Shown: one piece after another, positions 1 to 58,589 of the stretch | Numbering within the stretch: the stretch's first letter is position 1 | How the letters are laid out: the number at the start of each line of letters is the position of its first letter | Assembly: GCA_030625815.1 (NCBI GenBank) | Contig: DAOUQF010000024.1 | Location: 1-58,589, forward strand | Source: Eubacteriales bacterium | GTDB lineage: Bacteria; Bacillota; Clostridia; Tissierellales; GPF-1 | Direction of reading: 5' to 3' | Length of the DNA: 58,589 nt | The notes under the pieces: generated by a model | Told to the model about the DNA's origin: nothing | The model's input: only the letters and a program-made list of their open reading frames with translations | The model's database searches: none | Made by a program: the position numbers and the translations under genes

Positions 1-265
1 CCTGTGCTTGGCGTGTATCCGGCAACAGCATCATAATCACGTCCGACGCCTTGGTTGCTTCCGCAACCGTCATAACGGTCAATCCCATTTCCTCAGCCTT
101 GGGCCATGATCGACTGCCCTCGTACAATCCTACGATGACAGAAGCACCACTCTCTTTCAAGTTCAGCGCGTGAGCGTGTCCCTGGCTTCCAAAGCCTAGA
201 ATCGCCACTTTCTTTCCTGCAATCACCTCAAAGTTCGCATCATTGTCATAATACATCGTCGCCAT
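1..265 (-). CDS. ilvC: Ketol-acid reductoisomerase, N-terminal part (cut by window edge)
   Basis: This is the second enzyme of valine, leucine and isoleucine synthesis. It converts acetolactate or acetohydroxybutyrate to the dihydroxy acid using NADPH. About 88 N-terminal residues are visible, starting MATMYYD, with the Rossmann nucleotide-binding motif [10 protein letters not shown] at about residues 24-33 and the following [13 protein letters not shown] stretch typical of IlvC. The ATG at 265-263 lies a few bases after the stop of the upstream ACT gene, so it is co-transcribed with the two ACT genes and the tandem leader peptides. The 3' end lies beyond base 1. Identification rests on strong motif match; cofactor preference cannot be judged from this fragment. 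Confidence 0.95.
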
Positions 266-267
266 TT

Positions 268-513
268 TTATACTTCCTCCTTGATTAATTGAATTGAATT
301 TACATCAACAAGCTTTGCTAATTGCCGCATCGCTCGATTGGCTGTCATATGGTTGGTTCCATTTAAATAAATATGCATTTCATGGCTGCCTGATTGAGAG
401 GGGATCGCCTGCAAGTTCATACCAGAGATTTCAAATTCTTTCCTTCTCAATGTGTTGGAAACACGGACAAAACTATCCATTCCTTTTTCTAATTTCATGT
501 AAATGGTTTGCAT
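268..513 (-). CDS. ACT-domain small protein, acetohydroxyacid synthase regulatory subunit-like (copy 2)
   Basis: The product is 81 residues and starts [15 protein letters not shown]. It has the single ACT-domain pattern of short acetohydroxyacid synthase regulatory subunits (IlvM/IlvN type): a strand ending [11 protein letters not shown], a central MHIYLNGTN strand and a final [16 protein letters not shown]. IlvM of enterobacteria is about the same length, whereas IlvH is roughly twice as long. The start has a good GGAGGG site. It is nearly identical to the preceding gene (526-768), so it arose by tandem duplication. The catalytic subunit (IlvB/IlvG) is not in the window. It could regulate an acetohydroxyacid synthase encoded past ilvC, or be a stand-alone branched-chain amino acid sensor. 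Confidence 0.8.
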
Positions 514-525
514 CTCTTTCCCTCC

Positions 526-768
526 TTAGGCTTCCTTGATTAATTGAATCGAATTGACATCAATCAGCTTTGCTAATTGTCGCATTGCTCGATTGGCTGT
601 CATAGGGTTGGTTCCTTGTAAATGAATATGCATTTCATGTCTGCCCGGTTCAGAAGGAATCACCTGCAAATTCATTCCGGAAATTTCAAATTCTTTTCTT
701 CTCAATGTACTAGATACGCGGATAAAACTATCCATTCCTTTTTCTAATTTCGCATAAATTGTTTGCAT
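526..768 (-). CDS. ACT-domain small protein, acetohydroxyacid synthase regulatory subunit-like (copy 1)
   Basis: The product is 80 residues and starts [15 protein letters not shown]. It is the first gene after the two leader-peptide attenuators. The reading frame stays open upstream through terminator 1, but the AGGAGG site just before the ATG at 768 fixes the start. It matches copy 2 along its whole length with only scattered substitutions, including YAK/YMK, FIRVSS/FVRVSN and HLQGTNP/YLNGTNH. Family knowledge: ACT small subunits bind valine or leucine and stimulate and feedback-inhibit acetohydroxyacid synthase. Two different copies could assemble as a heteromeric regulator; that is inference. 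Confidence 0.8.
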   Translation of the reverse strand: MQTIYAKLEKGMDSFIRVSSTLRRKEFEISGMNLQVIPSEPGRHEMHIHLQGTNPMTANRAMRQLAKLIDVNSIQLIKEA

Positions 769-791
769 TGTTTTTCCTCCTTTGGCTTCAT

Positions 792-826
792 AAAAAAAAC
801 GGGACGTTCCGAAGAACGTCCCGTTT
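792..826 (-). terminator. Attenuator terminator 1 (after leader peptide 1)
   Basis: On the minus strand a perfect stem, AAACGGGACGTTC with a TTCG-type loop and its complement, is followed by a run of about eight U. It lies between leader peptide 1 and the first ACT gene. Its position and form are those of a transcription attenuator. It is almost the same sequence as terminator 2 at 1084-1118. Confidence 0.9.
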
Positions 827-848
827 GGTAACATTGACTAAATCAACA

Positions 849-1031
849 TCAATACAATGGGTTCACTCTTTCGAAATCACTTTGAAATTTTTCTCTCAGG
901 ACAACGACTTGATCGACGAGAACAAGGTTCACGAGCACGACGACGAGATCCACGAGTACGACGAGTACAGGGATCAGGAGAAACACGAGTGTATTCAAAT
1001 TGTTTAAGAAAGTCGATTCCATTGTATTCAT
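849..1031 (-). CDS. Leu/Val-rich leader peptide 1 (attenuation)
   Basis: This small gene encodes 60 residues. The ATG at 1031 has a GGAG site eight bases upstream; a GTG three codons earlier is less likely. The middle of the peptide is an extreme run of leucine and valine (for example LVVLVDLVVVLVNLVLV), about half of all residues being Leu, Val or Ile. It stops about 20 bases before the terminator stem at 792-826. This is the classic design in which ribosome stalling at Leu/Val codons during starvation prevents terminator formation. The Leu codons in the run are largely CTC and the Val codons largely GTC or GTA/GTG. An antiterminator pairing is expected but I did not fold it. Confidence 0.82.
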   Translation of the reverse strand: MNTMESTFLNNLNTLVFLLIPVLVVLVDLVVVLVNLVLVDQVVVLREKFQSDFERVNPLY

Positions 1032-1083
1032 GATTTTCACTCCAATTTTAACCAGTTCAGAATTTAGGGATAAGATTTTTCAT

Positions 1084-1118
1084 AAAAAAAACGGGCCGTT
1101 CCGAAGAACGCCCCGTTT
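1084..1118 (-). terminator. Attenuator terminator 2 (after leader peptide 2)
   Basis: On the minus strand a GC-rich stem with one C/C mismatch, a TTCG-type loop and a run of eight U lies directly after leader peptide 2. The sequence is nearly the same as terminator 1, so the leader-terminator unit has been duplicated in tandem. Confidence 0.9.
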
Positions 1119-1134
1119 GGTAATTTTCACCAAA

Positions 1135-1287
1135 TTAACACAGATACAATGGGTTCGATCTTTCGCAACAATTTTGAATTTTATTTTCGACCACGACGAC
1201 GAGGCCCACGAGTGCGACGAGCACAGGGACCAAGACGAGAACGAGCATATTCAAATTGTTTGAAAAGATTGTGTTCATTGCATTCAT
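1135..1287 (-). CDS. Leu/Val-rich leader peptide 2 (attenuation, promoter-proximal)
   Basis: This small gene encodes 50 residues, with ATG at 1287 preceded by a GGAG site. The frame runs further upstream, but only this start has a ribosome site and it lies downstream of the consensus promoter. The core reads LVLVLVPVLVALVGLVVVV, followed by a polar tail ending NPLYLC. Leader peptide 1 shares the start (MN..MxxxFxNNLN), the run and the NPLY tail, so they are paralogues. This is the first of two serial attenuators; read-through of both is needed to reach the ACT genes and ilvC. Confidence 0.82.
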   Translation of the reverse strand: MNAMNTIFSNNLNMLVLVLVPVLVALVGLVVVVENKIQNCCERSNPLYLC

Positions 1288-1357
1288 GATCTTCACTCCA
1301 ATTTTAGACTGTTTCCAGAAAGTTCGGTTTTGTAAATCAATTCGTAATATTAATCTG

Positions 1358-1386
1358 ATTATAAGGGGCGAGAAGCCCTCTGTCAA
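1358..1386 (-). promoter_or_regulatory. Consensus sigma-A promoter of the leader-ACT-ilvC unit
   Basis: The minus strand has TTGACA at 1386-1381 and TATAAT at 1363-1358 with a 17-base spacer, a perfect match to the vegetative consensus. Transcription would begin near 1351, about 60 bases before leader peptide 2. Such a strong promoter fits control by attenuation. Confidence 0.9.
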
Positions 1387-1431
1387 CACCTTTTATTGCA
1401 TTTTTTTAACATTTCGGCAGAAAATCGAGTT

Positions 1432-2490
1432 TTAGTTCTCGATCTCACGGACAATTGCCTCCGTCAGCTGTTCAGTCGTTCGGATTTCACATCCCGGCTG
1501 CATCAAATCGCCAGTGCGCTCGCCCCGCTCCAACACCACGGAAACAGCTTTTTCAATCCGTTCCGCCAGGTCTTTTCGCTTCAGGCTGTAGATGCAAAGC
1601 AGGGCCATGGACAGAATCGCCGCAACGGGATTCGCCTTTCCCTGTCCCGCAATATCCGGCGCGGATCCATGGATCGGCTCGTACAGCGCCTTGCTCTCCC
1701 CGATGGATGCAGAAGGCAAAAGACCGATGGAACCAACCAAAACACTCGCCTCATCGGACAAGATGTCTCCAAAAATATTATTCGTCACCATCACATCGAA
1801 TTGACCCGGATCCCGAATCAATTGCATGGCAGCATTGTCTACATACAGGTGATCCAAGGCAACATCTGGATATTGTTCCGCCACCTCTTCCATCACGCGT
1901 CTCCACAACCGGGAACTGGCCAGGACATTGGCCTTGTCCACACTGGTCACGCGCTTGCCTCTTGTTTGCGCCGTTTGAAACGCCACATGAGCAATGCGGG
2001 TAATTTCTTCTCGTGAATATTTCTCCTCGTCAGAGGCAACATCATCGCCCTCTTGACGCGCTCCGAAGTAGATCCCGCCCGTCAACTCCCGTACAATCAC
2101 CATATCGATGCCATTTTTCATGCGATCCGCTTTCAATGGCGACATATCCTCCAGTCCGGCAAACATTTGAACCGGACGAAGATTCGCGTAGGTCTCCAGG
2201 GTTGAGCGCAAAGCTAACAGACCCCGCTCAGGGCGAAGGGCAACGGGAATTTCATTCCATTTATCTCCGCCAACCGCACCCAAAAAAACAGCGTCCGATC
2301 CCATTGCCGTTACTTTTGACGCCTCCGGGAAGGGTTCCCCCGTCGCATCGATGGCAGCTCCGCCAATCAAGGCTTCCTGAATCTCATACTCGATTCCCGC
2401 TTGCTTTGCGATGGTTTCAAATACCGCAAGGGCTGATTTTGTGACCTCGGGTCCAATCCCATCCCCGGGGCAAACACATAATTTAAACAT
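1432..2490 (-). CDS. leuB: 3-isopropylmalate dehydrogenase
   Basis: The enzyme is 352 residues and catalyses the NAD-dependent oxidative decarboxylation of 3-isopropylmalate to 2-oxoisocaproate in leucine synthesis. The start [16 protein letters not shown] and the family signature NNIFGDILSDEASVL followed by GSIGLLPSAS are clear, as is EPIHGSAPDIAG near the C terminus. Length is normal for the family. It overlaps the end of leuD by 8 bases and is the last gene of the leuACDB cluster. No strong terminator is seen after it; the next promoter lies about 45 bases downstream. Confidence 0.97.
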   Translation of the reverse strand: MFKLCVCPGDGIGPEVTKSALAVFETIAKQAGIEYEIQEALIGGAAIDATGEPFPEASKVTAMGSDAVFLGAVGGDKWNEIPVALRPERGLLALRSTLETYANLRPVQMFAGLEDMSPLKADRMKNGIDMVIVRELTGGIYFGARQEGDDVASDEEKYSREEITRIAHVAFQTAQTRGKRVTSVDKANVLASSRLWRRVMEEVAEQYPDVALDHLYVDNAAMQLIRDPGQFDVMVTNNIFGDILSDEASVLVGSIGLLPSASIGESKALYEPIHGSAPDIAGQGKANPVAAILSMALLCIYSLKRKDLAERIEKAVSVVLERGERTGDLMQPGCEIRTTEQLTEAIVREIEN

Positions 2491-2977
2491 TTTGCCCCTC
2501 CTTTTGCTTCTTCACGTAATTCTCCAATCCACCCATATCAATCATATCCTGCAAGAACGGCGGATAAGGAGTCATCTCCCATTGGGTTCCCTTGGTTTCA
2601 TTTTTGATGATCCCAGCTATAAGATCCACAGAAATGGAATCTCCAGACTCAATGCCCTCCACAGCCTCTGGACAAGCCACAATGGGAAGCCCCACATTGA
2701 TGGCATTTCTAAAAAAGATCCGTGCAAAGCTCTTGGCAATCACAACAGTGACTCCCGCGCCGCGAATGGCCAATGGCGCATGTTCCCGAGACGATCCGCA
2801 GCCAAAGTTTTCACCCGCTACGATCATGTCTCCCGGACGAACCTTCTCAACAAAACTCGGATCCAAATCCATCATGCAATATCCGCCCAATACCTTTGCG
2901 GCGCTTGTATCTAAAAAACGAGCGGGAATAATCACATCCGTATCGATATGATCCCCGTAACAAAATGCTTGATTCAT
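2483..2977 (-). CDS. leuD: 3-isopropylmalate dehydratase small subunit
   Basis: The protein is 164 residues and starts [16 protein letters not shown]. It is the swivel subunit of isopropylmalate isomerase and pairs with LeuC. The motifs [11 protein letters not shown] and [13 protein letters not shown] are typical. The ATG at 2977 overlaps the leuC stop as ATGA and has an AAGGAGG site inside the end of leuC; a frame extension of seven codons upstream is not needed. The short length and YGDHIDTD start match the clostridial and archaeal LeuD class rather than the longer enterobacterial form. Confidence 0.95.
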
Positions 2978-4251
2978 GATCGTTCCTCCTTCGCCCAAGT
3001 GCCTGGTGCCGCGATGATTCCTTGAATCGCGGATTCCGCTGCAACTGCCGGACTAGCCAAGTACACCTCGGATTCCACATGACCCATGCGGCCGACAAAA
3101 TTTCGATTGGTTGTGGCAACAGCGCGCTCGCCCTTTGCCAAGACCCCCATATGCCCGCCCAAGCACGGACCGCAGGTTGGCGGACTGATGACCGCTCCTG
3201 CATCCAAAAAGACATCAAAGTATCCGGCGTGCATGGCCTGGCGATAGATTTTCTGGGTTGCCGGGAAGATCAAGACCCGAACCCCCTTCTTTACCTTGCG
3301 CCCCTTGAACACCTCGGCGGCAATGCGAAGGTCATCCAATCGTCCGTTGGTGCAGGACCCGATCACCACCTGATCGATCTCGATCTCCGACACATCTTCG
3401 ATCCGTTTCGTGTTTTCCGGCAGATGCGGGAAGGCTACCGTCGGCGACAATGTCGCCAGATCAATCTTGACCTCTTCCACATAAACCGCGTCGCTGTCCG
3501 CTTCGAAAATCTTCGGTTCCTTGGCGCCAGACTCCTTCAAGTACGCCAAGGTCTGCTCGTCTACCGGGAAGATTCCGTTCTTCGCACCCGCTTCAATGGC
3601 CATATTGGCAATGGTGAATCGATCGTCCATGGAAAGATTCGCAATGCCGTCCCCCACAAACTCCAGGGACTGATAGGTCGCTCCGTCGACACCCAATTGG
3701 CCGATCAGGGTCAAAATCACATCCTTGCCCGATACCCATTTCGGCATCTTGCCCGTCAATTCCACCCGAATGGCTTCCGGAATGCGAAACCAGGTCTTGC
3801 CCATGGCCATTCCAGCCGCCATATCGGTACTTCCGACGCCGGTGGCAAACGCGCCCAAGGCGCCGTAGGTGCAGGTGTGAGAATCGGCTCCGATAATCAC
3901 CTGGCCCGCGCTGACCAATCCCTTTTCCGGAAGAAGGGCATGTTCAATGCCGACTTCCCCAACCTCGAAATAGTTTGTAATCTTCTGGGCATGGGCGAAG
4001 TTTCTCACCTTTTGGCATTGCATGGCTGCGCGAATATCACGGTTTGGCGTAAAGTGATCCGGTACGATCACGACCTTGTCCTTATCAAAAACCTCGCCCG
4101 CCTCCATTCGTTCAAAGGCATCCTGGGCAACGGGGGTGGTGATGTCGTTGCCTAAGACAATATCCAAATTGGCTAAGATAAACTCTCCCGCTTCCACCGA
4201 GGTCTTTCCGCAGGCTTGTGCAAGAATCTTTTGTGTCATGGTCATTTTCAT
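2974..4251 (-). CDS. leuC: 3-isopropylmalate dehydratase large subunit
   Basis: The protein is 425 residues from [10 protein letters not shown]. It is an aconitase-family enzyme with a [4Fe-4S] cluster, isomerising 2- to 3-isopropylmalate together with LeuD. Cluster cysteines are visible in [12 protein letters not shown] and in [11 protein letters not shown]; the [18 protein letters not shown] segment is also diagnostic. The chosen ATG at 4251 overlaps the leuA stop as ATGA and follows an AAAGGAG site; an earlier in-frame ATG at 4278 lies inside leuA and lacks one. Translational coupling through leuA-leuC-leuD-leuB is indicated by overlaps at every junction. Confidence 0.96.
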
Positions 4252-5765
4252 GCTTGACGCTCCTTTCGTTGCTCCCATCGATTCACTCCATGCAAGAATG
4301 CCTGAATGCTGCTCTCGATAATATCCGTACTAACCCCGCGACCCGATATCGGTTCGCCGTTAATTTCCAACTTCAATCGAACTTCCCCTTGCGCGTCTCC
4401 GCCGTCGGTTACCGCCTCGATCTTATAATCGATCAATCGAATCTCTGCATCGATCACCTTGCGCAAGGCTTGATACGCCGCATCGATGGGACCGTCGCCG
4501 ATGGCAACCGTCTCTATGTCCGTGCCGTCGTGATCGATGACCATGGACGCCGTCGATGTCATTTCATTTCCCGTATTGATAACAAATCGCTTCAAGCGAT
4601 ATTTCACAGCGGCTTCGTTGACCTTGCTGGCCAACAAGGCTTCCAAGTCCTCGTCGTAGATCGTCTTTTTGCGATCGCAAAGATCCTTGAACTGCTGGAA
4701 GATTTTCTCGAATTCATCGCCCGCGATCTCATAACCCAACTCGGTAATGCGATCATTCAAGGCATGTTTCCCGGAGTGTTTCCCCAAGACCAATCGCGTC
4801 TGGCGAATCCCCACGCTCTCGGGAGTCATGATTTCATAGGTCGTGCGTTCATTCAACATCCCATGCTGATGAATCCCCGACTCATGAGCAAAGGCGTTGG
4901 CACCTACAATCGCCTTATGCGGCTGCACCTTCACACCGGTGATCGTTGTCAATAATTCACTGGATCTGGCGATCTCTGTGGTGACAATCCCGCATTCCAC
5001 TTGCAGCTTGTCCCGTCGGGTATGCATGGCCATTACAATTTCTTCCAAGGCAGCATTCCCCGCCCGCTCGCCAATTCCATTTACTGTACATTCCACCTGA
5101 TCAGCGCCCGCTCGAATCGCTGCCCAGCTATTGGCCACGCCCATGCCCAAATCGTTATGGCAATGGACCGAGATCCGCGCTCGCTCAATATTCGGCACGG
5201 TGTTTTTTAAATGACTGATCAACTCAAAATATTCTTCCGGTGTCGTATACCCGACGGTGTCGGGAATATTGACAGTGGTTGCCCCCGCTTGAATGACGGC
5301 CTTGATGATCTGAGTCAAGTATCCCCAATCGGATCGGGTCGCATCCTCTGCGGAAAATTCCACATCCGACAAGTAATGCTTCGCATGTTTGACGGCCGCC
5401 ACGGCAGATTCAATGGCCTGCTCCCGGCTCATGCGCAACTTATGCTTCAAATGAATATCCGATGTGGCAATAAAGGTGTGAATCCGTGGAGCGACTCCGC
5501 CCTTAACGGCTTCGTATGCCCGATCGATGTCACGCGGCAAGGAACGAGCCAAGGAAGCCACCGATGTATGTTTCATTGCATTGGCAATGGTTTGAATCGC
5601 TTGAAAATCTCCCTCGGAAGCAATCGCAAATCCCGCCTCGAGAACGTCAACACCCATTTTTTCCAATTGGCGAGCCATTCGTAATTTCTCTTGTATCGTC
5701 ATGCTGCATCCTGGAGATTGTTCTCCATCTCGTAACGTCGTATCAAAAATTAAAATTTTTCTCAT
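4248..5765 (-). CDS. leuA: 2-isopropylmalate synthase
   Basis: The enzyme is 505 residues from [19 protein letters not shown], a HMGL-like TIM barrel that condenses acetyl-CoA with 2-oxoisovalerate. The [17 protein letters not shown] metal-site segment and the C-terminal LeuA allosteric domain ([16 protein letters not shown] onward) are present, so leucine feedback inhibition is expected. The ATG at 5765 follows GGGAGGAG; a longer open frame upstream runs into the T-box terminator and is not a start. Expression is controlled by the T-box at 5797-6010. Confidence 0.97.
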
Positions 5766-5796
5766 GCCATCACTCCTCCCAAATTTAAAAAAATAT

Positions 5797-6010
5797 AAAA
5801 AAATAGCCCGTCCCAAAAGGGACGGACTTGCTCCGCGGTACCACCCTAGTTGCCCGGTTGAGCCACTCGTGTTTTCTTAACGGGAATTCCCGGGATCCTC
5901 TACTTCATTCAAGAATCCAGCTCCGGAGGGAGTACTAAGACCAAGAACTGTCGATTTCCACCACCCATCGACTCTCTGTGAGTTCTTTCGCCCTTAGGCT
6001 CTCCATCTAC
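5797..6010 (-). promoter_or_regulatory. Leucine T-box leader of leuACDB
   Basis: On the minus strand the highly conserved T-box sequence AACTAGGGTGGTACCGCGG (about 5851-5833) is followed by a perfect terminator stem GTCCGTCCC/GGGACGGGC with a U run. Upstream lie Stem I features: the apical GGTGGTGGAAATC segment and, after it, GTACTCCCTCCGGAGCTGG. The best specifier codon is CTC at 5932-5930, that is leucine. Known mechanism: uncharged tRNA-Leu binds specifier and T-box bulge and favours antitermination. The leader begins directly after the ilvA stop with no obvious promoter of its own, so transcripts from ilvA probably feed it. Confidence 0.93.
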
Positions 6011-6012
6011 GC

Positions 6013-7215
6013 TTAATATACGCGCTGCAAGGAATATCCTTGCGCTTCCAATTTTCCAATAACGTTGGCAATATGTTCATGACCGTTGGTTTCAACCGTC
6101 AATTCCAACGCCACCCGCATCAATCGATCGAGTGTTTTAAACTGATTGTGTTCAATCTTGACGATATTGGCATTTGCTTCGGCGAGGATCTTCGAGATAT
6201 TCAACAGCTCGCCCGGCTTGTCCGGCAATTCCAGAGTAAAGCAAAAGAGTCTGCCTCGACTGATAAGAGAACGATTGATCATCTCAGAAACACTCACTAC
6301 ATCGATATTGCCGCCGCTGACGACGCATACGATCTTCTTTCCCCAAACCTTGAGTTTCTTCAAAGCAGCCAGGGGTAGAATTCCGGCTGATTCTGCAATC
6401 ATCTTATGCTTTTCTATCAAAATTGTAAAGATCTCCAGCAATTCCCTATCGTCAATGGTGATGATCTCATCCACATATTCCTGCACGATTTTGAAGGCTT
6501 TTTTTCCGGGCGTTCGCACCGCAACACCCTCTGCAACCGTTGCTACCACTTCCAATTGCACAATGGATTTCTTTCGAATGGAGTGCCCCAGGGTCTGCGC
6601 CCCTTCCGGCTCAACGCCGATGATGCGCACATTGGGATTCTTCTCCTTGATCGCGAGGCAAATGCCACTGATCAATCCACCGCCACCCACGGGAACCAGT
6701 ACGATATCCACATCCTCCACTTCTTCAAGGATCTCAAGACCGATGGTGCCCTGGCCATAAATCACATCCCAATCATCAAAGGGATGAATAAAAACGGCTC
6801 CTGTTTCCTTCTGGATCCGTCTCGCCTCCGCATACGCGTCGTCGTAGACATCTCCATGCAATATCACTTCCGCACCGTAGTTGCGGGTCGCTTCGATTTT
6901 TATCAATGGCGTGACATTGGGCATCACGATGGTTGCCTTTACCCCCAATTTTTGTGCCGCATAGGCGACACCCTGCGCATGATTTCCAGCTGAAGAGCAA
7001 ATGACGCCGCAAGCGCGTTCCTCTTCCGTCAATTTCGAGATCCGATGATAGGCGCCGCGAATCTTAAAAGCACCGGTTTTTTGGTAATTTTCCGGTTTGA
7101 TATAAACCTCGTTGTCACTCATCTGACTGAAGTACTCACTGTAGATGACAGGTGTCGGATGAATAATGCCGCGTAAAGTCTCTCTTGCTTCTTCTATCCG
7201 TTTTACTGAATCCAA
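6013..7215 (-). CDS. ilvA: Threonine ammonia-lyase (threonine dehydratase)
   Basis: The enzyme is 400 residues. It is a PLP fold type II deaminase converting threonine to 2-oxobutyrate for isoleucine synthesis. The PLP lysine lies in QKTGAFKIRG (residue 51), with SAGNHAQGVA and the phosphate-binding GGGGLISG visible. A C-terminal ACT domain (LELPDKPGELLNISKILAEA onward) suggests allosteric control. I place the start at a TTG (7215) because it follows an AGGGGGGAAGG site, and the longer open frame would include the promoter at 7253-7281. It is the first gene of the ilvA - T-box - leuACDB arrangement. Confidence 0.93.
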   Translation of the reverse strand: MDSVKRIEEARETLRGIIHPTPVIYSEYFSQMSDNEVYIKPENYQKTGAFKIRGAYHRISKLTEEERACGVICSSAGNHAQGVAYAAQKLGVKATIVMPNVTPLIKIEATRNYGAEVILHGDVYDDAYAEARRIQKETGAVFIHPFDDWDVIYGQGTIGLEILEEVEDVDIVLVPVGGGGLISGICLAIKEKNPNVRIIGVEPEGAQTLGHSIRKKSIVQLEVVATVAEGVAVRTPGKKAFKIVQEYVDEIITIDDRELLEIFTILIEKHKMIAESAGILPLAALKKLKVWGKKIVCVVSGGNIDVVSVSEMINRSLISRGRLFCFTLELPDKPGELLNISKILAEANANIVKIEHNQFKTLDRLMRVALELTVETNGHEHIANVIGKLEAQGYSLQRVY

Positions 7216-7252
7216 ACGCCTTCCCCCCTCATTCACAGGAATTTTAAATGCA

Positions 7253-7281
7253 ATTATAGCGAATGAACCGCTTATTGTCAA
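7253..7281 (-). promoter_or_regulatory. Consensus promoter of ilvA
   Basis: The minus strand has TTGACA at 7281-7276 and TATAAT at 7258-7253 with a 17-base spacer, a perfect consensus. The expected start point is near 7246, about 30 bases before the TTG start codon, which supports that start. Confidence 0.9.
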
Positions 7282-7326
7282 ACACAAAAAAAGAAGAAAA
7301 CCGTTTTCCGATTCCCTTCTTCGCTG

Positions 7327-8202
7327 CTAGATCCCCTTGATTCGATTGTGAAGCCAGCCGATCCCTTCAATCTCGCAAGCCACACAATCCCCTGAATTCA
7401 AGGTTTTGGCCGGTGTGAATCCCATGCCTACCCCGGCTGGCGTTCCCGTTAAAATGATATCCCCGGGAAATAGCGTGAAATTTTTTGACAAGTCAGATAA
7501 AATCGTCTCAATAGAGAAAAGCAGGTTGTCCGTCTCCGATTCTTGCCGCAGCTCTCCATTCACAACCGAACGAATCTTGCGCTTCGGCGGGAACTCTATC
7601 GAGTCCGCCAACACCCAAAAAGCACCCATGGGGAAGGTATTGTCGATGGATTTTCCCTTCAGCCATTGCTGATGCCGGCGCTGCGCCGCGCGATCCGTCA
7701 AATCGTTGACTAGCGTATAGGCAAAGATATGGGACTGCGCATTTTCGGGAGCAATATTGATCCCCTCTTTTCCAATGATCAGGGCCATTTCCACCTCATA
7801 GTCCAGCTCGCATCCCTCGGATAAATTCACGATCAAGGTCTCGTCTGGTCCCATAATGCGATTCACCATCTTACCGAAATAGATGGGCGCCATCGGCACC
7901 CCGGCGGATTGCCCCGGCAGGGACTGCACCTCGTCGGCGTGATCCCGATAGTTTTTTCCCAAGCAGATAATTCTGCGCGGCGGCTGATCCACAGGCGCTA
8001 AAAGTTCCACGCTCTCCAGCAAATCGTCCCCCGGCTCATCCAGGGCCGATTCCACTTGATTCCGTGCTGAAAAATCCTCCATCACCGCTGCCAGGGCGTC
8101 ACCTTCAATCCCAAACCGTGAGAGCCGCAAGAGACCCGTTCCCGTGTTGTTCACAACCCCCAACTGAATTCCATCATTCGTTCGATACCGGCATAGCTTC
8201 AT
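7327..8202 (-). CDS. Fumarylacetoacetate hydrolase family protein
   Basis: The protein is 291 residues from MKLCRYRTNDGIQLG. Features of the FAH fold include IICLGKNYRDHADE, the acidic metal-binding segment EGCELDYEVEMALIIGKEG, and the C-terminal FPGDIILTGTPAGVGMG. Family members hydrolyse or decarboxylate 2-oxo-diacid-type substrates (FAH, 2-hydroxyhepta-2,4-diene-1,7-dioate isomerase, acylpyruvases, oxaloacetate tautomerase); the substrate here cannot be told. It overlaps the end of sbcC by 29 bases and has a GGAGGAGGAG site, so it is co-transcribed with sbcDC, though no functional link is obvious. Confidence 0.85.
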   Translation of the reverse strand: MKLCRYRTNDGIQLGVVNNTGTGLLRLSRFGIEGDALAAVMEDFSARNQVESALDEPGDDLLESVELLAPVDQPPRRIICLGKNYRDHADEVQSLPGQSAGVPMAPIYFGKMVNRIMGPDETLIVNLSEGCELDYEVEMALIIGKEGINIAPENAQSHIFAYTLVNDLTDRAAQRRHQQWLKGKSIDNTFPMGAFWVLADSIEFPPKRKIRSVVNGELRQESETDNLLFSIETILSDLSKNFTLFPGDIILTGTPAGVGMGFTPAKTLNSGDCVACEIEGIGWLHNRIKGI

Positions 8203-10813
8203 ATTCTCCTCCTCCCGGAAGGTGGATACGAATCCGACTTCCTTGTTTTCCTTTATTTTTTACGACTTCGATCCGATTGTCAATCCGTTCCTTTAATTCA
8301 GGCACATGGGAAATAATTCCCACCAGTCGATTCTGCTGCTTTAGGTCCACCAAAACCTCCACTGCTTGATCCAGGGAAGCCGAGTCCAGGCTGCCAAATC
8401 CCTCGTCGATAAAGAGAGTCTCCAATTCAATGCCGCCGGAAAAGGCGCGCACCACATCGGAAAGAGCCAAAGCCAAAGCCAGACTCGCCTTAAAGCTTTC
8501 TCCCCCCGACAGGGAACCCACCGGTCTCCGATCCCCGGTATAGAAATCAAAGACGTCCAGATCCAGTCCAAAGCGCTTACGCTTATCCCGCCGTTCCTCC
8601 TGCATATGCAATTCAAAACGGCCGTCCGTTAAGATCTGAAGTCGCTGATTGGCCACCAGTAAAACCTCCTGCAGATAGCGCCTAAGAACATATTGCTCTA
8701 AATCCATGCCCTTCGCATTACGCCCCGAGGCTACATCGGACATCCATGCCAAGGATCCGAACTCCGTCTCGATTTGCTCCAGTTCCGCCGACGCCTTCTC
8801 CAGCCGTTCCAGGATCTGCAGCTCATCTTTCCAGCGGGTGGTTTTCTCCGCCAAAACTCGCGCCTTTTCCTCGACAACTCGCGTCCACTCTTCCACAATT
8901 TCTTCCTGTTCACCCACACTGATCGGCTGCGCAAATTTCACTCTTACCTCTTCCCGCAACAGGCCAACCTTCCGATCCGCTTCAGCCAGATCCAATTGAT
9001 ATTGCTGCAGTCTTCGATTCATCTGTTGAAGCGCTTCATAGGAGCGTTCCGCTTCCTCGTATGCCGCTTCCGTGCCTAATCCGCTCTCCTTCAGCGCCTC
9101 ATCCCATGCTTGCTGAAGCCGTAGCGCTTCCTCAACCGCTTCTTTTTGCTGAATCTCGATCACTTCCAATTGACCCTTGATCCTCGCCCATTTTTCATCC
9201 ATGGCACGGACCCTATTCATCTGCTGCTGACAGCGGCGTTCCTCCGCTTCCAGCTCCGCCGTCGACTGCGAACCGGAAACTTCAAACCCCTTCAACTGAG
9301 TTAGAATTCCTTCTTCCTCTCCCTGCCGCTTTGCAAACCGCTCTACCAGGGCTTGATGCGCTTCCTTCTCCCGGTCCAGAGACTGCTCGCTCTCGCGAAC
9401 TTTTCTTTGAGCCCGCGCTTCCTCTAACGGATCAAGATTCTGCGGCTGCGCCAATTTCGGATGATGCAGGCTTCCGCACACTGGACACGGCAGATCCGCC
9501 TTTAGATCCTGAGCCAAATAGTAGGCTTTCTCTTGCCTGATCTTCTCAAGAACCAGCGTCAAATTCTCATTAGCCTCAATTTTCCGTCTCTCATGTACAG
9601 CGATTTCCAGCTTGGTTTTCGCCATTTTTTCGCAAATCACTCGGCTCTCATTTTGACTTTTCAATACCCGTTCTTCCAGTTTTTCCCGTTCTTTCCGTCC
9701 TCGAAGTTCTATCTTCAGGCTCTCGATGGATTGCTGAATCATCTCCTGGGTCGAAAGATTCTTCCGCTTCTCCAAAATCCCTTCAAAATCCCGCTGAACC
9801 TCTTGATACCGGACCTCGATTTCCTTTTTCCTCGCCTGTACACGACATAAATCTTCTTTTCTCTTTTGAATTCCCAAGGCCGTTTCCCCGCGATCGCGGG
9901 CAACGGTAAGCGCATCAATCTCTTCGCGTTTTTCCACAAGGCTCGCTTGCTGCTTCTCCCAGCTTTCTAAATCTTTTCTCACTTGCTCCGCCTGAATCGC
10001 CAAGTCTCTCAGTGCCCGGCTCCCCTTCAGCGTATCCCTGTCACGGACAAGGGCTTCTTCCAAATTATTCAATTCACTTCGCCGGCTCTCCACCTGATTT
10101 TGAACCAGCTCCAGGGAGTCCATGGCCCCTTCGGTGGCAACGGCCGCTTCGATCGATTGAATCTGACCGAAAAGTTCCTCTAAACGAATCTTTCTTGTCT
10201 CAATCTCTTTCCGCATCTTCGAAGTATCATCCCTAAGCTTTAACTGAATCCACTCCATCTCGCCGGTGCGAAACAAATGCCTGAAAATATCCCTGCGCTG
10301 GGTGCTGTCGGCGATCAGGATCTGTCGAAACTTCCCCTGGGGAAGGATCAATACCTGAGTGAACTGCTCATAAGAAAAACCCAGCTTCTCTTCGATGGCT
10401 TGATTCACTCCCTGAGTCCGGGTTGCCTTTGGCACCCAATGATCCGACTCCCAGGCTTCAAAAACAGCTTTGGGACTCTCTTTGATCCACCCGTCTCCGC
10501 GTTTCTTTCTTCTCATATATTCAGGACTTCGACTCACCCGATATCGTTGACTCTTAAGTTCAAAGATCAATTGCACCTCGGTCTCTTCCGTTTCTTCAAT
10601 CATATGGCTTCTGAGGGTATCCGGGGTTCGCCCGTCCATCCCGCTGGCTCGCCCGTAAAACGCAAAGGTAATCGCGTCGAGAACGCTGGTTTTCCCGGCA
10701 CCCGTTCGGCCGTGAATCAGCAGAATCGGCGCCGCCTGAAAAGGCTGAAAATCAATCTTTGTCCGCTTCGCGAAGGGACCAAATCCAATCATGTCCAATT
10801 CAATAAGCTTCAT
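8174..10813 (-). CDS. sbcC: Nuclease SbcCD subunit C (Rad50-like ATPase)
   Basis: The protein is 879 residues. It is the ATPase of the SbcCD complex, which opens hairpins and processes blocked DNA ends. Walker A GRTGAGKTS is near residue 37, followed by long coiled coils, a zinc-hook CPVCGSLHHPKL near residue 441, a second coiled coil, the ABC signature SGGESFKASLALAL and Walker B TLFIDEGFGSLD near residue 797. It is shorter than the enterobacterial protein, mainly in the coils. The ATG overlaps the sbcD stop as ATGA, so the two subunits are translationally coupled. Confidence 0.95.
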   Translation of the reverse strand: MKLIELDMIGFGPFAKRTKIDFQPFQAAPILLIHGRTGAGKTSVLDAITFAFYGRASGMDGRTPDTLRSHMIEETEETEVQLIFELKSQRYRVSRSPEYMRRKKRGDGWIKESPKAVFEAWESDHWVPKATRTQGVNQAIEEKLGFSYEQFTQVLILPQGKFRQILIADSTQRRDIFRHLFRTGEMEWIQLKLRDDTSKMRKEIETRKIRLEELFGQIQSIEAAVATEGAMDSLELVQNQVESRRSELNNLEEALVRDRDTLKGSRALRDLAIQAEQVRKDLESWEKQQASLVEKREEIDALTVARDRGETALGIQKRKEDLCRVQARKKEIEVRYQEVQRDFEGILEKRKNLSTQEMIQQSIESLKIELRGRKEREKLEERVLKSQNESRVICEKMAKTKLEIAVHERRKIEANENLTLVLEKIRQEKAYYLAQDLKADLPCPVCGSLHHPKLAQPQNLDPLEEARAQRKVRESEQSLDREKEAHQALVERFAKRQGEEEGILTQLKGFEVSGSQSTAELEAEERRCQQQMNRVRAMDEKWARIKGQLEVIEIQQKEAVEEALRLQQAWDEALKESGLGTEAAYEEAERSYEALQQMNRRLQQYQLDLAEADRKVGLLREEVRVKFAQPISVGEQEEIVEEWTRVVEEKARVLAEKTTRWKDELQILERLEKASAELEQIETEFGSLAWMSDVASGRNAKGMDLEQYVLRRYLQEVLLVANQRLQILTDGRFELHMQEERRDKRKRFGLDLDVFDFYTGDRRPVGSLSGGESFKASLALALALSDVVRAFSGGIELETLFIDEGFGSLDSASLDQAVEVLVDLKQQNRLVGIISHVPELKERIDNRIEVVKNKGKQGSRIRIHLPGGGEYEAMPVSNE

Positions 10814-11943
10814 GCCTCATCCTCCCCTTCCCGGCGCTCCAGCAGCGCTTGCAAATACGCTGTCTGCGACGCCAGCATCTCTTCTCCTGTCATCTCCGAA
10901 AAGAAGGAAGCAAACAATTCAAAGGGCGTTTCCGCTTCCCGCGCCAGGGAGTCTGTCGACTCGGATTTCGTCTCCCCGATCTGAGCCCGCTCCACTCTAA
11001 GGGTATTGGGGAATCGTTCCCGCAGTTTCCCCATCAAATCCAGGATCACTTCCCGGTTTTCAATACGCACACAAAGATAATCGTCTGAAGGAGGAAGGGC
11101 CAAGACCTCATCCAATCTTCCTTCCACCACCCGCAGGGTTCTCTCCGGCTTGATCTCCATTCGCTCTCTCTCGAAAGATCCATCCTCGTTGAAATACAAG
11201 ATCTCAACCGACGGGACCCGCCCTGCTTCTGAAAAGGAATAGGGATACAAGGCTCCGGCATAGCGGATATGATCTTTCCCAATTCGCTGCGCGCGGTGCA
11301 AATGCCCCAAGGCAACATAATCAAAATCCTCAAACACCTGATAGGGAATCGCTTGACTGCCGCCTACGCTTAAGGGACGTTCGGAATCACTGACAGATCC
11401 CCCCAATAAAAATTCATGAGCCAACAGCAAATGAAAGGCTTTTGGATCCCACTCTTCCTGAATCCGAGCCACTGCCAGCCGCAAGAGGACTTCCCTTGAC
11501 CGCTCTGCGGGAACCGCCAAAACTTCACGCAAAAAAGCCGTATCCAAATACGGCAAAAAATACACCTGAATCCGTTCTTTATCATGGACGACTTCCAATG
11601 GATGAAAAAATCGAGAAAAATCTCCCAGAATGTTCACCCGCTGTTTCTCCAAAAATCGATTCCCAAAGGATAGACGAACGGCGCTGTCATGATTGCCTGC
11701 AATGACGAAGACCTGAATTCCCAGCTCCTCCACCCATTCCTCCAAAATAGATTCCCACAATAGAATTGCTTCCACCGGTGGAATCGCTCGATCGTAAAGA
11801 TCCCCGCTGATTATGACAAAATCAATGGATTCCTCGCGAATCAATCTCGTCATTCCTTGAATTTGTTCCCTTTGCTCCGGCAAAAAGGAGTGCCCGTGCA
11901 CCACCTTGCCCAAATGCCAATCCGCTGTATGTATGCCCTTCAT
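10810..11943 (-). CDS. sbcD: Nuclease SbcCD subunit D (Mre11-like)
   Basis: The protein is 377 residues from MKGIHTADWHLGKVVHG. It is a calcineurin-like phosphoesterase and the nuclease partner of SbcC. Metal-binding motifs are present: HTADWHLGK, ISGDLYDRAIP, AGNHDSAVR, and the later LLLAHEF and ALGHLHRAQ. I chose the second ATG (11943) because the GGAGG site is too close to the ATG two codons upstream. The divergent psuK-like gene begins about 115 bases away on the other strand. Confidence 0.94.
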   Translation of the reverse strand: MKGIHTADWHLGKVVHGHSFLPEQREQIQGMTRLIREESIDFVIISGDLYDRAIPPVEAILLWESILEEWVEELGIQVFVIAGNHDSAVRLSFGNRFLEKQRVNILGDFSRFFHPLEVVHDKERIQVYFLPYLDTAFLREVLAVPAERSREVLLRLAVARIQEEWDPKAFHLLLAHEFLLGGSVSDSERPLSVGGSQAIPYQVFEDFDYVALGHLHRAQRIGKDHIRYAGALYPYSFSEAGRVPSVEILYFNEDGSFERERMEIKPERTLRVVEGRLDEVLALPPSDDYLCVRIENREVILDLMGKLRERFPNTLRVERAQIGETKSESTDSLAREAETPFELFASFFSEMTGEEMLASQTAYLQALLERREGEDEA

Positions 11944-11975
11944 GCTCATCCCTCCATACTTTTTATTATAGCCTA

Positions 11976-12004
11976 TTGCGTCTGAAATAGGGATGGATTA
12001 TAAT
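11976..12004 (+). promoter_or_regulatory. Probable promoter of the pseudouridine catabolism unit
   Basis: A perfect TATAAT (11999-12004) lies 17 bases after a weak TTGCGT (11976-11981), about 50 bases before the AAGGAGG site and TTG start of the HTH-kinase gene. The weak -35 would fit a regulated promoter. Confidence 0.55.
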
Positions 12005-12057
12005 AAGGGTATTAGTCACATGTTTATCGACTAAACATTTTGTAAGGAGGCAGGGTT

Positions 12058-13155
12058 TTGACAAATCGAGAACGGCAAATTTTAAAATTGATCGAAGAGA
12101 ATCCCATGATTATGCAAAAAGATTTGGCAACACGATTACAGATCACACGATCCTCTGTTGCGGTCCACATCCGCAACCTCTCGCAAAAAGGGTTTATTAA
12201 AGGGAAAGGCTATGTTTTGGAGCAGGATCATTATGTGACGGTTGTTGGCTCCTCCAACGTAGACATTCAAGGCTTTTCCAGCCATAAAGTTGTCCGCAGC
12301 GATTCCAACATCGGCCAAATTCGTTTGAGCATGGGCGGTGTCGGCCGTAACGTGACCGAGAATCTGATCCGCTTGGGACAAGAGGCAAAACTGATTTCCG
12401 TTACAGGCGGCGATCAAAACAGCAAGTATCTCCTCAGTGAATGCAATCAAATCGGCATCGACACGAGTCATTTTCTTATTGTGGAGAACAAAAACGCTTC
12501 TACCTATATGGCAATCCTTGACGAACAGCGAGAGATGGTGTTGGCCGTCAACGATATGAGCATTATGGATGAAATGACACCGGAATTTATTCGAAGCAAG
12601 AACAGTTATCTCAAAAATTCCAATATCCTCTTCTTGGATACGGGACTTTCCTCAGAAATTATCGATCTGCTCTTTGAGGAATATCCCGCGAGCAACTTCT
12701 TTGTGGATGCCGTCAGCGTAAACCGCGCGCCGCGGATCGTCAAACATCTAAACAAGATTCACACCCTGAAGTGCAACGTTTTAGAGGCTGCCTTCTTGGC
12801 GGACATGACCATTCGAACCATGAAGGATGCGCAAAAAGCCGCGGATGTCCTTCTGGAAAAAGGCGTGCAACGCGTCTTTATCACCTACGGCTCCAAAGGC
12901 GTTTTCAGAAAATCCATCTATGATAATTTACAGCTTGGATGGACTCGCGCAAAGGCGCCAAACATCGGAAGTGTCACCGGCGCAGGCGATGCTTTTATGG
13001 CGGGCGTCATTTATGGAACAATCAAATGCATGCGCGAGGATCAGATTCCGAAATTTGCAACCGCGCTTTCTGTTTTGACCCTAGAGGCGGAACAGACGGT
13101 CAACCCGCAAATCACTTACGACAGAACCTATCAAAAAATGAGAGAATTATTTTAA
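12058..13155 (+). CDS. HTH-PfkB family kinase, probable pseudouridine kinase with DNA-binding domain
   Basis: The protein is 365 residues, starting at a TTG seven bases after AAGGAGG. Residues 1-55 form a winged helix-turn-helix (ERQILKLIEENPMIMQKDLA.. SSVAVHIRNLS), and the rest is a PfkB ribokinase-type sugar kinase with GGVGRNVTENLIRLG and an intact anion-hole motif VTGAGDAFMAG near residue 305. Directly downstream is psuG, the classic partner: PsuK phosphorylates pseudouridine and PsuG splits the phosphate into uracil and ribose 5-phosphate. The HTH suggests it also regulates transcription, perhaps in response to substrate; that is inference from domain fusion. Confidence 0.85.
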   Translation: MTNRERQILKLIEENPMIMQKDLATRLQITRSSVAVHIRNLSQKGFIKGKGYVLEQDHYVTVVGSSNVDIQGFSSHKVVRSDSNIGQIRLSMGGVGRNVTENLIRLGQEAKLISVTGGDQNSKYLLSECNQIGIDTSHFLIVENKNASTYMAILDEQREMVLAVNDMSIMDEMTPEFIRSKNSYLKNSNILFLDTGLSSEIIDLLFEEYPASNFFVDAVSVNRAPRIVKHLNKIHTLKCNVLEAAFLADMTIRTMKDAQKAADVLLEKGVQRVFITYGSKGVFRKSIYDNLQLGWTRAKAPNIGSVTGAGDAFMAGVIYGTIKCMREDQIPKFATALSVLTLEAEQTVNPQITYDRTYQKMRELF

Positions 13156-13164
13156 GGAGAAAAA

Positions 13165-14085
13165 ATGAATAAAAAAATGATGCAATATATCGATATCCTT
13201 CCGGAGATTCAAACAGCCTTAGACAATGGCGAAGCCGTTGTGGCCCTGGAATCCACCATCATCTCCCACGGAATGGAATACCCGCTAAATGTACAATGTG
13301 CGCGCCGCTGCGAAGAGATCATTCGCGAGGAAGGTGCCGTTCCCGCAACCATCGCCATTATCAAGGGAAGAATCAAGGTCGGCCTTACCTACGATGAGCT
13401 GGAATACTTCGGCACAGAAAAAGGAATCCGCAAAGTAAGTCGCCGTGATCTTGCCATGGTAGTAGCCAACGGAAAAGACGGCGCAACCACAGTAGCAGCC
13501 ACCATGATCATCAGCGAAATGGCAGGAATCTCAATCTTCGCAACCGGAGGCATCGGCGGCGTTCACCGCAAAGCGCAAGAAACCTTTGATATCTCGGCCG
13601 ACTTGGACGAATTGTCAAAAACTAGCGTTGCTGTTGTCTGTGCTGGAGCAAAATCCATCCTCGACATCGCTCTTACTTTGGAAGTATTGGAAACAAAAGG
13701 TGTTCCGGTCATCGGATATGGCACTGACGATTTCCCGGCCTTCTATACCCGCGCCAGCGGATTTGGCGTCGACGAACGCATGAATGATCCGGAGACGGTT
13801 GCCGCTTTCCTTTCGGCCAAATGGAATCTAGGCATCAACGGCGGTGTCGTTATCGCCAACCCAATCCCGGTTGCCGCTGAAATGGATGAAGCTTATATCA
13901 CGGCCGAGATTGAAAAAGCCTTGGCACAATCCGAGATTGATGGAATCAAAGGCAAGGAAGTAACACCGTATCTTTTGAAGCACTTATTTGGTGCTACCGA
14001 GGGGAAAAGCCTGGCTTCCAACCTAGAGCTGGTTTACAACAATTCACGAATTGGCGCAAAAATCGCAAAAGCATATGCAAAATAA
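13165..14085 (+). CDS. psuG: Pseudouridine-5'-phosphate glycosidase
   Basis: The protein is 306 residues, 10 bases after the kinase stop, with AAGGAG before the ATG. It reversibly cleaves the C-C glycosidic bond of pseudouridine 5'-phosphate. Diagnostic segments are VALESTIISHGMEYP, VPATIAIIKGRIKVGL, ATGGIGGVHR and CAGAKSILDIALTLE, which holds the catalytic lysine of the family. Length is normal. A strong terminator follows at once, so kinase plus psuG form a two-gene operon. Confidence 0.96.
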   Translation: MNKKMMQYIDILPEIQTALDNGEAVVALESTIISHGMEYPLNVQCARRCEEIIREEGAVPATIAIIKGRIKVGLTYDELEYFGTEKGIRKVSRRDLAMVVANGKDGATTVAATMIISEMAGISIFATGGIGGVHRKAQETFDISADLDELSKTSVAVVCAGAKSILDIALTLEVLETKGVPVIGYGTDDFPAFYTRASGFGVDERMNDPETVAAFLSAKWNLGINGGVVIANPIPVAAEMDEAYITAEIEKALAQSEIDGIKGKEVTPYLLKHLFGATEGKSLASNLELVYNNSRIGAKIAKAYAK

Positions 14086-14111
14086 GAGCCTTCGGGCTCT
14101 TTTTTTTTGTT
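14084..14111 (+). terminator. Intrinsic terminator after psuG
   Basis: The stem AAGAGCC, loop TTC(G), GGCTCTT is followed by a run of nine T. Confidence 0.92.
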
Positions 14112-14176
14112 TAGAAACTTGATCTTGTATTTTGGTTTAGATAAATATGAATAATTCGAAAACATATCCAAATTCC

Positions 14177-14205
14177 TTGCACGTGTTTATTTGTTACGGT
14201 ATAAT
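14177..14205 (+). promoter_or_regulatory. Promoter of the second HTH-PfkB gene
   Basis: TTGCAC (14177-14182) and TATAAT (14200-14205) are separated by 17 bases, about 55 bases before the start codon. The second paralogue thus has its own promoter after the psuG terminator. Confidence 0.75.
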
Positions 14206-14259
14206 AATAAGAGAAATTAAATTCAAACAAAAATATGTTTATAAAGAAAGAGGTGTCCT

Positions 14260-15354
14260 ATGACTAATCGTGAACGTCAACTACTTCAGTTGATTGAGCA
14301 AAATCCGATGATCAAGCAGAAGGATCTCGCAGAAAAACTAGGCATCACAAGATCTTCTGTTGCTGTTCATATTCGCAATTTAATGCTAAAGGGCTACATC
14401 AAGGGCAAAGGCTATGTGCTTGACGACAATATCTATATCGCCGTCATTGGCGCTACCAACTTTGATGTGCAGGGCTTCAGCAATACAGATGTCAGCTGCG
14501 GAGGCTTTAATTTCGGACAAATCAAAGAATCTGCCGGCGGTGTCGGTCGCAATATTACAGAGAACTTGATACGTCTCGGCACCCGCGTCAAATTTGTTTC
14601 TACCATTGGTGGAGACGGACGCAGCCATTTCATCATGGATCATTGCCACAAAGTGGGAATCTCCACCGATGATTTCTTGATTGTAGAAAACGGACGCGCT
14701 TCCACCTATATGGCAATTTTGGATCAAAGAAATCACCAGGTGCATGCATTTGCCGATATGAAGATCTTGGAAGAAATGACCCCGGAATTTATCAATTCCA
14801 AATCGCAAATCCTTCGAAATGCAAAAATCATTTCATTGGATACCGGTTTTGATGATGGCGTCATCGACTATATCTTCCAAAACTACAAGCGCAAAGACAT
14901 CTATATGTCGCCAATCTCCACAGATGTTCATCAGATTTCCGAGCACTTAAATCAGATTCACACCCTTCGAATCAACGCGCGCGAAGCTGGATTGATTCTG
15001 GATCGTGAACTGAAGACAAGAAAAGACATCATCACCGGCGGAAAAGAACTCATTGAAAAAGGCGTTCGCCGCGTATATATCACCCATGCCGGCAAAGGCG
15101 TTTACTTCAACGACAGCCGTGCGAAATTGGATGGATATATCAAAACGAATATGCTGGTTTCCAAGAGCATCAGCGGAACTGCCGATGCCTTTATGGCAGG
15201 CATCATCTTCGGCACCATCAAGGACATGAAACCTGAATTGTTGACGAAATTCGCCATTGCCATGGCAGACTCTACAGCAAAATCACGAGAATCCGTCAAT
15301 CCGCTTCTCACCTATGACTTCGTCATGGACGTGTTGAAAGATACAACCCTATAA
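14260..15354 (+). CDS. HTH-PfkB family protein with altered catalytic motif
   Basis: The protein is 364 residues and clearly a paralogue of the gene at 12058: same winged HTH (residues 1-55), same kinase fold and colinear motifs such as GGVGRNITENLIRLG. The PfkB signature is altered: where the first copy has VTGAGDAFMAG this one has SISGTADAFMAG (about residues 301-311), so the anion-hole GAGD is GTAD. The general-base aspartate position is kept. Loss of the glycine pair may weaken or abolish catalysis, leaving a ligand-binding regulator; alternatively it has a changed activity. It has its own promoter and terminator and ends a cluster about pseudouridine. Confidence 0.8.
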   Translation: MTNRERQLLQLIEQNPMIKQKDLAEKLGITRSSVAVHIRNLMLKGYIKGKGYVLDDNIYIAVIGATNFDVQGFSNTDVSCGGFNFGQIKESAGGVGRNITENLIRLGTRVKFVSTIGGDGRSHFIMDHCHKVGISTDDFLIVENGRASTYMAILDQRNHQVHAFADMKILEEMTPEFINSKSQILRNAKIISLDTGFDDGVIDYIFQNYKRKDIYMSPISTDVHQISEHLNQIHTLRINAREAGLILDRELKTRKDIITGGKELIEKGVRRVYITHAGKGVYFNDSRAKLDGYIKTNMLVSKSISGTADAFMAGIIFGTIKDMKPELLTKFAIAMADSTAKSRESVNPLLTYDFVMDVLKDTTL

Positions 15355-15361
15355 AACACAT

Positions 15362-15393
15362 GCTGCTATCCAATTGGATAGCAGCTTTTTTAT
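15362..15393 (+). terminator. Intrinsic terminator after the second HTH-PfkB gene
   Basis: The stem GCTGCTATCC, loop AATT, GGATAGCAGC is followed by a T-rich run. Confidence 0.92.
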
Positions 15394-15562
15394 TGAAATC
15401 CCTCCCGCAATCAAGGTTTCACCCTTTGCCGCAAAACACATCTCTCTTTCCCCTTACCAATATCTCCTAAAAACATAAGAATTGATTAACAAAGATCGAG
15501 AAGACGTTTATACTTATACGTAAGGTAACAGATCGATATTTTATAATTTCAAGGAGGGTTTT

Positions 15563-17086
15563 ATGTCTTATTCACCAAAATTAAGCTCGGGATTTACTTT
15601 TGCCAGAAATCGCAGCAGTTTTATTTCGCCTCAATCCGGCATGTGTTCGTTCTGTACGGAAGACTGCGCCGGCACATGCGAGCTTGCGCAATCCGCCGTA
15701 TTGGGTGCCAGAACGGTTTATCCAACCACAACCGGAACGAATCAAATCGCATCCGAAAAGGACTACCCCATCGACTATTCCCACTTCAACATCAACGGAC
15801 GCGTTTTTGGCGCTTTTGGGACCAGTGAAACCTATGAAGCCGCAACTATCTTCAACGTCAATCTGGAACAAAGCTATGGATTTTTTCATCCGGTGAAATT
15901 GACAATGCCCATTGTGCTGCCTGCCCTTATCAAGCTGAATTGGCGTGACTATTTTTCAGGCGCTGCCATGGCCGGCGTCACCTGCTTTATTGGTGAAGGC
16001 GCCATTCACAACGACAAGGCTGCCGTCATTGAAAACGGGAAAGCCATCGAATCACCGTTGATCAAAGAAGCCCTTGAAAGCTTCAACCGATACGATCGAG
16101 GCTATGGCCAGATTGTGTTGCAATCCAACTTGGAAGATGATCTGATGGGGATCCCGGAACTTGCGATTCAAAAATATCATGCCGAAGCCATTGAGATCAA
16201 ATTTGGCCAGGGAGCGAAGGGGACACAGCCGGTCGTGCTTATCAAGGATCTGGAAACCGCCCTTGCAAAACAGAAACTGGGCATTATCGTTCATCCGAAT
16301 CCAAGCGACCCAGCGATCAAAAAAGCCTACGAAGAAGGCATTTGTCCGAATTTCTATTCCTATGGACGACTCCCCCTTTGGACCGAGGATTCAATTTCCG
16401 TGCGAATCGCTGAACTTCGCAGCATGGGTGCGAAAAACATCTACTTTAAAATGGCCGGTTACGATCGTAAAGATATCGAAAGAGTTTTACGAATTGCCTG
16501 CACCGAGAAAGTCGACATGGTCACCTTCGACGGAGCCGGAGGCGGATCCGGTTACAGTCCCTCCAAGATGATGAACGAATGGTGCTTGCCCACCGTCTGC
16601 CTAGAAGATGCAGTTCTTCGCATCAGCGATCAACTCCAAGCAGAGGGTCATCAATTGCCTGCCCTTGTCATCACCGGCGGATTTGCCAGCGAAGATCAGA
16701 CCTTTAAAGCCCTTGCCTATGGCAATGGTCAAATCCAAGCAGTCGGTGTCTGCCGCGCTGCCATGGCGGCAGCCATGTCCGGGAAAACCATTGGTGCGCA
16801 AATCAATGCCGGTCAAGTACCGGATCGATTCAAGTCTTACGGAACAACGATTGAAGAGATCTTCACGGACCTTGCAGATTTAAGGTCTCTGTACGGCAAA
16901 GAAGCCAATGCTTTCTCACCGGGAGCCATTGGCGTTTTCTCCTACCTGAACAAACTGGCCTTTGGCATTCGCCACTTCGCCGCCTTGAACCGCAAATTCA
17001 CGCTTCCTCTTTTGAATCAAGAGGACTTGATTCCCCTGACATCCGAGGCGAGAAATTTGCTGACCAATCAATGGTTTATGGATTAA
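15563..17086 (+). CDS. Stand-alone FMN-binding glutamate synthase-like protein
   Basis: The protein is 507 residues with a start at AGGAGGGTTTT ATG. The body matches the FMN-binding TIM-barrel synthase domain of glutamate synthase large subunits: GVTCFIGEGA, IEIKFGQGAKGTQP, TFDGAGGGSGYSPS and LVITGGFAS. It lacks the N-terminal glutaminase domain and the C-terminal GXGXG domain, so it cannot itself hydrolyse glutamine. An N-terminal cysteine cluster (C28, C31, C35, C39) could hold iron-sulfur or another metal. Family members exist in clostridia and methanogens, but the substrate of this subtype is unknown to me. No GltD-like partner is adjacent, and it is flanked by terminators, so it is a single-gene unit. 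Confidence 0.85.
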   Translation: MSYSPKLSSGFTFARNRSSFISPQSGMCSFCTEDCAGTCELAQSAVLGARTVYPTTTGTNQIASEKDYPIDYSHFNINGRVFGAFGTSETYEAATIFNVNLEQSYGFFHPVKLTMPIVLPALIKLNWRDYFSGAAMAGVTCFIGEGAIHNDKAAVIENGKAIESPLIKEALESFNRYDRGYGQIVLQSNLEDDLMGIPELAIQKYHAEAIEIKFGQGAKGTQPVVLIKDLETALAKQKLGIIVHPNPSDPAIKKAYEEGICPNFYSYGRLPLWTEDSISVRIAELRSMGAKNIYFKMAGYDRKDIERVLRIACTEKVDMVTFDGAGGGSGYSPSKMMNEWCLPTVCLEDAVLRISDQLQAEGHQLPALVITGGFASEDQTFKALAYGNGQIQAVGVCRAAMAAAMSGKTIGAQINAGQVPDRFKSYGTTIEEIFTDLADLRSLYGKEANAFSPGAIGVFSYLNKLAFGIRHFAALNRKFTLPLLNQEDLIPLTSEARNLLTNQWFMD

Positions 17087-17089
17087 ACG

Positions 17090-17142
17090 GAAAACGCCCC
17101 TTCCGGCAAGAGCAGTTCATGCTCGCCGGAAGGGGCGTTCTC
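17090..17142. terminator. Long bidirectional hairpin between convergent genes
   Basis: A long inverted repeat (AACGCCCCTTCCGGC and complement, with an inner GAGCA/TGCTC pairing) separates the plus-strand FMN protein gene from the minus-strand reductase fusion. It probably terminates both. Confidence 0.85.
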
Positions 17143-17159
17143 TATTCTACTTATTTCTT

Positions 17160-19640
17160 TTATACAAAGATGTTATGGTTCGAAGAATCAACTGCGCCCA
17201 AGTAAGATGCAACACCACCATACTCGATACCGTCCACCAATTCCTCTTTCGTCAATCCCATGATATCCATGGACATGGTACACGCAACCATCTTGATTCC
17301 ATTGCGTTTCGCCTCAGCGATCAGTTCATCCAATGTATTCACGTTCTTGTCGTTCATGACTTTTTTCATCATGGCAGAACCCATACCACCCATGTTCATC
17401 TTCGACAATCCCAGCTTTTGCGTACCTCTCGGCATCATCATCCCGAACATTTTCTCGATCAATCCCTTTTTCACAGGAACCGCTTCCGATTTTCTGAGAA
17501 CATTTAATCCCCAGAAGGTAAAGAACATCGTAACTTCTCTGCCCATAGCTGACGCGCCATTGGCGATGATAAATGCCGCTAAGGCTTTATCCAAGTCTTG
17601 AGAGAAGACAACCATGGTACTGTCGTTATAAGCTTGACCCGCTTTTTGTGGAGCAGGTTGCCCTTTTTGAATATATACCACAAAGCTCTTCCCTTGCATT
17701 TCTTCTTTGATGAAATGACTCCCAGTCTTCTTGCACCATGCTTTGGCATCTATAGGAAATCCTGGATCCGATGCATGCACTGCAAATACCTCTCCATCCT
17801 TGGCTTCCGCCAAACGATGTGCCAATTGAAGAATAGGGCCTGGACACTGAAGTCCAACTGCATTTATTTTAATGGCTTTCGTAATATCGGCGGCCTCCGG
17901 CCTATGCACGTCCCCGCTGTCTTCAACGGATTCATCATTGCCGCACGCACAGTCAGGGTTTCCGCCTAGACTGCCCTCGTGCTTGCAATGCACACAACCG
18001 TAATGGTTGTATCCGCCTGCATAGTTTTTCACATTAAAACCATTGGCTTTCAGAATGCGTGTCGCGATATACGCGCGAATGCCCACAGCACAATAAACCA
18101 CAACTTCTTTTTTCTTATCCAATTCGCTTAAGCGATCTCGAAGGTTGTCTACTGGAATATGCATGGAGTCCGGCAAAAAGCCAAGCTCACGCTCTGCAGA
18201 AGTACGCACATCCAAGATCGTGGTCTTCGCCATGTCAAGTGCATCCATCTCATGATACAAAATATTGTCCATATCGCCTCGAAGAATATTCTCCGCTGAG
18301 AAACCAGCCATATTCACTGGATCTTTTGCCGATGAGAATGGAGGCGCGTACGCTAATTCCAATTCCTTCAAATCGTAGATGCTAGCTCCAAATCTCATTG
18401 CGGTTGCAAGTACGTCGATTCGCTTGTCGATTCCTTCATAACCCACGATTTGCGCGCCCAATACCTTGCCCTCAAGATCAAAGATCATTTTTAGGAACAT
18501 CGGGCGGGCGCCTGGATAGTAGCTCGCATGGGATTTCGGCATAATAATCGTAACCCGGTAATCTTCCCGATGCTTCTTGCCCATTTTCCACAAGGTCTTT
18601 TCATTCAACCCTGTAGAAGCAACTGTCATATCAAAGACCTTGGCGATAGACGTTCCCATCGTTCCCTTGTAGGGCTCTTCCCATCCGCAGATATTGTTCG
18701 CTACAATACGGCCCTGCTTGTTGGCAGGTCCCGCCAAAGGCACCATGGTTTGTTCTTTGGTGTTAAAGTCGATAACTTCAACAGCATCACCCAAGGCATA
18801 AACGTTCTTGTCGGCTGTGCGCATAAACTCATCGACTACGATTCCGCCGCGTCGATTGGTCTCAAGACCCGCCATTTTGGCCAATTCGCCGTTTGGACGG
18901 ATGCCGATTGAAAGAATAACCAAATCCGCTTCTACAATTTTGCCGCTCTTCAAGACAATATTCGTCACGTCGCCGTTTTGCTCGAAATGATCAACGCCGT
19001 CGCCCAAGTACAGACGAACGCCCTTTTGATCGATATGACGGTGAAGATGTTGTGCCATGTCGTAATCCACTGGCGCCATCACCTGATCGGCCATCTCGAC
19101 AACCGCTACATCGATACCGCGGTCATGAAGGTTTTCCGCCATTTCAATTCCAATAAATCCGCCGCCGATTACCGCTGCGCGCGCCGGTTTTTTCTCGTCA
19201 ATAAAGGCTTTGATCTTATCTGTATCAGGAATATTCCACAATGACATAATGTTTGGCGCATCAATTCCAGGAATTGGCGGTCGCAAAGGTGTAGAACCCG
19301 GAGACAAGACTAAAACATCGTAACTCTCTGTATAGGACTCGCCTGTTTGAAGATTCTTAACGCTTACTTCTTTCTTCTCTCGATCAATTCCTGTTACTTC
19401 ATTCCAAACCCGAACGTCAATTTCAAAACGCTTTTTCATCGCCTCTGGCGTCTGCAGCAAAAGTGCCGAACGCTCTTCAATGGCTCCCCCAATAAAGTAA
19501 GGCAATCCACAGTTTGCAAAGGAGATAAATTCGCCCCGCTCAAACATAATAATTTCCGCTTGCTCATCCATTCGTCGAAGCCGTGCAGCCGTGCTCGCGC
19601 CACCGGCAACTCCGCCGACTATTAAAACTTTTTTCGCCAT
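17160..19640 (-). CDS. CoA-disulfide reductase / rhodanese / TusA / DsrE-like four-domain fusion
   Basis: The protein is 826 residues. Residues 1-450 are a FAD/NAD(P)H reductase of the CoA-disulfide reductase group, with GGVAGGAS and the single redox cysteine C44 in SFANCGLPYFIGG. Residues 453-545 are a rhodanese with the active-site loop YCAVGIRA. Next is a cysteine-rich linker (CVHC and CAC). Residues 580-660 are TusA-like with GLQCPGPIL. Residues 665-826 are DsrE/DsrF-like, ending in a region with many Met. Known single- or two-domain relatives reduce CoA persulfides, disulfides or polysulfide. The chain suggests channelling of sulfane sulfur from one cysteine to the next. The ArsR gene just upstream probably controls it. 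Confidence 0.9.
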   Translation of the reverse strand: MAKKVLIVGGVAGGASTAARLRRMDEQAEIIMFERGEFISFANCGLPYFIGGAIEERSALLLQTPEAMKKRFEIDVRVWNEVTGIDREKKEVSVKNLQTGESYTESYDVLVLSPGSTPLRPPIPGIDAPNIMSLWNIPDTDKIKAFIDEKKPARAAVIGGGFIGIEMAENLHDRGIDVAVVEMADQVMAPVDYDMAQHLHRHIDQKGVRLYLGDGVDHFEQNGDVTNIVLKSGKIVEADLVILSIGIRPNGELAKMAGLETNRRGGIVVDEFMRTADKNVYALGDAVEVIDFNTKEQTMVPLAGPANKQGRIVANNICGWEEPYKGTMGTSIAKVFDMTVASTGLNEKTLWKMGKKHREDYRVTIIMPKSHASYYPGARPMFLKMIFDLEGKVLGAQIVGYEGIDKRIDVLATAMRFGASIYDLKELELAYAPPFSSAKDPVNMAGFSAENILRGDMDNILYHEMDALDMAKTTILDVRTSAERELGFLPDSMHIPVDNLRDRLSELDKKKEVVVYCAVGIRAYIATRILKANGFNVKNYAGGYNHYGCVHCKHEGSLGGNPDCACGNDESVEDSGDVHRPEAADITKAIKINAVGLQCPGPILQLAHRLAEAKDGEVFAVHASDPGFPIDAKAWCKKTGSHFIKEEMQGKSFVVYIQKGQPAPQKAGQAYNDSTMVVFSQDLDKALAAFIIANGASAMGREVTMFFTFWGLNVLRKSEAVPVKKGLIEKMFGMMMPRGTQKLGLSKMNMGGMGSAMMKKVMNDKNVNTLDELIAEAKRNGIKMVACTMSMDIMGLTKEELVDGIEYGGVASYLGAVDSSNHNIFV

Positions 19641-19664
19641 GATGGTTCCTCCTTATTTGTTTGC

Positions 19665-19955
19665 TTACTTTTCATCAAATAAAATTTCAACAATGCGACA
19701 AACCTCTTCGCTTGTCACATAATAAAACATTTCCTTCCCTTCCCGTCTCGCCTCAACAATCTTAAGCGACTTTAATTTCGCCAGATGTTGAGATACCGAA
19801 GACTGGGAAGCGCCCAGGCAACCCTGAATCGTTGATACATTCGCACCATGATTGGCAATCAAGTTTCTCACCATGCAGAGCCGAATCGGATTGGCGATCG
19901 CTTTGATTAATTCCGCTTTCTCAACAACCACATCCTGTTCGGTAATATCTATCAT
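19665..19955 (-). CDS. ArsR family transcriptional regulator, probably sulfur-responsive
   Basis: The protein is 96 residues; the ATG at 19955 follows AGGAGGGATTTG, and a TTG one codon earlier is less likely. The winged HTH recognition helix lies in ASQSSVSQHLAKLKSL. Cysteines are at C27, C46 and C86; two or more could form the di- or polysulfide switch known in the BigR/SqrR/YgaV subgroup, but their positions need alignment. It is 24 bases upstream of the sulfur-transfer fusion and in the same operon, so the likely signal is persulfide or sulfide. A metal sensor is the alternative. Confidence 0.87.
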   Translation of the reverse strand: MIDITEQDVVVEKAELIKAIANPIRLCMVRNLIANHGANVSTIQGCLGASQSSVSQHLAKLKSLKIVEARREGKEMFYYVTSEEVCRIVEILFDEK

Positions 19956-19990
19956 CAAATCCCTCCTTGTTAAACACTTAACACACTTTC

Positions 19991-20010
19991 ATATTATTAT
20001 ATTATAATAT
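19991..20010. promoter_or_regulatory. Candidate ArsR operator overlapping the promoter
   Basis: The perfect inverted repeat ATATTAT, six bases, ATAATAT lies about 35 bases upstream of the arsR-type gene and contains TATAAT-like -10 sequences on the minus strand. Position and symmetry fit autoregulation. Confidence 0.6.
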
Positions 20011-20037
20011 GTTAATGCTTTTTGCAACCCCTTTTCC

Positions 20038-20069
20038 AAAAAAAAAACGACAGACCCTCGTCTGCCGTT
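20038..20069 (-). terminator. Intrinsic terminator of the serine operon
   Basis: The minus-strand stem AACGgCAGAC, loop GAGG, GTCTGtCGTT has one mismatch and is followed by a run of about eight U. It directly follows the DUF1015 gene. Confidence 0.9.
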
Positions 20070-20076
20070 CCTCGTT

Positions 20077-21327
20077 CTATTCACTTAGCTTATGCACAAA
20101 CAATCCGCTTCGCAATTTTGGTTCAAACCACGTCGACTTCGGAGGCATCACGCGTCCCGCGTCCGCCACGTCAATCAAATCCTCAATCGTTGTCGGATAC
20201 ATGGCAAAGCCAACGACCATATCCGTGGCTACGCGTTTCTCCAACTCTTCCAATCCGCGAATCCCGCCAATAAATTGAATGCGATTGCTGGTTCTTGGAT
20301 CTTCAATGCCCAAAATCGGTTGCAAAAGATTGTCCTGCAAAATGGCACAATCCAAGCTTCCCACCGGATCCGCAGCATCAAAACTGCCTGCCTTCATGGT
20401 TAAGCGATACCATTTGCCATCTAAGATCATGCCCACTTCATGCTTTTTCTTTGGATGATATGGTCCGGCTGTCTCCACCGCTTCTACGGCAAAGTCCTTC
20501 TCGATTGCAGCCAGGAATTCTTCCTTGGTCGCACCGTTCAAGTCTTCCACCACACGGTTGTAATCCATGATAAAGAGGTCCTCATCCGGGAAGATCACGC
20601 TCATAAAGAAGTTGAACTCCTCTTCGCCTGTGAAATTCGGGAATTGCTTCCGTCGCTTCATGCCCACCTTTACAGAAGACGCGGAACGATGATGACCGTC
20701 TGCAATATACAGGTATTCCACCTCGTTGAAGGCCTTTTGAATCTCAGCCACAACGACTGGCTCGTCAATCTTCCACACGATATGCTGAATATCGTCATCA
20801 GATGTAAATTGATAAACCGGTCGGTTGAACTTGATCCATTCATTGGTTGCATGATGAATCGCCTCATGTCGTCGATACGTTAAAAAGATCGGTGCTGTAT
20901 TGGCATCACACGTATCAAAGTTTCGGATGCGATCCTGCTCTTTTTCCGGTCGCGTAAATTCATGTTTTTTAATGGTTTCATCCATATACTCATCAATGGA
21001 GGTACATGCCACGATCCCTGTTTGCACACGGCCAAACATCAACTGGCGATAGATATAGTAAACGGGTGCTTCCTCTTGAACCAAGACGCCTTCCGCTTGA
21101 AACTTATCAAGATTTTCTCTTGCCTTGGCATAGGCTTGATCGTCATGAAGATCCACCTCGTCCGGCAAATCAACCTCGGGTCGAACAACATGAAGGAAAG
21201 ACCAGTCTTTGCCTTTTGCCATCGCCTTTGCTTCTTCACGGTTCATAACATCATAAGGCAGGCTCGCTACCTCTTCCACCTTGTCACTAACGGGACGAAG
21301 CCCTTTAAATGGTCGTACAATTGCCAT
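20077..21327 (-). CDS. DUF1015 family protein
   Basis: The protein is 416 residues and starts MAIVRPFKGLRPVSDKVEEV, the typical DUF1015 opening, with the LPYDVMNREEA segment and IADGHHRSASSVKVG in the middle. The family has no firmly established function that I know; many clostridia and other bacteria encode it next to serA and serC, as here, so a role linked to serine or one-carbon metabolism is likely. It is the third gene of the operon, 12 bases after serA, and is followed by the terminator. The conserved His/Asp-rich DGHHR motif could be catalytic. Confidence 0.85.
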   Translation of the reverse strand: MAIVRPFKGLRPVSDKVEEVASLPYDVMNREEAKAMAKGKDWSFLHVVRPEVDLPDEVDLHDDQAYAKARENLDKFQAEGVLVQEEAPVYYIYRQLMFGRVQTGIVACTSIDEYMDETIKKHEFTRPEKEQDRIRNFDTCDANTAPIFLTYRRHEAIHHATNEWIKFNRPVYQFTSDDDIQHIVWKIDEPVVVAEIQKAFNEVEYLYIADGHHRSASSVKVGMKRRKQFPNFTGEEEFNFFMSVIFPDEDLFIMDYNRVVEDLNGATKEEFLAAIEKDFAVEAVETAGPYHPKKKHEVGMILDGKWYRLTMKAGSFDAADPVGSLDCAILQDNLLQPILGIEDPRTSNRIQFIGGIRGLEELEKRVATDMVVGFAMYPTTIEDLIDVADAGRVMPPKSTWFEPKLRSGLFVHKLSE

Positions 21328-21339
21328 AGCTTCCTCCTC

Positions 21340-22242
21340 TTATAGCACTTCTTTTACAACATCCACAATCTCTTCGCCAATTCGCTTTTGCGCTTCAGCA
21401 GTTGATGCGCCGATATGCGGTGTCAAAGATACCTTTGGATGACAGTAAAGCGCCTCGTTCTTTGTTGGTTCCGCTTCAAATACATCCACTGCCGCTGCCG
21501 CTACCTTGCCGGAATTCAAAGCCGCCACTAGAGCCGCCTCATCCACAACGCCGCCGCGTGCGCAGTTCACTAGATATACGCCGTCTTTCATCTGCGCAAA
21601 TTCCGCTTCGGCGAGGGTCGCACCCTCTTCCTTGATAAATGGAAGATGTAAAGAGATAAAATCAGATTGCGCCAAAAGCTCTTCCTTATTCACCAAGGTA
21701 TAAGGTCCTTCAACCGTGTGCATATTATGATTGGTATAAATTACTTTCATGCCCAAAGCATAAGCGCGCTTCGCCGTTTCCAAGCCGATTCGGCCTGAAC
21801 CGATCAAGCCTACAGTCTTGCCGGACAATTCGATTCCCTTGTATTGCTTCTTGTTCCACTCGCCGTTTCTCATGGTTACATTGGAGATATACAAATGGCG
21901 AGCCAAGCTGAACATATGGCCAATGGCCAATTCTGCTACAGAGGCGCTGCTGGCCTTCGGTGTGTTGCGTACCGCAATACCTTTGCCCTCCGCGTATTTC
22001 ACGTCGATATTGTCGACACCAACACCGCCGCGGATGATCAACTTCAGGTTGCCTTCCGCCGCAATATCAATCAATGGTTCCCGCACTTTAGTCGCAGATC
22101 GAACGATGATGCAATCGTACTCGCCAATCTTTTCTTTCAATGCGTCCAACTCGTAAAATTGTTCGTCAACTGTATGTCCAAGGGCTTTCAGAGTTTCAAC
22201 GCCCGCTTTGTCCATACCGTCCGTTACTAAAATTTTTGCCAC
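21340..22242 (-). CDS. serA: D-3-phosphoglycerate dehydrogenase, short form
   Basis: The protein is 300 residues from MAKILVTDGMDKAGVETL. It is an NAD-dependent 2-hydroxyacid dehydrogenase, with the Rossmann motif GLIGSGRIGLETAKRAYALG, the catalytic-arginine region NCARGGVVDEAAL and the histidine segment TPHIGASTAEAQ. It lacks the regulatory ASB and ACT domains of long SerA proteins. Operon position directly after a class V aminotransferase supports 3-phosphoglycerate as substrate: first step of serine synthesis. Confidence 0.92.
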   Translation of the reverse strand: MAKILVTDGMDKAGVETLKALGHTVDEQFYELDALKEKIGEYDCIIVRSATKVREPLIDIAAEGNLKLIIRGGVGVDNIDVKYAEGKGIAVRNTPKASSASVAELAIGHMFSLARHLYISNVTMRNGEWNKKQYKGIELSGKTVGLIGSGRIGLETAKRAYALGMKVIYTNHNMHTVEGPYTLVNKEELLAQSDFISLHLPFIKEEGATLAEAEFAQMKDGVYLVNCARGGVVDEAALVAALNSGKVAAAAVDVFEAEPTKNEALYCHPKVSLTPHIGASTAEAQKRIGEEIVDVVKEVL

Positions 22243-22254
22243 GGTTCGTCCTCC

Positions 22255-23328
22255 TTATAGTCCAAGAATATCATCGATTTGCGCCAATAATTCTTGCAAA
22301 TCTTGAATTTTGTAGTCTGCCATATGAGCGATTCGGAATGTTTTTTCCTTCATCTTTCCATATCCATTGGAGATCGCATAGCCGCGACGCGCCAATTGCT
22401 TGTTCAATCCCGCAACAGAAATCTCCTTGGTGTTGATAATACAAGTCACTGTATTGGAACGGAATCCTTCAGGTGCAAATAATTCAAAGTTTTTCTCTGC
22501 CCACGCGCGCACATAGTCTGCCATTTCCGTATGACGGGCAAACCGCTGATCCAATCCCTCTGCCATAATGCACTCCAATTGATAATCCAATGCATTCATA
22601 TGCGGCAGCGATGGTGTTGACGGATACTGGTAATCTTTCTTTTGAATCGTATTGTACAATAGCAGCAAATCAAGATAGAATCCGCGATTTTCAACTTGCT
22701 TCGCTGATTCCAATGCCTTTTCGCTAAATGTACAAATCGCAAGTCCTGGCGGCAATCCCAAGGCTTTTTGCGTTGAAGTCACACAAACGTCAATTCCCCA
22801 TGCGTCGACTTCGATCTTATAGCCGGCTGCAGAAGATACTGCATCCACACAGAAGATCACTTCTGGATATTTCTCTTTTAATAATGCGCCAATTTCAGCC
22901 ACCGGGTTCATAATCCCAGTCGATGTTTCATTATGTGTAACCGTAATCAAATCGTATTTACCTGTCGCCAAGGCTTCGTCAACCATTTCAACTGTTGTCG
23001 GTTGGCCTAGCTCTGCCGCATACAAGTCAGCCGGAATGTTATTGGCAACTGCCATATCATACCAGCGTGTTCCGAAGGCGCCAACAGAAAAACATGCGGC
23101 CCGTTTTTTGGTGCAGGAACGAATGGAACCTTCCATCAATCCACTGCCCGATGTTGTGGATAAAAGGATCTCATTCTCTGTGTAAAAGAGTTTACGTAAA
23201 TTGTCTGAGATTCGTCGTTGTAAATGAGAAGCTTCTTTCGATCGATGACCAATCATCGGCTTCGACATTTGTTCTAATACCTCAGGTCGTACATCAACTG
23301 GTCCTGGAATAAATAATTTTTTGTGCAT
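22255..23328 (-). CDS. serC: Class V aminotransferase, probable phosphoserine aminotransferase
   Basis: The protein is 357 residues and starts MHKKLFIPGPVDVRPEVL. It is a PLP fold type I enzyme of the alanine-glyoxylate/serine-pyruvate/phosphoserine aminotransferase group; the PLP lysine lies in TSTQKALGLPPG and the preceding aspartate in FCVDAVSSAAG. By sequence the group also includes alanine-glyoxylate transaminases, but linkage to serA makes phosphohydroxypyruvate transamination the best assignment. It is the first gene of the serC-serA-DUF1015 operon and has AAAGGAGG before the ATG. The gene symbol is given on context. Confidence 0.85.
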   Translation of the reverse strand: MHKKLFIPGPVDVRPEVLEQMSKPMIGHRSKEASHLQRRISDNLRKLFYTENEILLSTTSGSGLMEGSIRSCTKKRAACFSVGAFGTRWYDMAVANNIPADLYAAELGQPTTVEMVDEALATGKYDLITVTHNETSTGIMNPVAEIGALLKEKYPEVIFCVDAVSSAAGYKIEVDAWGIDVCVTSTQKALGLPPGLAICTFSEKALESAKQVENRGFYLDLLLLYNTIQKKDYQYPSTPSLPHMNALDYQLECIMAEGLDQRFARHTEMADYVRAWAEKNFELFAPEGFRSNTVTCIINTKEISVAGLNKQLARRGYAISNGYGKMKEKTFRIAHMADYKIQDLQELLAQIDDILGL

Positions 23329-23381
23329 GGACGTTTCCTCCTTTTAACATATCCCTTATTTGTGATATTTCCTACGAACTC

Positions 23382-23410
23382 AGTCTACCATAGGAAAATT
23401 TGTCTGACAA
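23382..23410 (-). promoter_or_regulatory. Promoter of the serine operon
   Basis: The minus strand has TTGTCA (23410-23405), a 17-base spacer ending in TATGG, and TAGACT (23387-23382), about 50 bases before the serC start. The TG just before the -10 gives an extended -10. Confidence 0.7.
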
Positions 23411-23592
23411 TTAAGAAAACCGCCTATTAACAAAATAGAACGTTTTCCTGTTACTTTTTTTTAACAAACTTCTCGCGTCTGTGTCATGCAAACGTTTGAC
23501 CGCTTGGAATGGATTTCCATTTCTTCTCGAAGCCCTCTGACTATGGTATACTGATTTCAGTTAATTTATTCAATCAAGAAAGTGGTGAGTCA

Positions 23593-24645
23593 ATGAAAGT
23601 ACGAGTCAATTCATTCGGAACGACTGAAAATGGCGAATCCATTCATGCCTATCATTTGATCGGCGCGAATCATTTTTCAGTCACGGTTTTATCCTTCGGC
23701 GGGATCATTTCCGAGATCCAAGCCCCCGATCGAAACGGCACCACCCAGAACGTCATTTTGGGCTACAAAAGCCTGCGGCCTTATGAAACATTTTCGCCAC
23801 ACTTCGGCGCCTTGACAGGACGCGTAGCGGGTAGAATCAGCCAGGGACGCTTCACCATCAAGGACAAAACCTATACCTTGGCGCAAAACAACAATCAAGC
23901 CTGTCTCCATGGCGGTTTTCAAGGATTTGCCTTCCAGGTCTACGAAGCGGAAACCTTCGAGACCGAGGCTGCCTGCGGCGTCATTCTAAGGCGTACCAGC
24001 CCCCATATGGAGGAGGGCTTCCCCGGCAAGCTTACGCTTGAGGCAACCTATGCGGTAACAGTGAACAACACCCTAACGATCGCATACAAGGCAACAACTG
24101 ATCAGACAACACCTGTGACCTTAACCAACCACAGCTACTTCAACCTGTCGGGGAAACCCAATACAACGATCAAGGATCATCTGCTGATGATCAATGCGGA
24201 CCAATACGGCCAGATCGACAACGAAGTCGTGCCAACAATCATTCAAAAGGTAGACGACACCCCTTTCGATTTCAGAGCCGAAAGAAGAATCGGCGACGCC
24301 CTAAGGGAAGAAAACCAACAACTGTCCTTTGGCAAGGGCTTCGATCATCCCTTCTGCCTAAAAGAAAGAGAACCGCAAATTAGAATCACCGATCCGGATA
24401 GCGGCAGAACCATGGAGATCACCACCACAGAAAAGACGGTGGTCGTTTACACCGGCAATTATCTGAGTACTCTGCCGAACGAGCCTCTAACCCACGGGGA
24501 CCGCCCCCACGACTATGAAGGCATTTGCTTTGAAACCCAAGCCTTCCCGGATGCGATTCACCACCCGGAAATGGCATCCATCATTCTGGAACCCGGACAG
24601 ACCTATCAGAGCCAAACAATCTATCAGTTTGGCATCGAAAAATAG
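23593..24645 (+). CDS. galM: Aldose 1-epimerase
   Basis: The protein is 350 residues. I start it at MKVRVNSFGT (23593), after a GTGGTGAG site; an upstream in-frame ATG at 23509 lies before the likely extended -10 TATGGTATACT and is not used. It interconverts alpha and beta anomers of aldohexoses. Catalytic motifs are the histidine segment LTNHSYFNLSG and the glutamate in CFETQAFPDAIHHPE, and the substrate-binding GRVAGRIS is present. It stands alone, convergent with xpt; no galactose genes are nearby. Confidence 0.93.
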   Translation: MKVRVNSFGTTENGESIHAYHLIGANHFSVTVLSFGGIISEIQAPDRNGTTQNVILGYKSLRPYETFSPHFGALTGRVAGRISQGRFTIKDKTYTLAQNNNQACLHGGFQGFAFQVYEAETFETEAACGVILRRTSPHMEEGFPGKLTLEATYAVTVNNTLTIAYKATTDQTTPVTLTNHSYFNLSGKPNTTIKDHLLMINADQYGQIDNEVVPTIIQKVDDTPFDFRAERRIGDALREENQQLSFGKGFDHPFCLKEREPQIRITDPDSGRTMEITTTEKTVVVYTGNYLSTLPNEPLTHGDRPHDYEGICFETQAFPDAIHHPEMASIILEPGQTYQSQTIYQFGIEK

Positions 24646-24649
24646 GCAA

Positions 24650-24678
24650 AAAAACAAGGCGTGGATCTCCACGCCTTT
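24650..24678. terminator. Bidirectional terminator between galM and xpt
   Basis: The perfect stem GGCGTGG, loop ATCT, CCACGCC has A-rich and T-rich flanks on both sides, so it can terminate both convergent genes. Confidence 0.88.
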
Positions 24679-25255
24679 AGTCTTGCTCAAATATGACTTT
24701 CCCGTCTTCAAATCCGGCAATTCGCACCAAAGATTCCAGTGGAATCCCTTCCTGTTGAATGCGGCCCGCCCCTTCCTGAAAACTCTTTTCAATCAGAATG
24801 CCGATCCCTTCCACGGAAGACCCCGCCTGTCGGCACAATCGAACCAACCCCAATGCAGCCTCGCCTCTGGCAAGAAAATCATCCAAAATCAGAATCTTAT
24901 CATCGGGCAACAAAAACTTCTTCGCGACTCGAACCTGATACCCCTTCCCTTTTGTATAAGAATAAACCTCTGTTTCATACGTATCCGGATCCAAGTTCAA
25001 GGACTCTGTCTTCTTTGCGAAAACAAAGGGAACGTCAAAATATTGCGCCGCGATGGCTGCAATGGCAATCCCACTCGCTTCGATGGTTAAAATCTTCGTA
25101 ATCCCCGCCTTTTTAAACCGCGCGTAAAACTCTCGTCCCGCCAAGTTTAAAAAGGATGGATCCACCTGATGATTAACAAAACTGTCGACCTTTAATATCT
25201 CGCCCTCCGCGACAATACCATCTCGCTGGACCCGAATCTGCAATGCCTTATTCAT
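24677..25255 (-). CDS. xpt: Xanthine phosphoribosyltransferase
   Basis: The protein is 192 residues from MNKALQIRVQRDG. It salvages xanthine to XMP using PRPP. The PRPP loop ILILDDFLARGEAALGL, the N-terminal VDSFVNHQVDP and EASGIAIAAI match the Gram-positive Xpt group. The ATG at 25255 overlaps the last codons of the PfkB kinase gene, so translation is coupled; the open frame extends 25 codons further up without a start signal. No purine riboswitch is seen upstream. Pairing with a nucleoside-type kinase suggests a shared salvage role. Confidence 0.93.
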   Translation of the reverse strand: MNKALQIRVQRDGIVAEGEILKVDSFVNHQVDPSFLNLAGREFYARFKKAGITKILTIEASGIAIAAIAAQYFDVPFVFAKKTESLNLDPDTYETEVYSYTKGKGYQVRVAKKFLLPDDKILILDDFLARGEAALGLVRLCRQAGSSVEGIGILIEKSFQEGAGRIQQEGIPLESLVRIAGFEDGKVIFEQD

Positions 25256-26168
25256 CTTCCCACAACTCCCTTTCTCGTTTCGCCACTGCCTCAAAGGACA
25301 GTGCTGGATAAATCGTTTCCTCCGACTCAATGGTCAGGGCCGATGCCGCCATGGCAAATCGACAACGCCTCATCCAATCTTCCCAACTAAATAAACTCCA
25401 TACCCAGGCTGCCATAAACGCATCACCGGCACCCGTTACATTCACTACCTTAATCGGCTTCACAGGACAATGCAATTGCTGACTGTCCCCAAAACAATAG
25501 ACGCCATTGGCACCATCCGACAATACCACCTCGCCAACACCCATGTCAAGCAAGGCTTTCCCCAATACAATGGGATCTTCAGAAGACAACCCCGTCAACA
25601 CGCCCGCCTCCAGCCGATTCGGCTTGATTCCCGCTACCTGAGCCAAATACGGTTTGATCTTTTCCGCCTTCGCACAAGACACCGGATCCACAAAGACCGG
25701 CACCTCTCCCTTTATTGAAAATAAGGCTCCAATGGCAGCTTCTGAAAGATTCGCGTCAATCACGCAAAGATCAGCAGAAGCAATTACCGCTTCCCATCCG
25801 CGAAGCACCTCCGCCGTCACTGCTTCTATGGGTTCCATCTCGTTAATGGCTCCCACCATCTCGCCCTTCTCATCCAAGATGCAAAGATACGTCGAGGTTC
25901 CGCAGTCCGTGCGCAGCACATGCTGCAAATTTACTCCAACCGCTTCCGTGGCCTGCGCCACCAATTGGCCTTGAGGATCCTGCCCAATGGCGGATAAAAA
26001 AACAACCTCCGCACCCAAGCGCGAAAGATTCTCTGCAATATTTCTCCCCACTCCACCAGGACTCATTTTCACACTGCCCGGATTGGAATCCGCGGAACGA
26101 TATGCTACTCGTGAACGGCCCACCAAATCGAGATTGGCGCCGCCAATTACCACAATTCGTTTTCCCAT
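25248..26168 (-). CDS. PfkB family kinase, pseudouridine/nucleoside kinase-like
   Basis: The protein is 306 residues with the PfkB motifs GGANLDLVG, SPGGVGRNIAENLSRLG and VNVTGAGDAFMAA. It resembles the kinase part of the two HTH-PfkB genes at 12058 and 14260 but has no HTH domain and an intact GAGD. It overlaps xpt. Likely substrates are pseudouridine or another nucleoside; a ribokinase-like sugar substrate is possible. It is the third relative of this subgroup in a 14-kb stretch. Confidence 0.82.
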   Translation of the reverse strand: MGKRIVVIGGANLDLVGRSRVAYRSADSNPGSVKMSPGGVGRNIAENLSRLGAEVVFLSAIGQDPQGQLVAQATEAVGVNLQHVLRTDCGTSTYLCILDEKGEMVGAINEMEPIEAVTAEVLRGWEAVIASADLCVIDANLSEAAIGALFSIKGEVPVFVDPVSCAKAEKIKPYLAQVAGIKPNRLEAGVLTGLSSEDPIVLGKALLDMGVGEVVLSDGANGVYCFGDSQQLHCPVKPIKVVNVTGAGDAFMAAWVWSLFSWEDWMRRCRFAMAASALTIESEETIYPALSFEAVAKRERELWEDE

Positions 26169-26221
26169 GTCCCGCCTCCTTTGTCCTTTTCAGTATACCA
26201 CGAAAGACTTTTCCCGGTAAT

Positions 26222-26263
26222 TCACATTTATGTGATGAAAACGGGGCATATATATGGTATAGT
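26222..26263 (+). promoter_or_regulatory. clpE promoter with palindromic operator candidate
   Basis: TATAGT (26258-26263), preceded by ATATGG, is the likely -10 of clpE. The perfect palindrome TCACAT-TT-ATGTGA (26222-26235) sits at about -35 to -50 and could bind a regulator. No CtsR-type GGTCAAA tandem box, the usual clpE regulator site, was seen between 26190 and 26305. Confidence 0.5.
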
Positions 26264-26304
26264 AATGAAATTCAAGGAATGATTAACGAAATGGAGATGA
26301 GTTT

Positions 26305-28671
26305 ATGAAGCTTTGTGAACGATGCAAAAAAAATGTCGCAGTCGTTTACACGACAAAACTAGAGAATGGAAAACAAACCACAATGGGTCTTTGTATTCCA
26401 TGCGCCAAAGAATTAGGCATTCAACCCATCGATCAAGTGATGGATCAAATGAAAATGTCCGAAGAGGATTATAAGAACCTTAATGAACAGATGATGCAAT
26501 TGTTTCAAAATATCGATCAAGATGAATTGCAAGAAGCCATGCAGGGCATGATGACCATGGATCCGGAATCCATGGAGAATAATCCAATCTTTCAGCAATT
26601 CCAATCGATGATGGGCAACGAAGGTTTCGAATCTTTAGAAGGTCCTGAAGACGAAGACGAGGAAGAGGAACCGGAAGACAACCACGAGCATACCGATAAA
26701 TCTGCCCATGCAAAGGGCGACAAGAAAACAAAAACCAAACAACAAAGAAAAAAGAAGCGAAAAGCCCTCGAAGCCTATGGCACCAACCTGACCGATTTGG
26801 CAAAAAACAATGCCCTGGACCGTGTCATTGGCCGCCATCGCGAAGTGGATCGCTTGATGCAGATCTTAAATAGAAGAAGCAAGAACAATCCCGTGCTGAT
26901 CGGCGAACCCGGTGTCGGCAAGACCGCCATCGCAGAAGGCCTGGCCGTGCGGATTGCCGAAAAGAAGGTCCCCGCCAAACTACTCAATAGCGAGGTCTAT
27001 CTGCTGGATCTGACAGCACTTGTTGCCGGCACGCAATTCCGGGGACAATTCGAGAACCGCATGAAAGCCCTTCTAAAGGAAGCTGCATCGGAAGGCAACA
27101 TCATTCTCGTCATTGACGAGCTTCATAATATCGCTGGAGCCGGTGAAGCGGAAAGCGGCGCCATGAATGCGGCGAATATCTTGAAACCCGCCCTGGCACG
27201 AGGTGAGATTCAAATCATTGGGGCAACCACTCTGGATGAATACCGCAAGTACATCGAGAAGGACGCGGCGCTGGAACGTCGGTTCCAACCGATTCTAGTG
27301 GAAGAACCCAGCATCGAAGAAACCGTCGAGATTCTGAAAGGAATTCGTTCCTATTACGAAGACTTCCACAAGGTCATTATTCCCGACGAGTTGATTGAAA
27401 CCGCGGTGGAAATGTCGGAGCGTTATATCACCGACCGCTTTCTGCCAGACAAAGCCATTGATGTCATCGACGAGGCAGGCTCTCGCGCCAACCTGAAGAA
27501 CTTAGGGTTAGTCGAGATTGCCGCCTTGCAAGACGAACTTCTCCGGGTGCAGGAAGAGAAGGAAGAAGCCGCTGAATCAGGTCAATATGAAGCGGCCGCT
27601 GAACACAAGTCAGAAGAATTGCGTCTGGTTAAAAAGATCGATGAATTGGAAACCCAATTCGGCCAGGTTGCCTTAACCCGCGAAGACATCGCCTACGTGA
27701 TTGAAGCCTGGACCAAGATTCCGGTGCATAAGATTTCAGAATTCGAAGCGGATCGACTGCTTCAATTGGAAGACCGTCTTCACAGACGCGTCATTGCCCA
27801 GAACAAAGCCGTGCAAGCATTATCAAAGACCATCCGGCGAAAGCGATCCGGTTTCCACCGCGACCGAAAGCCCGCATCCTTTATCTTTGTGGGACCAACC
27901 GGCGTAGGGAAAACCGAGCTTGCCAAAAGCGTAGCCATTGAGCTCTTTGGATCCGAAGAAGCCATGATTCGCTTGGATATGTCCGAGTATATGGAAAAGC
28001 ACACCGTATCGAAATTGATCGGCGCGCCTCCCGGATATGTGGGTTATGATCAAGGCGGATTCTTGACAGAAAAGATCAGAAGAAAACCATACTCCCTTGT
28101 TCTCCTCGATGAAATCGAGAAGGCACACCCGGATGTCTTCCATATGCTGCTTCAAATTCTGGAAGACGGCAGATTGACCGACAGCCAGGGACGCACGGTA
28201 CACTTTGAAAACACGGTCATTATCATGACCTCCAACGCCGGCACACAAACTAAAAGCTCAACCCTTGGTTTCGGCAACCAAGGAGATCAGCTCGAATCGG
28301 AAGCGTCAAAAGAAGCCCTCAGAAAATTCTTTAGACCAGAGTTTCTTAATCGGATCGACGAGATCATCGCCTTCCACCGATTGAAACCTGAGCATCTGCA
28401 CGAGATCATCGAACTGCAGCTCAACGAGATCTCCTTGGAGCTTCACGCGAAGAAGATGAAGCTGGAAGTCACCAAGGAAGCCAAGAAACACCTGGTGGAA
28501 CTGGGCTACAGCGTACAATACGGCGCCCGACCACTGAGAAGAACGCTGCAACGTTTAATTGAAGACGAGTTGGCGGAACGCTTCCTTAGAGGCGAACTCA
28601 ATGAAGGCGACACCGCTCACTTCGATCTGGATGAGAACAAGATCAAACTGACAATTGAACACGAAGAATAA
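26305..28671 (+). CDS. clpE: ATP-dependent Clp protease ATP-binding subunit ClpE
   Basis: The protein is 788 residues. The N-terminal zinc finger C4-x2-C7 / C30-x2-C33 is characteristic of ClpE. It is followed by an unusually acidic then lysine-rich linker (residues about 110-155). AAA domain 1 has GEPGVGKTA, a UVR-like coiled segment lies in the middle, AAA domain 2 has GPTGVGKTE, and the LGF tripeptide near residue 654 is the expected ClpP-docking loop. It unfolds substrates for ClpP under stress. The C-terminal D2-small domain and terminator are duplicated downstream at 34.3 and 38.7 kb, marking this gene's 3' end as the edge of an accessory island. Confidence 0.95.
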   Translation: MKLCERCKKNVAVVYTTKLENGKQTTMGLCIPCAKELGIQPIDQVMDQMKMSEEDYKNLNEQMMQLFQNIDQDELQEAMQGMMTMDPESMENNPIFQQFQSMMGNEGFESLEGPEDEDEEEEPEDNHEHTDKSAHAKGDKKTKTKQQRKKKRKALEAYGTNLTDLAKNNALDRVIGRHREVDRLMQILNRRSKNNPVLIGEPGVGKTAIAEGLAVRIAEKKVPAKLLNSEVYLLDLTALVAGTQFRGQFENRMKALLKEAASEGNIILVIDELHNIAGAGEAESGAMNAANILKPALARGEIQIIGATTLDEYRKYIEKDAALERRFQPILVEEPSIEETVEILKGIRSYYEDFHKVIIPDELIETAVEMSERYITDRFLPDKAIDVIDEAGSRANLKNLGLVEIAALQDELLRVQEEKEEAAESGQYEAAAEHKSEELRLVKKIDELETQFGQVALTREDIAYVIEAWTKIPVHKISEFEADRLLQLEDRLHRRVIAQNKAVQALSKTIRRKRSGFHRDRKPASFIFVGPTGVGKTELAKSVAIELFGSEEAMIRLDMSEYMEKHTVSKLIGAPPGYVGYDQGGFLTEKIRRKPYSLVLLDEIEKAHPDVFHMLLQILEDGRLTDSQGRTVHFENTVIIMTSNAGTQTKSSTLGFGNQGDQLESEASKEALRKFFRPEFLNRIDEIIAFHRLKPEHLHEIIELQLNEISLELHAKKMKLEVTKEAKKHLVELGYSVQYGARPLRRTLQRLIEDELAERFLRGELNEGDTAHFDLDENKIKLTIEHEE

Positions 28672-28675
28672 AACC

Positions 28676-28702
28676 AACGCCCCGGAGAATTCCGGGGCGT
28701 TT
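28676..28702 (+). terminator. clpE terminator (copy 1)
   Basis: The perfect 10-base arms AACGCCCCGG and CCGGGGCGTT, loop AGAATT, are followed by TT(C). It lies just after the clpE stop. Confidence 0.88.
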
Positions 28703-28734
28703 CATCTGCCACTACTCGTGTTCGGTTAATTATG

Positions 28735-28750
28735 GTACGGTTCACCGTAC
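28735..28750 (+). repeat. Dispersed palindrome copy 1
   Basis: GTACGGT-TC-ACCGTAC is a perfect 7-base-arm palindrome around an asymmetric TC centre. It is preceded by GTTAATTATG. The core TACGGTTCACCGTA recurs at 33179, 44397, 45953 and (one mismatch) 50614, always in this orientation. Confidence 0.85.
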
Positions 28751-28753
28751 TTT

Positions 28754-28868
28754 TGAATATTTCACTCCAATTGACTGAATATTTCATTCCATTTGACCCA
28801 CCTTCACGGTGAAATTGACCCATCCTCACGCTCAAATTGAGCATAGCTCACGCAATAATTGAGCCCCT
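28754..28868. repeat. Degenerate ~20-30 bp repeats, possible IS21-family end remnant
   Basis: Successive units share GAATATTTCA-TCCA-TTGAC, CACCTTCACGGTGAAATTGACC, CCTCACGCTCAAATTGAGC and AGCTCACGCAATAATTGAGC. Multiple imperfect terminal repeats of this kind are known at the ends of IS21-family elements, where they bind transposase. No istA or istB gene is adjacent. A related unit occurs at 41169-41205 and a weaker one at 46036-46058. Confidence 0.5.
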
Positions 28869-29004
28869 TTTATTAGACCTGAAGCTTTGCTTCACTAATA
28901 TAATATAGTTTTCAGCAATTGCATTCTTTCATATATTTTTAAATATCTGATCCGTCTGAATAATTGTAAAAATAATGATCGCAATTTTTATGGAATATTC
29001 ATAG

Positions 29005-30921
29005 TCAATATACTTTCTTGAGTAATTTATTTTCATCTTTAAGAGTTATAAAGACTCTCTCTTTCATAGCATTAGGATATCTATTTATACCTGTTGACAT
29101 GATTACCTGATATTTTGCAAGAGAAGGGATATCTTCTATAATCGTATCAATTACTCCAATATTTTTCTTAAGATTGATATCATCAATCCCTTCTTTATTT
29201 GGCGTGTCGATTAAAAGAAGCTTTGGATAACTTATCTCAGACTTTAAACTCATAACTAATAATGTAATAAAATACATTAGTCGTCTAGGTACTCTGGTAC
29301 TTCTAGCTCGATATTCATGAGTATTGATAATTGGCATATAATCATCTCCAATATATGCATCAAAACAATTACTATCAGCAATCTTCATATACTTCAAGTA
29401 ATACTTACTAAAACCTTCACGCTTACTAAGTATATCTTCTTTCGCAGTATTCAATGCCTTATCCGTTTGGAATTTGAGTGTATTCATCTTTGATCTCTTC
29501 AATCCTAGTTCTTTAACTTTTTCTTCTTTCTTTCCAGCCAATTCCAAAGCATTTTCTAGTTCGATCATATTATTTTTAAGTACGAATATTCTATCATCCA
29601 ATTTACGAATCATTCCAGTGTTGTAATCAGGGTTTATGTCTTTAAACAGAACATCAATCTGATTTGTAAATTCAACAATCTTCCCATCAACCTCATTGAT
29701 AAACCGCTTGTTCTTCTCCACTCGATCGAATTTCTTTTGGAGCATGTCTTTTAAAGTCATAATCGACTTCTTTTTCGCCTGCATAATCACCAAATACTCA
29801 TCATCTGTATAAAAGAACTTTTCATATTCATCTTCATTTAATTCATTGCCACATATACAATGCCCCTCAATTCTATCTACTTTCGTTAAACAAAAAGGAC
29901 ATGTATTAGGCGAAAATAATTTTAACTTTGAATTAATAAAACGAATTCTTTCAATCTCTTTTAGCTCATATTCAGCTTCTTTAATGAGGAATGAGATTTT
30001 CTCGATGGATTGTTTTAAAAAAGTATTTGATTTTAGGAGTTCATTCCTCTCGGCTTCATGATCTCTCATATTTGATTTTAATTCTTCTACTTCAATTAGA
30101 ACATCTGAAGCAGTATACCTCTCCTCTTTGGTAATATCTCTAGAAATTAGTGCTTTATCATACATACTCTTAGTTTCATTCAATTTGTTCGATATTGCAT
30201 TAACATTTTCAAGTTCTTCATCCATAAAATCAGCCAAGAAATCATCATAACTTTGAAGAATTGTATTGACGTTGTCGAAAGCTCGCTTTGCTTCTTTATA
30301 CTTTCCTAGGAGATCATAATATGTATCGTATGATTGACCCATCAAGATCTCAAAAATTGCTTTCCTAATTTCTACCGAATCTGAGTAACTACTTTCATCA
30401 TCTGGATACTTATAAATTTTATCAATCTCTGTTTTTTGATCATGATAAACTAAGCGAAATAAGTCATTAAAATTTAGTTTAAAGCTTCTCGTTCCTTGAA
30501 ACATTTCAAAAACTTTTATGTTTAATTTTTCCAAAAGCCAATCTGAAAACACTATCTCGCAATCTCTACTATTACGATTAATTTTAGTATGTATAATATT
30601 TTCACTATTTTCAAGTACATATATATGGTTATCTCCAATATGTCTAGTTAACTCATATTGATGATCATCAATTTCAATATGTAACTCGACATAATTATTG
30701 GTATCATTACAAATCTCCGGATGCTTTTCTTTTGAATTTTTATCATTTTTGTTAAACCCATACACTTTTCCACCCAAGCCATAGTATACGAGATTCATAA
30801 ATGTACTCTTGCCGTGTTCATTTTCCCCTTCAATTATATTGACTCCATCCTTTAAAAGAGGTGACTCAAAATGGTAAGTATCCCCTATGTATATAACTTT
30901 TACAATTTTTAGTCTTCCCAT
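29005..30921 (-). CDS. ABC-three-component system ATPase (Rad50/SMC-like)
   Basis: The protein is 638 residues. The N-terminal Walker A GENEHGKST (about residues 33-41) is of Rad50 type, followed by coiled coils interrupted near residues 338-355 by a zinc-hook-like CPFC and CICG pair, and a C-terminal Walker B LLLIDTPNKEG near residue 565. It is the third gene of a coupled trio with a small middle protein and a larger putative effector, the layout of ABC-3C conflict systems. The DNA is markedly AT-rich compared with clpE and the leu genes, a sign of transfer. An SMC-like ATPase of another defence type is the alternative. Confidence 0.8.
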   Translation of the reverse strand: MGRLKIVKVIYIGDTYHFESPLLKDGVNIIEGENEHGKSTFMNLVYYGLGGKVYGFNKNDKNSKEKHPEICNDTNNYVELHIEIDDHQYELTRHIGDNHIYVLENSENIIHTKINRNSRDCEIVFSDWLLEKLNIKVFEMFQGTRSFKLNFNDLFRLVYHDQKTEIDKIYKYPDDESSYSDSVEIRKAIFEILMGQSYDTYYDLLGKYKEAKRAFDNVNTILQSYDDFLADFMDEELENVNAISNKLNETKSMYDKALISRDITKEERYTASDVLIEVEELKSNMRDHEAERNELLKSNTFLKQSIEKISFLIKEAEYELKEIERIRFINSKLKLFSPNTCPFCLTKVDRIEGHCICGNELNEDEYEKFFYTDDEYLVIMQAKKKSIMTLKDMLQKKFDRVEKNKRFINEVDGKIVEFTNQIDVLFKDINPDYNTGMIRKLDDRIFVLKNNMIELENALELAGKKEEKVKELGLKRSKMNTLKFQTDKALNTAKEDILSKREGFSKYYLKYMKIADSNCFDAYIGDDYMPIINTHEYRARSTRVPRRLMYFITLLVMSLKSEISYPKLLLIDTPNKEGIDDINLKKNIGVIDTIIEDIPSLAKYQVIMSTGINRYPNAMKERVFITLKDENKLLKKVY

Positions 30922-31442
30922 TTCCTCACCTCACCAAACACCTTATCATATAACGACTCTACCTTAATATACCTTGCACTCTTCAAGAGTTGCAGAATGC
31001 AATTTATTCTTTTGATTTCATTTTCTTGTTCATTTACTAGATCAACGAAATCTCTGTAACCTAGTTCTGTCAGAAGAATATTTACGCCTGCTTTCCCCTC
31101 GATTTTTTCGAAGGTAATATACTCCTTCTTCTCTAGGAAGAACATAATTCTCTTAACTACACTATTGTTTGATTTAGAGTGACAATATAACGATATCAAT
31201 TGTTCCCGGTCAAATACATCTAAGACTTCTCTCCTTAGACTTTTACACATCAACCTGTTATTCATGTCGCTCTTTAATGCTTCAAGTAAAATCCCCATTT
31301 TTTTGTAATCAATAAATGGTTTTTTATGGCATTTTAAAGCAATTAAAACTATCATTATTCTCATCGTGATGTAATAATAATCCTCTTCCAAGATAAACAT
31401 CATTCTACGTTTATCATCAATAATTCTATTTACTTTGTCCAT
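30909..31442 (-). CDS. ABC-three-component system middle component
   Basis: The protein is 177 residues from MDKVNRIIDDKRRMMF; the ATG at 31442 has a TGAGGAG site, whereas the longer frame begins with a TTG overlapping the upstream stop. It is small and helical with no catalytic motif, and its stop overlaps the ATPase start. A short ORF between the effector and the Rad50-like ATPase is the defining middle component of ABC-3C systems, thought to link the two. Assignment rests on position, size and coupling rather than on a motif I can name. Confidence 0.7.
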   Translation of the reverse strand: MDKVNRIIDDKRRMMFILEEDYYYITMRIMIVLIALKCHKKPFIDYKKMGILLEALKSDMNNRLMCKSLRREVLDVFDREQLISLYCHSKSNNSVVKRIMFFLEKKEYITFEKIEGKAGVNILLTELGYRDFVDLVNEQENEIKRINCILQLLKSARYIKVESLYDKVFGEVRKWED

Positions 31443-31453
31443 TACAACGCTCC

Positions 31454-32704
31454 TCAATCAAATGAAATGTAGCAATCTTGTAGTAGAATAATTACAGTTT
31501 GTCGTATCATCTCACGGTCTCTAAAAGCCACTTCATAAGTCTTAGCTTTATCAAGTATCATACTTTCTGCTTCTGCTACAATTTCATCAATTATTGATTC
31601 AATGAGTTCTTCTGTAAAAACAACTCCTTTTGAGCGTCTCTCATACTTCCCTAAATACTTTTTACAAACTCTATAAATCCGATAATTGTATGCTTTTACA
31701 CGCCTCGGCATGCTATGTTTTCCTTGTTCATACTTTCCATCTACGTATTCATCTAAAAGATCATCAACAAGATTTTCATCAACATCTGATATAACTGCTC
31801 TTATTTTCGTGTTAAGATCACGTCTATCCTTTATTTCCAATTCATCCCATTTTTCATTCATTGGGTCAACTAAGCCCTCGGTTACTACTTCTCTGTAAAA
31901 GTCATGGAATATTACTTTTACATCTGAAACACTAATTAGTTTATTTAAAAAATCTTTCTGACCATTGCTGCTATCAAACAGTTCCTTAAGCTTTGAAAAA
32001 ATATAGTCTTCATACTTCTCATCAATATTCATTTCCATACTCAGTAAATGAATGCTCTCTTTAATATCTCGTATTATATCTACATCATTACAACTATTAA
32101 AGTTCCATTCTATCAATCTTAAGAATTTTATCCATTGATCACGAGTATAAGAGTTAAATAATTCAACATAATATGCATCTATTTTTTTGGATTCTTCAGT
32201 TTTTTTGACTTTTTTCTTTTTCAGATATTGTTCTCTCAAAACAGGAACTATGAAGTCAACAACGGTCTCCACCTCATCATCGATAAGTTTTTGCAATATG
32301 CCACACTTTGGTAATTTGCCCTTAAAACCTGCTAATACACCCACTGCATTCTCTGTAGCAATATCTGCCGTTGTATAAAATACAAACTTAATCTTTTCTG
32401 ATTCTTCAACGCTTCTCCAGTTTTCTAAGAAAATGATTAAAGACTTTTTTACATCAGAACTATTCAATGATAAATCGTGTGCTACATATTTATTTTGTTC
32501 AGTTTCGATTTGGGTAATCTCTTGACTTCGATCAATCTGAAGAACATCATCATAACATTCAACCGCACAATAAATAGACTTCTTATTCTCCCTCACTGCA
32601 TCCAAAAGTCTTTTCATTGCACGATAACGTTGTAACTCAATTCCTTTTATACTATCATCTGCATCGGTGTTGCCCTTTTTCATTATTAGTTCTGCCTTTT
32701 TCAT
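31454..32704 (-). CDS. ABC-three-component system putative effector
   Basis: The protein is 416 residues from MKKAELIMKKGN (32704; an ATG four codons upstream has no ribosome site). The N terminus, GIELQRYRAMKRLLDAV.. VECYDDVL.. ITQIETEQNKY, resembles the PD-(D/E)xK nuclease domain of DUF4297/Cap4-type effectors, including E-x2-DD and a Q-x motif, but the usual QxK lysine is glutamate here. The C-terminal half (from about residue 200) is a helical region of the sort that couples ABC-3C effectors to the ATPase. It is the first gene of the trio and the likely DNA-damaging or sensing part. Nuclease activity is uncertain. Confidence 0.6.
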   Translation of the reverse strand: MKKAELIMKKGNTDADDSIKGIELQRYRAMKRLLDAVRENKKSIYCAVECYDDVLQIDRSQEITQIETEQNKYVAHDLSLNSSDVKKSLIIFLENWRSVEESEKIKFVFYTTADIATENAVGVLAGFKGKLPKCGILQKLIDDEVETVVDFIVPVLREQYLKKKKVKKTEESKKIDAYYVELFNSYTRDQWIKFLRLIEWNFNSCNDVDIIRDIKESIHLLSMEMNIDEKYEDYIFSKLKELFDSSNGQKDFLNKLISVSDVKVIFHDFYREVVTEGLVDPMNEKWDELEIKDRRDLNTKIRAVISDVDENLVDDLLDEYVDGKYEQGKHSMPRRVKAYNYRIYRVCKKYLGKYERRSKGVVFTEELIESIIDEIVAEAESMILDKAKTYEVAFRDREMIRQTVIILLQDCYISFD

Positions 32705-32716
32705 ACTCAACCCCAT

Positions 32717-33303
32717 ATTGCTTATTTATACTATAATAATAGCACAACTAATAATACTTACCAATATTTTCAAATAAGTACTAGATTATAATCATTGTCC
32801 ATTTATCAATATTCACAACTTATCTACGAAATAACTTCAATCGGTCTTACAATGCCCTTCATTGAGCACCTCAATTAAATATTACATAGGAACATATGTT
32901 TGGTCAACTATATGTAGTTTATTACATTAACTCTTCATAATTTCCTAGCCTTAACATACATAGTCCAGTGTTTGTAAACAATATATACTTAGCAGTGAAA
33001 GTTCTTTTCAATTCTTTCTAGCAATAAGTCAACTTTATCTTCAAATGGATAAGTGGCTAAACACTATCCGTGTCTACCTTATCTGAATTAATCCACCTCT
33101 AAGAAAGCATCCTTAACTAAGTAGAGTACGATATGAGCTTTCAAGACATTCCTCCCCATTTTTCACCGTTACTTATGATACGGTTCACCGTACCTTATCC
33201 CAAATTCAGCCTATGAAAATAGACGCCCACATCACTAACTCAGTTAGCCTGGTTGACGAAAAGATTTTACTCATACGATTTCCCCTCTTCATTATTGCCT
33301 AAA
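32717..33303. other. Long AT-rich intergenic stretch upstream of the ABC-3C genes
   Basis: This is about 590 bases without a supportable gene on either strand. It contains palindrome copy 2 at 33179-33192. The part next to 32704 must hold the ABC-3C promoter; I could not fix one with confidence. Confidence 0.6.
33179..33192 (+). repeat. Dispersed palindrome copy 2
   Basis: The core TACGGTTCACCGTA is preceded by ACCGTTACTTATGA. The left ACCGT can also pair with the following ACGGT, so two alternative hairpins are possible. It lies 112 bases beyond the 3' end of the broken membrane gene at 33304. Confidence 0.85.
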
Positions 33304-33657
33304 TCACATCGGAAACTGATCCCACAAGTGATAAACCGACATCATTGTCAAAGCAATAAAAACTGTGGACGACAACAAGAAACCAGTTTGCTTATATCGT
33401 TTCCAAGAGATAATCCATTCGTTTGCAGTAAAAATGAGCATTCAGACCAAGGTAACATGGGCTGAAAAAGTATAATTCAAACAATAGATCGTAAAAAACA
33501 TGACTGTAATGACTTTTATAATCCTCTTTGGAGGTGGCGGCGCGTCATCAAATCTACGCTTCTTGTATTCTCTCTTCTTCGCTTCCTCGAACGAATATAG
33601 CGATTCTACGATTGTAATATAAATGATTAAGACGCTTAATAAATATGGCACCCACAT
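33304..33657 (-). pseudogene. Small membrane protein family, copy A, interrupted by an in-frame TGA
   Basis: Copy A starts MWVPYLLSVLIIYITIVES and matches the intact relatives at 33682 and 51798 (shared PYLL, EAKKREYK, FSAHV, SWKR, LWDQFP). The frame meets TGA right after FSAHVTLV, then continues in the same frame through MLIFTANEWIISWKRYK to WDQFPM and a natural stop. At the TGA the intact copy at 51798 has cysteine. The simplest view is a nonsense mutation. If expressed, only a 71-residue truncated protein would be made. Function of the family is unknown; the intact members have about four hydrophobic segments. Confidence 0.75.
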
Positions 33658-33681
33658 TTTATTTGCCTCCCTTATCTTTCT

Positions 33682-34050
33682 TTATTTCGTTAAAGAAAAC
33701 CAGCCCCAATATTTCAGTGTAAATGCGCATATGGCAATAAGCAAAATCGATGATGCAATCAGTTCTCCTACTTTCCTGTATTCCTTTAATCGCTTCCAAG
33801 CAGCGAACTCGCTTAAAACCGTTATGCAAAGTGCGCCGATCATTGCCGCATGGGCAGAAAATTCATAATGAAAACTAAAACCATACATCAGACTTCCTAC
33901 AAACGCTTTTAAGAGCTTCCCCGGAGGAATTGGTTCATCTTTGTAGTACCACATTTTGTATTCTCGATCCTTCGCATCCTCAAATTCATTGATCGCTTCA
34001 ATTACTGATGCGTAGACGACAATAACACCCAGTATATATGGCAACAACAT
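33682..34050 (-). CDS. Small membrane protein, unknown function (copy B)
   Basis: The protein is 122 residues from MLLPYILGVIVVYASVIEAI; the ATG at 34050 follows AGGAGGAGATCAATC. It has about four hydrophobic segments: residues 1-17, around 45-60, 66-80 and 95-115. A conserved polar loop EFEDAKDREYKMWYYKDEP-IPPGK lies between the first and second. It is closely related to copy C (51798) and less so to the broken copies at 33304 and 40805. I do not recognise a named family. The region just upstream (about 34075-34130) is also conserved upstream of copy C, so promoter and gene were duplicated together. Confidence 0.65.
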   Translation of the reverse strand: MLLPYILGVIVVYASVIEAINEFEDAKDREYKMWYYKDEPIPPGKLLKAFVGSLMYGFSFHYEFSAHAAMIGALCITVLSEFAAWKRLKEYRKVGELIASSILLIAICAFTLKYWGWFSLTK

Positions 34051-34123
34051 GATTGATCTCCTCCTGTGCATAATAAAAATCTACTGCCATTAACAAATTC
34101 ATCCAACAACATTTTACCACTCT

Positions 34124-34309
34124 TTAAATGCTTATTTTAATATCATTTACCAAATTATCCAAATACGTGTTTTTTTGTTGAGCATCTGCATGACTATGCA
34201 TTAAATTTCTTGCCCCGTCTTGATAATCGATCACCTTGTATCCCTTCCTGTGCTTGATCAAATCTTTGACAGTTTTCTCGTCAAGCGGTAAACGACCTAT
34301 AAATACTTT
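34124..34309 (-). pseudogene. 3' fragment of an unrecognised gene, truncated at the clpE remnant
   Basis: An open frame of about 61 codons reads KVFIGRLPLDEKTVKDLIKH ... SHADAQQKNTYLDNLVNDIK and ends TAA at 34124, but it has no start codon: an in-frame TAG precedes it exactly where the clpE 3' remnant begins (34310-34312). The composition looks like real protein. I read it as the tail of a gene whose front was removed when the clpE-flanked block joined here. No family recognised. Confidence 0.45.
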
Positions 34310-34311
34310 CT

Positions 34312-34375
34312 AATCAATTATAGTGATGAACTCGCGGAACGTTTATTGAAAAGTGAACTTCATGAAGAACAAAAT
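34312..34375 (+). pseudogene. Decayed copy of the clpE 3' end (middle copy)
   Basis: On the plus strand GATGAACTCGCGGAACGTTT encodes DELAERLL, then KSELHEE, aligning with clpE DELAERFLRGELNEG. It then jumps to HEEQNK, matching the clpE end HEE, so about 60 bases inside are deleted. It is followed by a terminator homologous to that of the third copy. Confidence 0.72.
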
Positions 34376-34415
34376 AAAGCCCCGGGAATGATGAACTTAT
34401 CATCCCCGGGGCTTT
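34376..34415. terminator. Terminator after the middle clpE remnant
   Basis: Arms AAAGCCCCGGG and CCCGGGGCTTT enclose an inner stem around ATGATGAACTTATCAT. The same inner ATGATGAACTT-ATCAT core is in the terminator after the third clpE copy (38895-38934). It probably serves the minus-strand ADP-ribosylglycohydrolase operon too. Confidence 0.85.
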
Positions 34416-34431
34416 GGTCTTTTGGTTCCTT

Positions 34432-35442
34432 TCATCTCAGATATGGCGAATATACCAGTATAGACTGAGCAAGAGCATCAAAATCCAATGCATTAACCGA
34501 TTCCAACTCTGAAATGATCGAATCATCAAAGTCAGGGTTCATTGCACCACAGATCGCGCCAGCAATAGCACCAATGGTGTCCGTGTCACCCCCAAGACTC
34601 GCGCTCAGGCATGCCGCTTCTAATGGATCGCCCTTCGCAAGTTGGATAATGGCAAATACGGCTGGTATCGTATCAATCGTCTCGAACGAGGCGCCCAGTT
34701 CATCGTATACTCGTTCCAGTACCCGCTGCTTGTCAACACCATCTGGGCTTGTCTCTGTTTCGATCAGCTTTCTCACATAACGCAATCGAAAACGCAGTGA
34801 TGCGGATGGTGTTTCACAACCAATTCCCTTGGCTGCTTCTAACACTTCTTCAGCCAACGTCCAAAGATACTCCATTGATTCGCCACCACTTAGCCCATAA
34901 CTCACACATGCTGCAACGATAGATGCGCCGGTTATGGCGATATTTGTGTTGTGAGTAGGCATGCAGATTTGATAGACATGCTCAATCACTTCAGAAGGAT
35001 TCCTATAATCAGATACGATGCCTATGGGGGAGATTTTCATCGTGGCACCATTGGTCGTCCCCCACTTTCCTGTTTCCTCAATCGGAATCCCTTTTTCTAA
35101 TTTGTCGAGCGCTCGCATTGTAGAAGGACCCGTAACAAGTGCAGCAGTTTCTGAGCTCTCCCTCCATTTTACGAGTGCCGAAATATAGTTTTCTGCATTA
35201 AGCGAGCCTTTACAGGCAACGATCGAATTGACAAGCATCACCGTATTAATTGTGTCATCTGTAACACTTCCAGCAACCATATTCCGTCCGAAAAAATCAT
35301 CCGGTGAAGTTGCTTCAAATTTCCTAACACCTTCTGGATACCGTTGGTTGATTTTCTCTCGTGTCCACATCTCCGTTGGCATGCCCATGGCATCGCCTAG
35401 CGCACCGCCAATCAACACGCCTTTAATTCGTTTGAGTAGCAT
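34432..35442 (-). CDS. ADP-ribosylglycohydrolase family protein
   Basis: The protein is 336 residues from MLLKRIKGVLIGGALGDAMG, with AAAGGA before the ATG at 35442; an ATG six codons earlier overlaps the PTS stop as ATGA and is the alternative. Metal-binding motifs are GALGDAMGMPTE, GSVTDDTINT and the C-terminal SLGGDTDTIGAIAGAI, as in DraG/ARH enzymes. Family members remove ADP-ribose from proteins or small molecules; some in sugar PTS operons probably act on glycosides or ribosyl compounds. Coupling to a beta-glucoside-type PTS favours a role in N- or O-glycoside breakdown. Exact substrate unknown. Confidence 0.85.
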   Translation of the reverse strand: MLLKRIKGVLIGGALGDAMGMPTEMWTREKINQRYPEGVRKFEATSPDDFFGRNMVAGSVTDDTINTVMLVNSIVACKGSLNAENYISALVKWRESSETAALVTGPSTMRALDKLEKGIPIEETGKWGTTNGATMKISPIGIVSDYRNPSEVIEHVYQICMPTHNTNIAITGASIVAACVSYGLSGGESMEYLWTLAEEVLEAAKGIGCETPSASLRFRLRYVRKLIETETSPDGVDKQRVLERVYDELGASFETIDTIPAVFAIIQLAKGDPLEAACLSASLGGDTDTIGAIAGAICGAMNPDFDDSIISELESVNALDFDALAQSILVYSPYLR

Positions 35443-35456
35443 TTGATTCCTTTCGA

Positions 35457-37412
35457 TCATGCTTCCACACTGACTGGTTGCACATCTGCTGTTGATTGAA
35501 ATGGTATAATCGTCATCAATTGATCAAGCTCATTCAACGTGTCGGCATTTGAAGGAACCACTTCCAAGAATTGTTCTGAATTGGTTATCAATACGGGTGT
35601 CTCAATATTATAACCGAGCTCCTGGATGGCCTGTAAATCAAATTCAAGAACGACTTCACCCTTTTTAACACGATCTCCTTGCGCCACCATCTTTTTAAAA
35701 TGTTTGCCTTGCAACTGGACCGTGTCTTTCCCTACATGAACAAGAATTTCGACACCATTGTCTGCTGTAAAGCCCAAGGCATGGCCCGTTTCAAAGAAAG
35801 TTGTAATCTTGCCATCGCATGGTGCGACAACTTTTCCTTCACTCGGAATCACGAGAACCCCCTTGCCAAGAGCACCGTTAGAAAAGGCGGCGTCTTCTGC
35901 TTGTCCGAGCGGTAAAAGCTTCCCTTTTATTGGTGTTGCAATTGAAATCTTATTGTACAAAGGTCTCAATCTGCCTTTTGATAACATTGACTCTTTTTCA
36001 TCACTGTCTTTTGAATCCGTTCCAAAAGTGAAGTAGGTTAATGAAAAAGCAACAATCATTGCCGCAGTCGTTGCAATGACTGCAATAATCAACCCCATCA
36101 TAGAACTATTCTCAGGATTCAAGAAACCAACAATTCCGAGCACTCCCACTGAAATTGCATACATACGCACATTCAATGCCGCCAAAACCGCTGCGCCTAC
36201 GACTCCACCCACCATGGAAAAAGCAAAGCGTTTTTTAACTGGCAGTGTGACGCCATATATAGCGGGCTCGATAATGCAAAACATACCCGAAATCATCGCT
36301 GGGATACAAATCCCTTTCATCTTCTTGGATTTTGTCCGCATATAAACGGCAAGAACAACTGCTGTTTGCGCAAAGGACGCCGTAAAGATCATCGGTAAAA
36401 TATAATCACTGCCAGTTGCAATGTAATTGGTGATTGCAAGGGTTACCAATGGCCAGTGCAACCCAAGAATGACAAGCGGTTGGTAGACAAAAGCCACAAC
36501 AATAGCTGTCAGAATTGGTGAAATTTCATACAGCCCCGTTACTGCAGCTGTGATAATGAGTGAAGCAAAATTCGCAATCGGTCCAATCACTAAAATCACG
36601 ACTGGTGCCGCGATCATCAGGGTTAAAAATGGAACTAGGGTAAATCCAATGATGTCTGGAATTCGCTTACTCCAAAAATGCTCGACCTTGGATGTGAAAT
36701 AGTTTGCTAGGATAATTGGAATCACCGATGATGCATATCCAGTTACTGGAAACATAATGGGAAGACTAAAGAACGTTTTAAATATTTCCGTTTGAAAAAT
36801 TGTTCCCGCAAATAATGTGTACGCGACGTCTCCACCAGCAAGACTTCCTGATATGCCAGGGAAAACCATAATCCCTCCAATGAGCATCCCCACATACCCG
36901 CTCATATTAAATGCCTTGGCACTCGTATAGCCTAAAATAATTGGAAAGAATTGAAAGAGTGCGTTTCCCATGGCATGCAACAAAATATAAGCGCCATCTG
37001 TCGGTTGTAGCACACCGATCGCCGTCAATAATGCGAGGGTGCCTTGAATCAATCCCGTCGCGATTAGTACGCTCAAAACAGGGGTGATCACCTTCGTAAT
37101 AATGTCAATCAGACTGTTCAGCACGCCTTTCTTGGCGATTGCTTCTACATACTCGCTTGGATCTACACCAAGTTGATTCACTAAAGTTTTATGCACATTG
37201 GAAACATGAGATCCAATCACAACTTGATAATTCCCACCCGATGCCTGTGCTGTAACAATCCCATCTCGCTCCAGCAATGCTTTTTCATCAACAAGCGACA
37301 TGTCTTTTAATGCGAACCTCAATCGAGTTAAGCAGTGAGTGACCGTAATGATATTCTCCTCTCCCCCAACATACCTGATAATATCCTTTGTTAGTTCCTT
37401 ATACTTCATCAT
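35457..37412 (-). CDS. Beta-glucoside-type PTS transporter subunit IIBCA
   Basis: The protein is 651 residues from MMKYKELTKDIIRY, after GGAGGAAAAATTT. The IIB domain comes first with the phosphocysteine in VTHCLTRLRF (C27), then a multi-membrane IIC domain (about residues 100-450), then a glucose-type IIA domain with the histidine in EILVHVGKDTV. The IIBCA order is that of BglF/BglP proteins, which import and phosphorylate beta-glucosides or related sugars. Transport here is likely under the LicT-like antiterminator directly upstream. No phospho-beta-glucosidase is present; the next gene is an ADP-ribosylglycohydrolase instead. Confidence 0.93.
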   Translation of the reverse strand: MMKYKELTKDIIRYVGGEENIITVTHCLTRLRFALKDMSLVDEKALLERDGIVTAQASGGNYQVVIGSHVSNVHKTLVNQLGVDPSEYVEAIAKKGVLNSLIDIITKVITPVLSVLIATGLIQGTLALLTAIGVLQPTDGAYILLHAMGNALFQFFPIILGYTSAKAFNMSGYVGMLIGGIMVFPGISGSLAGGDVAYTLFAGTIFQTEIFKTFFSLPIMFPVTGYASSVIPIILANYFTSKVEHFWSKRIPDIIGFTLVPFLTLMIAAPVVILVIGPIANFASLIITAAVTGLYEISPILTAIVVAFVYQPLVILGLHWPLVTLAITNYIATGSDYILPMIFTASFAQTAVVLAVYMRTKSKKMKGICIPAMISGMFCIIEPAIYGVTLPVKKRFAFSMVGGVVGAAVLAALNVRMYAISVGVLGIVGFLNPENSSMMGLIIAVIATTAAMIVAFSLTYFTFGTDSKDSDEKESMLSKGRLRPLYNKISIATPIKGKLLPLGQAEDAAFSNGALGKGVLVIPSEGKVVAPCDGKITTFFETGHALGFTADNGVEILVHVGKDTVQLQGKHFKKMVAQGDRVKKGEVVLEFDLQAIQELGYNIETPVLITNSEQFLEVVPSNADTLNELDQLMTIIPFQSTADVQPVSVEA

Positions 37413-37578
37413 AAATTTTTCCTCCAAATCGTTATTGTTTTGAAATTGAAGGTCTAGCCAACTGAATGTTACTATCCTAGAGCCACACAAATAGTGTCGC
37501 TTAACTACGCATCACTTCCTTTCTATGTATCACCTTTTCAATCTTACATCGTCTATTCCGAATTGCTTATTAATTATG

Positions 37579-38424
37579 CTAGTGTGTTGGGTTTTTTGCA
37601 ACCACCCTTGCAATATGAATCGTTAAATACAATTTCTCTTCATTAGATATTGCGTACTGATATTTTTCTTGGATGTAGTGTCCGATTCTCATAACACATT
37701 GATATGCATCTGGATACTTTCCTCGAATTGTCTCTAGTAGATTATCATCATTTTCATCCGCATAATTATTAAGATTGATCAGACGTTGTGCAAAGAACTT
37801 CAAATGTGTTACGAATCGATAAAAATATACGGACTCTTCATCAAATTCAATCTTGAAATAGTACTTAACAATGCTTGTAATCTCCTGCATGACACTTGTA
37901 ATTTCGTACATGTTTTCTGTTACTTCATCCATTTCTGCATTGACGATATGCAGCGCAAGAAAACCAGCCTCATCATTGGGTAGTCTGATATCAAAGCATT
38001 CTTCAACAATATCCAGTGCCCGCATGCCAATCTGATACTCATCTGCAAAAAATCGTCTTATATCCCATAACAAAACATTTTTCACTGCAATTCCGGCTTT
38101 ATAGCGCTCAATCGCTGTATGCAAATGATCGGTCAATGAGATATAAATACTATCATTAAGCTTCTTTCCCAATCGTGTTTTTGCATACGAAATGATTTCA
38201 GCCGATACTTCCATACTCTCCAACGGAATTTCAGAAATAAGCTCTTGGAATTTTCCAGACACATCTGCTGAAGTCAATGCAAATACTTTTTCGATATCTT
38301 TTTTCGCAACAAAATCTCCTGTCCGCTTTCCGAAAGCGATCCCACATCCCATTAGAATCTGCTCTCTTCCTTGTGCATCTTCCACTACGACAACATTGTT
38401 GTTTAGAACTTTGCAAATTACCAC
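37579..38424 (-). CDS. BglG/LicT family transcription antiterminator
   Basis: The protein is 281 residues with a GTG start after AAGGGGTG. The N-terminal CAT RNA-binding domain (VICKVLNNNVVVVEDAQGRE) is followed by two PRD domains with the phosphorylatable histidines in DHLHTAIERYKAG, ALHIVNAEMDE, HLKFFAQR and TIHIARVV. It binds the RAT element in its own leader (38501-38529) and prevents the overlapping terminator when sugar is available; the PTS IIB domain normally inactivates it by phosphorylation. First gene of the operon with the PTS and ADP-ribosylglycohydrolase. Confidence 0.94.
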   Translation of the reverse strand: MVICKVLNNNVVVVEDAQGREQILMGCGIAFGKRTGDFVAKKDIEKVFALTSADVSGKFQELISEIPLESMEVSAEIISYAKTRLGKKLNDSIYISLTDHLHTAIERYKAGIAVKNVLLWDIRRFFADEYQIGMRALDIVEECFDIRLPNDEAGFLALHIVNAEMDEVTENMYEITSVMQEITSIVKYYFKIEFDEESVYFYRFVTHLKFFAQRLINLNNYADENDDNLLETIRGKYPDAYQCVMRIGHYIQEKYQYAISNEEKLYLTIHIARVVAKNPTH

Positions 38425-38475
38425 TGATTCACCCCTTCCCCTAAAGACACGAATGTCAAATTTTTCAAATAAAAA

Positions 38476-38529
38476 AGGCTATACCTTTAATCAAATTAAA
38501 GGTATAGCCTGCATTATCAGTAACCATCC
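38476..38529 (-). promoter_or_regulatory. RAT antiterminator overlapping an intrinsic terminator
   Basis: The minus-strand segment 38529-38501 begins GGATGGTTACTGATAATGCA and continues to GGCTATACC, matching the ribonucleic antiterminator consensus of BglG/LicT operons in length and conserved GTTACTG and GCAGGC blocks. Its 3' half is shared with a 15-base-arm terminator (38476-38510) ending in a U run. The two structures are mutually exclusive. Confidence 0.93.
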
Positions 38530-38548
38530 ACGTTTTTCTATTAAATAA

Positions 38549-38577
38549 AGCATATCATTCCGGTTTTTGGAAGTCAA
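38549..38577 (-). promoter_or_regulatory. Promoter of the licT-type operon
   Basis: The minus strand has TTGACT (38577-38572), a 17-base spacer and TATGCT (38554-38549), about 20 bases upstream of the RAT element. Confidence 0.75.
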
Positions 38578-38675
38578 CCTACAAATTTCCACAGCTGACA
38601 ACCTGTCTTTCCTTGACTCTTCTTCGATTTTCACTTACTCATAAACATCGTTCAAATTCCATTCATGCAAAAACA

Positions 38676-38891
38676 ATGAATCTGAAAATCACCGTCGATA
38701 CCAAGAAACACTTGGTGGAACTGGGCTATAGCGTACAATACGGCGCCCGACCACTGAGAAGAACGCTGCAACGTCTAATTGAAGACGAGTTGGCGGAACG
38801 CTTCCTGAGAGGCGAACTTCAAGAAGGCGACACCGCTCACTTCGAGCTGGATGAGAACAAAATCAAACTGACAATTCAACACGAAGAATAA
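38676..38891 (+). pseudogene. Duplicated clpE 3' end (distal copy, 71 codons)
   Basis: From about 38676 the plus strand repeats the last ~215 bases of clpE (28455-28671). I count about ten differences over the final 195 bases, nearly all silent or conservative, and the protein ends in the same ENKIKLTI-HEE. There is no ClpE upstream part and no convincing ribosome site, so it is a detached C-terminal fragment. It keeps the reading frame, as expected for a recently displaced gene end. Confidence 0.88.
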
Positions 38892-38894
38892 AAT

Positions 38895-38934
38895 AAAACC
38901 CGCGAGTGATGAACTTCATCATTCTCGGGTTTTT
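38895..38934. terminator. Terminator after the distal clpE copy
   Basis: Arms AAAACCCG-GA and TCTCGGGTTTT surround the core GTGATGAACTTCATCAT. It is homologous to the terminator at 34376-34415. Confidence 0.88.
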
Positions 38935-39113
38935 AAAACTTACCACAAATACCTATGTCAATCAAATTAATTGAAAGACTGTAACATTTTTCTTTGCCAT
39001 TTCTTGCATTTTTAAAACTTGCCAAATACATTCATTGTCTAAAAACATATTACTCTTCAGAAGAGGTTATAGCATTTCGAGCACTCAAAAATATATCTCT
39101 TATCGTTCTTAAG

Positions 39114-40181
39114 TTATATGAAAATCTCATATTGAGGTAGCAATTGGTGCTTGAGAAAATATCTATGCTCAAGTAAGGCGTCATGAAAATACTTCCAATT
39201 AGATGTTTTGAAGTCTTCTAACCGAATATACTTATTACTGTCACGATACTGATTAAATGGACTCTTCCCTTTCATGATTTGTGAGTTCTTATATGAATTC
39301 CAAGTATTAATCATAAAAGGTTTCTGCTCTTGAACTTCTATCGCTGAATAAAACCATTCCCGATCGTCATAGCGTATCTTTTCGTTTAAACCAAAAAATC
39401 CACTTTCAATATTTTTCTCCCAATGAGCAATTCTTTCATCAAGAGATCCAACAAATAGAAAAGTTTTATTTAGTTTTTCAACAATATACTCCCATGCAAC
39501 GGGTTCCCTCTCATATATCATTGGAATTTGATTTCTTAAATCATTACTGAGAATCTTATATATTGAGTTAGCTGCATCTATAAACCTCTCGGTATTATTG
39601 ATTACCTCTCTCTGTTCATCATAACCCCACTCTAGGTAAGGAATATCTGGAAATTTGTTTGCATTTGCATGCCCAAGTTCAGGTAGATATTGTCCCAAGT
39701 ATTCGAACTCATTATTTGTTTCATCTCGTAAGTTCGTCACATTGTTTATACTATGTTTCATACCACAAAAATTTTGGTGCGCCCATGTATCTGCATAAAC
39801 GTGTAATGAGATCCCTAGCCTATGCAAACCAGAAGGTTTTTTCACGGATTTTAGCGTCTCGCTTATCATAATCTTTGAAATCTCGCTATTCTGTCTGCAT
39901 AGCATTTTTTCCCAAAAGCAATTTCCTTCTCCACCTGGCAAAAAATGAAATGGAACAAAAATATCATAACCTACTTCTTTTCGAAAAACTTTCAATGTGA
40001 AAAATCTGTGCGCAGACATACCTTGTTGAAATCTCCCACCGTTTTCAAAATTGATGGCATGAAAATACTTTGCATCGTCAGTATGTTGAGAAGAATATGC
40101 AATAATCTTACTTTCCTCTCTCTTTAATCCTGATAGTCTACATAAAGTATAAATTGCATAGAAATGAAAATCTTTTTGCAT
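39114..40181 (-). CDS. DUF6765 family protein, possible metal-dependent hydrolase
   Basis: The protein is 355 residues from MQKDFHFYAIYTLCRLSGL; the ATG at 40181 has AAAGGAG, unlike the ATG 16 codons upstream. The opening DFHFYAIYTLCR, the IAYSSQHTDDAKYF segment and the later HVYADTWAHQNFCG are diagnostic of DUF6765. The conserved His/Asp residues recall zinc-dependent phospholipase C-like folds, but I know no proven function. It follows the broken GNAT gene by 13 bases, so they may be co-transcribed. A lone accessory gene in the island. Confidence 0.75.
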   Translation of the reverse strand: MQKDFHFYAIYTLCRLSGLKREESKIIAYSSQHTDDAKYFHAINFENGGRFQQGMSAHRFFTLKVFRKEVGYDIFVPFHFLPGGEGNCFWEKMLCRQNSEISKIMISETLKSVKKPSGLHRLGISLHVYADTWAHQNFCGMKHSINNVTNLRDETNNEFEYLGQYLPELGHANANKFPDIPYLEWGYDEQREVINNTERFIDAANSIYKILSNDLRNQIPMIYEREPVAWEYIVEKLNKTFLFVGSLDERIAHWEKNIESGFFGLNEKIRYDDREWFYSAIEVQEQKPFMINTWNSYKNSQIMKGKSPFNQYRDSNKYIRLEDFKTSNWKYFHDALLEHRYFLKHQLLPQYEIFI

Positions 40182-40194
40182 TAGTATTCTCCTT

Positions 40195-40782
40195 TCAATA
40201 TATATGGTTTGTATCTGATTCAGATTCACTCAATTTTCTCGTCCATTCTTTCCTCAATAAGTCCAGATAGACCACATCAATATACTCCCCACTTCTGCTA
40301 TCAAAACCTACTTCACACATGATTCCACTTTGTTGAAAGCCCAACTTCTTATACAGATTCTGCGCTTTCTTATTATCTTTCAAAGTGGTCAATTCGATCC
40401 GATTCAACTTCAAATGATTAAACATAAAACCAATAAAATACGTTAATGCATCAGCACCGTATCCCTTTAGTTGTTCTTCCATCTCGCCAATTTTAATTCC
40501 AAATTCCGCAACTCGATTTCTCAGATTCCAATTCCGGTATGAAATATCACCAATTGGTTTCATGTCCTCTTTTTTGCTAATAATAAAAGTCTTCTCGCTT
40601 GGAAGCACCTGTGTCTCATCAATTTGTTTCTTAATCACCAATCGAAATGCTTCTTTGCTCAACAAAAAACCATATAACAATCCACAATACGCATTGCCCT
40701 TTGCATTGTTTCACCATCGATGCAACCATTCTTCATCCCCAAATTCAAGCTGTCAAATAACAACTTTCGTTCCTTCAATCAT
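40195..40782 (-). pseudogene. GNAT acetyltransferase with two in-frame TGA codons
   Basis: Read from the ATG at 40782 (AAAGGAGCAGATC site), the frame gives MIEGTKVVI, TGA, QLEFGDEEWLHRW, TGA, NNAKGNAYCGLLYGFLLSKE and then the full GNAT body with GYGADALTYFIGFMF (acetyl-CoA loop region) and NLYKKLGFQQSGI. A related sequence at 51461-51776 has arginine at both TGA positions (EIRQLE, HKWRN). Both stops are one base from an arginine codon, CGA or AGA. The 161-residue remainder could start at an internal ATG (40680) but would lack strand 1. I treat it as a recently inactivated gene. Confidence 0.75.
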
Positions 40783-40804
40783 GATCTGCTCCTTTCTAAA
40801 TTCC

Positions 40805-41017
40805 TTACATCGGAAACTGATCCCAAAGATGATAGCCGCCTACCACTACACTCAATAAGGTAATCGTAGCAGCAATTAGAGCCCCAATTTTCTTAATCGG
40901 AACCGAACCATCTGAAGATGCCCAAGTCTCGTATTCGTTCTTTTTCGCATCTTCAACCATTTTCATTCCTAACATGACAAAGCCAGAAATGATGATGAAA
41001 CTCAGTATATACGGAAT
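40805..41017 (-). pseudogene. Small membrane protein family, copy D, degenerate
   Basis: The frame reads PYILSFIIISGFVMLG, VEDAKKNEYETW, then IKKIGALIAATITLLSV and ends YHLWDQFPM. Against copies B and C the start codon is changed, a TAG replaces the second codon, and the centre of the protein (hydrophobic segments 2 and 3) is deleted. A start at an internal ATG could still give a short peptide with one or two membrane segments. It precedes the broken GNAT gene, as copy C precedes another GNAT remnant. Confidence 0.6.
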
Positions 41018-41168
41018 CTAGATTTTTCTCTCATCATTTCATCTGACAATTCATTCCAACTAATATTCTATCACTAATTTCTCGTTTTTCTACAAATTTC
41101 AAAAAAACATGTTTTCATTTAAATCTTTCTCTATCTATTAGGCTACTTAAAAAAGTTTGCTTTCGGCA

Positions 41169-41205
41169 ATTGAATATTTCGTTTCAAGTGAGCCCTCTTC
41201 ACGCA
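41169..41205. repeat. Single unit related to the 28.75-kb repeat array
   Basis: TTGAATATTTCGTTTCAAGT followed by GAGCCCTCTTCACGCAA resembles the GAATATTTCATTCCATTTGA / CCCACCTTCACGG unit at 28775-28810. It lies just after the terminator of the secreted hydrolase gene. Probable remnant of the same element. Confidence 0.4.
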
Positions 41206-41212
41206 AAAAACA

Positions 41213-41255
41213 AAAAACCGAGATGGGCGGATTCATTCCGCCTATCTCGGTTTTC
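41213..41255. terminator. Intrinsic terminator after the secreted hydrolase gene
   Basis: AAAACCGAGATgGGCGG and CCGCCtATCTCGGTTTT form a long stem with loop ATTCATT and a U run on the minus strand. Confidence 0.9.
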
Positions 41256-41265
41256 TCTTTGCCAT

Positions 41266-42864
41266 TTACTTCGCCCGCACACGAACATGGTCCGAATTGA
41301 TCGCCGGATAAACCGGCGTTTCCGTTTCTCGGTTGAGGTCGAAGACCTTGATCATATACGATGAATCATCCAAATCCCCACCATGCCCCTTCATCTCGTT
41401 GGTCACAAATGCTCCCGTGCCGCCCAATTCAAAGAACGTGTCTTGGGTGTTTTTCCATCGGGTTGGCAACATCTTTCGACCGAAGTGTTTAATGATCAAA
41501 TCCTTTTCATTTTGCTCGTAGGGGGTTGCGTAATCCAGCGTGTCATTTCTGTCCAGTCCTCCCATGTAGAAGACCTTCGCCACCCGGTTATACGCCTCCA
41601 TATCAAAAGTTTTACCCGTGATCTTTTCATTATCCGCCGTTCCAATGGGATAGATCAGTCGATCCCCTTGATAGGAGTCCGAAGGCATCATCACAATGCT
41701 GTTTACCGCCCCGGCATACGCCGCTTTCACCCGCTCCGGATATAGCGCAATATATCGGCTCACAAAGTTTCCCGATGCAGAGAATCCGTACATAAAGACC
41801 TTTTCTTCATTCACTTTTTGATCATTCGCATTCAAAAGCTCAATCGCGTGATCCATCATGGCATTAAGCTGCTCATCAAGGTTGTACATTTTCTCAACCT
41901 CAGCTTTTGTAATTCCATTCCGTGCCATCATCGCTTGATAAGAAGAATCCTGGTAATCCTCTAGAAACCACTCATCCATAAAGATCGTGTAGCTGTCCAA
42001 CGAATGCGTATAGGGTCCCCGTCGATCGAAGTACAAATCAGGACGCGGGAAGATTGGCATAAGCCGTGGCAACCACAGCTCCTCTTGCAATCGATATGAA
42101 GGCACCTGGTCATAGATACCTTTCAGAGCATCATCCACATGATCCTCCAGATTGTTCGATGTTTGCCCAAAATTATTGGGTTCCACCAAAAGATACCGTT
42201 CTTTCCCTTGATTCTTCTCTTTATACAGATTGCTTGGCAAGCTGATTACATACGGATAGTTGAATCCTTTTCCCGGCATTGCTTCAATGTAATAGGTGGT
42301 ATATTCACCGGTTTCGACAATCTCTGGATATTGCGCAGTTATAAATGTTGCTTTGATTGTCGCATTCCCTTTTGTGAATACTTTCAATGTGCATTCTTTC
42401 CCTAACGGCAAAACATTTTGTATGTTTTCTTGATAATTTTTGAAAAGAATCTCATTGCTGTTGATTTCGTATTTTACAAATTGCGTTTGGCCATCCATCT
42501 CAATCTCAATTGCTTCAATCATCTCTTTACTGAGATCCAATTCTTCCAAGCTGATTTTTGGATTATATGCATCAACTTTATTTTTGAGGCTAAGCGTTTG
42601 AGCCTCGTAATCATCGATACGTACGAGTGACCCGACGTGATCCCACGACACTTTTTTCCCCAGCATTTCGGCAAACGCACGCAGCGGAACATACGTCGTA
42701 TCTTCGTATGTCATGCTCCTCTGCTCCATGTTCTCCCCATTGATTTTAATTCCAATTTTATCAAATACGACAGCGATTGTTTCATCGTTTGTCGCAGAAA
42801 ACACAGCCGTCGTTGTCAGGAGAATGACTAACAACATTACCAATCCTTTTATTCTTCTCTTCAT
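41266..42864 (-). CDS. Secreted alpha/beta hydrolase with copper amine oxidase N-terminal domain
   Basis: The protein is 532 residues from MKRRIKGLVMLLVILLTTTA, a signal peptide with cleavage near VFSA; the ATG at 42864 follows GGAGGG and replaces a longer frame without a site. Residues about 25-85 match the copper amine oxidase N-terminal (stalk) domain (GENMEQRSMTYEDTTYVPLR.. AEMLGKKVSW). The second half is an alpha/beta hydrolase with nucleophile elbow YGFSASGNF and a C-terminal histidine in EMKGHGGD. It is probably an extracellular or wall-attached esterase or peptidase; substrate unknown. It shares the N-terminal domain with the next gene. Confidence 0.8.
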   Translation of the reverse strand: MKRRIKGLVMLLVILLTTTAVFSATNDETIAVVFDKIGIKINGENMEQRSMTYEDTTYVPLRAFAEMLGKKVSWDHVGSLVRIDDYEAQTLSLKNKVDAYNPKISLEELDLSKEMIEAIEIEMDGQTQFVKYEINSNEILFKNYQENIQNVLPLGKECTLKVFTKGNATIKATFITAQYPEIVETGEYTTYYIEAMPGKGFNYPYVISLPSNLYKEKNQGKERYLLVEPNNFGQTSNNLEDHVDDALKGIYDQVPSYRLQEELWLPRLMPIFPRPDLYFDRRGPYTHSLDSYTIFMDEWFLEDYQDSSYQAMMARNGITKAEVEKMYNLDEQLNAMMDHAIELLNANDQKVNEEKVFMYGFSASGNFVSRYIALYPERVKAAYAGAVNSIVMMPSDSYQGDRLIYPIGTADNEKITGKTFDMEAYNRVAKVFYMGGLDRNDTLDYATPYEQNEKDLIIKHFGRKMLPTRWKNTQDTFFELGGTGAFVTNEMKGHGGDLDDSSYMIKVFDLNRETETPVYPAINSDHVRVRAK

Positions 42865-43009
42865 ATGCCCTCCATCTTCTTGTCTCATTTTTCCCATTTT
42901 ATAGTAAATTCTGCCATTCAACAAGAACCTATTGCCGAACACATCAATAAGAATCAATCAAGGAACCCAGCGAACGAATGTGTCGAGAACCACTTCTTGC
43001 ATTTTGCAA

Positions 43010-43040
43010 CAAAAAACTGCCATAGGGTCTATGGCAGTTT
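43010..43040 (-). terminator. Intrinsic terminator after the secreted CuAO-domain gene
   Basis: AAACTGCCATAG, loop GGT, CTATGGCAGTTT; a U run follows on the minus strand. Confidence 0.9.
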
Positions 43041-43049
43041 CTCCATCAA

Positions 43050-44168
43050 TTAATTATCTAGCGCGCTAGCATCTGCTTGAATCGTTGAAAAATTATACGC
43101 GGTCGCTTCTCGTACCGTTAGTTTTACTTGATGATAATAAACCTCGGTCTTCCCTTCAAAACCCGAATCTGTACCGATCATCAAATAGACAACCCCATTT
43201 TCATCTGTCGTCGCACGAAAATAACGCGCAATCGTTTTATATTCAAAAACCTCCGAATAATCATCCGATGCTTTTTCCATATCCGATACGATCTTGAGGT
43301 CCTTTCCACTTTGACTTTGATTGGCTTTGTCGACATTTCCGAACCTGATATGATTGAGCGCATCCTTCACAAGCTGCGGTTCTTCTGATACAAATCCCGC
43401 CTTCACCACAACAGAGGATCCCGGCGATCCACCAATTCCCATCATCCCCTTTGGTACATTGGTGCCAAGATCGAATTGTAACTTCAAAATATATTCCGTA
43501 TTCGGCTCCAATCCTTTGACTTCTCTATAGAATCCCATAAACATGTCATCCGAATGATTGTTGCCGATAATCTTGATCGCTTTCCCATCGCTGTCAAATG
43601 AGTCTACGACTTCATGCATATATTCATAAAAATTGTTTTCCATATAGTTCTCTGGCACATCCGCAACAATTCCTTTGACTTCAGGATCCTCTGCACTAAA
43701 TTCATAGTCGTAGCATCCGTCAAGAATGGTTTGACTTCCATCAATGGTTATCTCAACCGATAAAACTTCGCTAAAAAATGTGACGGGTACAAAAGTCCTT
43801 TCCTGTGAAATTTCAGGCGCTATACCAAGAGCGAAAGACTGCCCGCCCAACTTCAGGTATTCGTCTTTCCCAATGGTTATTTGTATATGATCGACTCCTT
43901 TTTGCAAGTCGATTCTTTGAGCATCCTCATCCCAACCGACAACAAATCCAAGATTTTCAGCGATCGACCGTAGCGGAAGCATCCGGATCCCATCCCGCTC
44001 GTATGGTTGTACCGTATAGCTCGAAAATACAAGTTCTTCACCATTGACGATCAGTTTGACTTCATCATTGGAAACCTCATTGATCGGCTTCACCTCAGTA
44101 TCCATCGCAAAAACTCCATTGCCCAACAGCATAATCACCAACATGGCGACACCCATTATTCTCTTCAT
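43050..44168 (-). CDS. Secreted protein with copper amine oxidase N-terminal domain
   Basis: The protein is 372 residues. The signal peptide MKRIMGVAMLVIMLLGNGVFA is followed at about residues 37-150 by a copper amine oxidase N-terminal domain (VKLIVNGEEL.. GIRMLPLRSIAENLGF.. ERTFVPVTFFSEVL). The C-terminal 200 residues look like a beta-rich extracellular domain (NTEYILKLQFDLGTNVPKG and others) with no catalytic motif that I recognise. In Firmicutes this N domain is usually a surface-binding module, not an amine oxidase. Own terminator downstream; it is expressed separately from the hydrolase. Confidence 0.8.
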   Translation of the reverse strand: MKRIMGVAMLVIMLLGNGVFAMDTEVKPINEVSNDEVKLIVNGEELVFSSYTVQPYERDGIRMLPLRSIAENLGFVVGWDEDAQRIDLQKGVDHIQITIGKDEYLKLGGQSFALGIAPEISQERTFVPVTFFSEVLSVEITIDGSQTILDGCYDYEFSAEDPEVKGIVADVPENYMENNFYEYMHEVVDSFDSDGKAIKIIGNNHSDDMFMGFYREVKGLEPNTEYILKLQFDLGTNVPKGMMGIGGSPGSSVVVKAGFVSEEPQLVKDALNHIRFGNVDKANQSQSGKDLKIVSDMEKASDDYSEVFEYKTIARYFRATTDENGVVYLMIGTDSGFEGKTEVYYHQVKLTVREATAYNFSTIQADASALDN

Positions 44169-44359
44169 CTTTATTCCTCACTTCAAATATTTAGGTTTAT
44201 CAGGACAACCTAGAGCCCTTCCATCTCCTAAAATAGACGAGGTTGCCATCAATAAGTTTCATCCTGCCGACTTGCTTTGAACAATCTTGAATCTCGATAT
44301 CCCAATCTTCGAACGGAGGCTAAATGAATCAAGCTGGCAATTCGACACGAAATGTAAAA

Positions 44360-44387
44360 CAACACCCCGGTATTTCCTAGGGTGTTG
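44360..44387 (-). terminator. Hairpin, probable terminator of the AlbA_2 gene
   Basis: CAACACCC and GGGTGTTG pair around a 12-base loop, with TTTT following on the minus strand. It sits just beyond palindrome copy 3. Confidence 0.6.
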
Positions 44388-44396
44388 CACTTATAA

Positions 44397-44480
44397 TACG
44401 GTTCACCGTACTTTCCCTAACCCGAAATACAAATCCGACTCCCTCAATCACAAGAAAGTCGAATTCACCTTATATCTCTA
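44397..44480 (+). repeat. Dispersed palindrome copy 3 with associated inverted repeat
   Basis: TACGGTTCACCGTA is followed by CTTTCCCTAACCCGAAA and then ATCCGACT...AGTCGAATTCACCTTATAT. The whole ~85-base unit is closely matched by copy 4 at 45953-46033, including CTAACCCGAAA and GTCGAATTCACCTTATAT. The two units flank one gene as direct repeats. Confidence 0.85.
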
Positions 44481-44526
44481 ACGAGTCTTCTTTCTTCCAA
44501 CTAGGTATGAAACCGAAAATATGGAT

Positions 44527-45828
44527 CTAGGTCTTTAAAATATATTGTGTGTTTTTTCCAGCCCCTATTCTTTCAATCGCATTTTTATTAAGAAGTCCTT
44601 TAAGCAACTTAACTGCCATCGGCTGTGATATAGATAACGCATGTTCAACATCACTGCGTTTGATAGGCTCATTCGATTTCAACATCTCAAGGATTCGAGC
44701 CTCACTTGCATTAAACATAGTCTTCAAACTGTTTCCCACTTCATGGATTCGAATAGCCGGCAATGTGATTTTAAATGCATTGTCTGATATTTCAAGTTTA
44801 GGGTTAACATCATAACTTTCATAACTTTCATTAATTTTGAGTATGCCTGTTCCATATGCTTCAATCAACTTCAGTCGGTAAAAAACATTAGCAAGATTTT
44901 TGTTCCTCAAAATTGATGTCCCAATTAGAATGTCATCTTTTGTAATCCCCTTAACCAGCCCACCAACTGTCAATATTTCAATTCGATCATCAAAGACACT
45001 CACCAGCGTACTGCTACTAAACGAATAATCTTTATGCACAATTGAATTTAAAAGCGCCTCTCTTAAAGCAGCTTCCGGGTACTCTCTAGAATCAATCCGA
45101 TCTATCCCTTTAAAAACAGACTGCGTTCGATTATATCTGTCTAAAAAGGCATACGCTTCACGCATTTGTTTCAAAACTGAACCGGTGAATTCGTAACGAT
45201 CTTTGAATAAATTCTTACTGGTTCCTTCAAATACAGCAGCTTTTATTGTATGCTGACACTGCTCCGACAGCAAAAGCCCCAAATTGGTATAAAGACCATC
45301 CTCAGCAATAATCTTGAGCGTCTTCATTTGTGGCTCTTCCAAGATAATCTCTGCATTTTTAAATTCTTTTCTTAGTGTATCAAATTCAAGATTCTGATTT
45401 AATGATCTAAGGTCCTCATAACGATCACCATCAGTTTCCTTAATCATTTTGAGTATAGCCGACTGCGATGCCGGTACCGAAGATGCTCCCTGTCTAACAT
45501 AAACCCCTTCAGGTTTTAAACCCTTGCTCGTGAGATAATACGGGCATGATGTACCTTTTTGAACTTCATAGACAATAACATCTTGACCATTAATCTTCTC
45601 AAAATCACTTGATGTAAATGCAGTCATATCAGGGCGTATATTGTCTCTGACTGCATTTGTAAGTTTGAGTAGCTCTTCATCATAATTTGCCAGTCCAATT
45701 GCTTCACCGAAATCATCAACACCAATATAAATTATTCCTCCGTTCGTATTCGCAAAAGCTACAACAGTTTTCACGATATCTTTTACAAACTGTTTCTTGA
45801 ATTCTGTATTGATATCTTCTCTCTTCAT
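44527..45828 (-). CDS. ATP-binding regulator with AlbA_2 (Schlafen-type) domain
   Basis: The protein is 433 residues. The N-terminal AlbA_2/SLFN-type domain (NTEFKKQF, AFANTNGGIIYIGVDDFG) is followed by a GHKL-like ATP-binding HATPase_C_4 region (REALLNSIVHKDYSFSSS.. DDRIEILTVGGL and EAYGTGILKI) and a C-terminal winged helix. Such proteins are common, often in variable or mobile regions, and are proposed transcription regulators or nucleic-acid-binding defence proteins. It is a single-gene block between palindrome copies 3 and 4, AT-rich compared with the core. The partner or target is unknown. Confidence 0.83.
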   Translation of the reverse strand: MKREDINTEFKKQFVKDIVKTVVAFANTNGGIIYIGVDDFGEAIGLANYDEELLKLTNAVRDNIRPDMTAFTSSDFEKINGQDVIVYEVQKGTSCPYYLTSKGLKPEGVYVRQGASSVPASQSAILKMIKETDGDRYEDLRSLNQNLEFDTLRKEFKNAEIILEEPQMKTLKIIAEDGLYTNLGLLLSEQCQHTIKAAVFEGTSKNLFKDRYEFTGSVLKQMREAYAFLDRYNRTQSVFKGIDRIDSREYPEAALREALLNSIVHKDYSFSSSTLVSVFDDRIEILTVGGLVKGITKDDILIGTSILRNKNLANVFYRLKLIEAYGTGILKINESYESYDVNPKLEISDNAFKITLPAIRIHEVGNSLKTMFNASEARILEMLKSNEPIKRSDVEHALSISQPMAVKLLKGLLNKNAIERIGAGKNTQYILKT

Positions 45829-45952
45829 TACTCATCACCTCTGATATTCTAATACTATTCTAATACCTTCTGATACTTTCTGCAAGTATTAGAACGAAAG
45901 GCTAACTTCAAAATATCGAAATTAGCCTTGTATTAACTGCACTTACTTATAG

Positions 45953-46033
45953 TACGGTTCACCGTAATTTACCTAACCCGAAAAAGAAATTCGACTTCCT
46001 CAATCATGAGAGAGTCGAATTCACCTTATATTT
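45953..46033 (+). repeat. Dispersed palindrome copy 4 with associated inverted repeat
   Basis: TACGGTTCACCGTA is followed by ATTTACCTAACCCGAAAA and the inverted repeat ATTCGACT...AGTCGAAT, then TCACCTTATAT. Near-copy of the unit at 44397-44480, same orientation. The weak IS21-like unit GTTTCAAGAGAGCCCTTA follows at about 46041-46058. Confidence 0.85.
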
Positions 46034-46066
46034 GTAGCCAGTTTCAAGAGAGCCCTTAATGGTCCC

Positions 46067-46159
46067 TCATAGCCTCGAGGATTCTTTAATAACAGTTAGA
46101 ATATTGGCCATGATCAATACCAATAGCGTTAGCATGGAAATATCCATTACAACTTGCAT
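46067..46159 (-). CDS. Possible tiny hydrophobic peptide (30 codons)
   Basis: The frame MQVVMDISMLTLLVLIMANI-LTVIKESSRL has one predicted membrane segment and a short charged tail, the size and shape of type I toxin or small membrane peptides. It lacks a strong ribosome site. Its 3' end is about 100 bases from palindrome copy 4, the same spacing as other genes have to their palindrome. It could equally be a chance frame or gene remnant. Confidence 0.25.
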   Translation of the reverse strand: MQVVMDISMLTLLVLIMANILTVIKESSRL

Positions 46160-46474
46160 ATCTCGGGGCAGTTTTAATGCTTTGACAATAAAAACATTAG
46201 ATTATCTTCCGTCAGAAAATCTTTTTGATATTACTTCTTCGTCACTCTCTAATTCTACGGTATGGCAAGCGCCAATCACTGCTCGCTGCTGTATCTCATA
46301 ATAAACTTGATCCAATCAAAAATCGTCAAAATCGACACCCCGTCCTTGCGAAACTTACGTTTTTTCTAATATCAAAGAAATATCATACACTCACTAGTGC
46401 GTCAATATTTCTCAAATAAGTTATTGGACATTTTTTCAACATTCATTATTCTAAATTATTTCCCTTTTGTTATT

Positions 46475-46781
46475 TTAATTTTTAGTGCGTAAGAAATACT
46501 CATATGATGACCTAACTAATATACGTTCATAATAATCTTTCGCATCAATGCTTAATTGATCAATATCTTTACTAATTAATACTCTGAAAATTGGTAGTAA
46601 TTGACGTCCATATAGTTTTATTGAATCTATAGCATTAACACCCGGCCACGCATTGCGACTCATTACTGATATAAAGGGTACCCTACTTATGGCAAATGTC
46701 TTGTATCGCATCGCCATCATGCTCATTAAGTCCTGTAAACAACTGATGTATGCAAAGTTTTACTTGTTCTTTCATACTCAT
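46475..46781 (-). pseudogene. Unrecognised small gene, probably frameshifted
   Basis: The ATG at 46781 follows GGGAGGA and reads MSMKEQVKLCIHQLFTGLNE-HDGDAIQDICHK before a TAG at 46683. The overlapping frame continues with protein-like sequence (RVPFISVMSRNAWPGVNAID...KDYYERILV) to a stop at 46475. One frameshift would join them into a protein of about 100 residues. I do not recognise the family. Confidence 0.4.
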
Positions 46782-46861
46782 TCCTCCCAAAATATTCTAC
46801 ATAGATCGGCACAACTAAGTGATGCTCTTTGAACCATATTCAGCGACTCAACATCAGATTG

Positions 46862-47761
46862 CTATTCTTCCATGTATGGTTTATATTTGAACAACTTTGA
46901 AGGTCGATGCCCCTTGTCCTGAACAATTTCATCGGTTTCTTCCACATACTTCGCTATCTTTCTTCTGAAATTGGCTTTCAAAAGGGATTGGCCCAGAATC
47001 ACCTCATATGTCTTCTGCAATTCGGTCAAGGTAAACAGTTCAGGCATCAATTGAAACACTATATCTGATTGGTTTGCCTTACTTCTCAGTCGCTCAAGAC
47101 CAGTTTGTATGATGACCCCATGATCGAATGCCAATTGATCACTAGAGAACAATTTTCTTTCAAAGGTCACATGTTTTCCGGAAACGCTTTTCACGACTTT
47201 CACCACTGCTTTCAACTGAATATTCTCATGGTTCAATTCAATTTCAATTTCCTTTGTCTCAACAGACTGGTTGCTTTCGCTTTTCACTGTATGATTCACA
47301 ACATTATAACGAATATCAAACCACTTGGCATCCGAAGCATCGGTGCCCGCTTTAGTGGTAATCTGATGCATATCCACCAAGGACATATAGGCAGAGGAGA
47401 TAATCCGTCCTCTTGGATCCCGATTAACGGCGCCAAATGTATACAGTTGCTCCAAATAAACATTATCTACGCCCGTTTCCTCAGACAATTCCCGATACGC
47501 CGCTTGATCCAAGCTCTCATTCATACGTACAAAACCACCTGGAATGGCCCACTGACCCAAATAGGGATGTTCATTTCTCTGTATCAGAAGAATTTTCAAC
47601 GTTTTTTCAGGCAGCTTGCGAATATTCTCCGATTTGATTTCATCTACTGTCAACAGCAGCATGTCCACGGTGACCGATGGCCGATCAAAAGCTGTCATAT
47701 CATAGTTGGCCAAAAAGGTGCTTTCATCAACCCCTTGAGCATTCAGTTTATTATCATTCAT
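46862..47761 (-). CDS. NUDIX hydrolase with C-terminal winged-helix-like domain
   Basis: The protein is 299 residues. An intact Nudix box, G-FVRMN-E-SLDQAAYRELSEETGV, lies at about residues 82-105 after QWAIPGGF. The C-terminal third (FTLTELQKTYEVILGQSLLK-ANFRRKIAKYV) matches the winged-helix region of NrtR-like Nudix regulators. NrtR regulators often have a degenerate box; here it looks catalytic, so it may be an ADP-ribose or NAD-related pyrophosphatase, a regulator, or both. It is the third gene after two NAD(P)H oxidoreductases, consistent with nicotinamide-cofactor repair or sensing. Confidence 0.85.
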   Translation of the reverse strand: MNDNKLNAQGVDESTFLANYDMTAFDRPSVTVDMLLLTVDEIKSENIRKLPEKTLKILLIQRNEHPYLGQWAIPGGFVRMNESLDQAAYRELSEETGVDNVYLEQLYTFGAVNRDPRGRIISSAYMSLVDMHQITTKAGTDASDAKWFDIRYNVVNHTVKSESNQSVETKEIEIELNHENIQLKAVVKVVKSVSGKHVTFERKLFSSDQLAFDHGVIIQTGLERLRSKANQSDIVFQLMPELFTLTELQKTYEVILGQSLLKANFRRKIAKYVEETDEIVQDKGHRPSKLFKYKPYMEE

Positions 47762-47782
47762 TTTTAGTCCTGATAACCTCCA

Positions 47783-48757
47783 TTACACCATTTTCAAAAT
47801 AATATTGCCACGTTTGTGACCATGCTCCACATGATCATGTGCTTCAATGATTTCATCCATTGTATACTCACGATCAATTACCGCACTCAGTTGTTTATCC
47901 AAAAACATATTGGCGAGTTTTTTCAAATCCTCCCGTTTCTGTTCTGGTTTTTTTAGACCTGTTGCAACGAACTTCCCTGTTTTATTCTGACTTTTCATTT
48001 TCAGTGCTGTTCTCAACATCAAGCTAAATGCAGGTACCGTTGACAAGTAAATGCCCCCACGCTTTAAAACCTGTTTGCTTTTGCCAAAATTACTCTTGCC
48101 AACGGCATCAAAGATAAAATCGAAGGACTGATCCATAGTAGTGAAATCTTCCTTCGCGTAATCGATGACTGCATCTGCTCCAATGGACATCACCAGTTCA
48201 GCATTACCGCCACTACAAACAGCGGTCACATGTGCACCCTTTTGCTTTGCAAACTGAATGGCAAAGGTGCCAATGGCACCAGATGCCCCGTTGATCAATA
48301 CTTTTGTATCCGATGTGATTTCATAATGCTCCTCCAAGAACGCCATGGCGGTCATGGCACTATAAGCAAAAGCCGCAGCCATTTCGAAAGACATCTCATC
48401 TGGCATCTTTACTATAGCCTCCTTCACATTCAATGCAATATATTGTCCTTGAGCGCCAAAACTCAACCCTGCATGACCGAATACCCGATCACCGATATCA
48501 AATTGGGTGACCTCAGTCCCTTTCTTCTCTACAATGCCTGCAATAATATCCCCAGGAATCTCATATTTAGGCTTATTGAACCCTGTGAACAATCTGGATA
48601 CAAAGGGTTTTCCCGTTCTAAAGGCGATGTCCACAGGCGAAACCGATGATGCCATGATTCGGATCAATACGTCGGATTCACCAATCTCTGGAATATCTCT
48701 TTCAACAACCTTAATCACATCCGACTTTCCATATTTTGATACAATAATCGCTTTCAT
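47783..48757 (-). CDS. Zinc-independent MDR family oxidoreductase (quinone oxidoreductase-like) 2
   Basis: The protein is 324 residues, a medium-chain dehydrogenase/reductase with an N-terminal GroES-like domain (MKAIIVSKYGKSDVIKVVER) and the NAD(P) site LINGASGAIGTFAIQFAKQKGA. The usual structural and catalytic zinc cysteines of alcohol dehydrogenases are absent, which places it with quinone oxidoreductases and reticulon-4-interacting-like proteins. It overlaps the preceding gene as ATGA and is clearly its paralogue. Substrate unknown. Confidence 0.87.
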   Translation of the reverse strand: MKAIIVSKYGKSDVIKVVERDIPEIGESDVLIRIMASSVSPVDIAFRTGKPFVSRLFTGFNKPKYEIPGDIIAGIVEKKGTEVTQFDIGDRVFGHAGLSFGAQGQYIALNVKEAIVKMPDEMSFEMAAAFAYSAMTAMAFLEEHYEITSDTKVLINGASGAIGTFAIQFAKQKGAHVTAVCSGGNAELVMSIGADAVIDYAKEDFTTMDQSFDFIFDAVGKSNFGKSKQVLKRGGIYLSTVPAFSLMLRTALKMKSQNKTGKFVATGLKKPEQKREDLKKLANMFLDKQLSAVIDREYTMDEIIEAHDHVEHGHKRGNIILKMV

Positions 48758-49743
48758 ATAGACTCCTTTACGACAATGACCACATTGCCCTTTTTCAATT
48801 CCGATTCCACATAGTGATGGGCCTTGGCCACATCCTTTAAGGGAAATATCTTATCAATTTCAATTTTCAAGAGGCCATCGCCATAAAGTCTCAGAAGTTC
48901 ATTGAGACCTTCTTCTGTATGGCTGGCAATATCCACAATCATCTTCTTTGAGCCAAATAATTTGGTGACTCGACTCAACAACTTGTGTCGAAATCTTGGA
49001 TTGGCAACCAAAAAGATCCCTTCATCATTGAGTCTGCTAAAACTTTTAAAGATTTCGCTTCTACCCACGATGTCAATGATGACATCATAGGATTCTTCCA
49101 GTGTGGTGAATTCCGTTATGTTATAATCCAAGGCTACATCAGCTCCAAGGTTTCTCATCATGTCCAATTTCTCATCAGAGTCTACGGCAGTGACCTGTGC
49201 TCCATAATGCTTTGCAATTTGTATTGCCGCAGTGCCAATACTACCGCCGGCACCATTGATCAAAATCCTGCTACCTGCAGCTACTTGACTTACTTTCAAC
49301 AGATGAAGAGCTTCCATACCACCAACAGGCATGGCAGCGGCTTCTTCATAACTAATGAATTCAGGTTTATGGGTTATGATTCCCATTTGGGTTTTCTCCG
49401 GTATTGCAACATATTCACCGTAGCCCCCCAATCTCAATCCAGAGGATCCAAAGACTTGGTCACCAACTTTGAATTTGGTAACTCCTTGACCGATCTCCAC
49501 CACTTCCCCCGATAACTCCTGACCGAGAATCACATCTTTCGGTCTTAAAAAACCAAAGTAGAGACGAAGCATCCACTTCAGAAGAAACGGGAACTTCAAT
49601 GTTCTGATTTCACAGTCGCCGGCGGTGACCGTTGATGCATGAACCCGAACTAGGATCTCCTTATCTTTTATTGTGGGTTTCTCCACCTCTTTATATGTTA
49701 ATTGATCTGCACTTCCATAATGATTCCATACAACAGCTTTCAT
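48754..49743 (-). CDS. Zinc-independent MDR family oxidoreductase (quinone oxidoreductase-like) 1
   Basis: The protein is 329 residues and starts MKAVVWNHYGSADQLTYKEV, with the NAD(P) site LINGAGGSIGTAAIQIAKHYGA. No zinc-binding cysteine set is seen. It is the first gene of a three-gene coupled operon (MDR1-MDR2-NUDIX). The two MDR proteins share layout and many segments, so they may act together or on related carbonyl or quinone substrates. A possible remnant of a TetR-like regulator lies upstream. Confidence 0.87.
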   Translation of the reverse strand: MKAVVWNHYGSADQLTYKEVEKPTIKDKEILVRVHASTVTAGDCEIRTLKFPFLLKWMLRLYFGFLRPKDVILGQELSGEVVEIGQGVTKFKVGDQVFGSSGLRLGGYGEYVAIPEKTQMGIITHKPEFISYEEAAAMPVGGMEALHLLKVSQVAAGSRILINGAGGSIGTAAIQIAKHYGAQVTAVDSDEKLDMMRNLGADVALDYNITEFTTLEESYDVIIDIVGRSEIFKSFSRLNDEGIFLVANPRFRHKLLSRVTKLFGSKKMIVDIASHTEEGLNELLRLYGDGLLKIEIDKIFPLKDVAKAHHYVESELKKGNVVIVVKESI

Positions 49744-50178
49744 TCAGAACTCCTATCCAAGTAGTTATTATCAATATAATACTATGTAACTTATTTTCAT
49801 TTTAGTACTATGTGCTCGAATTGTCAATAGAATCTTTTTTGAAATAGTAACTTCATTACATATGAAGTAGAGACTCACCTCTTCAATATTTCAAAATCAA
49901 GATTGCTAGCCAAACGCTCATCCTCAATCATAGTAATAAACGATTCCCTCAATATGTTCAAGCCTAGACGTTCCATTTATCGACCAGAGGTAAACTTCCC
50001 ATAGCTGGTGTAATAAAAACGAAGAAGCGCTATCATTGCTTTCTCCGTTTAATTTGATCAATATATTGTCTATCCTCTTTGAAATATTACTCAACGTCAC
50101 TTTTATAATGTAAGTGATTCAAAAGTTGTTAACAGCTTCTATTTCATATTCCCAAAAGTTCTCCATTCAATGCTTTCC
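49744..50178. other. Intergenic upstream of the MDR operon, with a possible gene remnant
   Basis: About 435 AT-rich bases. A 33-codon minus-strand frame at 49875-49976 (MERLGLNILRESFITMIEDE-RLASNLDFEILKR) reads like the tail of a helical regulator such as a TetR C terminus, but it is too short to assign. Nothing else was recognised. Confidence 0.35.
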
Positions 50179-50586
50179 CTACTCATATATTGCCATTTTC
50201 ACAGCTTCAAGTATGTTGTCAGCAATAAAAGTTGGCTCTACATCAGCCCATGTATGTCTGAAGGCAGTAAGACTGCCCTCACCAACACCTGTCCTAACCA
50301 AGATACTTTTACTGCCAATATGATGGGCCAAAAGCATATCACTGCAGCCCATATCACCAAAGACATAGCTGTTTGAAATATCGATGTCATAACTGGATTT
50401 CGCCTGATTAACCATACCAGGCAGAGGCTTCCTACACTCGCATGGGGTCATACGATGGGGGCAGCAATAGAATCCATCAATGACCACACCTGCTGTTTCA
50501 GCGATATTAATGACTCTCTTTTCCTGCCTTAAATATTCCTCATAGGTCAATAATCCCTTCCCAATGTGCATTTTAAATACTTCCAT
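50179..50586 (-). pseudogene. HAD phosphatase (GmhB/HisB-N type), N-terminally truncated
   Basis: The visible part, about 135 residues, has GKGLLTYEEYLRQEK, the zinc-loop IDGFYCCPHRMTPCECRKPLPG and YVFGDMGCSDMLLAHHIGSK, all typical of histidinol-phosphatase or heptose-bisphosphate phosphatase-type HAD proteins. The first ~55 residues, with the catalytic DxDGT motif, are missing. Going upstream, homology ends about 30-50 bases before palindrome copy 5 (50614-50627), so the break is close to that repeat. The frame stays open through the palindrome but lacks a ribosome site. Not expected to be active. Confidence 0.75.
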
Positions 50587-50613
50587 CGATATTTTTTTAC
50601 CGCTACTTGTTAT

Positions 50614-50627
50614 ACGGTTCACCGAAA
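50614..50627 (+). repeat. Dispersed palindrome copy 5 (one mismatch)
   Basis: TACGGTTCACCGAA, preceded by ACCGCTACTTGTTA, so it also keeps the left ACCG half seen at copy 2. It is 76 bases beyond the 3' end of the alpha/beta hydrolase gene and next to the truncation point of the HAD gene. Confidence 0.75.
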
Positions 50628-50702
50628 TTGATTTTAACTCCACTCATGGATTCGTATCGGATCTCACAATCTCGTCAAAAGACAGCAAGGGCAATTTGAA
50701 AT

Positions 50703-51458
50703 TTATCCCATATACTCATTCAACCACGCCATCAGTTTCTGCATCATATTCATGGTAAATCTGTGACCCACATCATCATATTCAACCATTCGAACATGGT
50801 TGTTATTGGTTTTCACCTCTTCAAAGAACCCTCGCTGCAAATCAATCGGCAGCGAATGGTCTTCTGTCCCATGCAGGATCAGCACAGGTCTTCTTCCAAT
50901 CCGTTCTTTATGGATAAGCAAATCGAATTTCTCAATTAAATCTTCGTCTGCACCCACTTTCGGCATGACTCCTTGTTCAATGGCTCTACTCCATGCATTC
51001 ACTCCACTGATCGTTGCCACACCTCTGATATTCTCTTGCTTCGCAAACACACCCGCAGCCGTCATCGCCCCCATGGAACTCCCCATTACTACAATCTTCT
51101 CTTCTTTAATCCCGTAACGGTCATGCAAATGAGCAAATAAACGATCCGATTCTGTTACACTTTTTAGAATAATTTCCCACAAGTACCGGTCAAGACTTTC
51201 CGGATCATCATAATCAATGATGCCTCGCTCCCCATGATAAAGCGCATCCGGAACAATCACACGATAACCGAAACTGGATATCAGCATCGCTTCAAACCGC
51301 TTAAACTCCTTGCTTGAGTGCCATCCATGATAATAAATGATTGTCGGTAATTCTCCATCCCAGTTTTTCGGTGTTACACTCAGATAGGGAATCTCCTCAA
51401 AACGATTGCTTTCAATCGATACACATGGATGCTCCCGCTCAAATTTTGACCACTCCAT
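50703..51458 (-). CDS. Alpha/beta hydrolase (esterase/peptidase type)
   Basis: The protein is 251 residues from MEWSKFEREHPCVSI; the ATG at 51458 follows AAGGAGGAG. Motifs are the oxyanion-loop region IIYYHGWHSSKE, nucleophile elbow GSSMGAMTAAG, acid residue in LHGTEDHSLP and catalytic histidine in DVGHRFTMNM. It resembles the YjfP/YtmA group of prolyl-oligopeptidase-like esterases. No signal peptide, so cytoplasmic. It follows the GNAT remnant by 2 bases and probably shares its transcript. Confidence 0.87.
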   Translation of the reverse strand: MEWSKFEREHPCVSIESNRFEEIPYLSVTPKNWDGELPTIIYYHGWHSSKEFKRFEAMLISSFGYRVIVPDALYHGERGIIDYDDPESLDRYLWEIILKSVTESDRLFAHLHDRYGIKEEKIVVMGSSMGAMTAAGVFAKQENIRGVATISGVNAWSRAIEQGVMPKVGADEDLIEKFDLLIHKERIGRRPVLILHGTEDHSLPIDLQRGFFEEVKTNNNHVRMVEYDDVGHRFTMNMMQKLMAWLNEYMG

Positions 51459-51460
51459 CG

Positions 51461-51776
51461 CTACTCCTCCTTCATGCACCATTCTTCTCGCAGCATATCC
51501 ATATACACCACATCTATAAATTTACCGGTTCGACTGTCAAAATTCGCTTCCCGCATGATTCCGCTTTTTGGTTTCCAATTTCTATATGAAATATCACCGT
51601 TCGGTGTCATGTTCTCTTTTTTGCAAATGATAAAGGTCTTCTCGCTTCTTTGCTCAGCAAGAAACCATATGCAACCCGCAGTATCGATTTCCACCCGCAT
51701 GGTTTCTCCATTTATGCAACAACACTTCATCACCCAGTTCAAGCTGTCGAATTTCAATCATCTTTCCTTCTATCAT
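51461..51776 (-). pseudogene. GNAT acetyltransferase remnant with frameshift and internal deletion
   Basis: Read from the ATG at 51776 (AAAGGAG site), the frame gives MIEGKMIEIRQLELGDEVLL-HKWRNHAGGNRYCGL, then a frameshift moves it to WFLAEQRSEKTFIICKKEN, GDISYRNWKP, then directly SGIMREANFDSRTGKFIDVV and the end. Compared with the gene at 40195, about 70 central residues including the acetyl-CoA site are deleted. It sits between membrane protein copy C and the alpha/beta hydrolase. The colinear membrane-GNAT pair at 40.2-41.0 kb shows both come from one ancestral two-gene unit. Confidence 0.75.
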
Positions 51777-51797
51777 GGTTTCTCCTTTCCTGTTTCC

Positions 51798-52160
51798 TTA
51801 AATCGGAAACTGATTCCAAATGCGGTAGGTAAATACCACCATGCCCAATAGTGTTACTGTCGACGCAATAAGCGAGCCAATTTTCTTGTATGCTGTGAAT
51901 CGCTTCCATGAAACCAACCAACTTAAACTCGTTATGCAAAGCATGCAAACCATTGCTACATGCGCTGAGAATTCATAATGAAAACTGACACCCATCATAA
52001 TGCTTCCCACAAAAACCTTTAAGAGCTTCCCCGGGGGTATCGGCTCATCCTTGTAGTACCACATTCGATATTCTCGATTCTTTGCGTCTTCAAGTTCGTT
52101 GATTGCTTCAATTGTTGCACCATAACCCACAGCAACACCCAGTAAATACGGAAATAGCAT
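51798..52160 (-). CDS. Small membrane protein, unknown function (copy C)
   Basis: The protein is 120 residues from MLFPYLLGVAVGYGATIEAI, with AAAGGAG before the ATG at 52160. It has about four membrane segments and the same loop as copy B (ELEDAKNREYRMWYYKDEP), ending RIWNQFPI. It is the intact full-length member next to a GNAT remnant. Upstream bases 52186-52240 resemble those upstream of copy B. I know no function; recurrence beside GNAT genes hints that the two proteins worked together. Confidence 0.68.
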   Translation of the reverse strand: MLFPYLLGVAVGYGATIEAINELEDAKNREYRMWYYKDEPIPPGKLLKVFVGSIMMGVSFHYEFSAHVAMVCMLCITSLSWLVSWKRFTAYKKIGSLIASTVTLLGMVVFTYRIWNQFPI

Positions 52161-52535
52161 GACCGATCTCCTTTCCATGCATTCAGAAATCTATCCTGAT
52201 TAACAATTTCACCCAATAACATTCTACCACTTTTTAAATGTTTTTCATGATAAAAAAGAAAACTTTACAGTTATACAAATAATGTTTATCACTTTTATCA
52301 AAAGATCGATTGGCGGTTCAGCCGCTCTCCCTTCCTGCATTCATTATACTGGGATTCAGTCCACGGTCGATCATCGTCTTGTTTCGATCCAATTTGTGTG
52401 AGCTTGCCACAGGGTGAAAACATCTGTTGCCACGATAGTCGCATTGGACAGAAATGTATGAAAACGACTCCTTCTTTTTCTTCTTGAAAATCGTCCTCAC
52501 ATAACGTTATTCTGCTTGATCTGCTAAAAAACGGC
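52161..52535. other. Intergenic, island end
   Basis: About 375 bases. The first 80 match the upstream region of membrane copy B. A minus-strand frame across 52298-52500 has some protein-like stretches but no ribosome site, and its longest form starts inside the fba terminator; I do not call it a gene. Confidence 0.45.
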
Positions 52536-52560
52536 AAAAAAAAGAGCCCGAAGGCTCTTT
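52536..52560 (-). terminator. Intrinsic terminator of fba
   Basis: AAAGAGCC, loop TTCG, GGCTCTTT plus a run of eight U on the minus strand. Confidence 0.92.
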
Positions 52561-52564
52561 CCAT

Positions 52565-53428
52565 TTATGCTTTGTTGATGGAACCGAAAATTTCCATTTT
52601 TTCTTTTACTGTTGCCTTGATCGCTTCGAAGCCAGGTCCTAAGATTTTTCGAGGATCAAATCCTTTGCCGACCAAGTCTTTCTTCGCTTCAAAGTATTCA
52701 CGAGTCGCCGCTGCGAACGTCCATTGGCATTCTGTGTTTACATTGATTTTCGCAACGCCTAGAGAGATTGCTTCTGTGATCATCTCTACAGGGATGCCAG
52801 TTCCACCGTGAAGAACCAAAGGCATTTCGCCAGTTTTTGCCTTGATTGCCGCCAAAGCGCCAAAATCAAGTCCCGCCCAGTTCTCTGGGTATTTGCCGTG
52901 AATATTGCCGATGCCCGCAGCCAATAGGTCAACGCCCAAATCAGCAATTTGCTTGCACTCATCAGGATCAGCGATTTCCCCAGCGCCTACAACGCCGTCT
53001 TCTTCGCCGCCAATAGAACCAACCTCAGCCTCAACTGAGATGCCTTTTGAGTTGGCGATATTAATAATTTCCTGTGTCTTCTCCAAGTTTTCAGCAAGCT
53101 CATAATGAGATCCATCAAACATAACAGAAGAGAAACCAGCTTCCATTGCTTTTTGAGCGCCTTCGTAGCTACCGTGATCCAAGTGCAATGCAACGGGAAC
53201 TGTAATATTTAATCCCTTCAACATACCGTTTACCATACCTACTACCGTATCAAATCCGCCCATGTACTTTGCAGCGCCTTCAGATACACCCAAAATAACC
53301 GGTGAATTGTTTTCTTGAGCTGTCAATAGAACCGCTTTTGTCCACTCAAGGTTGTTGATGTTAAAATGACCAACTGCATACTGTCCTTCAACAGCCTTTT
53401 TCAGCATTTCTCTTGTTGTTACTAACAT
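52565..53428 (-). CDS. fba: Class II fructose-1,6-bisphosphate aldolase
   Basis: The protein is 287 residues with AAGGAGG before the ATG. It is a zinc-dependent aldolase splitting fructose 1,6-bisphosphate in glycolysis. Zinc and catalytic motifs are ALHLDHGSYEG, EAEVGSIGGEEDGV, AGIGNIHGKYP and LHGGTGIPVEM, with the phosphate-binding INVNTE segment. Length and motifs fit the Gram-positive FbaA group; tagatose-bisphosphate aldolases are close relatives, but single-gene context favours the glycolytic role. It marks the return to core genes after the island. Confidence 0.94.
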   Translation of the reverse strand: MLVTTREMLKKAVEGQYAVGHFNINNLEWTKAVLLTAQENNSPVILGVSEGAAKYMGGFDTVVGMVNGMLKGLNITVPVALHLDHGSYEGAQKAMEAGFSSVMFDGSHYELAENLEKTQEIINIANSKGISVEAEVGSIGGEEDGVVGAGEIADPDECKQIADLGVDLLAAGIGNIHGKYPENWAGLDFGALAAIKAKTGEMPLVLHGGTGIPVEMITEAISLGVAKINVNTECQWTFAAATREYFEAKKDLVGKGFDPRKILGPGFEAIKATVKEKMEIFGSINKA

Positions 53429-53514
53429 TCGAATACCTCCTTAAAATCAATACACACCCTATGTGTAAAACATGTAAACATTAAGAAAGAAGATACTTGA
53501 CAGTATCCCCTAAT

Positions 53515-53540
53515 CTCATACGGCTATATTATACCATAAT
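53515..53540 (-). promoter_or_regulatory. fba promoter, extended -10
   Basis: On the minus strand TATGG directly precedes TATAAT (53533-53528); no good -35 box is seen. It lies about 100 bases upstream of the fba start. Confidence 0.6.
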
Positions 53541-53703
53541 TTTTACAGAAAATTTCACTAAATCGAACCTTCTGAATGTATTCATTTGCTGAAAACGTTA
53601 TTCATTACATCTCTTCAGCTGCACCTCGTTTATTTCTTCGAAAACGGTTTGTTCCTACTCTTCTTTCATAGCGCTCTTTTCTTATGCTTTCTGCAATTAA
53701 TTG

Positions 53704-55584
53704 TCAGCTGACCTTTTTACCCTCAAATTGCGCATTATACAGATCCGCATAGAATCCGTTTTTCGCCAACAACTCTTGGTGAGCGCCTTGCTCCACAATA
53801 TCGCCATGATTCATAACCAAGATCAAGTCTGCATCTCGAATCGTTGACAATCTGTGTGCAATAATAAAGCTGGTTCTGTTCGTCATCAGTCGACCCATAG
53901 CCGTTTGAATCTGAACCTCGGTTCTTGTATCAACTGAACTTGTCGCTTCATCCAGGATCAGAATCGTTGGATCTGAAAGAATCGCTCTGGCAATAGTAAT
54001 CAGCTGCTTCTGGCCTTGCGATACATTGGACGCATCTTCATTCAGAATCATGTCATAGCCATCAGGCAGCATATGAACAAAGCTGTCTACGTGGGCGGCT
54101 TTCGCAGCCTCTATCACTTCTTCGTCTGTCGCATCGAGGCGGCCATAACGAATGTTTTCCATAATAGAGCCATTGTACAACCAGGTGTCTTGTAAAACCA
54201 TGCCAAAATGATCTCGCAAATCATCTCTCGTATAATCCCGAATATCCTCGCCATCCACTAAGATAGCGCCTTCATTCACATCATAGAACCGCATGAGTAA
54301 TTTAACCATGGTGGTTTTGCCCGCGCCAGTCGGACCAACAATGGCAACCTTTTGACCCGGTTGAATGTCTACAGAAAAATCATTCACAATAATAGTTTCC
54401 GGCTTATAACCAAAGTGCACATTCTTGAAGGATACATTCCCAACAACATTGTCCATCTCAACGGGTTCGGCTACTTCTTCGATTTCTTCCGATTCGTCCA
54501 AAAATTCGAATACCCGCTCAGCGGCAGCTGCGGTTTGTTGAAGAACATTCGATGCACTCGCAAGCTGTGAGATCGGCATCGTAAAGTTTCGTACATACTG
54601 AACAAAGGCTTGAATATCACCGACTTCGATGGTCCTTTTCGCTGCCAATGCTCCGCCGACAACACATACGGCTACATAGCCGATGTTCCCTACAATGGTC
54701 ATCACTGGCATCATCAGACTCGATAAAAATTGCGATTTCCAAGCGGTGCCGTATAACTTATCGTTGAACTCATTAAAGGCTTCCGCGCTTTTTTCTTCGC
54801 CGTTAAAGGTCTTTACAATCACATGGCCGCTAAACATCTCTTCGATATGGCCGTTCACATTCCCCAAGTATTTCTGTTGATCCTTGAAATACTTCTGTGA
54901 TCGTTTCACAATGGCAATCACGATTACCATCGATGCAGGAATGATAAAGAGCGCGATTAAGGTCATGGTAAAACTGATGCTCAACATCATCACCAAGACA
55001 CCAAGCACCGTTGTAAACGAGGTAATGATCTGCGACATGGATCGGCTCAAGGTCTGATTGACAGTATCAACATCGTTCGTCACTCTCGACAACACTTCTC
55101 CATGGTTGGTGCCATCAAAATATCGCAACGGCATCTTATTGACCTTCATGGAAATGTTCTTGCGCATATCGTAGCTCACCTTCATAGCTACGCCCGCCAT
55201 CATATATCCTTGAATATAGGCGAATAAGGAACTCAATCCATAGAGCGCCAAAAGCGTCAGCATAATTCCCGCAATAGACTCGAAATCAATGCCTGCTCCC
55301 TTTCCGGTTACCTGTCCAATTAACCCCTCGAATACTTTCGTCGTTGCCTTTCCCAAAAGCTTTGGTCCATAGATCCCAAAAGCTGCGCTGGCGATCGCAA
55401 AGATGATCACCACAATGATTGTCGTCTTATGCGGGCTCAAATATTCGATCAGTCTTTTCATAGTGCCTTTAAAGTCTTTCGCTTTTTCACCGGACATATT
55501 CATATGCCCGCCGCCCGGTCCACGTCTAGGGCCCCGTTCGCCAGATGAGCGATTTACAGTTTCATTTTTATTGTTCTCGCTCAT
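53704..55584 (-). CDS. ABC exporter subunit 2 (membrane and ATPase fusion)
   Basis: The protein is 626 residues: an N-terminal hydrophilic tail rich in Gly and Arg, six membrane segments (about residues 50-340) and a nucleotide-binding domain with Walker A GPTGAGKTT, signature VSQGQKQL and Walker B ILILDEATSSVD, all canonical. It pairs with the upstream gene as a heterodimeric type IV (multidrug-type) exporter. The starts and stops overlap as ATGA. Linked MarR regulator suggests a drug or toxic-compound efflux role. Confidence 0.92.
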   Translation of the reverse strand: MSENNKNETVNRSSGERGPRRGPGGGHMNMSGEKAKDFKGTMKRLIEYLSPHKTTIIVVIIFAIASAAFGIYGPKLLGKATTKVFEGLIGQVTGKGAGIDFESIAGIMLTLLALYGLSSLFAYIQGYMMAGVAMKVSYDMRKNISMKVNKMPLRYFDGTNHGEVLSRVTNDVDTVNQTLSRSMSQIITSFTTVLGVLVMMLSISFTMTLIALFIIPASMVIVIAIVKRSQKYFKDQQKYLGNVNGHIEEMFSGHVIVKTFNGEEKSAEAFNEFNDKLYGTAWKSQFLSSLMMPVMTIVGNIGYVAVCVVGGALAAKRTIEVGDIQAFVQYVRNFTMPISQLASASNVLQQTAAAAERVFEFLDESEEIEEVAEPVEMDNVVGNVSFKNVHFGYKPETIIVNDFSVDIQPGQKVAIVGPTGAGKTTMVKLLMRFYDVNEGAILVDGEDIRDYTRDDLRDHFGMVLQDTWLYNGSIMENIRYGRLDATDEEVIEAAKAAHVDSFVHMLPDGYDMILNEDASNVSQGQKQLITIARAILSDPTILILDEATSSVDTRTEVQIQTAMGRLMTNRTSFIIAHRLSTIRDADLILVMNHGDIVEQGAHQELLAKNGFYADLYNAQFEGKKVS

Positions 55585-57806
55585 GCCAGCTCCTCCTTCG
55601 ACAATTGTGAATATGCAATCTCCCGATACGTCTCACAGGATTTCATAAGTTCATCATGCGTGCCAATGCCCACCACCTTGCCGTCATCCAGCACAATGAT
55701 CTGATTCGCATTTTTTATCGTTGAAATTCTTTGGGCAACAATCAGCAATGTTGAATCCCCGGTTTTCTCTTTGAGGGCTTGCCGCAAAGCTCGATCCGTT
55801 TGAAAATCAAGGGCGGAAAAACTGTCGTCAAAGATATAAATTTCCGGCCTTTTCACCAATGCTCTGGCAATGGACAGCCGCTGTTTTTGTCCGCCAGACA
55901 CATTCGATCCGCCTTGTGAAATCCGCGTTGCCATTTTTTCTTTATTTTCTTCCACAAATTCCGTTGCTTGCGCAATACTGATCGCTTCTTTCATCTCAGC
56001 TTCTGTGGCATCTTCTTTTGCAAACTGTAAATTGCTTTCTATATCCCCACTGAATAAGGAGGCTTTCTGAGGAATATAGCCAATATGGGTTCTTAATTCA
56101 TGTTGCGTGACTTCTCGAATATCAATCCCATCCACAAGGACTTGTCCCTCTATTACATCGTATAATCTTGGAATCAAGTTCACCAAGGTCGTTTTCCCGG
56201 ACCCCGTTGATCCAATAATTGCCGTTGTCTCGCCAGGATTCGCCGTAAAGCTTAGCTTCTTCAACATGTTTTCTTCTGCGCCGGGATATCGGAAAGAAAC
56301 CTCTTTAAACTCAAGTCTGCCGGCTACCGGTGATGGGAATGATTGGGGATCAACAGGATCAACAATCTCCGCTTCGACATCCAATACTTCAGCAATCCGG
56401 CCCGCGGCAACGGAAGCACGCGGAATCATGATAAACATCATGGACATCATTAAGAACGCCATAATAATCTGCATGGCATACTGCATAAAGGCCATCATAT
56501 CGCCGACCTGCATATTCGCATTGGCAATCTCTTTCGCACCAACCCATACAATCAAAATCATAACGGCGTTCATCACAAACATCATGACCGGCATCAAAAA
56601 TACCATCACCCGATTCACAAATAAGTTCGTCGCCGTCAAATCGCTATTCGCTTGATCAAAACGATTTTCTTCAAACTTCTGTGTGTTAAATGCGCGAATC
56701 ACCATCATGCCCGTCAATGCTTCCCGCATCACCAAGTTTACCCTGTCGACTTGTTTTTGAACGATCTTGAATTTTGGTGTTGCAATGGAAAATACAATGG
56801 CAATCATCAGGATAAGTACACCAACAGCCAATGCAATGATCCAAGACATGGAGCTATTGCTGTTCATGGCTTTAATTACACCGCCAATGCCCAAAATCGG
56901 CGCATAAAACACCATACGGATCATAACGACCATTAAATTTTGCACTTGCATTATGTCATTCGTCGATCTTGTGATCAGGGATGCCGTAGAAAACTGATCG
57001 AATTCAGCGTTGGAAAAGCGGCTGACTTTATCAAAAATCCTTCTTCGTAAATCTCTTCCCAAACCTGCCGCCACCTTAGATGCGATAAAGCCAACAGAAA
57101 TGGATGCAATCGCACCGAGCATCGTAATTCCAAGCATAATCAGACCAATCTTCAAAATATACTTCTGCCGGACCTGATCAACATCAAGCCCCATCTCTTC
57201 GTAAAGCGTCAGTGTTGCATTGGCGCCTGCTTGAAGAATCATTTTATCGCCAAGGGCCGCGAACTGCTCATTCGAAGCTTCCATCATCTGAAGCCTTTGT
57301 TCCGCTGGCATCCCCTTTACCATATAAAAAATATCCGTGCCTGCAGGAATTGTCTGTCCATTGATTTCAAAATCAGATCCATCTGCATCGGCCATCGCTT
57401 GCTGAATGCCCGTAACCGCCAATAGCGCTTTTGAGACTTCCAACTCCAATACAGCTGTTTCCTCTTTCGATAATGATTTGAGCTGATAATAAGCCTCTTG
57501 ATTGTTATTCGGATACTCTTCCGATAACACCTCATAGTCGGATGTACCCGGCTCAATCATTTGATATGAGGTTTCGAGCAATTCCTTGTTTTCTTCTGTT
57601 AGGAACAACTCCATCTTTTCTATGTCCGCTTGACGGATCACCTCTGGCAAAGCCTTCTCATTCCCGCCTTGCTGAATGCCTACATTTACAATATTGGACA
57701 TATAATCCGGCAATGCAAGGTCTGCCATTGCTTGTCCATAAAGCAGCGCGATCGCTACAACGATCCAAATCGCAAATGGCTTCAAGTATTTAAGTAATTT
57801 AGTCAT
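55581..57806 (-). CDS. ABC exporter subunit 1 with large extracytoplasmic insert and altered Walker B
   Basis: The protein is 741 residues, well above the usual ~580. An insert of about 150 acidic residues lies between the first and second membrane segments (about residues 40-210) and should face outside. The nucleotide-binding domain has Walker A GSTGSGKTT and signature VSGGQKQRL, but Walker B reads YIFDDSFSALD, with Asp where the catalytic Glu is expected. One degenerate site is usual in heterodimeric exporters. First structural gene after the MarR gene. Confidence 0.92.
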   Translation of the reverse strand: MTKLLKYLKPFAIWIVVAIALLYGQAMADLALPDYMSNIVNVGIQQGGNEKALPEVIRQADIEKMELFLTEENKELLETSYQMIEPGTSDYEVLSEEYPNNNQEAYYQLKSLSKEETAVLELEVSKALLAVTGIQQAMADADGSDFEINGQTIPAGTDIFYMVKGMPAEQRLQMMEASNEQFAALGDKMILQAGANATLTLYEEMGLDVDQVRQKYILKIGLIMLGITMLGAIASISVGFIASKVAAGLGRDLRRRIFDKVSRFSNAEFDQFSTASLITRSTNDIMQVQNLMVVMIRMVFYAPILGIGGVIKAMNSNSSMSWIIALAVGVLILMIAIVFSIATPKFKIVQKQVDRVNLVMREALTGMMVIRAFNTQKFEENRFDQANSDLTATNLFVNRVMVFLMPVMMFVMNAVMILIVWVGAKEIANANMQVGDMMAFMQYAMQIIMAFLMMSMMFIMIPRASVAAGRIAEVLDVEAEIVDPVDPQSFPSPVAGRLEFKEVSFRYPGAEENMLKKLSFTANPGETTAIIGSTGSGKTTLVNLIPRLYDVIEGQVLVDGIDIREVTQHELRTHIGYIPQKASLFSGDIESNLQFAKEDATEAEMKEAISIAQATEFVEENKEKMATRISQGGSNVSGGQKQRLSIARALVKRPEIYIFDDSFSALDFQTDRALRQALKEKTGDSTLLIVAQRISTIKNANQIIVLDDGKVVGIGTHDELMKSCETYREIAYSQLSKEELA

Positions 57807-57829
57807 ATGATGTCCTTTCCCTGACCCGC

Positions 57830-58270
57830 TTATTCGTCATACATATCATCGAGTTTCATAAAAATATGATGAATCGATTCAAAGTTGACGACTAAAGTTT
57901 CAACTTCTTCATCTGTTAGTTTCTCCGTTGACGCAATAACTTGTTCCTTCATCCGTCTATACTGCGCTTCAAGAAATTCACGCCCCCGCTTGGTCAGATA
58001 AATTCGGGTTACTCGCTTGTCTTCCTCGTTTTTTTCTTTTTTCACCCATTGTTTATCCACTAACTCGTGGACCAATTTCGTTAGATTCGGTTTTGAAATA
58101 CATAGTTTTTCTCCATATACATTCATAGGCAATCCATCCGCCATCATCAAATTATTTAATAACAGAAATTCAGTTCGCTTGAGCTCACTGGATTTATACT
58201 TCTTTAATAACTTCCGATGAAACAAAGGAATCATGCCAAGTATTTGACCAGCCAATTTATCTCTACTCAT
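57830..58270 (-). CDS. MarR family transcriptional regulator
   Basis: The protein is 146 residues with AAAGGAG before the ATG. The winged HTH lies in NVYGEKLCISKPNLTKLVHE and the wing in KKEKNEEDKRVTRIYLTKRG, the classic MarR arrangement. It is 24 bases upstream of the ABC exporter genes in the same direction, so it most likely represses the operon and itself and is released by an exported compound. A candidate operator is at 58340-58369. Confidence 0.93.
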   Translation of the reverse strand: MSRDKLAGQILGMIPLFHRKLLKKYKSSELKRTEFLLLNNLMMADGLPMNVYGEKLCISKPNLTKLVHELVDKQWVKKEKNEEDKRVTRIYLTKRGREFLEAQYRRMKEQVIASTEKLTDEEVETLVVNFESIHHIFMKLDDMYDE

Positions 58271-58339
58271 AGTTCTCTTCTCCTTTCAGTTCCCATGATT
58301 GGTTTTGTGTCAAATGCCGGATATCAACACAATCAAATT

Positions 58340-58369
58340 GGTTATAATATATAGTTATAAAACATAACC
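58340..58369. promoter_or_regulatory. Candidate MarR operator and promoter region
   Basis: GGTTAT (58340-58345) and ATAACC (58364-58369) form an inverted repeat with further internal symmetry (ATAACTATATATTAT on the minus strand), and TATAAT-like -10 sequences overlap it. It lies about 70 bases upstream of the marR-type gene. Confidence 0.6.
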
Positions 58370-58455
58370 ATATCAGTATAATCCGAATTCCACTTTCTGT
58401 CAATTCTATTATCGCGAAAAGATCTGCATAAAAAAAACAGGAGATCGCAATAAAA

Positions 58456-58589
58456 TGGACCCTATAGACTAGACACTCTGAAAAGAGAGCCTATCACTAT
58501 AGGGTCTTTTTTTATACAATGAAAGCGCAAGAATGAAACCGCAAGGAGGATAATGATGAGCAAAAAAATATTCTCGCAAGAAGAGCAAC
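58456..58589 (+). mobile_element. IS3-family insertion sequence, left end (cut by window edge)
   Basis: From 58456 the sequence TGGACCCTATAGACTAGACA begins like the left terminal repeat of IS3-family (IS150-like) elements. It can fold with CTATAGGGTC further in to form a hairpin followed by a T run, a known feature of such ends. A transposase start follows. The right end and target duplication are beyond the window. Confidence 0.7.
58556..58589 (+). CDS. IS3-family transposase OrfA start (partial)
   Basis: ATG at 58556 follows AAGGAGGATAATG, with another ATG directly before it at 58553. The visible start MSKKIFSQEEQ is like the opening of IS3-type HTH OrfA proteins. Only 11 residues can be seen, so the call depends mainly on the terminal repeat upstream. 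Confidence 0.55.
   Translation, partial: MSKKIFSQEEQ

Follow-up and report, generated by a model that had tools for sequence, protein, structure and literature searches.

The ilvM-ilvM-ilvC operon of a Eubacteriales bacterium (Clostridia; Tissierellales; GPF-1) is probably preceded by two ribosome-mediated transcription attenuators arranged in series, and these, on our best reading of the sequence, took the place of a T-box. The basis for this lies in the anatomy of the locus, the paralogy of its units, their conservation, codon bias and terminators, and some compensating changes at paired positions; from these we infer translation of the leaders, ribosome stalling, antitermination and a multiplicative response. 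The operon lies at one end of the stretch of DNA analysed here (58,589 nt, contig DAOUQF010000024.1; hereafter the window).

Two leader units in series precede ilvM-ilvM-ilvC

On the minus strand of the window, a T-box, leuA, leuC, leuD and leuB are followed by a leader region, two ilvM-like ACT genes and ilvC. The leader region comprises, in this order, a promoter (1386–1358), leader ORF A, terminator A, leader ORF B and terminator B, with an intrinsic terminator lying between the leader ORF and the next unit or gene in both cases. In the direction of transcription, the features are:

5815..6018, minus strand: T-box leader before leuA (RF00230, 115.9 bits; gathering score 93)
1432..2490, minus strand: leuB, final gene of the upstream leu cluster
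1358..1386, minus strand: sigma-A-type promoter, TTGACA-N17-TATAAT
1135..1287, minus strand: leader ORF A, 50 codons, MNAMNTIFSNNLNMLVLVLVPVLVALVGLVVVVENKIQNCCERSNPLYLC, with an SD-like sequence upstream
1253..1283, minus strand: segment 1 of leader A (start-codon region), which can pair with segment 2 (inverted repeat I3, 71% complementary; folds)
1203..1231, minus strand: hairpin within the Leu/Val run (GGUCC...GGGCC), a candidate pause hairpin (folds, covariation)
1189..1245, minus strand: control-codon run of leader A, codons 15–33 (codon listing, CTC enrichment)
1144..1174, minus strand: segment 2 of leader A (ER..NPLY codons with CCC and UUGUAU; inverted repeat I3)
1084..1118, minus strand: terminator A, 13-position arms (1118–1089) with one G.G mismatch, UUCG loop, U tract
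849..1031, minus strand: leader ORF B, 60 codons, MNTMESTFLNNLNTLVFLLIPVLVVLVDLVVVLVNLVLVDQVVVLREKFQSDFERVNPLY, with an SD-like sequence upstream
792..826, minus strand: terminator B, 13 pairs (arms 826–797), UUCG loop, U tract
526..768, minus strand: ilvM-like ACT protein 1, acetolactate synthase small-subunit type (Pfam ACT_5, E 2.6e-8)
268..513, minus strand: ilvM-like ACT protein 2 (Pfam ACT_5, E 3.3e-9)
2..265, minus strand: 5' part of ilvC (ketol-acid reductoisomerase), continuing past the window edge

A first-pass annotation of this DNA had described a perfect-consensus promoter leading into two leader-plus-terminator units, and the observation is confirmed: the promoter matches the consensus at 12 of 12 positions and lies outside the interval 792–1287 to which the arrangement had been assigned. 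The same promoter was found in G001 by scanning and in G002 by eye (G000, G001 and G002 being the three genomes of the genus examined). Between terminator A and leader B there was no coding-strand promoter match at the scanner threshold of 9 of 12 positions in the window or in G001, and units A and B therefore seem to be on one transcript. The terminator scan gave no match from the leuB stop codon to the promoter, so that leu transcripts may also enter the attenuators. The promoter spacer is GC-rich in the window and in the promoters of the loci L026 and L027, and contains an imperfect inverted repeat (read by eye; AAGGGG-N7-CCCCTT in G001) whose letters vary between genomes and which is a possible candidate operator.

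The name ilvM rests on resemblance for ACT protein 1, which had no NCBIfam match at 0.001, while ACT protein 2 matches the NCBIfam acetolactate synthase small subunit models below their own cut-offs. The leu genes appear to be under separate control through the T-box leader before leuA, and tRNA charging therefore seems to be sensed in two different ways at the adjoining leu and ilv genes.

Leaders A and B are paralogous and rich in rare Leu codons

Duplication of a whole cassette, as the annotation had proposed, is borne out by direct repeats of 162 nt (75%) and 126 nt (79%) between A and B, which are therefore paralogous. Leu and Val make up 17 of the densest 30 residues in A and 23 of 30 in B, compared with a maximum of 11 of 30 elsewhere (14,684 stretches from the 38 window ORFs of at least 150 aa). 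The comparison of Leu/Val codon choice with these same ORFs, suggested earlier as a check, came out in favour of control codons: CTC, the rarest Leu codon at 6.7% of Leu codons in the 38 ORFs, accounts for five of nine Leu codons in A (binomial P 1.3e-4) and seven of 13 in B (6.9e-6), with a weaker enrichment of GTC (P 0.0034 and 0.036 respectively). When both strands of the window were scanned for units consisting of an RBS-like motif, an ATG ORF of 14–80 codons in which L, V or I occupy 10 or more of 14 residues, and a strong terminator no more than 120 nt away, A and B alone were recovered, and no unit was found in 20 dinucleotide-shuffled windows.

A third unit carries Ile codons, and all three are conserved in the genus

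Contig C10 of the window genome bears a further ilvM-ilvC locus, which has a promoter of its own and a single leader ORF and terminator; it is located downstream of a gene for the acetolactate synthase large subunit and followed, after ilvC, by ilvD-like and acetolactate-synthase-like ORFs (these two named by eye). Its leader, MNTMNNIFSNNLNMIIIILVLELIVLAGLEVVFKKNNPSCYERIHPLYPCLNW, is paralogous to A and B. Codons 15–18 of this Ile unit are four ATT codons in all three genomes, where leader A reads CTC GTT CTC GTC in the window and CTC GTN CTC across genomes; rare-codon bias is absent here, ATT being the commonest Ile codon. In each case the control codons specify amino acids that the operon makes: Leu and Val in the runs of A and B, Ile in that of the third unit. 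The idea that A and B might respond to different codons is not borne out by their codons, which look Leu/Val-specific in both, but it fits the C10 paralogue with its four Ile codons. The two ilvC paralogues of the window genome (window 2–265; L026 2770–3768) agree at all 88 N-terminal residues compared and are closer to each other than either is to its orthologues, so that recent conversion or duplication is possible.

Units A, B and Ile occur in all three genomes of the genus (nine units), each with an SD-like motif and an ATG, the motif itself being part of the search criteria. The amino acid sequence of leader A is identical in G000 and G001 and has one V-to-I change in G002, and the homologues of leader B have 69 codons in G001 and 67 in G002. 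A tree of the leaders groups the Ile units in one fully supported clade and the B units in another, with the A units hardly differing from one another, and the copies are therefore probably older than the split of the three genomes. All units of G001 lie on one 18-kb stretch, in the order threonine-dehydratase-like ORF, T-box-leuA-leuC-leuD-leuB, A+B-ilvM-ilvM-ilvC-ilvB and Ile unit-ilvM-ilvC-ilvD-ilvB (gene names by eye from translations). G001 also carries an insertion of about 110 nt downstream of terminator B and ahead of the first ilvM (L027, about 8609–8720), and a third, broken ilvM-like fragment past the second ilvM (about 9242–9322).

Each unit ends in an intrinsic terminator

The end of the terminator arm lies 21–35 nt past the stop codon in all nine units. 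The G.G mismatch of terminator A is kept in all three genomes, the same position being A-U in B and G-C in the Ile unit. Predicted energies are −19.6 kcal/mol for A, −20.0 to −21.9 for B and −20.0 to −23.9 for the Ile unit, a small margin, with terminator B slightly stronger than terminator A in each of the three genomes. Two terminator pairs have changes on both sides in the nine-leader alignment. Terminators A and B are distinguished by their stem length and conservation; a generic terminator scan was dropped as evidence, having found four against 5.2 expected by chance.

Conserved pairing in the leaders and the modelled effect of ribosome position

The codons GAA AGA, CCA and TAT around the PLY region are identical in all nine leaders. 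An RNAalifold consensus of these leaders contained 42 pairs, with 94.4% of cells paired (at most 51% in slid controls), and 10 of the 42 had changed on both sides, compared with 4.5 in shuffles and at most four in slid controls, the consensus being tested on the same alignment from which it was derived. The helix between the start region and PLY codons had 97% of cells paired and no pair changed on both sides, and in the small hairpin before the terminator five of six pairs had changed on both sides, with 83% of cells paired. For the hairpin in the control-codon run (A/B register), none of 500 shuffles reached the 95.1% of cells paired and 11 reached its three pairs with double changes; its pair-type count was ordinary, being reached by 151 of 500. 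Two other lines were dropped as evidence: the stability of the whole leader (MFE z of the ORF regions −0.95 in A and −0.78 in B; that of the Ile unit was −4.14) and CCC:GGG as covariation, this pair being invariant.

Folding of the leader for a structure that competes with each terminator had been named in the annotation as one way to check its proposal. In a model in which folding was limited to the RNA between ribosome and polymerase, the GGG of the terminator arm was paired with a probability of 0.41–0.99 across the nine leaders when the ribosome was upstream of segment 2, and of only 0.01–0.26 in eight of the nine when it was on the PLY codons, the exception being the B unit of G000 (G000_B; 0.95 stalled, 0.71 still paired on PLY). 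The mean difference over the nine leaders was 0.62 compared with a shuffle mean of 0.26 and was reached by none of 200 joint shuffles, a result that is inflated because the leaders are related; for single leaders, not clearly above shuffles, 14 to 94 of 200 reached the difference. GGG in the stalled A units was less often paired (0.41–0.65) than in their shuffles (0.78–0.80), so that its release on PLY is the unusual part, and in these units it mostly pairs with something other than CCC. With the ribosome at the stop codon, GGG was about half paired again in A units and 0.85–0.91 paired in G000_B; with no ribosome it was largely unpaired in the A units and in two of the B units, and mostly paired in G002_B and the Ile units. 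When the model allowed pairs across the ribosome, the switch was lost or reversed in five of nine leaders (the three A units, G000_B and G001_B), and went in the right direction in G002_B and, weakly, in the Ile units. Alternative structures therefore exist in these models, but the antiterminator is the weakest link of the attenuator reading.

Most relatives examined have a T-box where the genus has leader ORFs

A covariance model of segment 2 plus terminator (R1), built from the nine units, matched three of 249 genomes of the order, that of the window included, at three places in each, and among sampled genomes of the class (391) and phylum (398) matched only the window genome; given how R1 was built, the strict filters and the sampled sets, unlike leaders would be missed. 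A leader-peptide profile had matches in six of 248 order genomes at E 0.01. Three of these were the genus, with one further weak match in the window genome on contig C9, and the other three had one weak match each (E 0.003–0.009), which we take for chance hits on hydrophobic stretches. Scanning the loci fetched from outside the genus for similar units yielded a single ORF, in G007 (see below).

With the T-box model RF00230, the window, L027 and L028 gave a match before leuA only and L026 gave none, so that at the ilv operons the search was negative for the window, L026, L027, L028 and contig C10 (L029, with the Ile unit of G002, lay outside it). In the window genome as a whole there were 24 T-box matches, 21 of them above the gathering score and none on contig C10. 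By contrast, among the 22 of 57 order genomes outside the genus with a match to the start of ilvC, 16 had, in the stretches scanned, a same-strand T-box ahead of ilvM or ilvC (strands compared by eye; some fetched loci, such as L069 and L070, were outside the scan, the same places being covered by L022 and L017).

The remaining six of the 22 genomes gave varied results. G007, from another family of the order, has an unlike 77-codon ORF rich in I, L and V with a terminator-like stretch (L061 519–752), ahead of an acetolactate-synthase-small-subunit-like ORF and ilvC and with no T-box match at the locus; this is possibly an independent leader-peptide attenuator. The ilvC of G030 (L044 940–1500) lacked both a T-box match and a leader ORF rich in L, V and I; a different RNA element might lie in its long, AT-rich 5' region. 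In G035, ilvC lies behind other ilv genes and the stretch does not include the leader of the operon; the stretches from G045 and G054 end immediately upstream of ilvM; and G016 was rejected as an ilvC genome, its match not being a convincing ilvC. Apart from these six, G010 has an additional, second ilvC that lies behind a leuA-like ORF with no T-box in the stretch scanned.

Selection on the leaders and alternative explanations

Silent-site differences between the three genomes were 0.03–0.09 in leader A, 0.11–0.17 in the Ile unit and 0.38–0.62 in the nearby leuB, and the low value of A relative to leuB points to selection on its RNA; the same comparison places leader A under amino-acid constraint. 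In B, amino-acid sites differ by between half and the full amount seen at silent sites (pN 0.11–0.22, pS 0.21–0.23), whereas A hardly changes. It could therefore be argued that only one unit works as an attenuator and that the other, for which B is the candidate, is a decaying or constitutive duplicate: B evolves fast, changes in length (60, 69 and 67 codons), has no promoter match of its own, is followed by the insertion mentioned above in G001, and in G000 does not release GGG on PLY in the model. We nonetheless judge this unlikely, since B retains its SD, start region, Leu/Val run (29–32 L/V/I residues), PLY codons and terminator in all three genomes, and this terminator is the one predicted to be slightly stronger.

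The strong silent-site constraint in A and the conserved hairpins would also suit sensing by RNA structure or by a protein (a riboswitch or an RNA-binding protein), with the ORFs as passengers, and the predicted ribosome-dependent antiterminator is itself model-dependent. Such sensing is nevertheless highly improbable, given that codon content follows the amino acids made, that the Ile unit alters its first control codons and yet keeps an open frame, that leader A has zero or one amino-acid change between genomes, and that a scan of the window at Rfam gathering scores yielded no family besides the leuA T-box. A role of the ORF products as small functional membrane peptides, instead of leader peptides, can hardly be credited: the run in A has sufficient length to form a membrane helix and the amino acids of leader A do not differ between G000 and G001, but the runs of B and the Ile unit contain charged or polar residues (D, N, Q, E), B varies in length, the terminator follows closely on the stop codon in every unit and both A and B favour the rare CTC. 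Serial attenuation by two translated leaders is thus the explanation that we prefer. As first put forward, this interpretation is partly supported: its Leu/Val attenuators gain from the translation signals, the rare CTC codons, recurrence in three genomes, conserved hairpins and terminators and the lack of a T-box match in the stretches scanned; its antiterminator is the weak point, favoured on average in one model and lost or reversed in five of the nine leaders in the other.

Proposed mechanism

In each unit, a ribosome would translate the Leu/Val-saturated ORF as RNA polymerase transcribes the leader. Given ample charged Leu- and Val-tRNA, the ribosome would reach the PLY codons and cover segment 2, leaving the 5' arm of the terminator free, and transcription would stop; without translation, segment 1 could pair with segment 2, which would also favour the terminator. 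When charged tRNA is scarce, the ribosome would stall among the control codons; the 5' arm of the terminator would be occupied by segment 2 or by RNA close to it, and polymerase would read through. Since both gates lie in the path of the polymerase, A before B, overall readthrough would equal that at A multiplied by that at B, and two multiplied responses could give a steeper response or less leak; the Ile unit would serve the paralogous ilv operon.

One possible, more tentative account is that the leader is a reprogrammable cassette: a ribosome-sensing leader would have replaced an ancestral T-box, been copied and been retuned through its first control codons (Leu/Val versus Ile) for paralogous ilv operons. 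Two Leu/Val copies would be stacked as an AND gate, with the conserved G.G mismatch keeping the first terminator the weaker of the two, for a steeper response than that of a single attenuator. The unusual silent-site conservation of leader A would also be compatible with a further role in trans of its terminated RNA or its peptide.

Comparison with known systems

The ilvGMEDA and leu attenuators of E. coli and Salmonella combine a run of control codons, alternative leader structures and an intrinsic terminator, with a single, shorter leader, and ilvGMEDA shares with the locus described here an ilvM-type gene in the operon, a likeness by layout. T-box leaders sense tRNA directly, without a leader ORF; they do the same kind of job and occupy the same genomic position in relatives.

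The first-pass annotation had considered tandem ribosome-mediated attenuators with such long Leu/Val-saturated peptides unusual, especially in Firmicutes. To this it must be added that the class itself, including leader peptides of branched-chain amino acid operons, is already on record in Firmicutes; the duplicated pair seems new. According to Kaiser et al. (2018; PMC5794164), the ilv-leu operon of S. aureus has a single leader-peptide attenuator with a 26-aa peptide and is similar to the present case in being a branched-chain amino acid operon of a Firmicute in which a leader ORF rich in branched-chain residues (Leu/Ile in S. aureus) precedes an intrinsic terminator, and in lacking the T-box that B. 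subtilis has there; it differs from the two paralogous leaders of 50 and 60 residues, two serial terminators and third, Ile-codon leader found here. In the Salmonella mgtCBR leader, described by its authors as a singular example (PMC3641672), two short ORFs in one leader are each coupled to transcription, but these differ and sense ATP and proline additively, and the stem-loops are unlike intrinsic terminators. Here, a duplicated cassette has given two paralogous ORFs with the same Leu/Val codon type (judged by codons only), both units ending in intrinsic terminators. Firmicutes histidine leader-peptide attenuators exist where others use T-boxes (PMC2965389, PMC9413887); these concern another amino acid, and the portions of the papers available mention no serial copies. 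For ermB, two leader peptides are reported, with translational control (PMC8274638), and a modelling paper argues that single attenuators can already be hyper-sensitive (PMC1183508). Among the literature matches listed (titles and starts of abstracts, subscription papers being mostly beyond reach), none was recognisable as describing a leader-peptide attenuator for amino acids that has been duplicated to give two intrinsic terminators in series. What seems new here is that the leader unit is duplicated in series, that a third copy of it carries Ile codons, and that these units stand where relatives have T-boxes.

Serial copies of one attenuator would provide a natural test of what stacking sensors achieves, be it a steeper response, lower leak or the combination of signals, and the Ile copy on the same scaffold would test whether specificity is set by the control codons alone. 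Ribosome-based sensing in one genus, as opposed to the T-box of most relatives examined, would represent a regulatory switch within a T-box-rich lineage.
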